Assembly: GCF_000735355.1 (NCBI RefSeq)
Contig: NZ_JMPI01000019.1
Coordinates: 1-33,340, forward strand
DNA: 33,340 bases
Source: Buttiauxella agrestis ATCC 33320
GTDB taxonomy: Bacteria; Pseudomonadota; Gammaproteobacteria; Enterobacterales; Enterobacteriaceae
Direction of reading: 5' to 3'
Shown here: positions 1 to 33,340 of the stretch, in pieces
Numbering within the stretch: the first letter of the stretch is position 1
How the letters are laid out: every line of letters begins with the position of its first letter
The notes under the pieces: generated by a model
What the model was told of the DNA's origin: nothing
Seen by the model: only the letters and a program-made list of their open reading frames with translations
Databases searched by the model: none
Program-made: the position numbers and the translations under genes

Positions 1-24
1 ACAGCTACTTTGTACCTTCCAATC

Positions 25-42
25 GGCCAGCCCTCACTGGCC
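25..42. repeat. Short inverted repeat after the lipoprotein gene
   Basis: GGCCAG and CTGGCC form a 6-bp stem with a 6-base loop just beyond the lipoprotein stop codon. There is no run of T after it on the minus strand, so it is at best a weak terminator or mRNA-end stabiliser. Confidence 0.3.
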
Positions 43-50
43 AATCCCTA

Positions 51-830
51 TCAACCCCTACTTTTCCCCAGGCTAAACCGTGAATAAATCTCCTGAGCAT
101 TTGCCTGATAGGTTTGCTGTTTCGATGTTTTGACCACATCCTCCAGGTCTTTCGCTTTAGTCGTACTGGCTGGCGTGATAGGAATCGCTGTCTCGATACT
201 CGCTGGTGAATACATTTCCCAGTTACCCGTTTTGACATCAATAACGGCATAGCGGGTCAAATAGCGTAGTGAACTAATTTGATTGTTATTATTAACCGGT
301 TGATAGTCCTGCCACACAACAGAGTTAGCTTGTTTATCAAATATCCCCATCTGCAATGTTGGCCAGTAAACAATCACTGTGCTTTGTCTACCCCTTGCTC
401 CGAAATAACGTAGAGTCAACATGTAACTGTTGGTGGCAGTGGAGGGTTCTTTATTTGCAGTGATTTTTTTGGAAGGTGAAATCCCAGAGAATGTCGCGAC
501 TTTGTAGTGTTTTTCCAGCTCTTTTTGCATTTCAGTATCAGGGGTTTTCTCTCCTGACTGCACCAAAATAATTGAAGCATTGCGTGGGATGCTTATTTCA
601 TCTTCGGCCTGGGCGAGAGCATCCTGGATATCCTCTTCCGTGATCTCCGCAGAAGGATCCCAACCGAAAAGTTCTTGCTCAGTTAATTGAGGTGATACAA
701 CTGGGCGCGGTTTATATGTCGATTTTTGAGCATCAATAAATTTTCCTTGTTGACCGCATCCAGTTAGTGACAGGCAAAAAATAGCAGACGTGATTCCAAC
801 AATGATCTTTTTAGTTTCCATTCTAATCAT
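51..830 (-). CDS. Unrecognised lipoprotein
   Basis: I do not recognise this 259-residue protein. Its N-terminus is a classic lipoprotein signal: a short basic start, a hydrophobic core, and a lipobox LTGC ending at Cys25, so it should be lipid-anchored in the cell envelope. The mature part is hydrophilic with no further membrane segment; it has an acidic stretch around residues 52-78 (many D/E) and a later region rich in Y, T and aromatic residues. Start choice is uncertain: ATG at 830 has an AAGG only 3 bases upstream, while the second ATG at 821 (METKK...) would have a distant one. The lipobox is in frame for both. It lies in the same direction as the permease gene but upstream of it in position and is separated from it by a terminator, so it is not an obvious part of the purine cluster. 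The reading frame is intact; function unknown. Confidence 0.75.
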   Translation of the reverse strand: MIRMETKKIIVGITSAIFCLSLTGCGQQGKFIDAQKSTYKPRPVVSPQLTEQELFGWDPSAEITEEDIQDALAQAEDEISIPRNASIILVQSGEKTPDTEMQKELEKHYKVATFSGISPSKKITANKEPSTATNSYMLTLRYFGARGRQSTVIVYWPTLQMGIFDKQANSVVWQDYQPVNNNNQISSLRYLTRYAVIDVKTGNWEMYSPASIETAIPITPASTTKAKDLEDVVKTSKQQTYQANAQEIYSRFSLGKSRG

Positions 831-937
831 GCACCTTATCAGCAGCTTGCAATGGTTCCGGCTAACTGAAAATAATAAGGTACGGAAGGGAAAATGGCTC
901 TTTGATAACGTGTCGGATTTCGTACTAATTAATTTGA

Positions 938-969
938 AAAGGCCTAAGTCTGCAACAACTCAGGCCTTT
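938..969 (-). terminator. Intrinsic terminator of the permease gene
   Basis: AAAGGCCT and AGGCCTTT pair as an 8-bp stem just past the permease stop codon. The stem can extend with AGT/ACT inside, and on the minus strand it is followed by TTTT. The symmetry may let it act in both directions, but no plus-strand gene ends here. Confidence 0.7.
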
Positions 970-982
970 ATCGTTCGCAAGA

Positions 983-2476
983 TTACTCTTTTGAAGCCGC
1001 AACCTGCCCATTAAAGTCAGCAACTTCATTCACTTTCTCGGCACGAGCCAGCCAGCGGTAGCAGCCTGCGCTCATGAATGCGCCGATAAACCAGCTAAAG
1101 TTTGCCACTTCATGAAGTGAAGGAGTAAAGCTGATGGTCAGACACACTGCGACGGATGGCACCAGAGCAAGAATCGCTTTTGGGTTGAAGCCCCCTTTGT
1201 ACCAGTAGCGTCCTTTAGGAGTGGCATCAAACAGATCGTCGACATAAATTTTGCTGCGTTTGATGATGTAGAAATCAGTCAGCAAAATCCCGAACAGCGG
1301 CCCAATAAACGATCCCAGCACGTCCAGCGTGTAGTGAATAAGTTCAGGGGACTGGAACAGGTTCCACGGTGTCAGTAATACAGAGCCCACGGCCGCAATC
1401 ATCCCGCCTGTGCGGAAGCTAATCTTCTGCGGTGAGCAGTTCGAGAAGTCGAAAGCGGGTGATACGAAGTTCGCGACGATATTAATGCCGATAGTGGCGG
1501 TAATCATGGTCAGCAAACCAATTGCCATCGCGAGGCTGTTGCCAACATGACTGACAGTTTCGATTGGGTCTGTAATCATTTTTCCAAACAACGATTGGGT
1601 GCCGGATACGATAACCACGGTCACAATCGAGAACAGCAGGAAGTTGAACGGAAGTCCCCAGCGGTTGCCACGGCGGATCTCTTTCATGCTTTTACCGTAG
1701 CGCGAGAAGTCACCGAAGTTGAGTAATGGGCCGGAGAAGTATGAAACCACCAGTGCAGTTGCGGTCAGCATTTGCCATGCTTGTTCGCCAGAAGTGAGTT
1801 GTTTACTGGCAAGAGTAAACGAAATTCCATCAAATCCTGTTTGATACAAAATCCAGCCCGCCAGGGCCATCATCACCACATAAACCGCAGGTCCGGCGAT
1901 ATCAATAAAGCGTTTAATCGCATTCATGCCGTGCCAGAACACCATCGCCTGTAGCACCCACATGATGCCAAAGCAGACCCACCCGAGATGCGAAAGACCG
2001 AGAAAGTGCCCGGTGGTCATTGGCGCAAGTGACGGCCAGAACTTGAGCATAACGAGCATCAGGGCGTTGGCTGCCAGCCAGGTCTGAATGCCGTACCAGG
2101 CGAATGCGATAAGACCGCGAATCACAGCCGGAATATTGGCCCCAAATACGCCAAATGCCTGGCGGCAAATGACGGCATAAGGCACACCCGCCATCTGGCT
2201 TGGTTTAGCGACCAGGTTTGCACACAGTTGCACGATGCAAATTCCGACCAACAGGCAAAGCAAAACCTGCCAACTCGCCAGCCCTAACGTGAAGAAACTG
2301 GCTGCGACCACATAGCCGCCCATACTGTGCACGTCGGACATCCAGAAAGAAAAAATATTGTACCAGGACCATGTCTGGTTGCGCGTCGGCGCCAGATCAT
2401 CATTACACAGGCGCGGGCTGTACCCGGCATTGGCGCTATCGGTCAAAACTGATGACGTGTTTTCATTGTTTGGCAT
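983..2476 (-). CDS. NCS1-family permease, probably for allantoin or a related ureide
   Basis: This 497-residue membrane protein belongs to the nucleobase:cation symporter-1 family (Mhp1, PucI, allantoin permease AllW/YbbW). It has about twelve hydrophobic segments and the usual N-terminal pattern: a polar tail with P-T-R-x-Q-T-W-x-W-Y-N, then F-W-M-S-D-V-H, then a conserved G-V-P-Y-A. The frame is open back to an ATG at 2551, but the ATG at 2476 is preferred because AAAGGAG lies 8 bases upstream and a -24/-12-like promoter sits between the two ATGs. It diverges from hpxA-puuE, which supports import of allantoin or another purine-ring product for nitrogen. Family assignment is firm; the exact substrate is inferred from context. 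Hydantoins or uracil-like substrates are alternatives. Confidence 0.9.
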   Translation of the reverse strand: MPNNENTSSVLTDSANAGYSPRLCNDDLAPTRNQTWSWYNIFSFWMSDVHSMGGYVVAASFFTLGLASWQVLLCLLVGICIVQLCANLVAKPSQMAGVPYAVICRQAFGVFGANIPAVIRGLIAFAWYGIQTWLAANALMLVMLKFWPSLAPMTTGHFLGLSHLGWVCFGIMWVLQAMVFWHGMNAIKRFIDIAGPAVYVVMMALAGWILYQTGFDGISFTLASKQLTSGEQAWQMLTATALVVSYFSGPLLNFGDFSRYGKSMKEIRRGNRWGLPFNFLLFSIVTVVIVSGTQSLFGKMITDPIETVSHVGNSLAMAIGLLTMITATIGINIVANFVSPAFDFSNCSPQKISFRTGGMIAAVGSVLLTPWNLFQSPELIHYTLDVLGSFIGPLFGILLTDFYIIKRSKIYVDDLFDATPKGRYWYKGGFNPKAILALVPSVAVCLTISFTPSLHEVANFSWFIGAFMSAGCYRWLARAEKVNEVADFNGQVAASKE

Positions 2477-2527
2477 GAAATCTGCTCCTTTAAAAACAGA
2501 TGCTGACGGAATGTCTGCAACTTTCGT

Positions 2528-2543
2528 TGCATTAACCAGGCCA
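2528..2543 (-). promoter_or_regulatory. Candidate sigma-54 promoter for the permease
   Basis: On the minus strand TGGCCTGGTTAATGCA has the invariant GG-N10-GC spacing of -24/-12 promoters, with three mismatches to TGGCACGN4TTGCA. Predicted transcription would start near 2517, about 40 bases before the ATG at 2476. A similar copy lies exactly 60 bp upstream (2588-2602). Confidence 0.45.
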
Positions 2544-2544
2544 G

Positions 2545-2563
2545 GTTTCATGTTTTGTGGAAC
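2545..2563. promoter_or_regulatory. Imperfect GTTTCA/TGGAAC inverted repeat
   Basis: GTTTCA, 7 bases, then TGGAAC lies in the divergent permease-hpxA spacer. On the minus strand the right arm reads TTTGTTCCAC, one base from the TTTGTTTCAC seen in the palindrome beside hpxU. It may be a variant HpxU site, though its spacing differs (7 rather than 16 between the inner hexamers). Confidence 0.3.
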
Positions 2564-2587
2564 AAATGGATTATTCAGGCTTTTTGG

Positions 2588-2603
2588 TGCATTAATAAGG
2601 CCG
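2588..2603 (-). promoter_or_regulatory. Second -24/-12-like copy upstream of the permease
   Basis: On the minus strand CGGCCTTATTAATGCA keeps GG-N10-GC and matches the element at 2528-2543 at 13 of 15 core positions, 60 bp further upstream. It is weaker because the base before GG is C and -12 reads ATGC. It could be a second promoter, a decoy, or a repeat that binds another protein. Confidence 0.3.
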
Positions 2604-2696
2604 CGCGGTTAATCGTTGCGCTTTGCCATGGTGCAATTGAACATTTTGTTGCCCGGATCTGGTGCTAAACCCCGGGAAAAATACAGAGGACTCAAT

Positions 2697-3434
2697 ATGA
2701 CGAAACATTTGATCCAGGTGATCAACCCAAATACTAACGTTGCGATGACACACACCATCGCGCAGGCGGCGCGAAGCGTTGCTGCACCTTCCAGCGAAAT
2801 TATTGCCGTTTGCCCAACGCAAGGTGTGGAATCTATTGAAGGGCATTTTGATGAAGCCATTGCCGCCATTGGTGTGCTTGAGCAAATCAAGCGCGGCAAG
2901 GAGCAGGGAGTGAGCGGCCATGTTATTGCCTGTTTTGGCGATCCGGGTTTGCTGGCCGCGCGTGAACTCGCCAGTGGGCCGGTTATCGGCATCGCAGAAG
3001 CGGCAATGCACGCTGCAACGATGGTTGCGACACGTTTCTCCATTGTGACCACCTTGCCGCGCACCGTGATTATTGCGCGTCATTTATTACGCCAGTATGG
3101 CTTCGAGCACCACTGCGCGGCGTTGCATGCGATTGATCTCCCGGTGCTGGCTTTGGAAGATGGCACGGGTCTTGCTCAGATGAAGGTACGCGAGCGTTGT
3201 ATACAAGCCATGAAAGAAGATAACAGCGGAGCTATTGTGCTCGGTTGTGGCGGGATGGCTAATCTTGCGCGGGAACTGACTGCTGAGTTGGGTATTCCCG
3301 TAATTGATGGCGTCACGGCTGCGGTGAAAATGGTCGAATCCCTCATCGCACTTGGCCTTGGAACCAGTAAACACGGTGATCTCGCGTATCCGAATAAAAA
3401 GCCGTTATCCGGCTGTTTTGACATGCTGAGTTGA
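2697..3434 (+). CDS. hpxA: Allantoin racemase (Asp/Glu/hydantoin racemase family)
   Basis: This 245-residue cytoplasmic protein of the Asp/Glu/hydantoin racemase family interconverts S- and R-allantoin. Two catalytic cysteines are visible: Cys79 in the V-I-A-C-F-G-D-P motif and Cys184 in V-L-G-C-G-G-M, the paired acid/base residues of this cofactor-independent fold. The N-terminal I-N-P-N-T motif is also typical. The frame is open from 2616, but the start is placed at 2697, where AGAGGA lies just upstream and family proteins begin (MTKHLIQVINPNT). It is followed 30 bases later by puuE, so the two are probably co-transcribed, linking racemisation to ring opening. Assignment to allantoin rather than other hydantoins rests on this context and on the known Klebsiella HpxA. 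Confidence 0.9.
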   Translation: MTKHLIQVINPNTNVAMTHTIAQAARSVAAPSSEIIAVCPTQGVESIEGHFDEAIAAIGVLEQIKRGKEQGVSGHVIACFGDPGLLAARELASGPVIGIAEAAMHAATMVATRFSIVTTLPRTVIIARHLLRQYGFEHHCAALHAIDLPVLALEDGTGLAQMKVRERCIQAMKEDNSGAIVLGCGGMANLARELTAELGIPVIDGVTAAVKMVESLIALGLGTSKHGDLAYPNKKPLSGCFDMLS

Positions 3435-3464
3435 TTTTCTGGCTCGGCTCATAAGGACCGAACC

Positions 3465-4421
3465 ATGAATGAAGCACCAAAAACTAAAAACTATCACTTT
3501 ACCGAGAACTACCCGCGCGACATGAAAGGTTATGCGAGTAAGCCGCCACACGCGCAGTGGCCGAATAACGCCCGAGTTGCCGTGCAATTTGTCCTCAATT
3601 TTGAAGAGGGTGGTGAAAACCACGTACTGCACGGCGATGCCGGTTCCGAGCAATTTCTTTCGGATATTATCGGCGCCGCGAGTTTTCCCGACCGCCATAT
3701 GTCGATGGACTCACTCTATGAATATGGCTCGCGCGCCGGGTTCTGGCGCATCCACAATGAATTCCAGAAACGCGGCCTCACCATGAGCATTTTTGGTGTC
3801 GCAATGGCTCTGGCGCGAAACCCTGAAATCGTCGCCGCAATAAAAGCCGCTGATTATGACGTGGTGAGCCATGGCTGGCGCTGGATCCACTATCAAAACC
3901 TCGACGAAGCTACAGAGCGTCAGCACATGCACCAGGCGATAGAAATCCTCGAAGATTTGTTCGGCAACAAACCGCTGGGTTGGTACACCGGGCGCGACAG
4001 CCCTAATACGCGTCGTCTGGTGGCGGAGAATGGCGGTTTTCTTTATGACAGCGATTATTACGGCGATGATTTGCCATTCTGGAGCAAAGTCACCTGTAGC
4101 GACGGCAGCGTAAAACCTCATCTGGTGGTGCCGTATACTCTCGATGCTAACGACATGCGCTTCGCCACCGCGCAGGGTTTTAACACCGCCGAGCAGTTTT
4201 ATACCTATCTTAAAGACAGTTTTGATGTGTTGTATGAGGAAGGGGAAACCGCGCCGAAAATGATGTCGATTGGTATGCATTGCCGCTTGTTGGGGCGCCC
4301 TGGTCGCTTCAAAGCGCTACAACGTTTTCTGGATTATGTGCAGCAACATGACGATGTGTGGATTTGCCGTCGTCAGGATATTGCCGAGCATTGGGTGAAG
4401 ACGCATCCATTTAAGGAATGA
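3465..4421 (+). CDS. puuE: Allantoinase PuuE (polysaccharide-deacetylase fold)
   Basis: This 318-residue protein matches PuuE, the allantoinase that belongs to the polysaccharide-deacetylase (NodB-like) superfamily and is unrelated to the zinc amidohydrolase allantoinases (AllB, HpxB). It opens allantoin to allantoate. Visible family features are the N-terminal N-Y-P-R-D-M-K-G-Y segment, V-Q-F-V-L-N-F-E-E-G-G, the S-H-G-W-R-W stretch and the late M-M-S-I-G-M-H-C-R-L. The ATG at 3465 has AAGGA 7 bases upstream. It follows hpxA in the same transcription unit and ends before a perfect hairpin shared with the converging hpxWXYZ unit. No zinc-type allantoinase is in the window, so PuuE is expected to carry this step. 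Confidence in family is high; length is normal. Confidence 0.93.
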   Translation: MNEAPKTKNYHFTENYPRDMKGYASKPPHAQWPNNARVAVQFVLNFEEGGENHVLHGDAGSEQFLSDIIGAASFPDRHMSMDSLYEYGSRAGFWRIHNEFQKRGLTMSIFGVAMALARNPEIVAAIKAADYDVVSHGWRWIHYQNLDEATERQHMHQAIEILEDLFGNKPLGWYTGRDSPNTRRLVAENGGFLYDSDYYGDDLPFWSKVTCSDGSVKPHLVVPYTLDANDMRFATAQGFNTAEQFYTYLKDSFDVLYEEGETAPKMMSIGMHCRLLGRPGRFKALQRFLDYVQQHDDVWICRRQDIAEHWVKTHPFKE

Positions 4422-4427
4422 CTTGAG

Positions 4428-4449
4428 TGGCGGGTGCATTGACCCGCCA
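4428..4449. terminator. Hairpin between convergent puuE and hpxZ
   Basis: TGGCGGGT and ACCCGCCA form a perfect 8-bp stem with a 6-base loop. The plus strand continues into TTCTCTTT, giving a modest U-rich tail for puuE. It lies between two converging genes and may serve both. Confidence 0.65.
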
Positions 4450-4455
4450 TTCTCT

Positions 4456-4839
4456 TTAACTCATCAAGCTGACATGGGCTGCCACAATACGCCAGCCATA
4501 AGGGAATTTGACCCAGGTCTGCATCTGGCGGCCAATTTTATCGCAACCTTCCCGGGTAAATTCGGTACTGGCAACGGCCATATCATCGCCGTAGGTGGTG
4601 ATCGTTGTGTTCTGTAAAAGCCGCTCTAACCCCTGTGAAGAACGGGTATTTCGGAACGCTCTGATCTCATCGATCCCGTACAGGTTTTCACTGGCTCCGT
4701 AGCGCACGGTGCGCGGATCGGACCAGAATAACTCATCCAACACTGCAACATCGTTGCTGATCAACGCCTGTTCGTAGCGGTAAAAAGCGGCACTCACCTC
4801 ATTGACGATTGCCGGGCGATCAATATTATCTCGCATCAT
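4456..4839 (-). CDS. hpxZ: HpxZ, AtzH-like NTF2-fold protein
   Basis: This protein of about 127 residues belongs to the small AtzH/HpxZ group (former DUF3225), an NTF2/SnoaL-like fold. Visible features are N-E-V-S-A-A-F-Y-R-Y-E-Q-A-L, then L-F-W-S-D-P-R-T-V-R-Y-G, then F-R-x-T-R and a C-terminal W-R-I-V-A-A-H-V-S. The open frame begins at 4890, but the ATG at 4839 is preferred: homologues start M-R-D-N, and it lies 10 bases after the hpxY stop with an AAGG upstream. It is last in hpxWXYZ. In s-triazine degraders AtzH is a 1,3-dicarboxyurea deamidase working next to AtzG/AtzE. Here a role on a ureide or oxalurate derivative is inferred and not shown by the sequence. Confidence 0.85.
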   Translation of the reverse strand: MMRDNIDRPAIVNEVSAAFYRYEQALISNDVAVLDELFWSDPRTVRYGASENLYGIDEIRAFRNTRSSQGLERLLQNTTITTYGDDMAVASTEFTREGCDKIGRQMQTWVKFPYGWRIVAAHVSLMS

Positions 4840-4849
4840 AGTATTTACC

Positions 4850-6229
4850 TTACCTGGTGATTTTCCCTGCCAGCATACCCTGTATTTCAAGCCGATGGGC
4901 GGCTCTCAGGCAGATATCTTCTCGCCAGGGCGGCGCAATGAGCTGTACGCCAATAGGAGTGCCACTTGCGGTCATTAACGGCACCGTCACCACCGGTAAG
5001 CCGAGGAAAGAAATTGGCTGTGTCAGCATTCCCATGCTGGCTTTTACAGGAAGGTCTGTGCCGTTGATTCGCATGGTCTGCTGGCCGATAAGTGTTGCGC
5101 TGCATGGCGTAGCCGGGGCAATCAACACATCAAAATCGTCAAATATCGGTAGCGTCTTATCGCGAAACCAGGTGCGGAAACGTTGCGCCTGCGTGTACCA
5201 GGCGGATGGCGTCATTGCGCCTGCCAATAAACGTTCGCGAGAATTAATCTCAAAACGTTCGGCCTGTTCGCGTAGTGCGGGAAGATAATGATTTCCTCCT
5301 TCAGCGGCAGAGAGTAAAAATGCCGCGGAGCGTGCTAATTCGGCTTCTGGCAACGTGATGCATTCCAGCGCCTCGAGCGTGTGAGCCACTTGCGTCACGG
5401 CATTTTTGGCATCCACATCGCACCATTCCTCAAAAAAACCGCCGAGCACCGCGCAACGTAAATGTGTGGCTTGCTCTAGTTGATTGGCGACGGATTCCAT
5501 GCTTCGTGCAGACTGGAAATGATCGGCAGGATCAATACCCTGGAGCGCATCATATACCTGCGCCAGATCGTCCACGCTGAGTGCAAGGGGGCCGATATGA
5601 TCGAGGCTGGCAACAAAAGGCTGGCTGCCGCTGCGTGAAAGACGCCCGAAGGTCGGCTTCAGGCCAAACACGCCACATAGCGAAGCCGGGACGCGAATCG
5701 AGCCGTTGGTGTCGGTTCCAAGCGTAAAATTTACCATTCCAGCCGCGACGGCAGCGGCAGATCCGCCGGATGATCCCCCCGCAATGCGGGCAAAATCATG
5801 TGGATTTCGGGTCGCGCCGTAATGGCTATTTTCCGTGGTAAAACCGTAGGCGTAGGCATCCATATTCAGCGCGCCTGAAAGCATGGCTCCGGCAGCGCTT
5901 AATTGTTTGATGGCGAAGGCATCCGCACTGGCTGGAGGTTGTTTGCTAAAAAGCTCGGCGCCGGCAAGAGTTGTCACACCTTTAATATCAAAAAGGTTTT
6001 TTACCGCATAAGGCACGCCAGCTAACGGTGGCAGCGTTTCCCCGCGGGCGCGACGTTCGTCAATGTTCGCTGCTTCTTGCAGTAAACGCGGGGCGGTTAT
6101 TTCAGTGAAAGCATTAATATCAGGGTTCGATTGCTCTATTTTAGCGAGCGTAAGGCGCGCCAGTTCCTGGGCTGAAAACTCACCGGTTGCTAATCCTTGC
6201 TGAATATCGCGAATGGAAAGCGCGTTCAT
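4850..6229 (-). CDS. hpxY: HpxY, amidase-signature hydrolase (AtzE-like)
   Basis: This 459-residue amidase-signature enzyme has the full Ser-cisSer-Lys triad: Lys77 in G-V-P-Y-A-V-K, cis-Ser153 in G-G-S-S-G-G-S, and nucleophile Ser177 in G-T-D-T-N-G-S. The 24-residue spacing between the serines is the usual one. It resembles AtzE and GatA more than general amidases. Its start overlaps the hpxX stop by 4 bases (ATGA), which fits translational coupling with the small GatC/AtzG-like partner. In the hpx operon it presumably hydrolyses an amide or ureide bond in an oxalurate-type intermediate; the substrate is not established from sequence. The gene is intact and of normal length. Confidence 0.88.
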   Translation of the reverse strand: MNALSIRDIQQGLATGEFSAQELARLTLAKIEQSNPDINAFTEITAPRLLQEAANIDERRARGETLPPLAGVPYAVKNLFDIKGVTTLAGAELFSKQPPASADAFAIKQLSAAGAMLSGALNMDAYAYGFTTENSHYGATRNPHDFARIAGGSSGGSAAAVAAGMVNFTLGTDTNGSIRVPASLCGVFGLKPTFGRLSRSGSQPFVASLDHIGPLALSVDDLAQVYDALQGIDPADHFQSARSMESVANQLEQATHLRCAVLGGFFEEWCDVDAKNAVTQVAHTLEALECITLPEAELARSAAFLLSAAEGGNHYLPALREQAERFEINSRERLLAGAMTPSAWYTQAQRFRTWFRDKTLPIFDDFDVLIAPATPCSATLIGQQTMRINGTDLPVKASMGMLTQPISFLGLPVVTVPLMTASGTPIGVQLIAPPWREDICLRAAHRLEIQGMLAGKITR

Positions 6230-6414
6230 AGTTTATAAACCCCCGCGACTTCCTGACGTTCAGGCAAGGGAAAATCCATTAACGGCTCTGCCAGTTTCTC
6301 CATGCGAGTCAATTGCACTTCAAGTTCCTGGCGGCGTGGCTCATCAACGGGAACGTCGAGCAGTTGCTCCATGACTTTGATGTACGCGGGCCAGTCGATA
6401 GAATTTAATAGCAT
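6226..6414 (-). CDS. hpxX: HpxX, small AtzG/GatC-like partner subunit
   Basis: This 62-residue protein of the DUF4089/AtzG group has the typical layout: a short helix (W-P-A-Y-I-K-V-M-E-Q-L-L), R-R-Q-E-L-E-V-Q-L-x-R-M, then a tail with P-L-M-D-F-P-L-P. These proteins wrap around and stabilise an amidase-signature partner, as GatC does for GatA and AtzG for AtzE. The frame is open upstream to 6552, but ATG 6414 has AAGGAG 6 bases ahead and starts 10 bases after hpxW ends. The ATGA overlap with hpxY supports equimolar production of an HpxX-HpxY complex. Confidence 0.85.
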   Translation of the reverse strand: MLLNSIDWPAYIKVMEQLLDVPVDEPRRQELEVQLTRMEKLAEPLMDFPLPERQEVAGVYKL

Positions 6415-6424
6415 TTTGTTCTCC

Positions 6425-8011
6425 TTAGAATCCTGTGGCGCTGCCGTTACTGCGTGGGTCATATGCGCCTTCAAGCATGCCGTTGATGTGGCGCACAATG
6501 GCTCCGGCGTGGCCGACGGCCTCACTAAAATCAGGCAACGCTTCCACGTCATGTCCCAATTCGCGTAATGCTTTGAACGTTTCCGGGCTGAATCGGCCTT
6601 CTAATTTCAGGCTGTCGGAGGCTTGCCCCCAGGTTCTGCCTAATAACCAGCGTGGCGCGGTCACGGCTTCTTGTAATGGCATCCCCTGAATAACGTGGCG
6701 GGTAAAAATGGCAGCCTGAGTCTGCGGTTGCCCATCGCCGCCCATTGAGCCATAAACCATCGTGCGCCCGTCAGCCAGCCGTGCGGCGGCTGGGTTCAGC
6801 GTGTGGAACGGCTGTTTCCCAGGAGCCAGACTCAGCAAGCTTTCAGGTTGGAGGCTGAACGCCGCGCCGCGGTTTTGCCACAAAATGCCGCTTTTTGGCA
6901 GCACAACGCCGCTGCCAAACTCGTGATAAATGCTCTGAATAAATGACACCGCCAGTCCGCTGCTATCAATCACGCCCATCCATACCGTGTCGCCTGGGCC
7001 TTTGCCGGTTCCCCAGTCTGCGGCTTTAGTGTCGTCAATTTCTGCGGCCAGTGCGGCAAGGGGTTCTGGCTCCAGCAGGCTTTGGATTGAGGTGGTAATG
7101 TGGCGAGGATCGGTAATGTATTTGTCTCGCAGAGCAAAGGCTTTTTTGGTCGCTTCAACGATGCGATGAACGGTTTGAGTTTCATCGGCTTGCGCCATAT
7201 CCAGATTCTCGGTGATCCCGAGGATTGCCAACGACACCAGGCCCTGAGTCGGTGGCGTCATATTATAAACATCACCCAACTCATGGTTCAGATGCAGCGG
7301 AATGCGGCGTTTCGCACGTTGGGCGGCGAGATCCTGCAATGTGATGGGCATGCCTAAATCAGCAAGTTCTTTGGTAATCAGCGCGGCTAACGGGCCGCGA
7401 TAAAAACTATCGAGTCCTTCAACGGTCAGACGCGTCAATGTTTCAGCCAGGCGGGGTTGGGTGAAGCGGCTACCTGCGCGCGGGATTTCACCCCGGTCCA
7501 AAAACGTCTCGGCAAACCCCGCGATATTGACCAGTTCGTCATATTTGCTGTGCGTCGCCTGCGCCTGGGATTGCGTGACCGGAATACCATCTGCCGCATA
7601 GCGAATGGCGTCGGCCAGTAAACGCGAAAGCGGTAATTGCCCGCCCCCAAGTTGTGCCGCAATCTTCAGCGCTTCATCCCAGCCGCTAAGGGTTCCAGGA
7701 ACGGTCAGCGCCGCTTTGGGGCCACGATGCGGGATTGAGGAAGCGCCTGCATAAAATTCTAAAGATGCGAGAGAACCCGCAGCACCGCTGGCATCAATCG
7801 CAATCGGTTCGCCCTCTGGCGGAACAATCAGCCAGAAACCGTCACCGCCAATACCATTCATATGGGGATAAACAACGGCAATGGTTGCCGCTGCAGCCAC
7901 CATCGCTTCGATAGCGTCACCACCATGGCGCAGCACGGATAACGCAGTTTCACTGGCTAAATGATGTGGAGTGACCGCCATACCGGAAGGAGCCATATTG
8001 CTTTGCATCAT
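6425..8011 (-). CDS. hpxW: Oxamate amidohydrolase HpxW (gamma-glutamyltransferase fold)
   Basis: This 528-residue Ntn hydrolase of the gamma-glutamyltranspeptidase superfamily corresponds to HpxW of Klebsiella, which splits oxamate into oxalate and ammonia. The self-cleavage point is visible as G-P-G-D-T-V-W: Thr342 would become the N-terminal nucleophile of the small subunit, followed by the oxyanion and glycine-rich G-S-M-G-G-D-G motifs near the C-terminus. There is no signal peptide, unlike periplasmic gamma-glutamyltransferases, so it should act in the cytoplasm. Two adjacent ATGs are possible starts (8011 and 8008). It is first of hpxWXYZ and is read from a -24/-12 promoter at 8050-8065. 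A general gamma-glutamyltransferase-like role is the alternative, but the neighbours argue for oxamate. Confidence 0.9.
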   Translation of the reverse strand: MMQSNMAPSGMAVTPHHLASETALSVLRHGGDAIEAMVAAAATIAVVYPHMNGIGGDGFWLIVPPEGEPIAIDASGAAGSLASLEFYAGASSIPHRGPKAALTVPGTLSGWDEALKIAAQLGGGQLPLSRLLADAIRYAADGIPVTQSQAQATHSKYDELVNIAGFAETFLDRGEIPRAGSRFTQPRLAETLTRLTVEGLDSFYRGPLAALITKELADLGMPITLQDLAAQRAKRRIPLHLNHELGDVYNMTPPTQGLVSLAILGITENLDMAQADETQTVHRIVEATKKAFALRDKYITDPRHITTSIQSLLEPEPLAALAAEIDDTKAADWGTGKGPGDTVWMGVIDSSGLAVSFIQSIYHEFGSGVVLPKSGILWQNRGAAFSLQPESLLSLAPGKQPFHTLNPAAARLADGRTMVYGSMGGDGQPQTQAAIFTRHVIQGMPLQEAVTAPRWLLGRTWGQASDSLKLEGRFSPETFKALRELGHDVEALPDFSEAVGHAGAIVRHINGMLEGAYDPRSNGSATGF

Positions 8012-8049
8012 CGTTTTATCTCTCAGAATGGAAGCTCAGGGATCTCTCT

Positions 8050-8065
8050 AGCAAGAGATGTTCCA
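8050..8065 (-). promoter_or_regulatory. Sigma-54 promoter for hpxWXYZ
   Basis: On the minus strand TGGAACATCTCTTGCT matches the sigma-54 consensus TGGCACGN4TTGCW with two mismatches and exact GG-N10-GC spacing. Transcription would begin near 8039, leaving a leader of about 28 bases before hpxW. It overlaps a 6-bp dyad ATCTCT/AGAGAT (8042-8059). Confidence 0.7.
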
Positions 8066-8079
8066 GGTTGACTCTGTTC

Positions 8080-8107
8080 GTTTCACTGTGCCAGGCTCGA
8101 GTGAAAC
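8080..8107. promoter_or_regulatory. Perfect palindrome in the hpxW-hpxU spacer, likely HpxU operator
   Basis: GTTTCACT, 12 bases, AGTGAAAC is a perfect 8-bp inverted repeat between the sigma-54 promoter of hpxW and the hpxU start. Dyads of this kind are typical targets for RpiR-type regulators. Position suggests HpxU autoregulation and control of hpxW. The arm CTTTTGTTTCAC recurs in the hpxJ leader. Confidence 0.6.
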
Positions 8108-8126
8108 AAAAGTTACAGAGGTCATA

Positions 8127-8966
8127 ATGAAACAATTAGATGAGCGCTTAAGGGCGACATATGAACAGCTTTCCCCACAAGAACAGCGAGTTGCTGCATT
8201 TATTGTCGATCGTTTTGATGACCTGATTAGCTACAACAGCGCCGAGTTAGCCCGCCTGTCTGGGGTATCCAAAGCGACGGTTAGCCGCTTATTCAAACGT
8301 CTTGGCTATGACCGCTACAAAGATATGCGCGAAGAGTTGCGTAACCTACGCCAGAGCGGGATGCCGCTCACCGAAAATCGCGATGCGGTACAGGGTAACA
8401 CTTTACTTGCGCGTCATTACAAGCAGGAAATGGCCAATCTAACGCAGTGGGTTAGCCTGCTCGACACGCAGCAATTTGCCGACGTAGTCACAGCTCTCAC
8501 GACGGCAAAACGTATTTTTATTATTGGGTTAAGAAACTCATGGCCGGTTGCGATGCACTTGCGCCAGCAGCTATTGCAGGTTCGTAGTGACGTCTGGCTA
8601 TTGCCGCAGCCAGGGCAGACGCTGGCCGAAGAGGTAGTGGATATCAGTGAACAAGATTGTGTTATCGCCATCGCGTTTCGTCGGCGCCCGCGCATTATCA
8701 AACCGCTGCTGGCAAATTTGCATCAACGTCAGGTGCCGCTGCTGGTGATGAGTGAAGCGCAGGGATCAGGCCTCACACCTTATTGCCGCTGGCATTTTGC
8801 TGCGCCGCTCGACAGTGTTTCGGCCTTTGATAGCTACAGCAGTGCGATGAGTCTGGTGAATCTATTATCCAACGCTGTACTCCACGAAGCGTTAACCACG
8901 GGCCGTCAGCGTATTCACCATATTGCTGAATTGTATTCTGAGTTTGATGAACTGGAACAACGCTAA
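8127..8966 (+). CDS. hpxU: HpxU, MurR/RpiR-family transcriptional regulator
   Basis: This 279-residue regulator has the two-domain RpiR layout. The N-terminal helix-turn-helix includes L-S-P-Q-E-Q-R-V-A-A-F-I, then S-A-E-L-A-R-L-S-G-V-S-K-A-T-V-S-R-L-F-K-R-L-G. The C-terminal sugar-isomerase (SIS) ligand domain runs from about residue 105, with F-I-I-G-L-R-N-S. The frame opens at 8058, but that start would run through the palindrome and promoter. ATG 8127 gives the standard family N-terminus (MKQLDERL) and has AGAGG upstream, so it is used here. It diverges from hpxW and precedes hpxJ, so it probably senses a purine-catabolic intermediate rather than a sugar. It could be activator or repressor. 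Confidence 0.88.
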   Translation: MKQLDERLRATYEQLSPQEQRVAAFIVDRFDDLISYNSAELARLSGVSKATVSRLFKRLGYDRYKDMREELRNLRQSGMPLTENRDAVQGNTLLARHYKQEMANLTQWVSLLDTQQFADVVTALTTAKRIFIIGLRNSWPVAMHLRQQLLQVRSDVWLLPQPGQTLAEEVVDISEQDCVIAIAFRRRPRIIKPLLANLHQRQVPLLVMSEAQGSGLTPYCRWHFAAPLDSVSAFDSYSSAMSLVNLLSNAVLHEALTTGRQRIHHIAELYSEFDELEQR

Positions 8967-8985
8967 CGCACTTTAGTGGTGCGTT
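8965..8985. promoter_or_regulatory. NtrC-type dyad, also a weak hairpin after hpxU
   Basis: GCACTTTAGTGGTGC (8968-8982) fits the NtrC enhancer consensus GCACY-N5-RGTGC exactly. It is the core of a 7-bp perfect hairpin AACGCAC/GTGCGTT right at the hpxU stop. Its centre is about 220 bp upstream of the predicted hpxJ start site, within normal enhancer range. The tail has only TTT, so it is a weak terminator at best. Confidence 0.5.
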
Positions 8986-9042
8986 TGCACGCATCATGGG
9001 AACCATTCTGGTTCATAGATGAAGAGTTAGTGAACGGGTTTT

Positions 9043-9120
9043 GTAGGGTGGATAAGTGGCAGCGTCATCCACCATTTTCGCCGCTTTTGTCGGATGACGC
9101 TGCTGCTTATCCGACCTACG
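9043..9120. repeat. REP-like inverted repeat pair
   Basis: GTAGGGTGGATAAG...GCAGCGTCATCC is followed, after about 15 bases, by the inverted copy GGATGACGCTGCTGCTTATCC...CCTAC. The GTAGGxxGGATAAG core is that of enterobacterial REP/BIME elements found between genes. It sits between hpxU and hpxJ, between the NtrC dyad and the sigma-54 promoter, and may influence mRNA ends or looping. Confidence 0.75.
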
Positions 9121-9171
9121 AAGAGGTATGTCATCTGTCTCGTTTTCTTCTTTGTCTTTCGCGAAAATTGG

Positions 9172-9187
9172 TGGCACATTAGTTGCA
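9172..9187 (+). promoter_or_regulatory. Sigma-54 promoter for hpxJ-hpxKQ-hpxT
   Basis: TGGCACATTAGTTGCA fits the -24/-12 consensus with GG at 9173-9174, GC at 9185-9186, N10 spacing, a full TGGCAC and a full TTGCA. Transcription should start near 9198, about 40 bases before hpxJ. A palindrome TTTCGCGAAA (9157-9166) lies immediately upstream. Confidence 0.8.
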
Positions 9188-9206
9188 GAATATTTTAATT
9201 AAGAAT

Positions 9207-9218
9207 CTTTTGTTTCAC
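9207..9218 (+). promoter_or_regulatory. HpxU half-operator in the hpxJ leader
   Basis: CTTTTGTTTCAC is identical over 12 bases to one arm, with its flank, of the palindrome at 8080-8107 (read on the minus strand). It lies just downstream of the predicted sigma-54 start, a position suited to repression. No matching second arm is obvious. Confidence 0.45.
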
Positions 9219-9238
9219 GCAGAATAAAAGGAAATACC

Positions 9239-10480
9239 ATGTTTGATATTCAGCACTTCTCACAAATCAATCCACCGCATCGTTTGTTAATGGGGCCGGG
9301 GCCAATCAATGCAGATCCCCGCGTATTACGCGCGATGGCGAGTCAGTTGATTGGGCAGTATGACCCGGTTATGACCGGTTATATGAACGAAGTGATGGTG
9401 CTGTATCGCGAACTTTTCCGCACGCAAAACCGCTGGACGATGCTGGTGGATGGGACTTCCCGCTCCGGTATCGAAGCGATTTTGCTGTCGGCCATTCGCC
9501 CCGGCGACAAAGTCCTTGTCCCGGTGTTTGGGCGCTTCGGCCATCTGCTGTGTGAAATTGCCCGTCGTTGTCGCGCAGAAGTTCACACCATAGAAGTGCC
9601 GTGGGGTGAGGTTTTCACGCCCGACCAAATCGAAGATGCCATTAAAACGGTGAAACCGCGTTTGCTGCTAACCGTTCAGGGCGACACGTCTACCACCATG
9701 CTACAACCGCTGGAAGAACTGGGTGACATCTGTCGTCGCCACGGCGTGTTGTTTTACACCGATGCCACAGCTTCATTTGGCGGCAACAAACTGGAAACCG
9801 ACGCCTGGGGTTTAGATGCGGTTTCTGCCGGTTTGCAAAAATGCCTCGGCGGCCCGTCGGGCAGCTCGCCGATAACCTTGAGTGCGCAAATGGAAGAGGT
9901 TATTCGCCGTCGCAAATGTGTTGAAGAAGGGATCCGAACCACAGCCCATCAGGACGGCGATGACGAAATGATCTACTCGAATTATTTCGATCTCGGCATG
10001 GTGATGGATTACTGGGGGCCGGAACGCCTCAACCACCATACCGAAGCCACCAGCATGTTGTTCGCCGCCCGTGAATGCGCGCGCATTATTCTCGAAGAAG
10101 GGCTGGACGTGGGCATCGCGCGCCACGAATTGCATGGTCGTGCGCTGGTGGCCGGAATTCAGGGCATGGGGCTGGAAACCTTCGGCAATCTACAACACAA
10201 AATGAACAACGTACTTGGCGTTGCGATCCCGTCCGCTGTTCACGGTGAAGAAGTGCGCAAAATGCTGCTCGAAGATTTCCATATCGAAATTGGCACCTCA
10301 TTTGGCCCGCTACAAGGCAAAATCTGGCGCATCGGCACCATGGGCTATAACGCGCGTAAAGATTGCGTACTGCAAACCCTAACGGCGCTTGAAGCGGTGC
10401 TTAACCGCCTCGGTTTTAAATCGACGCAAGGGGCTGCAATGCAGGCCGCGTGGGATGTTTATGCGCAGGAAAGTCGCTGA
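9239..10480 (+). CDS. hpxJ: (S)-ureidoglycine-glyoxylate aminotransferase
   Basis: This 413-residue class-V PLP aminotransferase corresponds to HpxJ/PucG, which transfers the amino group of unstable ureidoglycine to glyoxylate, giving oxalurate and glycine. The PLP lysine is Lys201 in S-A-G-L-Q-K-C-L-G-G-P-S-G. The ring-stacking/aspartate motif is Y-T-D-A-T-A-S (Asp175). The N-terminal L-M-G-P-G-P motif is that of the alanine-glyoxylate/serine-pyruvate aminotransferase group. ATG 9239 has AAAGGAAA upstream and fits family length. It is first in the unit and overlaps hpxKQ by one base (TGATG), so the enzyme that makes ureidoglycine and the one that consumes it are co-translated. Confidence 0.93.
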   Translation: MFDIQHFSQINPPHRLLMGPGPINADPRVLRAMASQLIGQYDPVMTGYMNEVMVLYRELFRTQNRWTMLVDGTSRSGIEAILLSAIRPGDKVLVPVFGRFGHLLCEIARRCRAEVHTIEVPWGEVFTPDQIEDAIKTVKPRLLLTVQGDTSTTMLQPLEELGDICRRHGVLFYTDATASFGGNKLETDAWGLDAVSAGLQKCLGGPSGSSPITLSAQMEEVIRRRKCVEEGIRTTAHQDGDDEMIYSNYFDLGMVMDYWGPERLNHHTEATSMLFAARECARIILEEGLDVGIARHELHGRALVAGIQGMGLETFGNLQHKMNNVLGVAIPSAVHGEEVRKMLLEDFHIEIGTSFGPLQGKIWRIGTMGYNARKDCVLQTLTALEAVLNRLGFKSTQGAAMQAAWDVYAQESR

Positions 10481-12234
10481 TGGTTAAACAAGTCATGAAC
10501 GCCATGCAGGCGAGTTTTGCCGCTCGCCGAATTATGCAGCGAGCAGATGAACTGGCGCAGGTTAGCGAAACGCCGGAACAACTTACTCGAGTCTATCTTT
10601 CACCTGAGCATCTGCGCGCCAATTATCTGGTGGCAAGCTGGATGGAACAGGTGGGAATGACCACCTGGCAAGATGCGGTGGGCAACATTTGCGGGCGCTA
10701 TGAAGGCGCAAGAGAAGGCGCTCAGGCTGTTTTACTTGGCTCACATCTTGATACCGTACGTAATGCCGGGCGTTACGATGGCATGTTGGGTGTCTTAACC
10801 GCGCTGGAAGTTGTCGCTTTTCTCCATGAACATAATCTTCAATTAGAGCAGGCGATTGAAATCGTTGGCTTTGGGGATGAAGAGGGTACGCGTTTTGGCA
10901 TCACATTATTAGGCAGTCGTGGCGTGACCGGGACGTGGCCGGATAACTGGCTGGCGTGTGAAGATGCCGCAGGTATCAGCGTTGGGCAAGCACTGGTGAA
11001 TGCCGGTTTTGACCCTTCGCGTATTCAGAGTGCGGCGCGTGGCGCGGAAGAGTTCAGTGCTTATCTGGAACTGCATATCGAACAAGGGCCGGTGCTGGAG
11101 CGCGAAAATCTGGCGCTCGGCGTGGTGACTGCCATAAACGGCGCTCGTCGTCTGAAATGCCGCTTTGTTGGCGAAGCAGGGCATGCAGGTACGGTGCCGA
11201 TGACCATTCGTAAAGATGCGCTAGCAGCCGCCGCGAATTGGATGACTTACATCGAAAGCACGACTGCCAGTTACGCCCCAGATATTGTTGCGACTGTCGG
11301 CTCGCTGCAATGTTTACCGGGCGCGGCGAATGTGATTCCGGGGGAAGTCCTGCTCACGCTGGATATCCGCAGTCCGCGAGATTCAGATATCGAAGCGCTG
11401 CTTGAAAAACTCTTAAGCGAAGCGCTGCAAATCGCCGCTCAACGAGGTGTGGCGTTCGACTCTGAAATCTATTATTCGATTCCCGCCACGCCATGTGACG
11501 CGAGTTTGCAGCGCCAGTTAACATCAGCCATCACTTCGGTGCAGGGGCGTAGTTTATCGCTGCCAAGTGGCGCAGGGCATGATGCGATTGCCATCGCTGA
11601 ACTCTGGCCGGTGGGCATGATGTTTGTGCGTTGCGATCGTGGGATTAGCCACCATCCGGCAGAATCTGTCACTGAGGCTGATGTGATGCAAGCGGTGCAG
11701 GCATATACACAAACGGTGGTGAATTTGGCTTCAATGAATCCACTGGCAGAGTTTAACCATGCAACGGAAAGCGAAGCGCTAAGCCTGATAACACCCTGTG
11801 TTGCGATACCAGCATGGGTTGAAAATCTGGTTGCCGCCCGGCCTTATGCGACCGTCGATGTGTTGCAGCATTATGCCTCGCAACTGACACTGGATTGGGG
11901 GCGCAATGAACTGAACCAGGCGCTTAGCGCACATCCGCGGATTGGTGAAAAAGCGCAGGGCAGCAGCAAAGAGGCGGCGTTGTCAAAAGGTGAACAGTCT
12001 GCTGTCGATACGCAAAACAGCGCGTTAACGCTCGCGCTGGTGCAGGGGAATGCTGATTATGAAGCGCGGTTTGGGCGAGTATTTCTTATTCGAGCCAAAG
12101 GGCGCAGTGGCGAAGACATTCTCGGGGAGCTTAAGCGTCGCCTGAATAATTCGCCAGCCGAGGAAGAAGCTGAAGCGCTGGAGCAATTACGCCAAATCAC
12201 GTTGTTACGCCTGGAAGGAGTGTTTGCATCATGA
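10480..12234 (+). CDS. hpxK: Fused allantoate amidohydrolase and OHCU decarboxylase
   Basis: This 584-residue protein joins two enzymes. Residues 1 to about 415 are an M20-family allantoate amidohydrolase (HpxK/AllC type) with metal ligands His89 (G-S-H-L-D), Asp100 (Y-D-G), Glu134/Glu135 (G-D-E-E-G), His199 (H-I-E-Q-G-P) and a late G-A-G-H-D. Residues about 421 to 584 are a complete 2-oxo-4-hydroxy-4-carboxy-5-ureidoimidazoline (OHCU) decarboxylase (HpxQ/UraD type), with His485 in H-P-R-I-G-E and Glu505 in K-G-E-Q at the catalytic 20-residue spacing. There is no stop or frameshift at the join. It would catalyse OHCU to S-allantoin and allantoate to ureidoglycine, two non-consecutive steps. 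ATG 10480 overlaps the hpxJ stop; 10495 is a second choice. Confidence 0.93.
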   Translation: MVKQVMNAMQASFAARRIMQRADELAQVSETPEQLTRVYLSPEHLRANYLVASWMEQVGMTTWQDAVGNICGRYEGAREGAQAVLLGSHLDTVRNAGRYDGMLGVLTALEVVAFLHEHNLQLEQAIEIVGFGDEEGTRFGITLLGSRGVTGTWPDNWLACEDAAGISVGQALVNAGFDPSRIQSAARGAEEFSAYLELHIEQGPVLERENLALGVVTAINGARRLKCRFVGEAGHAGTVPMTIRKDALAAAANWMTYIESTTASYAPDIVATVGSLQCLPGAANVIPGEVLLTLDIRSPRDSDIEALLEKLLSEALQIAAQRGVAFDSEIYYSIPATPCDASLQRQLTSAITSVQGRSLSLPSGAGHDAIAIAELWPVGMMFVRCDRGISHHPAESVTEADVMQAVQAYTQTVVNLASMNPLAEFNHATESEALSLITPCVAIPAWVENLVAARPYATVDVLQHYASQLTLDWGRNELNQALSAHPRIGEKAQGSSKEAALSKGEQSAVDTQNSALTLALVQGNADYEARFGRVFLIRAKGRSGEDILGELKRRLNNSPAEEEAEALEQLRQITLLRLEGVFAS

Positions 12235-12566
12235 GTCAGTTGAGTACGCATGTTCTTGATACTGCGCTCGGGAAGCCGGCGACAGGTGTGGCGATTTGCC
12301 TTGAACAACAGCTTGGTGACACCTGGGAAACGGTGGCGCAGGGGGTCACTGACTCTGACGGGCGGCTGAAAGATTTCACACCTGCGGCATTGGCGGCGGG
12401 GCGGTATCGTCTGACGGCAGAAATTGGGCTTTATTTTGCCGCAACACACAGAGAAACACTGTATCCCACCGCGCAAATTGATTTTGTGATACCGCAAAAC
12501 GGCGGGCACTATCACCTGCCGTTTTTGATTTCCCCGTGGTCGTGGTCGACCTATCGGGGAAGTTGA
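12231..12566 (+). CDS. hpxT: 5-hydroxyisourate hydrolase
   Basis: This 111-residue transthyretin-related protein ends in the signature Y-R-G-S, and has the N-terminal S-T-H-V-L-D (His7), R45 and H-Y-H-L-P (His93/His95) motifs that form the active site between subunits. It hydrolyses 5-hydroxyisourate to OHCU, which the HpxQ domain just upstream decarboxylates. The start overlaps the hpxKQ stop by 4 bases (ATGA). There is no signal peptide, so it is the cytoplasmic form. Its stop codon directly abuts the yafV stop on the other strand, with no terminator visible. Confidence 0.95.
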   Translation: MSQLSTHVLDTALGKPATGVAICLEQQLGDTWETVAQGVTDSDGRLKDFTPAALAAGRYRLTAEIGLYFAATHRETLYPTAQIDFVIPQNGGHYHLPFLISPWSWSTYRGS

Positions 12567-13334
12567 TTACAAACTGAAGGGATCGGCATCCTGCCAGGCG
12601 GGGAATTTCTCGCGATATTCCTGTAATGCAATCAATGACAAATCGGCATCGAGGCGCATCGCCTGATGGGCTTCGCCATTCGCCAGGATTTCACCCTGTG
12701 GGTTAATAATTTTGCTGTCGCCACGGTAATGATGCCCGTTACCGTCGGTGCCGACGCGGTTGCAGCCTGCGACATACGCCTGGTTTTCAATGGCTCGAGC
12801 GACCAGCAGGCTTTGCCAGTGTAAGGAACGCGGTGCAGGCCAGTTCGCGACGTATAGCGCCAAATCGTAATCGTTGCGGTTGCGCGAAAACACCGGGAAG
12901 CGTAAGTCGTAACACACCTGTGGCAGAATGCGCCAGCCACGCCATTCAACGATCACTCGTTCATTGCCTGCCTGATAATGATGATGTTCATCAGCCATGC
13001 GGAACAGATGACGTTTATCGTAGAAATGAACTTTGCCATCTGGCTGTACCAGCAAGAACCGGTTTACCGGCCCGCGATCGGTCTGGAGTGCGGCACTTCC
13101 GGCTATCATGGCCTGAGTTTGCTGGGCTTTAAACTGCATCCAGTCAATCACTTCTTCTTCAGCAAGCGATTGAATGGCGGCTTCCATCGCGAAACCGGTG
13201 GTGAACATTTCCGGCAAGACAATCAGATCGCGGCCATGAATAGCGTCCAACTGTACATCGAAATGGCGCAAGTTTGCCGCGCCGTCCATCCAGACCAGCG
13301 GTTGTTGTAGAACGGTAATTTTCAAACCAGACAC
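12567..13334 (-). CDS. yafV: Omega-amidase YafV (nitrilase superfamily)
   Basis: This 255-residue carbon-nitrogen hydrolase matches E. coli YafV, a 2-oxoglutaramate amidase (omega-amidase). The Glu-Lys-Cys triad is visible: Glu in V-L-P-E-M-F-T-T-G-F, Lys in Y-D-K-R-H-L-F, and Cys in P-Q-V-C-Y-D-L-R-F. The start is placed at GTG 13334 (V-S-G-L-K-I-T-V-L-Q-Q), where E. coli YafV also begins, with GAGG upstream. The frame is open to a TTG at 13403, but that would start beside the fadE terminator. It reads toward hpxT with no gap. The gene ivy, found between yafV and fadE in E. coli, is missing here. Confidence 0.92.
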   Translation of the reverse strand: MSGLKITVLQQPLVWMDGAANLRHFDVQLDAIHGRDLIVLPEMFTTGFAMEAAIQSLAEEEVIDWMQFKAQQTQAMIAGSAALQTDRGPVNRFLLVQPDGKVHFYDKRHLFRMADEHHHYQAGNERVIVEWRGWRILPQVCYDLRFPVFSRNRNDYDLALYVANWPAPRSLHWQSLLVARAIENQAYVAGCNRVGTDGNGHHYRGDSKIINPQGEILANGEAHQAMRLDADLSLIALQEYREKFPAWQDADPFSL

Positions 13335-13405
13335 AATCGGAAGCCTCGTGATAAGCAGTGTTCCATTCACTTTAGCATGAGTTCGCTGGCTTTTGTTGGG
13401 CAATA

Positions 13406-13429
13406 AAAAACCCCGCGAGCGGGGTTTTT
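13406..13429 (-). terminator. fadE terminator
   Basis: AAAAACCCCGC, GA, GCGGGGTTTTT is a perfect 11-bp stem ending in a T run, located 14 bases past the fadE stop codon. Confidence 0.92.
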
Positions 13430-13443
13430 AGAGCATAACTTGC

Positions 13444-15888
13444 TTATGCAGCTTCAATCTTACGATGCTTTTCCGGCACCTTTACTGGCATGGTTGCCAG
13501 CTCCTCCGGTTCAAACTCATCGACGTTGATACTGCGCAGACGGCTTGCTTCAGCTTTGGTCAAAATCGCCGCTTCTTCTGCGTTGATTTTCCCTTCAGCC
13601 AGCCACTGTTTCGCTTGCTCATCAAGTCGAGTGAATGGCAGGTTACGCCCGGTATCTTTGCAGATGCGCAGATGAATTGGCTCGGCGGCCATAACATCCA
13701 TCAATGCTTCTTCCAACAGACCCGCAGGGTTGAACTCGCTTGGCGTCAGATACTGACCACGACCAATGCGTGAACGAGTCGCTGATGGGATCTGCATGAT
13801 CTTCGCCAGTTTATGATCCAGCTTGTCTGATGGCGCGTCGTAGCGGCGGCCCAGCGGGAAGATCACCACACGTAACATGCCAGCCACAAACGCATTCGGG
13901 AAGTTACGCAGCAGGTCGTCAATCGCCTGTTCAGCCTGATACAGCGCATCCTGAACGCCCCAGTGAACCAGGGGTAAATCGGCTTCGTTACGGCCTTCGT
14001 CGTCGTAGCGTTTCAGCACCGAAGACGCCAGGTACAGCTGGCTCAGAATGTCACCCAGACGCGCAGAGATACGTTCGCGACGCTTGAGACTGCCACCCAG
14101 AACCGCCATGGAAACGTCTGACAGCAATGCCAGGTTGGCGCTCAGGCGGTTCATATATTGGTAGTAACGTTTGGTTGAATCTTTGGTCGGTGTGGCGCTG
14201 GTCAAACCGTTGGTCAGGCCGAGCCACAGGCTGCGCATTTTGTTGCTGCCGACGTGGCCGATATGCTTGAACAGCAGCTTATCAAAGGCGTTAACGTCAT
14301 TGTTTTGCGCCGCATTCATTTCGTCGAGAACATACGGATGGCAACGAATAGCGCCCTGGCCGAAGATAATCATGCTGCGGGTCAGGATATTTGCGCCTTC
14401 AACGGTGATAGCAATTGGTGCACCCTGATACGCTCGCGCCACAAAGTTAGAATTACCCAGCATGATGCCTTTGCCGCCGACAATATCCATCGCATCCAGA
14501 ATGGCGCGCTGGCCGCGATGGGTACAGTGGTACTTCACGATGGCTGACAGAACAGCGGGTTTTTCGCCAAGCATAATCCCGTAAGTCACCAGTGATGCAG
14601 CTGCGTCCATTACATAAGCGTTACCGGCAATACGCGCCAGTGGTTCTTCAATCCCTTCCATTTTACCGATAGAGATTCTGAACTGACGACGGATATGAGC
14701 ATAAGCGCCCGTAGCCATTGCGACAGATTTCAAACCACCGGTTGCGTTCGATGGCAGGGTAATACCACGACCAACTGACAGACATTCCACCAGCATACGC
14801 CAGCCCTGACCGGCCATTTTCGGGCCACCGATGATGTAATCAATCGGGACGAAAATATCTTTACCGCGAGTTGGGCCATTCTGGAATGGTACGTTAAGCG
14901 GGAAGTGGCGTTTGCCGATTTCTACACCTGGCGTATGTGTTGGGATCAACGCACAGGTAATGCCGAGATCTTCTTCATCGCCCAGCAGTTTATCCGGGTC
15001 AGACAGTTTGAATGCCAGACCTAAAACGGTAGCGATTGGTGCCAGCGTTATGTAGCGCTTGTTCCAGGTCAGACGCATCCCAAGAACTTGCTGGCCCTGC
15101 CATTCGCCCATACACACGACGCCAGTATCAGGAATCGCACCCGCATCGGAGCCTGCTTCAGGACTTGTCAGAGCAAAGCATGGGATCTCTTGCCCGCGAG
15201 CCAGGCGCGGCAGGTAATGATCTTTCTGTTCTTCTGTACCGTAATGTTGCAGCAATTCGCCTGGGCCTAATGAGTTAGGCACACCGACGGTAATGGCCAG
15301 AATCCCGGAAACACCCGACAGCTTTTGCAACACACGAGCCTGAGCGTACGCAGAGAACTCCAGGCCGCCGTACTCTTTCTTGATGATCATCGCGAAGAAG
15401 CGATGCTCTTTTAAATAGGCCCACAGCTCTGGCGGCAAATCTGCCATTTCGTGTGTGATTTGGAAGTCATTTGCCAGGCGACAAGCTTCTTCAACCGGGC
15501 CGTCGATAAAGGCTTGTTCTTCTTCAGTCAGTTTTGGCTGCGGATAGTTGTGCAGCTTTTCCCAGTCTGGTTTACCGCGGAACAAATCACCTTCCCACCA
15601 CGTTGTCCCCGCGTCGATAGCTTCTTTTTCAGTACGCGACATTGGCGGCATGACTTTGCGGAAGCTGCGGAATACCGGGGCGGAAATCAAAGATTTGCGA
15701 ATCGGGGTGAAGACAAACGGCACCAGAATAATCGCCAGTGGAACCAGTACCCAGATAGACCAGATACCAGCAAAACCAAGCGCGGCTGTCCACGCCAGTA
15801 GAATTGCGCTACTGAGCAGCAAATTGACCTGGTGATAGAAAAGCACACCGAGGAGAACAACGGTTGCGACAATACTCAAAATCAACAT
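13444..15888 (-). CDS. fadE: Acyl-CoA dehydrogenase FadE
   Basis: This 814-residue protein is nearly collinear with E. coli FadE, the flavoprotein for the first step of fatty-acid beta-oxidation (acyl-CoA to trans-2-enoyl-CoA). The first 60 residues form hydrophobic membrane segments. The acyl-CoA dehydrogenase core follows from about residue 100, with [15 protein letters not shown]. The start is ATG 15888 (M-L-I-L-S), with GGGAG 8 bases upstream. The open frame extends 12 codons to 15924, but that runs through the FadR operator. It is transcribed alone, divergent from gmhA, and ends at a strong terminator. The sequence is intact. Confidence 0.97.
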
Positions 15889-15909
15889 AAAGGAAACTCC
15901 CTTGCTTGT

Positions 15910-15926
15910 AGGAGGTCTGACCACTT
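15910..15926. promoter_or_regulatory. FadR operator upstream of fadE
   Basis: AGGAGGTCTGACCACTT contains the GGTCTGACC core of the FadR consensus (AACTGGTCNGACCTNTT on the other strand). It lies 22-38 bases before the fadE start, where FadR represses until long-chain acyl-CoA is present. Confidence 0.8.
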
Positions 15927-16101
15927 GGATGTATTGGTTTTAGTTCATGTGGTTTTTTTTAGCAATATATTCACAAAATAATTACAACTCAGCTCACATT
16001 GTTACCGCACAGAACAGCAAAAGCAGGAGGATATGGCGCTTCTCGCGCTATCCGGTAAACTGCTTGGGTTAATCAATCAAAAAATGCTGAAGGACATCCT
16101 C

Positions 16102-16683
16102 ATGTACCAGGATCTTATTCGTAACGAATTGAATGAAGCGGCAGAAACGCTGGCTAACTTCCTGAAAGATGACGCTAACATTCACGCAATCCAGCGTGCA
16201 GCGGTGCTGTTGGCTGATAGCTTTAAAGCAGGCGGTAAAGTACTTTCTTGCGGTAACGGTGGCTCACATTGCGATGCAATGCACTTTGCTGAAGAACTGA
16301 CAGGCCGTTATCGCGAAAACCGCCCGGGCTACCCGGCGATTGCGATTTCTGACGTGAGCCATATCTCTTGCGTCGGCAATGATTTTGGTTACGACCACAT
16401 TTTCTCTCGTTACGTTGAAGCGGTTGGCCGTGATGGCGACGTGTTACTGGGCATCTCCACTTCGGGTAATTCCGGCAACGTCATCAAAGCGATTGAAGCC
16501 GCTCGCGCGAAAGGCATGAAAGTCATCACTCTGACCGGGAAAGACGGCGGCAAAATGGACGGTAGCGCCGATGTAGAAATTCGTGTGCCGCACTTTGGTT
16601 ATGCTGACCGCATTCAGGAAATTCACATCAAAGTGATTCACATCCTGATCCAGCTTATCGAAAAAGAGATGGTTAAAGCTTAA
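16102..16683 (+). CDS. gmhA: Sedoheptulose-7-phosphate isomerase
   Basis: This 193-residue protein is close to E. coli GmhA (LpcA), which isomerises sedoheptulose 7-phosphate to D-glycero-D-manno-heptose 7-phosphate, the first step of heptose synthesis for the LPS inner core. It has a single SIS domain with [10 protein letters not shown], the catalytic Glu in H-F-A-E-E-L-T-G-R, and S-T-S-G-N-S. The start is ATG 16102 (M-Y-Q-D-L-I), with AAGGA 8 bases upstream. An upstream in-frame ATG at 16033 adds 23 residues not found in the family and lacks a good ribosome site of its own context. Divergent from fadE; followed by yafJ. Confidence 0.96.
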
Positions 16684-16701
16684 GTTTTGCCTGAACTTGT
16701 A

Positions 16702-16735
16702 TCCTCTCCCTCAGGGAGAGGATTAGGGTGAGGGT
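16702..16735. repeat. REP-like GC-rich palindrome between gmhA and yafJ
   Basis: TCCTCTCCCT, one base, AGGGAGAGGA is a 10-bp inverted repeat followed by TTAGGGTGAGGG. This CCTCTCCC...GGGAGAGG...GGGTGAGGG pattern recurs as a dispersed intergenic element in enterobacteria. It lacks a T run and is not a standard terminator. Confidence 0.65.
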
Positions 16736-16759
16736 GGTTAAAAGTGGTGGGAGGTTAAT

Positions 16760-17527
16760 ATGTGCGAACTGCTCGGGATGAGCGCCAACGTACCAACGGA
16801 TATTTGCTTTAGTTTTACCGGTTTGGTGCAGCGTGGCGGGGGAACGGGGCCGCATAAAGACGGCTGGGGCATTACCTTTTATGAAGGTAAGGGCTGTCGT
16901 ACGTTCAAAGATCCGCAACCCAGCTTTAACTCACCCATCGCTAAATTAGTGCAGGATTACCCCATCAAATCTTGCTCTGTGGTCGCCCATATTCGCCAAG
17001 CGAACCGCGGAAAAGTCGCACTTGAAAATACGCATCCGTTTACCCGTGAGTTGTGGGGGCGCAACTGGACTTATGCTCACAACGGGCAGCTTAAAGGCCA
17101 TCGTTCATTAGATACCGGCCCGTTTCGCCCGATTGGTGAAACCGACAGCGAACAAGCATTTTGTTGGCTGCTGCATAAGCTGACTCAACGCTATCCGCGA
17201 ACCCCTGGCAACATGCAGGCGGTGTTTCGCTACATCACCGAGCTTGCGGTGCAATTGCGTGAGAAGGGCGTGTTCAATATGTTGCTGTCCGATGGGCGTT
17301 ACGTGATGGCGTTCTGTTCCACCAATTTATACTGGATTACCCGACGGGCACCGTTTGGTGTGGCAAAACTGTTGGACCAGGATGTGGAAATTGATTTTCA
17401 GGAAGAGACCACACTGAACGATGTGGTCACTGTCATTGCGACACAACCCCTGACCGGAAATGAAACCTGGCACAAAATTGCGCCAGGTGAGTCGGAATTA
17501 TTTTGTCTCGGAGAGCGTGTAGTTTGA
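16760..17527 (+). CDS. yafJ: Class II glutamine amidotransferase YafJ
   Basis: This 255-residue protein has the Ntn-type class II glutaminase fold. Cys2 (M-C-E-L-L-G-M) becomes the N-terminal nucleophile, followed by [12 protein letters not shown] and A-H-N-G-Q-L, which bind the glutamine and form the oxyanion pocket. There is no synthase domain, so the ammonia acceptor is unknown, as for E. coli YafJ. ATG 16760 has GGGAGG upstream. The last 30 bases overlap the end of the convergent yafK gene. Confidence 0.93.
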
Positions 17528-18235
17528 CGCCAGTTGCGGTTGTGTCGTTGGCACAACCGGCTGACTAATCACATAATTACCGCTAATGACCGAAACGCCC
17601 GGCGGCTGATGATTCGCCATGAAGTAGTCATAACCCGGCTTCAGTTGTTTCCAGAAATTGATGTAGTAAGAGTACTTGTGGCGTTGCATGTTCGCGTCTG
17701 TCATCCGGAACGGATAGATACTGACTTGTACACTTGGCTGGCCAAATACCAACGCGCCGGTCACAAACTGGAAAATCTCATCAATATTGGTGTCAGTCAT
17801 GGCATAGCAGCCAACAGACACGCAAGCACCGTGAATCATCAAATACTGGCCTTGATAACCGTGTTGGCGATCAAACTCGTTCGGGAAGCCAATATTAATG
17901 GCTTTATAGAAACGGCTATCAGGTTTTAGCTGGCTACGGGTCACATTGTAGAAGCCTTCAGGACTCTTAAAATCACCCTGACGCTGTTTGGGACCTAACC
18001 CACCGGAATAGTTACAGATGCTATAGCTGTCGAGCAGTTGGAACTTTTCGCCCATCTTGACATATAGCTCTAGCGTGCGCTCTTCCTTAAATATTTGAAT
18101 ATAAACAGGAGAGCCCATGAGTTGTTGCTTGAATTCTTTGCTGACAGGCGTGGTTGACGAATTGCTGCTTAACAAGCTGGCAAACGAAAAGCACGGGATC
18201 AGAAGCATCGCAATAACGAGTGCGATCTTACGCAT
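17498..18235 (-). CDS. yafK: YafK (DpaA/LdtF), YkuD-fold murein-lipoprotein amidase
   Basis: This 245-residue exported protein has an N-terminal signal peptide (hydrophobic to about residue 19, then F-A-S) and an L,D-transpeptidase (YkuD) domain with [12 protein letters not shown], the His/Cys catalytic motif. In E. coli YafK (renamed DpaA or LdtF) detaches Braun's lipoprotein from peptidoglycan rather than making cross-links. It acts in the periplasm. It is convergent with yafJ, with a 30-base overlap of coding ends. The C-terminal tail is rich in T, Q and P and probably flexible. Confidence 0.92.
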
Positions 18236-18722
18236 ACTGCTTTATTCCTTGATAAAACTTATACCGAATGCCAGGACGGCAAAATAGGGACCCGAAATCA
18301 GATTACTCTGGATTAGGAGCGCTCACATTATCATCGTTATGATTTTTCGCAAGCCCAAAGCAGGGGATGCAAAGTTATAAATTTGGACTTTATACAATAC
18401 TTTTGGAAAGGGGAAGGATTAGCTTTTTGCGTAACAGCTCCCATAGCTGCATATCTATGTGTTGTTTTGTGCCCCTTCCAGCCTCTAATGATGCTAAAAT
18501 CCCCGCCGAATGTTGACCTGCGGATATGAACGGAAACTATCCATAAGTCAGTTGTCCCGGTTGTCCGGGCGGCTTATACCTCCCTCTCGCAATAGTGAAT
18601 GGATGCGTTTCCTGTTTTCACCGCTTTATGTGTCGCATCGGTTGAACGTTAATTCAACCCATCCGTTGTCGGCTACAGTTTTTTGTCGGTATGTTTAAGC
18701 CAATTTTAAACGTGATAACCTT
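18236..18722. other. 487-base spacer between yafK and nqrA
   Basis: No open reading frame here looks real. I see an extended -10 like TGCTAAAAT (18492-18500) with no good -35, a TTATAC-containing A/T-rich stretch near 18390, a CCCGG/CCGGG hairpin near 18560, and the palindrome at 18640-18659. The region must hold promoters for yafK (minus) and the nqr operon (plus), but I cannot place them confidently. Confidence 0.5.
18640..18659. promoter_or_regulatory. Palindrome in the nqr leader
   Basis: GGTTGAA, 6 bases, TTCAACC is a perfect 7-bp inverted repeat, with AT/AT flanks one mismatch outside. It lies about 65 bases before nqrA and has no T tail, so it could be an operator or a leader hairpin. 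Confidence 0.45.
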
Positions 18723-20066
18723 ATGATAAAAATCAAAAAAGGTCTGGATTTGCCTATTGCCGGTTTGCCGGAACAGCAAATCTATGACGGCCCAGCGATA
18801 CCTTTCGTGGCCCTGCTCGGTGAAGAGTATGTCGGCATGCGCCCCTCCATGCTGGTGCAGGAAGGCGACAAGGTATTGAAAGGCCAGCCTCTCTTCGAAG
18901 ATAAAAAGAACCCAGGCGTTCTCTTTACCGCTCCTGCGAGTGGAACGGTATCAGCGATTAATCGTGGTGAGCGTCGAGTACTGCAATCTCTGGTTATTGA
19001 AGTCCAGGGTGACGAGCAAGTTGTTTTTGAGCGTTTTGCTCCTGAAAGCCTTGCCACACTGCCGCGTGAAACCGTCCAGGCGCAATTGCTGTCGTCTGGT
19101 TTATGGACTGCGCTGCGTACACGCCCGTTTAGCAAAACACCGCAACCAGCAACAGTTCCAGCCGCCATTTTTGTTACTGCCATTGATACCAACCCGCTGG
19201 CAGCGGACCCGCAGCCCATTATTCGTGCGCATCGCGAAATGTTTGATGCAGGCTTAACCGTATTGTCCCGACTGACCGATGGCAAAGTCCATGTCTGCCA
19301 GGCAGGCGGCGGTAAGCTGGGCGGTCATCCTGCCGGGCAAGTGACTTTTAATGAATTCGCAGGCCCGCATCCGGCAGGGTTAGTGGGTACACACATTCAT
19401 TTCCTGGAGCCGGTCAGCCTGCAAAAAATGGTCTGGCATCTTAATTACCAGGATGTCATCGCCATCGGCAAATTGTTCGTGGAAGGCGATTTGTGGGCCG
19501 AGCGTGTTATCGCGCTTGCGGGGCCACAAGTGGAAAAGCCACGTCTGATTCGCACACGCCTTGGTGCTTCACTGGAAGTGCTGACGGCGGGTGAACTTGC
19601 CGAAGGTGAAAACCGCATTATTTCAGGTTCTGTTTTAAGCGGGACTATCGGGGCGGGGCCTCGCGCCTGGCTGGGGCGTTTCCATCTGCAAGTTACGGTT
19701 CTGAAAGAAGGTCGTGAAAAAGAACTGTTTGGATGGGTGATGCCGGGGGCCGATAAATATTCGATTACCCGCACCACTGTTGGCCACTTCCTGAAACGCA
19801 AATTGTTTAGCTTCTCGACAGATACCAATGGCGGGGAACGTTCCATGGTGCCCATTGGCAACTATGAGCGTGTTATGCCGCTGGATATTCTGCCGACGAT
19901 GCTGTTGCGTGATTTGCTGGCAGGAGATACAGACAGCGCACAGGCGCTGGGGTGTCTTGAGCTGGATGAAGAAGATTTGGCGCTTTGTACCTATGTGTGC
20001 CCGGGTAAATATGAGTACGGCCCGGTACTACGCGAGGTATTAACCCGCATCGAGCAGGAAGGATAA
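18723..20066 (+). CDS. nqrA: Na+-NQR subunit A
   Basis: This 447-residue protein is the soluble, cytoplasmic-side subunit of the Na+-translocating NADH:ubiquinone oxidoreductase. The N-terminal [14 protein letters not shown] and the biotinyl-like segment around residues 38-75 ([13 protein letters not shown]) are family landmarks, as is the later G-A-G-G-type H-P-A-G-Q region. It is first of nqrABCDEF-nqrM, 3 bases before nqrB. There is no clear Shine-Dalgarno before ATG 18723, unlike every other gene of the operon. The sequence is intact and of normal length. Confidence 0.96.
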
Positions 20067-20069
20067 GTC

Positions 20070-21308
20070 ATGGGCTTGAAGCATTTATTTGAAAAACTAG
20101 AGCCGCACTTCACGCAAGGCGGAAAGTTAGAAAAGTACTACCCGCTCTTTGAAGCGACGGCGACACTGTTTTATACACCCGGTATCGTTACGCCTGGTGC
20201 TTCCCACGTTCGTGATGCAATCGATCTGAAACGCATGATGATCCTGGTGTGGTTTGCGGTGTTCCCGGCCATGTTCTGGGGGATGTACAACGTCGGGCTA
20301 CAAACGATTCCGGCCCTGAACAAAATGTACGGCGCGGAACAACTCCAGCAGGTGATTTCATCTGACTGGCATTACGTTGTCGCGCAGTGGCTGGGGGTGA
20401 ACTTCACGCCGGATGCTGGCTGGTTAAGCATGATGACCCTTGGGGCCGTGTTCTTCCTGCCAATTTACATCACGGTATTCCTGGTGGGCGGTTTCTGGGA
20501 AGTGCTATTTGCCATCATCCGTAAACATGAAGTTAACGAAGGTTTCTTCGTGACCTCCATCCTGTTTGCGCTGGTGGTTCCTCCGACGTTACCTCTCTGG
20601 CAAGCCGCGCTCGGTATCAGTTTTGGCGTGGTGATTGCGAAAGAGATCTTCGGTGGCACGGGGCGTAACTTCCTCAACCCGGCACTGGCGGGGCGCGCGT
20701 TCCTGTTCTTCGCTTACCCTGCGCAAATCTCCGGTGATTTGGTGTGGACGGCGGCAGATGGTTTCTCCGGCGCGACTCCACTTTCACAGTGGTCACATGG
20801 CGGCGGTGAAGCGCTGGTTAATGTTGTCTCTGGCCAGCCTGTAACCTGGATGGATGCTTTCCTCGGTAACATTCCGGGTTCCATTGGTGAAGTCTCGACG
20901 CTGATGATCCTGATTGGTGGCGCGATAATCCTGTTTGGCCGCGTCGCTTCCTGGCGCATCGTGGCGGGTGTTCTGCTTGGCATGATTGCCACTGCCACTT
21001 TGTTTAACTTCATTGGTTCTGCGACAAACCCTCTATTTGCCATGCCGTGGTACTGGCACCTCGTGCTGGGTGGTTTTGCTTTCGGCATGATGTTCATGGC
21101 AACCGATCCGGTTTCAGCCTCGTTTACCAATAAAGGTAAATGGTGGTATGGGGCGCTTATCGGTGTGATGTGTGTCCTGATTCGAGTTGTAAACCCGGCC
21201 TATCCAGAAGGGATGATGCTGGCGATCTTGTTCGCCAACCTCTTTGCACCGCTGTTCGATTATCTGGTGGTGCAAGCCAATATCAAGCGGAGGAAGTCGC
21301 GTGGCTGA
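20070..21308 (+). CDS. nqrB: Na+-NQR subunit B
   Basis: This 412-residue membrane subunit has about ten hydrophobic helices. Thr236 in D-G-F-S-G-A-T is the site of covalent FMN attachment (phosphoester), at the same number as in Vibrio. The subunit also carries riboflavin and forms part of the Na+ path and quinone site. AAGGA lies 6 bases before ATG 20070. The stop overlaps the GTG start of nqrC by 8 bases. Confidence 0.96.
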
Positions 21309-22095
21309 AGTAAAAAGTAACGATAGCATTGGCAGAACGCTGCTGGTGGTGCTGGTGCTTTGCCTGGTGTGTTCCGTTGTGGTGGCTGGCTCTGCTGTGG
21401 GGCTGAAAGCTCGCCAGCAGGAGCAAAAAGCGCTCGATAAGCAGCGTAATATCCTGGATGTTGCTGGCTTAGCAACGCCAAAAATGACCGGCGAAGATGT
21501 CAAAACAATCTACGAATCACGTATTACACCGCGTTTGCTCGATCTGAAAAGTGGTGAGCTGCTGGATAAAGACTCGTCTAAATTTGACCAGGCTGCGGCG
21601 CTGCGTGACCCTGAACAAAGCGTCACGCTCTCTTCAAGCGAAGACCGCGCCGGGATAAAACATCGCAGCAATATCGTTGAAATTTATCTGGTGCGTGATG
21701 AGCAAAACAAAGTGAAGGAAGTCGTGTTGCCAGTTTATGGCAAAGGCTTGTGGTCGATGATGTATGCCTTTGTTTCGCTTCAAACTGATGGCCGGACGGT
21801 GAAAGGCATCACTTACTACGACCAGGGCGAAACCCCAGGGTTGGGTGGTGAAGTTGAAAATCCGAACTGGCGTGCGCAATGGATTGGCAAGAAATTGCTG
21901 GATGATAACGGTCAGCCTGCGCTACGCGTGGTGAAAGGCGGAGCGCGTCAGGGTGATGAATATAGTGTGGATGGTTTGTCTGGCGCGACGCTGACGGCAA
22001 ACGGGGTACAACATACTTTTGATTTCTGGATGGGTGAACTTGGTTTTGGTCCTTTCCTGAAACAAGTACGTGAAGGAGCGCTCAATAATGGCTGA
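21301..22095 (+). CDS. nqrC: Na+-NQR subunit C
   Basis: This 264-residue protein has one N-terminal membrane helix ([17 protein letters not shown]) and a periplasmic domain with the FMN attachment motif D-G-L-S-G-A-T at Thr230. The start is GTG 21301 with GGAGG 8 bases upstream; an earlier in-frame ATG at 21244 lies inside nqrB and is rejected. The gene overlaps both neighbours by 8 bases, which fits coupled translation. Its flavin must be attached by ApbE, whose gene is not in this window. Confidence 0.95.
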
Positions 22096-22726
22096 TATTT
22101 CAGACATGAAAGAGGTCAAACGGGTTCTGGTTAGTCCTCTGGTGGATAACAACCCGATTGCCTTGCAAATACTCGGTGTCTGTTCGGCGCTGGCGGTCAC
22201 GACTAAGCTGGAAACGGCATTCGTAATGACCATCGCGGTAACAGTGGTGACGGCATTCTCCAGCATGTTCATCTCAATGATCCGTAACCTGATCCCTAAC
22301 AGTGTGCGAATCATTGTGCAGATGGCAATTATTGCTTCGTTAGTTATCGTCGTGGATCAGATCCTGCGTGCTTATGCTTACGAGATTTCCAAACAGCTTT
22401 CTGTCTTCGTCGGCCTGATCATCACTAACTGTATCGTGATGGGGCGTGCTGAAGCCTACGCCATGAAGTCACCGCCGCTGGCGAGCTTTATGGATGGTAT
22501 TGGCAACGGTCTGGGCTATGGCGTGATTCTGTTGCTGGTTGGCTTCCTGCGTGAGCTTATCGGCAGCGGTAAACTCTTTGGTATCACGGTGCTGGAAACG
22601 GTTCAGAACGGTGGCTGGTATCAGCCAAACGGGATGTTCCTGTTAGCGCCGAGTGCGTTCTTTATTATCGGCCTGCTGATTTGGGCCTTGCGTACGCTTA
22701 AGCCTGCGCAGCAGGAAAAGGACTAA
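22088..22726 (+). CDS. nqrD: Na+-NQR subunit D
   Basis: This 212-residue protein has six predicted membrane helices. Cys32 in I-L-G-V-C-S-A-L and the Cys of I-I-T-N-C-I-V-M are the residues that, with two from NqrE, hold the intramembrane 2Fe-2S cluster. ATG 22088 follows AAGGAG; the longer frame from 22070 lies in nqrC. The protein is related to NqrE and to RnfE. Confidence 0.95.
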
Positions 22727-22732
22727 CTGACT

Positions 22733-23329
22733 ATGGAACATATGATTAGTCTGTTTGTGCGCGCAGTGTTTATTGAAAACATGGCGCTCGCGTTCTTCCT
22801 TGGTATGTGTACCTTCCTTGCAGTTTCCAAAAAGGTTTCCACTGCATTTGGATTGGGTATCGCAGTGACCGTGGTGTTAGGGATTGCTGTACCTGCGAAC
22901 AACCTGGTTTATAACCTGGTGCTTCGTGACGGCGCACTGGTTGAAGGCGTTGATCTCAGCTTCCTCAACTTCATCACCTTTATCGGTGTGATTGCGGCGT
23001 TAGTTCAGATTCTTGAGATGATCCTCGATCGTTTCTTCCCGGCACTTTATAACGCGTTGGGTATCTTCCTGCCGCTCATTACCGTTAACTGCGCTATCTT
23101 CGGTGGCGTGTCGTTTATGGTGCAGCGTGATTACAGCTTCGGTGAATCCATTGTCTACGGCGTGGGCTCAGGAGTGGGCTGGATGCTGGCCATCGTCGCG
23201 ATGGCGGGGATCCGCGAAAAGATGAAATATGCCAATGTGCCCGCAGGATTGCGTGGCTTAGGAATTACCTTTATCACCACTGGATTGATGGCGCTGGGCT
23301 TTATGTCATTCTCCGGTGTGCAGCTATAA
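22733..23329 (+). CDS. nqrE: Na+-NQR subunit E
   Basis: This 198-residue membrane protein is a paralogue of NqrD in inverted topology. Cys26 in L-G-M-C-T-F-L and the Cys of T-V-N-C-A-I-F complete the shared intramembrane iron-sulfur site. It begins [10 protein letters not shown], as in other NqrE, with AAGGA 10 bases upstream. Confidence 0.95.
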
Positions 23330-23341
23330 GGGCATAAACGT

Positions 23342-24565
23342 ATGGAAATTATTCTTGGCGTGGTGATGTTCACGCTAATTGTTTTGGCTCTGGCGTTGTT
23401 GATTTTGTTTGCCAAGTCAAAGCTTGTTAACTCTGGCGATGTGCTGATTGAGATTAACAACGAAGCAGACAAACAGTTCCATGCTCCGGCTGGCGACAAG
23501 CTGCTGAATACGCTTTCAAACCAAGGGATTTTCATCTCTTCGGCTTGTGGTGGCGGCGGTTCATGTGGGCAATGCCGTGTGACCATTAAAGAGGGGGGCG
23601 GTGATATTCTGCCGACCGAGCTTTCGCACATCACCAAGCGTGAAGCGAAAGAGGGTTGCCGTCTTGCGTGTCAGGTCGCTGTGAAACAGGACATGAAAAT
23701 TGAGCTGCCGGAAGAAATATTCGGCGTGAAAAAGTGGGAGTGTGAAGTTATCTCTAACGATAACAAAGCAACTTTCATCAAAGAGCTCAAGCTGCGTATT
23801 CCTGATGGCGAAGTTGTGCCGTTCCGTGCCGGTGGGTATATCCAGATTGAAAGCCCGCCTCATGAAGTTAACTATCAGGACTTCGATGTGCCGCAGGAAT
23901 ATCGCGGTGACTGGGATAAGTTTAACCTTTTCCGTTTCAAATCAGTGGTGAAAGAGCCGTGTGTCCGCGCTTACTCGATGGCGAACTACCCGGATGAAGC
24001 AGGCATCATCATGCTGAACGTACGTATTGCTACGCCACCGCCGAATGTACCAGATGCTCCTCCAGGCATAATGTCCTCGTACATCTGGTCGCTGAAAGCG
24101 GGCGATAAAGTGACAATTTCCGGGCCGTTCGGTGAGTTCTTTGCCAAGGAAACGGAGGCGGAAATGGTGTTTATTGGCGGTGGGGCCGGTATGGCGCCAA
24201 TGCGTTCACACATCTTCGATCAGCTCAAACGCCTTCATAGCACCCGCAAAATCAGCTTCTGGTACGGCGCTCGTTCTCTGCGTGAAATGTTCTACGAAGA
24301 TGAGTTTGAAAAACTGGCGCAGGAAAACCCGAACTTTACCTTCAATGTGGCGCTTTCTGATCCGCAACCAGAAGATAACTGGACGGGCTACACTGGCTTC
24401 ATCCACAACGTATTATTGGAAAACTATCTTCGTAGCCATCCAGCTCCAGAAGACTGCGAATTCTATATGTGTGGGCCGCCAATGATGAATGCTGCGGTTA
24501 TCAAAATGCTCAAAGACCTGGGTGTCGAGGATGAGAACATCATGCTTGATGACTTTGGCGGCTGA
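23342..24565 (+). CDS. nqrF: Na+-NQR subunit F, NADH-oxidising
   Basis: This 407-residue electron-entry subunit has an N-terminal membrane anchor (about residues 3-24) and a ferredoxin-type 2Fe-2S domain with Cys69, Cys75, Cys78 and Cys110. A ferredoxin-NADP reductase-like domain follows, with R-A-Y-S-M for FAD and G-G-G-A-G-M-A-P for NADH. The C-terminus ends D-D-F-G-G as usual. AAGGG precedes ATG 23342. It is followed 11 bases later by nqrM. Confidence 0.97.
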
Positions 24566-24576
24566 CGGGAGCTATT

Positions 24577-24801
24577 ATGCTGACAGTATTTTTAGCCACC
24601 TTTACCATTTTTATTCTGGTGATTTTCGGCATGTCGCTGGGCGTGATCGTAAAGCGTAAAACGCTTCAGGGTAGCTGTGGTGGTATTGCCGCGCTAGGCA
24701 TGGAGAAAGTCTGCAATTGCCCTGAACCTTGCGATGCACGTAAGAAACGAATCGCAAAAGCGGAGCGGCAGGCAAAACTTCAGCAAAACCGCATTATTTA
24801 A
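24577..24801 (+). CDS. nqrM: NqrM, Na+-NQR maturation factor
   Basis: This 74-residue protein (former DUF539) has one N-terminal membrane helix and a C-terminal domain with four cysteines in C-G-G, V-C-N-C and E-P-C-D. It is needed for delivery of iron to the NqrD/NqrE centre in Vibrio. GGGAG lies before ATG 24577. Last gene of the operon; a strong terminator follows. No apbE lies between nqrF and nqrM. Confidence 0.92.
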   Translation: MLTVFLATFTIFILVIFGMSLGVIVKRKTLQGSCGGIAALGMEKVCNCPEPCDARKKRIAKAERQAKLQQNRII

Positions 24802-24810
24802 ACCTTCTGA

Positions 24811-24840
24811 AACCTCCTGCATCTGCAGGAGGTTTTCTTT
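24811..24840 (+). terminator. nqr operon terminator
   Basis: AACCTCCTGCA and TGCAGGAGGTT form an 11-bp stem with a 2-base loop, followed by TTCTTT, ten bases beyond nqrM. Confidence 0.92.
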
Positions 24841-24865
24841 CTGTCTTTCCTCAATCATAGTTTGA

Positions 24866-24881
24866 CTGTATACTTATCCAG
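24866..24881. promoter_or_regulatory. LexA box of dinB
   Basis: CTGTATACTTATCCAG matches the LexA consensus CTG-N10-CAG, with the favoured TGTATA half. It lies 24 bases before dinB and overlaps a TTGACT -35 like hexamer (24862-24867), so LexA would block the promoter until DNA damage. Confidence 0.88.
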
Positions 24882-24904
24882 TATCAAAACTGGTGTGAAA
24901 AAGT

Positions 24905-25960
24905 ATGCGTAAAATCATTCATGTTGATATGGACTGCTTTTTTGCAGCCGTTGAGATGCGTGATAACCCGAGCTTGCGGGATATTCCATTGGCTATCGGT
25001 GGTAGTGCGCAGCGGCGTGGGGTTATCAGCACAGCAAATTATCCAGCGCGTAAATTTGGCGTGCACAGCGCAATGTCGACTGCCATGGCACTCAAATTGT
25101 GCCCACATCTGACACTTTTACCTGGGCGTTTTGACGCATATAAAGAAGCTTCCAACCATATCCGCGAAATATTTAGCCGCTACACCTCGCTTATTGAACC
25201 TCTGTCTCTGGATGAAGCATATCTGGATGTGACCGCAAGCATGAACTGCCACGGTTCGGCCACTCTCATGGCGAAAGAAATTCGCCAGACCATTTCAGAT
25301 GAACTTAATCTCACCGCTTCAGCGGGGATCGCTCCGGTCAAATTTCTCGCCAAAATAGCGTCAGACCTTAATAAGCCCGACGGGCAATACGTCATCACTC
25401 CAGAAGAAATTCCTGCATTTTTGCAAACTTTGCCGCTTGGCAAAATTCCAGGCGTTGGCAAAGTGACTGCGGGAAAACTGGAAAGCCTGGGCTTGCGGAC
25501 GTGTGCCGATGTGCAGAAAACGGATTTAGCGTCTTTGCTCAAACGATTTGGTAAGTTCGGGCGGATACTTTGGGAGCGAAGCCAGGGTATTGATGAGCGC
25601 GAAATTAACAATGAGCGCCAGCGCAAATCGGTAGGTGTTGAGAAAACGCTGGCCGAAGACATTCATGATTGGCAGGAGTGTGAAGCCATCATTGAACAAC
25701 TTTATGCTGAACTTGAGCGACGTCTGAAAAAGGTGAAACCAGATTTATTGATTGCTCGTCAGGGAGTCAAACTCAAGTTTAATGATTTCCAGCAAACCAC
25801 TCAGGAACATGTCTGGCCCCAGTTGAATAAAGCCGATTTAATTGCTATTGCGAAGCAAACTTGGGAAGAGCGCAGGGGAGGGCGAGGCGTAAGGCTAGTG
25901 GGGCTGCATGTCACGTTACTGGACCCGCAGTTGGAGCGCCAACTGGTTCTGGGAATATAA
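24905..25960 (+). CDS. dinB: DNA polymerase IV
   Basis: This 351-residue Y-family translesion polymerase is close to E. coli Pol IV. Metal ligands are Asp8 (H-V-D-M-D) and Asp103/Glu104 (S-L-D-E-A-Y-L-D), and the steric gate is Phe13. The thumb has helix-hairpin-helix G-I-P-G-V-G-K motifs, and the C-terminus Q-L-V-L-G-I is the beta-clamp binding peptide. It is SOS-regulated by the LexA box just upstream. It is monocistronic, with no yafNOP genes after it, unlike E. coli. Confidence 0.97.
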
Positions 25961-25961
25961 A

Positions 25962-25986
25962 AAAACCCTCTCAATGAAAGGGTTTT
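25962..25986. terminator. Bidirectional terminator between dinB and pepD
   Basis: AAAACCCT and AGGGTTTT form an 8-bp stem with a 9-base loop; A/T runs flank both sides, so it can end both converging transcripts. Confidence 0.82.
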
Positions 25987-26004
25987 GATCTACACGTATT
26001 TGGC

Positions 26005-27462
26005 TTACTTAGCTGGAATTGCTTTTAGCAACTCAGTCAGCAGGATCCAGTACTGACCTACGCTTGCGATATGAACTTGTTCATCCGGGGAGTGTGGACC
26101 CGTAATGGTCGGTCCAATAGAAACCATGTCCATCTCAGGATAAGGTTTTTTGAACAGCCCACATTCCAGACCGGCATGGATAACCATGATGTTTGGCGTT
26201 TTGTTGAACAGCTTCTGGTAAGTTTCACGTACCAGCCCCATCACCGGGGAGTCAGCGTCGGGCTGCCAGCCTGGGTAGCTGCCTTTGGCAACACTTTGTG
26301 CGCCAGCCAACTGACCCAATGCCTCGAGCATGCCGACCACATAGTCTTTGCCGCTATCAATCAGGGAGCGAATCAGGCAGATAATTTCTGCGCTTTCATC
26401 AGTCATTGAGACCACACCCACGTTCAGTGAGGTTTCCACTACACCTTTAACCGCGTCTGAATTACGGATAACGCCGTTTGGCATTGCATTGAGCAGGTTA
26501 ATGAAAGCATCACGGCTTTTTGCTGTTAGCGCCGCTTTGTCGGTGGTGGTTGCTTCAACCAGGACAGTGGTATTTTTCTCAACTGCACCCAATTCATTTT
26601 GCAGAATTGACAGGAACTTAGCTGCCAGATCTTTGAACTGTGCTGCTTTGTCGGCAGGGACTGCAACAATTGCAGAGCCTTCGCGCGGAATAGCGTTACG
26701 CAGCGTTCCACCGTTCAAATCAATCAAACGAGCGTCCAGTTCAGCCGCATGTGCAAACAGGAAACGCGCCAGCAATTTGTTGGCATTGCCCAGACCCAGG
26801 TGAATTTCAGCACCTGAGTGACCGCCTTTCAGACCTTTGATGGTCAGCTTGTAGGTTTCGTAACCCGCAGGAACTGCTTCGCGTTGCAGCGGCAGCGTGG
26901 AGATAAAATCAATCCCGCCCGCGCAACCCATATAGATCTCACCTTCTTCTTCAGAATCGGTGTTGATCAGAATATCAGCTTGCAACCAGCCCGCTTGCAG
27001 GCCAAATGCGCCATCCATACCGGCTTCTTCGGTCATGGTCAGCAGAACTTCTAATGGGCCATGAGCGACAGTCTCATCAGCCAGCACTGCGAGTGCAGAG
27101 GCCATACCGATGCCGTTATCAGCACCCAGTGTCGTACCGCGTGCTTTAACCCATTCACCATCAATATATGGCTGAATCGGGTCTTTGGTGAAATCATGGA
27201 CAGTGTCGTTGTTTTTCTGCGGCACCATATCAAGGTGAGCTTGCAGGACGACCGCTTTACGGTTTTCCATACCCGCTGTTGCAGGTTTACGGATCAGGAT
27301 ATTGCCAACCAGGTCGCGCTCAACATGCAGGCCTTTTTCTTTTGCCCAGGACAGAATATGTTCCGCGAGTTGCTCTTCATGATAAGAAGGGTGCGGAATA
27401 GAACAGATTTTGGCAAAAATATCCCACAGTGGTTGCGGAGATAATTGAGACAATTCAGACAC
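26005..27462 (-). CDS. pepD: Aminoacyl-histidine dipeptidase (peptidase D)
   Basis: This 485-residue M20-family metallodipeptidase is collinear with E. coli PepD, which cleaves Xaa-His and other dipeptides in the cytoplasm. Metal and catalytic motifs are Q-A-H-L-D (His76, Asp78), G-A-D-N-G (Asp115), T-E-E-A-G (Glu145/146), D-S-E-E-E-G and H-A-G-L-E-C-G. The start is GTG 27462 (S-E-L-S-Q-L-S), with AAGGAGA 6 bases upstream; the frame extends to 27495 without support. It is convergent with dinB and divergent from gpt. Confidence 0.95.
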   Translation of the reverse strand: MSELSQLSPQPLWDIFAKICSIPHPSYHEEQLAEHILSWAKEKGLHVERDLVGNILIRKPATAGMENRKAVVLQAHLDMVPQKNNDTVHDFTKDPIQPYIDGEWVKARGTTLGADNGIGMASALAVLADETVAHGPLEVLLTMTEEAGMDGAFGLQAGWLQADILINTDSEEEGEIYMGCAGGIDFISTLPLQREAVPAGYETYKLTIKGLKGGHSGAEIHLGLGNANKLLARFLFAHAAELDARLIDLNGGTLRNAIPREGSAIVAVPADKAAQFKDLAAKFLSILQNELGAVEKNTTVLVEATTTDKAALTAKSRDAFINLLNAMPNGVIRNSDAVKGVVETSLNVGVVSMTDESAEIICLIRSLIDSGKDYVVGMLEALGQLAGAQSVAKGSYPGWQPDADSPVMGLVRETYQKLFNKTPNIMVIHAGLECGLFKKPYPEMDMVSIGPTITGPHSPDEQVHIASVGQYWILLTELLKAIPAK

Positions 27463-27606
27463 GATAAGTCTCCTTGACATCGACTCTGCTGACATTTTTT
27501 ATTCGTGCAGAGCGGGATTGAACTTAATGAAATACAACACAAGTAAGCATTGTGCGCTGGCTTGAGAATACCACTATAACTGAGGTTGTGACGACCTAAA
27601 GCACGT

Positions 27607-27642
27607 AAAAACCAGAAGGACAGGCCTGCAGCACTGGTTTTT
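27607..27642 (+). repeat. Terminator-like hairpin upstream of gpt
   Basis: AAAAACCAG and CTGGTTTTT pair as a 9-bp stem around an 18-base loop that holds its own CAGGCCTG palindrome. It lies between divergent pepD and gpt, overlaps the -35 area of the gpt promoter, and does not follow any gene. Confidence 0.55.
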
Positions 27643-27657
27643 AGTGCGCCAGATCTC

Positions 27658-27663
27658 TATAAT
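27658..27663 (+). promoter_or_regulatory. gpt promoter -10
   Basis: TATAAT is a perfect -10 hexamer, followed by CTCGCGCAACC as in the E. coli gpt leader. The -35 is poor (TGGTTT at 17-bp spacing). The leader would be about 58 bases. Confidence 0.7.
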
Positions 27664-27727
27664 CTCGCGCAACCAAAACCCCTTTGAACATTTTTAAGCC
27701 GTTAATAACTGGCTGGGATAATTTCAC

Positions 27728-28186
27728 ATGAGCGAAAAATACATCGTCACCTGGGACATGTTGCAGATTCACGCACGTAAGCTTGCAAGCCGTCTGCTTC
27801 CTGCTGAACAGTGGAAAGGCATTATTGCTGTTAGCCGTGGCGGCCTGGTTCCTGGCGCATTGCTGGCACGTGAACTGGGGATTCGTCATGTTGATACCGT
27901 TTGTATCTCCAGCTATGACCACGACAACCAGCGCGAGCTGACCGTTCTGAAACGTGCTGAAGGTGATGGCGAAGGCTTCATCGTGATTGATGACCTGGTA
28001 GACACCGGCGGTACCGCCGTTGCTATTCGTGAAATGTATCCAAAAGCGCATTTCGTGACTATCTTCGCCAAGCCTGCTGGCCAGCCTTTGGTTGACGATT
28101 ATGTTATCGATATCCCGCAAGATACCTGGATTGAACAGCCATGGGATATGGGCGTTGCATTTATTCCGCCTTTAGCCGGTCGTTAA
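27728..28186 (+). CDS. gpt: Xanthine-guanine phosphoribosyltransferase
   Basis: This 152-residue protein is almost identical to E. coli Gpt, which salvages xanthine and guanine (and hypoxanthine weakly) to nucleotides using PRPP. The PRPP-binding motif [12 protein letters not shown] is at residues 86-97, with Asp92 as the probable base. A basic and hydrophobic C-terminus is typical of the short Gpt type. It has its own promoter with a conserved leader, and a hairpin terminator after it. It is a purine gene by coincidence of position and not part of the hpx cluster. Confidence 0.97.
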
Positions 28187-28211
28187 TAGCCTGAGAATTT
28201 GCACTGATTTA

Positions 28212-28235
28212 CGCCCGGCATTGCCGGGCGTTTGT
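28212..28235 (+). terminator. gpt terminator
   Basis: CGCCCGGC, 3 bases, GCCGGGCG is a perfect 8-bp GC stem followed by TTTGTG, 25 bases past gpt. Confidence 0.8.
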
Positions 28236-28298
28236 GTTATTTAGCCACCGACAGAGTACAATAGCCCCATTCCTGACGTTTGTATGGAGGCAGAAACG

Positions 28299-29546
28299 AT
28301 GTCGCAGGCCAATCTTAGCGAAACGCTATTTAAACCCCGATTTAAGCATCCCGAGACGTCGACTTTAGTTCGTCGCGCTCATCATCAAACTGCCCCTGTT
28401 ATCCAGTCTGCGCTGGACGGCGCAACAGTGCCTCACTGGTATCGCATGATTAACCGCCTGCTTTGGGTCTGGCGTGGCGTCGATGCGCGTGAAATTCTTG
28501 AAGTGCAGGCCAGAATTGCAGCCAACTCGGGTGAGCGAACCAATGATGATTTGTATGATACGGTGATCGGCTATCGCGGCGGCAACTGGATCTATGAATG
28601 GTCGAAGCAGGCCATGATGTGGCAACAGCGTGCCAATCAGGAAACGGATAAAGTAAAAAGCGGCAAATACTGGTTACAGGCTGCCAATCTTTATAGCATC
28701 GCGGCGTACCCACATCTGAAAGGCGATATGCTCGCGGAACAGGCTCAAGTTCTGGCAAATCGCGCATACGAAGAAGCGGCTCCGCGGCTTTCTGGGGGGT
28801 TGCGTGAGCTGGAGTTTACCATTCCTGGTGGTGGGGCGATTACTGGCTTCCTCCATGTTCCAAAAGAAGGGCAAGGGCCATTCCCGACGGTACTCATTTG
28901 TGGTGGCCTGGACGCATTACAAAGCGACTATTACACCTTGTTTGAGAAATATTTTGCGCCTCAGGGTATAGCGATGCTGACCATCGATATGCCATCGGTC
29001 GGGTTTTCATCAAAATGGAAATTGACTCAGGACTCTAGCCTTTTACACCAGCATGTTCTCAAAGCGTTGCCGAACATTCCCTGGGTTGATCACACTCGTG
29101 TCGCGGCGTTTGGTTTCCGTTTTGGCGCGAATGTTGCGGTGCGATTAGGTTATATCGAAGCGCCTCGCCTGAAGGCGGTCGCGTGTTTAGGCCCCGTCGT
29201 TCATAGCTTATTGAGCGATGCATCACGCCAGGCACAGGTACCAGAGATGTATATTGATGTGCTGGCAAGCCGTTTGGGAATGAATGATGCGTCTGACAGC
29301 GCATTGCGCGTGGAATTGAACCGCTATTCGCTCAAAACTCAGGGTCTATTAGGGCGTCATTGCCCAACGCCAATGTTATCTGGTTACTGGGAAAACGATC
29401 CGTTCAGTCCAGAGATTGATTCGCGATTAATCACTTCGTCATCATCGGATGGTAAGTTATTGGCGATCCCGTTTAATCCGGTGTATCGCAACTTTGACAA
29501 AGCGTTGAAAGAAATTACCAGTTGGATCAAGCAGAGATTACGTTAA
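28299..29546 (+). CDS. frsA: Fermentation-respiration switch protein FrsA (YafA)
   Basis: This 415-residue alpha/beta-hydrolase-fold protein matches E. coli FrsA, which binds unphosphorylated EIIA-Glc and shifts cells toward fermentation; an esterase activity has also been reported. The C-terminal hydrolase domain starts around residue 180 ([10 protein letters not shown]). In the G-F-R-F-G-A-N position the usual nucleophile serine is replaced, as in other FrsA. The start is ATG 28299, with GGAGG 8 bases upstream; an earlier ATG at 28284 overlaps that ribosome site. Confidence 0.95.
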
Positions 29547-29603
29547 TGATTTGCTAAATTTCATTGGTTTGGTAAAACAGTTGCTTCACAACAGGAGATC
29601 GCA

Positions 29604-30005
29604 ATGACGTTACCGAGTGGACACCCGAAAAGTAGATTGATTAAAAAATTCGCCTCGCTTGGCCCATATATCAGGGAAGAGCAATGTGAAGATAACCGTT
29701 TCTTCTTCGATTGCCTGGCTGTGTGCGTCAATGTGAAGCCTGCACCAGAGAAACGTGAGTTCTGGGGCTGGTGGATGGAATTAGAAGCGCAGGAAAAGCA
29801 ATTTACCTACACCTACCACTTTGGTCTTTTCGATAAAGAAGGTAAGTGGACCCAGACGGCAGCAAAAGACAAAGAAGTGGATGAAAGACTTGAGCAAACA
29901 CTGCGTGGTTTCCACGAACGTTTACGAGAGTTACTCAGCACGCTAGGTCTTAATTTGGTGCCAGCGGAAAATTTTGCAGAAAAGCCGGTTAAGCTTTCTG
30001 CATAA
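29604..30005 (+). CDS. crl: Sigma-S assembly factor Crl
   Basis: This 133-residue protein has the same length as E. coli Crl and shares its N-terminal [11 protein letters not shown] and [13 protein letters not shown]. Crl binds RpoS and promotes its assembly with core RNA polymerase, so it raises stationary-phase and curli gene expression. AGGAG lies 9 bases before the ATG. It is monocistronic and convergent with phoE. Confidence 0.96.
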
Positions 30006-30008
30006 ACA

Positions 30009-30040
30009 AAAAAGCCCTTCTCTAATGAGAAGGGCTTTTT
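30009..30040. terminator. Bidirectional terminator between crl and phoE
   Basis: AAAAAGCCCTTCTC, TAAT, GAGAAGGGCTTTTT is a perfect 14-bp stem with A and T runs on either side, three bases past the crl stop and ten before the end of phoE. Confidence 0.95.
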
Positions 30041-30049
30041 ATTTACAGA

Positions 30050-31102
30050 CTAGAACTGATAAACCATGCCTAATGCGACGATATCATCGCTGCTAATACC
30101 CAGCGGGTTATTATCATCCAGTTGGTTGATTTTATAATCAACGAAAGCAGACATGTTTTTATTGAAGTAGTAGGTTGCGCCAACATCAATGTATTTAACT
30201 AAATCAGCATCGCCAATTCCTTCGATTTCTTTGCCTTTCTGCTGCACGTAACCCAATGATGGGCGCAGGCCAAAATCAAATTGATATTGAATCACAGCTT
30301 CAAAACTTTGCGTTTTATTTGCAAAGCCGCCTGAAATTGGCGTCATATTACGTGTTTCAGAATACATTGATGCGACGTAAATATTATTCGCATCATATTT
30401 TACACCAGTGGCCCAGGAATCAGCTTTATTGCCTTGACCACGTGCCATAGCCTGTTGTGCGTCAGTACGGTCTGACGTGGTATATGCGCCGCCCAGTTGG
30501 AAATCACTGCCGCCAAAATCGTAAGTCAGGGCGGTGCCGAAACCATCACCGTTCTGTTTAGAAACGTCACGGTTTTCGTTTTTGCCCTGATATTGCAGAG
30601 TCATGTTCAGGCCATCTACTGCACCAAAGAAATCAGTGCTGCGGAACGTTGCCAGGCCTGATGCTCGCTTAGTCATAAAGTTATCTGTTCTGGCTGAAGA
30701 GTCTCCGCCAAATTCAGGGAACATATCAGTCCAGGCTTCCACGTCGTACAACGCACCAAGGCTACGACCATAATCAAATGAACCGAAATTAGCATATTTC
30801 ACACCGGCAAAAGCATAACGAGTTTTCGTGGTGGAACTGCCTTCGTCTTTATTTCCTGAAAATTCAGCTTCCCATTGACCATAACCAGTTAATTGGTCAT
30901 TAATCTGAGTTTCACCTTTAAAGCCGAAGCGAACATAGGTCTGGTCGCCATCCTTAGTGTTGTCATCGCTTAAATAATGCATCGCTTTGACTTTTCCATA
31001 GACATTAAGTTTGTTGCCATCTTTATTATATATTTCCGCAGCCTGAGAAGATGCTGATGCAACAATGCCTAATACCATTAATGCCAGAGTGGTCTTTTTC
31101 AT
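30050..31102 (-). CDS. phoE: Phosphate-starvation porin PhoE
   Basis: This 350-residue outer-membrane trimeric porin matches E. coli PhoE, the anion-favouring channel made during phosphate starvation. It has a 21-residue signal peptide ending S-S-Q-A and a mature start [10 protein letters not shown]. The loop-3 segment P-E-F-G-G-D-S-S-A and the terminal Y-Q-F for assembly are present. PhoE rather than OmpC/OmpF is supported by closer matches along the whole length (for example K-R-A-S-G-L-A-T) and by the Pho box upstream. Confidence 0.95.
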
Positions 31103-31183
31103 TTTTCATCCCAATAGTGTTTACGCGCTAAATTTAATCGGGAAATATCCCGTTAAAAAACGCAGAGAGTTTTATCGTTTTGA

Positions 31184-31202
31184 GATGAAAGATTTATGAC
31201 AG
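31184..31202 (-). promoter_or_regulatory. Pho box for phoE
   Basis: On the minus strand CTGTCATAAATCTTTCATC matches the PhoB consensus of two CTGTCAT-type repeats 11 bases apart. It lies about 80 bases upstream of phoE, in the right direction. Confidence 0.82.
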
Positions 31203-31239
31203 AGTAAGATAAAGTTTAAATAAAAGTAATAAATTTTAA

Positions 31240-31258
31240 TTGTCATAAATATGTCAAA
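31240..31258 (+). promoter_or_regulatory. Second Pho-box-like site, opposite orientation
   Basis: On the plus strand TTGTCATAAATATGTCAAA carries two TGTCA repeats 11 bases apart. It points away from phoE and toward proB, 38 bases from the phoE box. Confidence 0.55.
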
Positions 31259-31359
31259 TTTTGCCGCTACGTTACTCAGTCCTTTACGCAAACTTCGCTG
31301 TTTTCCTTGCTGGGACGGTTGGCAAGCCGCATGACTCCTGTTACAACGTCATCTGACAT

Positions 31360-31489
31360 TTTACTCGTCATGCTTCAAGCTACAGGGTCGTTGGCTGCAT
31401 TCTTTCACCCCAGTCACTTACTTTAGTAAGCTCCAGGGGATTCAATCTCTTGCCGCCTACCTGTAACTCGAAGTATTTAGAGTATAATT
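31360..31489. repeat. Dispersed enterobacterial palindromic repeat
   Basis: This element of about 130 bases has complementary ends (CTTCAAGCTACAGG against CCTGTAACTCGAAG) and a central CTTAC-TTTA-GTAAG hairpin flanked by CCCC/GGGG. I know this GTTGGCTGC...CACCCC...GGGGATTCA...TTGCCGCC pattern as a repeat between genes in Serratia, Yersinia and other enterobacteria. Exact edges are uncertain. Its right end contains the proB -10. Confidence 0.7.
31483..31488 (+). promoter_or_regulatory. proB promoter -10
   Basis: TATAAT is a perfect -10 hexamer 31 bases before proB, at the terminal arm of the palindromic repeat. No good -35 is found at 16-18 bases. Confidence 0.6.
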
Positions 31490-31519
31490 TTTCCAATTTC
31501 GTTTAAACGGCAGAGAATC

Positions 31520-32623
31520 ATGAGTGACAGCCAGACGCTGGTGGTTAAACTAGGCACTAGCGTATTAACCGGTGGCTCGCGCCGCCTGAATCGGGCTCAT
31601 ATCGTTGAGCTGGTGCGTCAGTGCGCACAACTCCATGCCTCAGGGCATCGTATTGTTATTGTCACCTCCGGGGCGATTGCCGCGGGGCGCGAGCATTTGG
31701 GATACCCCGAACTCCCCGCAACCATCGCCTCTAAGCAACTGCTTGCGGCGGTAGGGCAAAGCAGGCTGATTCAACTTTGGGAACAGCTGTTTTCTATCTA
31801 CGGCATTCATGTTGGGCAAATGCTCCTGACACGTGCTGATATGGAAGATCGCGAACGCTTCCTGAACGCTCGTGACACCCTTCGTGCGCTGCTTGATAAC
31901 AATATCGTGCCCGTAATCAACGAAAATGATGCTGTCGCAACAGCAGAAATAAAAGTCGGTGATAACGATAACCTTTCCGCGCTGGCGGCGATCCTGGCGG
32001 GCGCTGATAAACTATTGTTGTTGACGGATCAACAAGGTCTGTTTACTGCTGACCCGCGCAATAATCCAACTGCTGAATTAATCAAAGAAGTCCACGGTAT
32101 TGATGACGCATTGCGTGCCATCGCTGGCGACAGTGTTTCCGGCCTCGGAACTGGTGGAATGGGTACGAAACTGCAAGCGGCGGATGTTGCTTGCCGTGCG
32201 GGTATCGATGTTGTGATTGCAGCAGGCAGTAAACCCGGTGTTATTGGTGATGTGATGGCAGGCGTTTCTGTCGGAACCCGTTTCCATGCGCAGCAATCAC
32301 CGCTTGAGAACCGTAAGCGTTGGATTTTTGGTGCGCCTCCTGCGGGTGAAATTACCGTTGATGACGGAGCTCTGGCCGCGATTCTTGAGCGAGGTAGTTC
32401 TTTACTGCCAAAAGGCATCAAGAGTGTAAAAGGCAACTTCTCGCGTGGGGAAGTTATCCGTATCCGCAGCCTGGAAGGGCGTGATATTGCCCACGGTGTA
32501 TGCCGCTATAATAGCGATGCCCTGCGTCGTATTGCGGGTCACCACTCTCAACAAATCGATGAAATCCTGGGTTATGAATATGGCCCGGTTGCCGTTCATC
32601 GTGATGACATGATTGTTAACTAA
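31520..32623 (+). CDS. proB: Glutamate 5-kinase
   Basis: This 367-residue enzyme phosphorylates glutamate to start proline synthesis. It has an N-terminal amino-acid-kinase domain with [16 protein letters not shown] and G-T-G-G-M motifs, and a C-terminal PUA domain from about residue 277. Its product is passed to ProA, encoded 10 bases downstream. Its length equals E. coli ProB, and proline feedback is expected as in the family. Confidence 0.97.
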
Positions 32624-32633
32624 GGAGCTGGCA

Positions 32634-33340
32634 ATGCTGGAACAAATGGGCAAAGCAGCCAAAGCAGCCTCTTATCAGATGGCACTGCTCTCGAGCCGCG
32701 AAAAAAACCGTGCGCTGGAAAAAATCGCAGATTATTTGGAAGAACAAGCAGAGAGCATTTTAACTGCCAATGAGCAGGATTTGGTGGAAGCAAAAGCGAG
32801 CGGCTTAAGCGAAGCAATGCTTGATCGCCTGCAACTGACACCGGCGCGTTTAAAAAGCATTGCTGATGATGTTCGCCAGGTATGCAATTTAGCTGATCCT
32901 GTAGGCCAGGTTATTGATGGTGGTCTACTGGACAGCGGTTTGCGCCTCGAGCGTCGTCGCGTGCCTTTAGGCGTGATTGGTGTGATTTATGAAGCTCGCC
33001 CTAACGTCACTGTTGATGTTGCCTCTCTGTGCCTGAAAACAGGTAATGCGGCGATCCTACGTGGTGGGAAGGAAACGTGGCGCACAAATGCCGCGACGGT
33101 AAAAGTGATTCAGCAAGCGCTGACGGAATGTGGATTACCCGCAGCTGCAGTGCAGGCGATTGAAAGCCCGGATCGTGCTCTGGTGAACGAATTGCTGCGT
33201 ATGGATAAGTACATCGATATGCTGATTCCGCGCGGTGGGGCGGGTCTGCATAAACTCTGCCGCGAGCAATCCACTATTCCTGTTATCACCGGTGGAATAG
33301 GCGTTTGCCATATTTTTGTTGATGGAAGCGCTGAATTTAC
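32634..33340 (+). CDS. proA: Gamma-glutamyl phosphate reductase, partial
   Basis: The first 235 codons of proA are present; the frame is still open at the window end (E. coli ProA has 417 residues). It starts M-L-E-Q-M-G and shows E-A-R-P-N-V-T-V-D and L-R-G-G-K-E, typical of this aldehyde-dehydrogenase-like family. It reduces gamma-glutamyl phosphate to glutamate semialdehyde. AAGGAG lies 8 bases before ATG 32634. The catalytic cysteine lies beyond the window. Confidence 0.97.

Follow-up and report, generated by a model that had tools for sequence, protein, structure and literature searches.

A predicted bifunctional allantoate amidohydrolase/OHCU decarboxylase encoded by a single open frame in Buttiauxella agrestis

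The hpx locus of the window

The window analyzed here is a stretch of 33,340 nucleotides from Buttiauxella agrestis ATCC 33320 (contig NZ_JMPI01000019.1, positions 1 to 33,340, forward strand). It carries a gene cluster whose operon is hpxJ-[hpxK-hpxQ]-hpxT, the brackets enclosing two enzymes that share one open frame. The features are as follows.

983..2551, minus strand: NCS1-type permease, allantoin/purine transporter by family (PF02133, 281.7 bits)
2616..3434, plus strand: Asp/Glu/hydantoin racemase family gene, allantoin racemase by context (PF01177, 204.7 bits)
3465..4421, plus strand: puuE allantoinase, acting between the reactions of the two fused domains (TIGR03212, 528.9 bits)
4456..8011, minus strand: hpxW-X-Y-Z-like oxalurate branch, comprising gamma-glutamyltransferase-like, HpxX, AtzE-type amidase and AtzH-like genes (NCBIfam, Pfam)
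8058..8966, plus strand: RpiR-family regulator of the cluster (PF01418, PF01380)
9239..10480, plus strand: hpxJ-like class V aminotransferase upstream of the fusion, ureidoglycine aminotransferase by context (PF00266)
10480..11730, plus strand: HpxK-type M20 allantoate amidohydrolase, N-terminal domain, residues 1-417 (NF006773, Pfam M20, AlphaFold model against 1z2l_A)
11731..11751, plus strand: very short linker, residues 418-424 (gap between NF006773 and TIGR03180; junction table of 21 fused proteins)
11752..12234, plus strand: HpxQ/UraD-type OHCU decarboxylase, C-terminal domain and stop, residues 425-584 (TIGR03180, likeness to 3o7h)
12231..12566, plus strand: hpxT/uraH, 5-hydroxyisourate hydrolase, downstream of the fusion (TIGR02962, 120.1 bits)

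In the oxalurate branch, HpxX (NF033624) and AtzE (NF006631) score above cut-off, TIGR00066 falls just under its cut-off and PF11533 is matched. The NCBIfam allantoin permease models match the NCS1-type permease below their cut-offs. The fusion ATG at 10480 overlaps the hpxJ TGA (TGATG), and the fusion stop overlaps the hpxT ATG (ATGA). All 21 fused named loci show these neighbors, hpxJ on the 5' side of the fusion and hpxT on the 3' side.

Two complete enzymes in one frame

Positions 10480-12234 (+) translate as a single open frame of 584 residues followed by one terminal stop; a 594-aa ORF starting at GTG 10450 is an upstream extension of this frame. A preliminary description made from the sequence had read it as a complete amidohydrolase joined to a complete decarboxylase, and both family models agree with that reading. 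NF006773 ("allantoate amidohydrolase") covers residues 1-417 at 732.8 bits (equivalog cut-off 584; model positions 1-417 of 419), and TIGR03180 (UraD_2) covers residues 425-581 at 180.5 bits (equivalog_domain cut-off 139.4; model positions 1-157 of 158), leaving a linker of about 7 residues between the HpxK and HpxQ parts. Pfam places PF01546 (Peptidase_M20) at residues 85-413 and PF09349 (OHCU_decarbox) at residues 426-579 (137.8 bits, profile 1-155 of 155).

The AlphaFold model of the N-terminal domain resembles E. coli AllC (1z2l_A) with a TM score of 0.82 by target length, and the C-terminal domain shares 60% identity and a TM score of 0.90 by target length with the K. pneumoniae OHCU decarboxylase 3o7h. 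Both are orthologous to the Klebsiella proteins, the HpxK part being 66-69% identical to HpxK of the five Klebsiella loci listed and the HpxQ part 60% identical to HpxQ. Among solved structures, the L-carbamoylase 3n5f (302.3 bits) comes closest to the first domain, and AllC 1z2l scores lower (180.6 bits). It is the family model and the operon that point to allantoate as the substrate, and on these two grounds the first domain is predicted to be an allantoate amidohydrolase; the TIGR03180 match and the active-site residues predict an OHCU decarboxylase for the second.

Across 21 aligned fused proteins (the window and 20 of the 21 named fused loci, L052 being omitted), H89, D100, E134, E135, H199 and H391 of the amidohydrolase part and H485, E505 and R577 of the decarboxylase part are identical in every sequence. 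We take H89, D100, E135, H199 and H391 to be the two-metal site of the M20 amidohydrolase, E134 to be its catalytic Glu, and H485, E505 and R577 to be the active-site His, Glu and Arg of the decarboxylase. All catalytic residues listed in the preliminary description (H89, D100, E134/E135, H199, H485 and E505) are among these invariant positions, and H391 and R577 are additions to that list. R577 was read from PDB alignments as the third decarboxylase residue and is Arg in all mirror fusions (see below) as well; R538, an earlier candidate for this position, was dropped because all 13 mirror fusions have Ala there.

Median dN/dS was 0.07 for the amidohydrolase and 0.10 for the decarboxylase (21 Buttiauxella pairs; L037 was omitted from these pairs and from alignment A2). 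As gauged from these sequences, purifying selection acts on both domains.

Both activities would reside in one polypeptide. The N-terminal domain would convert allantoate to ureidoglycine (the HpxK reaction) and the C-terminal domain would decarboxylate OHCU to (S)-allantoin (the HpxQ reaction). We consider it quite probable that the product is a single purine-catabolic enzyme carrying out both reactions, which most likely arose by fusion of neighbors. Translation might in addition start internally, at the joint or close to it, and yield a free C-terminal domain: an in-frame ATG stands at residue 419 of the window protein, and an ATG at 403, in the last amidohydrolase helix, is shared by 7 of 8 Buttiauxella sequences, where the Shine-Dalgarno-like matches are 3-4 bases long. 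However, ATG 419 occurs in one of the 21 fused proteins (in L049 a Met lies close by) with a 3-base match, and ATG 403 is absent from other genera. Lacking conservation beyond Buttiauxella, an internal start for free UraD was rejected as very improbable.

Fused, adjacent and separate genes

A search for the same architecture in relatives, as the preliminary description had proposed, found the fusion conserved. Of the UraD-positive genomes in the family sample, 22 of 93 have the one-frame fusion, the genome of the window among them. So do 21 of the 80 named loci; these 21 come from separate assemblies and partly overlap with the family genomes. Twenty of the 22 fused family genomes were aligned to both domains, one of them only from residue 88; G258 and G195 were scored as fused on open-frame length alone. 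In these separate assemblies the reading frame runs uninterrupted through the joint, which excludes the error near codon 418 that had been named as a possible refutation, and an artefact of sequencing or assembly, or a frameshift, joining two genes is rejected with it; we give this explanation a negligible chance.

Separate but adjacent hpxK and hpxQ genes are found in 34 of the 80 named loci, mostly in Erwiniaceae. All 34 keep the order J-K-Q-T. In 23 of them the two genes overlap or lie no more than 16 bases apart, and in 13 they share a frame that a single stop codon interrupts. In Klebsiella, as the preliminary description had stated, HpxK and HpxQ are separate proteins and their genes lie apart: a search of the K. 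pneumoniae hpxJK locus L106 (17 kb) found no UraD, and the same genome carries a stand-alone UraD elsewhere. The amidohydrolase also persists without the decarboxylase in unfused relatives within the fused group (L070-L072, L075, L076 and L081).

The presence of UraD, as judged from sequence matches, tracks that of the urate hydroxylase HpxO. HpxO scores 632.4 bits in the genome of the window (cut-off 500). It also exceeds the cut-off in all 20 further fused genomes that were searched (L052 omitted), in 2 of 2 genomes with unfused HpxK and a stand-alone UraD, and in 0 of 5 genomes without any UraD match. Absence of UraD was checked in 10 of the 25 genomes with a UraD-less locus, contigs under 3,000 bases possibly lying outside the search. 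HpxK without UraD occurs where HpxO is missing.

These loci bear on the possibility that the fusion is neutral, meaning that coupled neighbors merged, both reactions proceed as in separate enzymes and tethering changes nothing. Such a protein would still be bifunctional; only the consequence of the tether is read differently. The constant gene order of the adjacent loci, the pairs separated by one stop codon and the absence of UraD where HpxO is missing speak for it, whereas retention of the fusion over several genera with a short linker and a dN/dS of about 0.1, and the existence of a reverse-order fusion that draws on a different UraD subfamily, argue against it. We regard neutrality as a real possibility, somewhat short of an even chance.

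In a plasmid collection, a DNA search returned two Klebsiella records and a protein search 1291 records, only one of which covered at least 80% of the query (Caballeronia insecticola, residues 2-487, 35.5%).

Direction of change

Trees were built without L052 (masked stretch), L074 (truncated at a contig end) and L092 (amidohydrolase split over two frames). One branch of the amidohydrolase tree, with a support of 94, which is below star level, has 20 fused rows and 6 unfused ones on one side, and the fused L064 sits apart from the 20 others. A single origin of all forward fusions, with the six unfused rows in the clade, was rejected for L064 (AU p 6.6e-6), and a clade of the 20 other fused rows excluding the six unfused rows was rejected as well (p 1.5e-5). 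Adding distant rows gave a free tree (midpoint root) in which the forward fusions are basal among the enterobacterial rows: those of Pluralibacter and Mangrovibacter lie outermost, and rows of the adjacent type and of Klebsiella are nested within (supports 86-95).

This basal position would fit an old fusion that later split, the single frame being ancestral in Enterobacterales and the adjacent genes of Erwiniaceae and the distant genes of Klebsiella being derived; the 13 adjacent, Klebsiella-type and L064 rows also form one group with a support of 95. However, the basal supports are 86-92, and forward fusions plus unfused relatives as one clade were not rejected in the same tree (AU p 0.33). 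In accepted taxonomy, Erwiniaceae and Yersiniaceae stand outside Enterobacteriaceae, and their placement inside clashes with this unless genes moved. We think an ancestral fusion rather unlikely, although these tree data accommodate it equally well.

The direction of change was most likely fusion of neighbors rather than splitting. Overlapping or closely spaced hpxK and hpxQ would have merged into one frame in part of the Enterobacteriaceae and once more in Pantoea sp. IMH, and a merger in mirror order, involving the other UraD subfamily, would have taken place in Variovorax-type bacteria.

A fusion in the opposite order

The mirror fusion, with a UraD of the other subfamily first, is present in 13 of 398 genomes of the phylum. 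All 13 contain both domains and the nine active-site residues, and their amidohydrolase forms a separate clade in the tree. In the two that were scanned, the UraD part matches TIGR03164 (167.6 and 186.3 bits). Described by NF010373 and PRK13799, this protein unites the same two enzyme families as the window protein, in the opposite domain order and with a TIGR03164 rather than a TIGR03180 UraD. The window protein scores 397 bits on NF010373 (cut-off 1087) with its domains reversed and is a non-member. The CDD entry PRK13590 names a putative bifunctional OHCU decarboxylase/allantoate amidohydrolase. That the pair is also joined in mirror order, with a UraD of another subfamily, lowers the odds of pure accident.

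A literature search, with most subscription journals beyond reach, found no paper describing an HpxK-HpxQ fusion and no assay of it. The preliminary description, which named no characterized example, holds to that extent, although the mirror fusion already has its own NCBIfam model.

Possible roles of the fusion

The two fused reactions are not consecutive, so there is no shared metabolite for channeling between the sites. PuuE, encoded by a separate gene of the cluster, would convert allantoin to allantoate between them. PuuE would be expected to use the S form of allantoin. The preliminary description had placed both racemization and ring opening between the two steps; ring opening by PuuE stands, but racemization need not intervene. 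According to PMC4562309, the enzyme product is dextrorotatory allantoin, which makes racemization dispensable and leaves PuuE as the one obligatory enzyme between HpxQ and HpxK.

Most likely, the fusion would serve to provide 1:1 amounts of two operon enzymes and to co-localize them, not to hand over a metabolite. The suggestion of equal amounts or of tethering around OHCU and ureidoglycine is a guess, because these labile compounds are handled by the neighbors HpxT and HpxJ and not by the fused partner.

A larger assembly has also been considered, in which the fusion is a scaffold uniting an HpxT-HpxQ pair and an HpxK-HpxJ pair with PuuE docking between them, so that the run from HIU to oxalurate is co-localized. 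The labile compounds would be HIU and OHCU for the first pair and ureidoglycine for the second. The operon order J-K-Q-T is the pathway in reverse, with PuuE missing at the K/Q joint; a PuuE frame directly adjoins the mirror fusion in 3 of 6 loci fetched and lies about 0.9 kb away in a fourth; and direct enzyme-enzyme contact is reported for the E. coli allantoin pathway in PMC10163214. Against this, the window has PuuE at a distance of 6 kb from the fusion, and no PuuE was found in two of the 6 mirror-fusion loci; we consider the scaffold unlikely. In a stronger version, HpxK-HpxQ would form the core of a ureide metabolon, with HpxT on the decarboxylase end, HpxJ on the amidohydrolase end and PuuE between, and selection for this particle would have driven at least three fusions in both orders. 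Both labile intermediates would then be consumed on one particle; we judge this version unlikely as well.

Other fusions are known in this pathway. In plants, OHCU decarboxylase is likewise joined to a ureide-pathway enzyme, HIU hydrolase (TTL), and PMC2834698 reports both activities measured in the fused protein; TTL differs in its partner and in joining consecutive steps. The C. neoformans DAL2,3,3 protein (allantoicase-ureidoglycolate hydrolase), discussed as a possible case of channeling in PMC3646786, is fungal, consists of other enzymes and again joins consecutive steps. The fusion described here would add a conserved fusion of non-consecutive enzymes to a pathway known for consecutive-step fusions, and its adjacent, in-frame adjacent, fused and unfused loci form a natural series for testing what fusion does.

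The best whole-protein NCBIfam model for the fusion is "allantoate amidohydrolase", a label that would hide the decarboxylase, and NF010373 is named "unknown domain/N-carbamoyl-L-amino acid hydrolase fusion protein". With such model names, genomes can appear to lack OHCU decarboxylase.

A single frame within an hpx cluster encodes both enzymes

The preliminary description had proposed that one uninterrupted frame carries both an allantoate amidohydrolase and an OHCU decarboxylase. This was upheld: translation gave a frame of 584 residues in which both models scored over their cut-offs. Residues 1-417 matched the NCBIfam allantoate amidohydrolase equivalog (732.8 bits; cut-off 584) and residues 425-581 matched TIGR03180, OHCU decarboxylase (180.5 bits; cut-off 139.4), and the Pfam domain calls were consistent with these assignments. 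The frames discussed here are:

51-830, minus strand: 259-aa frame adjoining the permease gene; no Pfam or NCBIfam match
6226-6552, minus strand: HpxX frame; the 55-position HpxX model covers only residues 54-108, and the frame as listed is probably over-extended
10480-12234, plus strand: hpxK-hpxQ fusion

The ATG of the fusion at 10480 overlaps the TGA of an hpxJ-like aminotransferase gene, and the TGA of the fusion overlaps the ATG of hpxT. The cluster also contains genes for an NCS1-type permease, a racemase-family protein, the allantoinase PuuE and a regulator of the RpiR family, as well as hpxW-Z-like genes of the oxalurate branch, and is adjoined by yafV- and fadE-like genes. The genome has one UraD match, and an HpxO urate hydroxylase lies on a different contig (632.4 bits; cut-off 500). 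Because HpxO is present in addition to the cluster genes, the genome is predicted to encode the established sequence of steps from urate to HIU, OHCU (by HpxT), allantoin (HpxQ domain), allantoate (PuuE), ureidoglycine (HpxK domain) and oxalurate (HpxJ).

By sequence, the closest solved structure to the first part was the L-N-carbamoylase 3n5f (302.3 bits), followed by other M20 amidases, UAH and AllC (AllC 180.6 bits); for the second part, the closest were the K. pneumoniae OHCU decarboxylase and one other OHCU decarboxylase. An AlphaFold2 model built from 20 fused sequences (mean pLDDT 80.6, pTM 0.71) matched 1z2l_A at TM 0.82 and 3o7h at TM 0.90 with 60% identity in Foldseek (both TM values by target length). 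None of the best 50 of 1111 Foldseek rows was described as a fusion of these two enzymes.

Distribution of fused and separate genes

Among 392 family genomes, our own included, 93 had a UraD match. In 22 of these the open frame that carried UraD was 581-626 residues long (genus codes g1, 6; g65, 4; g99, 2; g75, 3; g41, 3; g18, 2; g74, 2), and in the other 71 the frame had at most 237 residues. An alignment across both domains was obtained for 20 of the 22 long frames; one of these 20, L012, aligned only from residue 88 onward because part of its sequence is masked.

Scanning named genomes gave 335 relatives, and the best 80 of these were analyzed. These comprised (i) 21 fused loci, from Buttiauxella, Dryocola, Cedecea, Franconibacter, Mangrovibacter, Pluralibacter, Pantoea sp. 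IMH, records named Enterobacter or Enterobacteriaceae bacterium, and one "Chryseobacterium"; (ii) 34 loci with adjacent but separate hpxK and hpxQ, chiefly Pantoea and Erwinia, plus Tatumella, Mixta, Winslowiella, Chimaeribacter, one Serratia and two Enterobacter-named records; and (iii) 25 loci without UraD, from Klebsiella, Enterobacter, Lelliottia, Kosakonia, Phytobacter and others. The "Chryseobacterium" contig carries an Enterobacteriaceae-like hpx cluster, and the assembly is probably mislabelled or contaminated. K and Q were flanked by hpxJ and hpxT in all 21 fused and all 34 adjacent loci; the remaining 25 loci showed no UraD and no hpxT.

Both domains appear to be in use

Judged from sequence, both parts of the fusion appear to be used. 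Nine active-site residues, six in the amidohydrolase (H89, D100, E134, E135, H199 and H391) and three in the decarboxylase (H485, E505 and R577), were identical in 21/21 fused proteins. Median dN/dS was 0.07 and 0.10 for the two domains (21 pairs, 7 Buttiauxella sequences), values that are rough because amidohydrolase dS exceeded 1 in 4/6 pairs with the window. HpxO scored over cut-off in all 20 fused genomes searched and in both Phytobacter genomes whose HpxK is unfused and whose UraD stands alone. It did so in none of the five genomes that lacked a UraD match; three of these are closely related and the other two are a Kosakonia and a Lonsdalea, so that they amount to roughly three independent cases (assembly completeness not stated). 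The genomes of L070, L071, L072, L081 and L109 retain hpxJ-hpxK without a UraD match or HpxO over cut-off. According to a published gene-distribution survey, UraH and UraD accompany a urate oxidase (PMC4562309).

Origin of the fusion

The amidohydrolase tree comprised 21 fused rows, 34 adjacent ones and 23 lacking UraD (78 in all). In it, one branch (support 94, not starred) set off 20 fused rows together with six unfused relatives; the remaining fused row, L064, was nested in adjacent Erwiniaceae. A single clade of all 21 fused and the six unfused rows was rejected (AU p 6.6e-6), as was a clade of the 20 fused rows without the six (AU p 1.5e-5). L064 again fell among Erwiniaceae in the decarboxylase tree (65 rows), where ten stand-alone UraD rows lay beside or among fused rows. 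The hpxK of Pseudomonas punonensis, with HpxZ-Y-X, RpiR and HpxJ as neighbors, sat among Erwiniaceae on a long branch; its hpx cluster possibly moved by horizontal transfer.

We prefer an origin by fusion in one lineage over the splitting of an older fusion, because the adjacent form spans at least two families outside Enterobacteriaceae (Erwiniaceae and Yersiniaceae). An old fusion that split later, which we consider less likely, would fit the midpoint-rooted tree with distant rows (55 rows), where forward fusions were basal in the enterobacterial part and adjacent and Klebsiella-type rows were nested inside, forming with L064 a group of 13 rows (support 95). However, a clade of 9 fused and 3 unfused rows was not rejected with this set of rows (p 0.33).

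Among the 34 adjacent loci, hpxK and hpxQ overlapped in 7 (ATGA, GTGA or TAATG) and were 2-16 bases apart in 16; the others had a longer spacer or, as in Pantoea sp. Eser, an hpxQ frame without a clear start. In 13/34, hpxQ was in frame with the hpxK stop with no further stop in between. In the six unfused relatives hpxK ends near the domain border, and yafV lies 40-301 bases past it in five (none is visible in L081); L070-L072 have neither hpxQ nor hpxT, and yafV is close behind hpxK.

A mirror fusion and the meaning of the tether

A scan of 398 phylum genomes with NF010373 gave 13 full-length matches, 4 over its cut-off, and in all 13 a single frame placed UraD ahead of the amidohydrolase. 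In the two proteins that were scanned, the UraD part exceeded the TIGR03164 cut-off of 96.25 bits (167.6 and 186.3 bits) and fell under that of TIGR03180; unlike the window protein, these two combine the opposite domain order with a TIGR03164-type UraD. Because of these matches, and because the active-site His, Glu and Arg are present in 13/13, the "unknown domain" in the name of NF010373 is identified as an OHCU decarboxylase. The 13 mirror amidohydrolases formed a separate clade (support 99). A Variovorax plasmid record carried the mirror fusion in a single piece at full length (75.9% identity), and in Azospirillum records the match was split into two neighboring pieces. Of six mirror loci examined, three had a PuuE frame directly adjoining the fusion and a fourth had one about 0.9 kb away; the other two showed none.

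The window protein is most safely regarded as a predicted bifunctional enzyme. The two fused sites have no metabolite in common that could be channelled directly between them. HIU and OHCU are short-lived (PMC4562309 quotes 7.2 and 9.6 minutes as their half-lives), and ureidoglycine is described as labile (PMC4016543); the hand-over partners for these intermediates are HpxT (HIU/OHCU) and HpxJ (ureidoglycine). What is surprising is that the same two non-consecutive enzymes are fused in both orders, which leaves room for a larger assembly.

Other loci differed in detail. The hpxK of an Enterobacter cloacae locus is split over two consecutive frames. On a Serratia symbiotica plasmid, ABC transporter genes immediately precede the aminotransferase gene. 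The interval from RpiR to hpxJ spans only 8966-9239 in the window and is about 3 kb in Erwiniaceae/Klebsiella loci (L053-L059, and the K. pneumoniae hpxJK locus L106).
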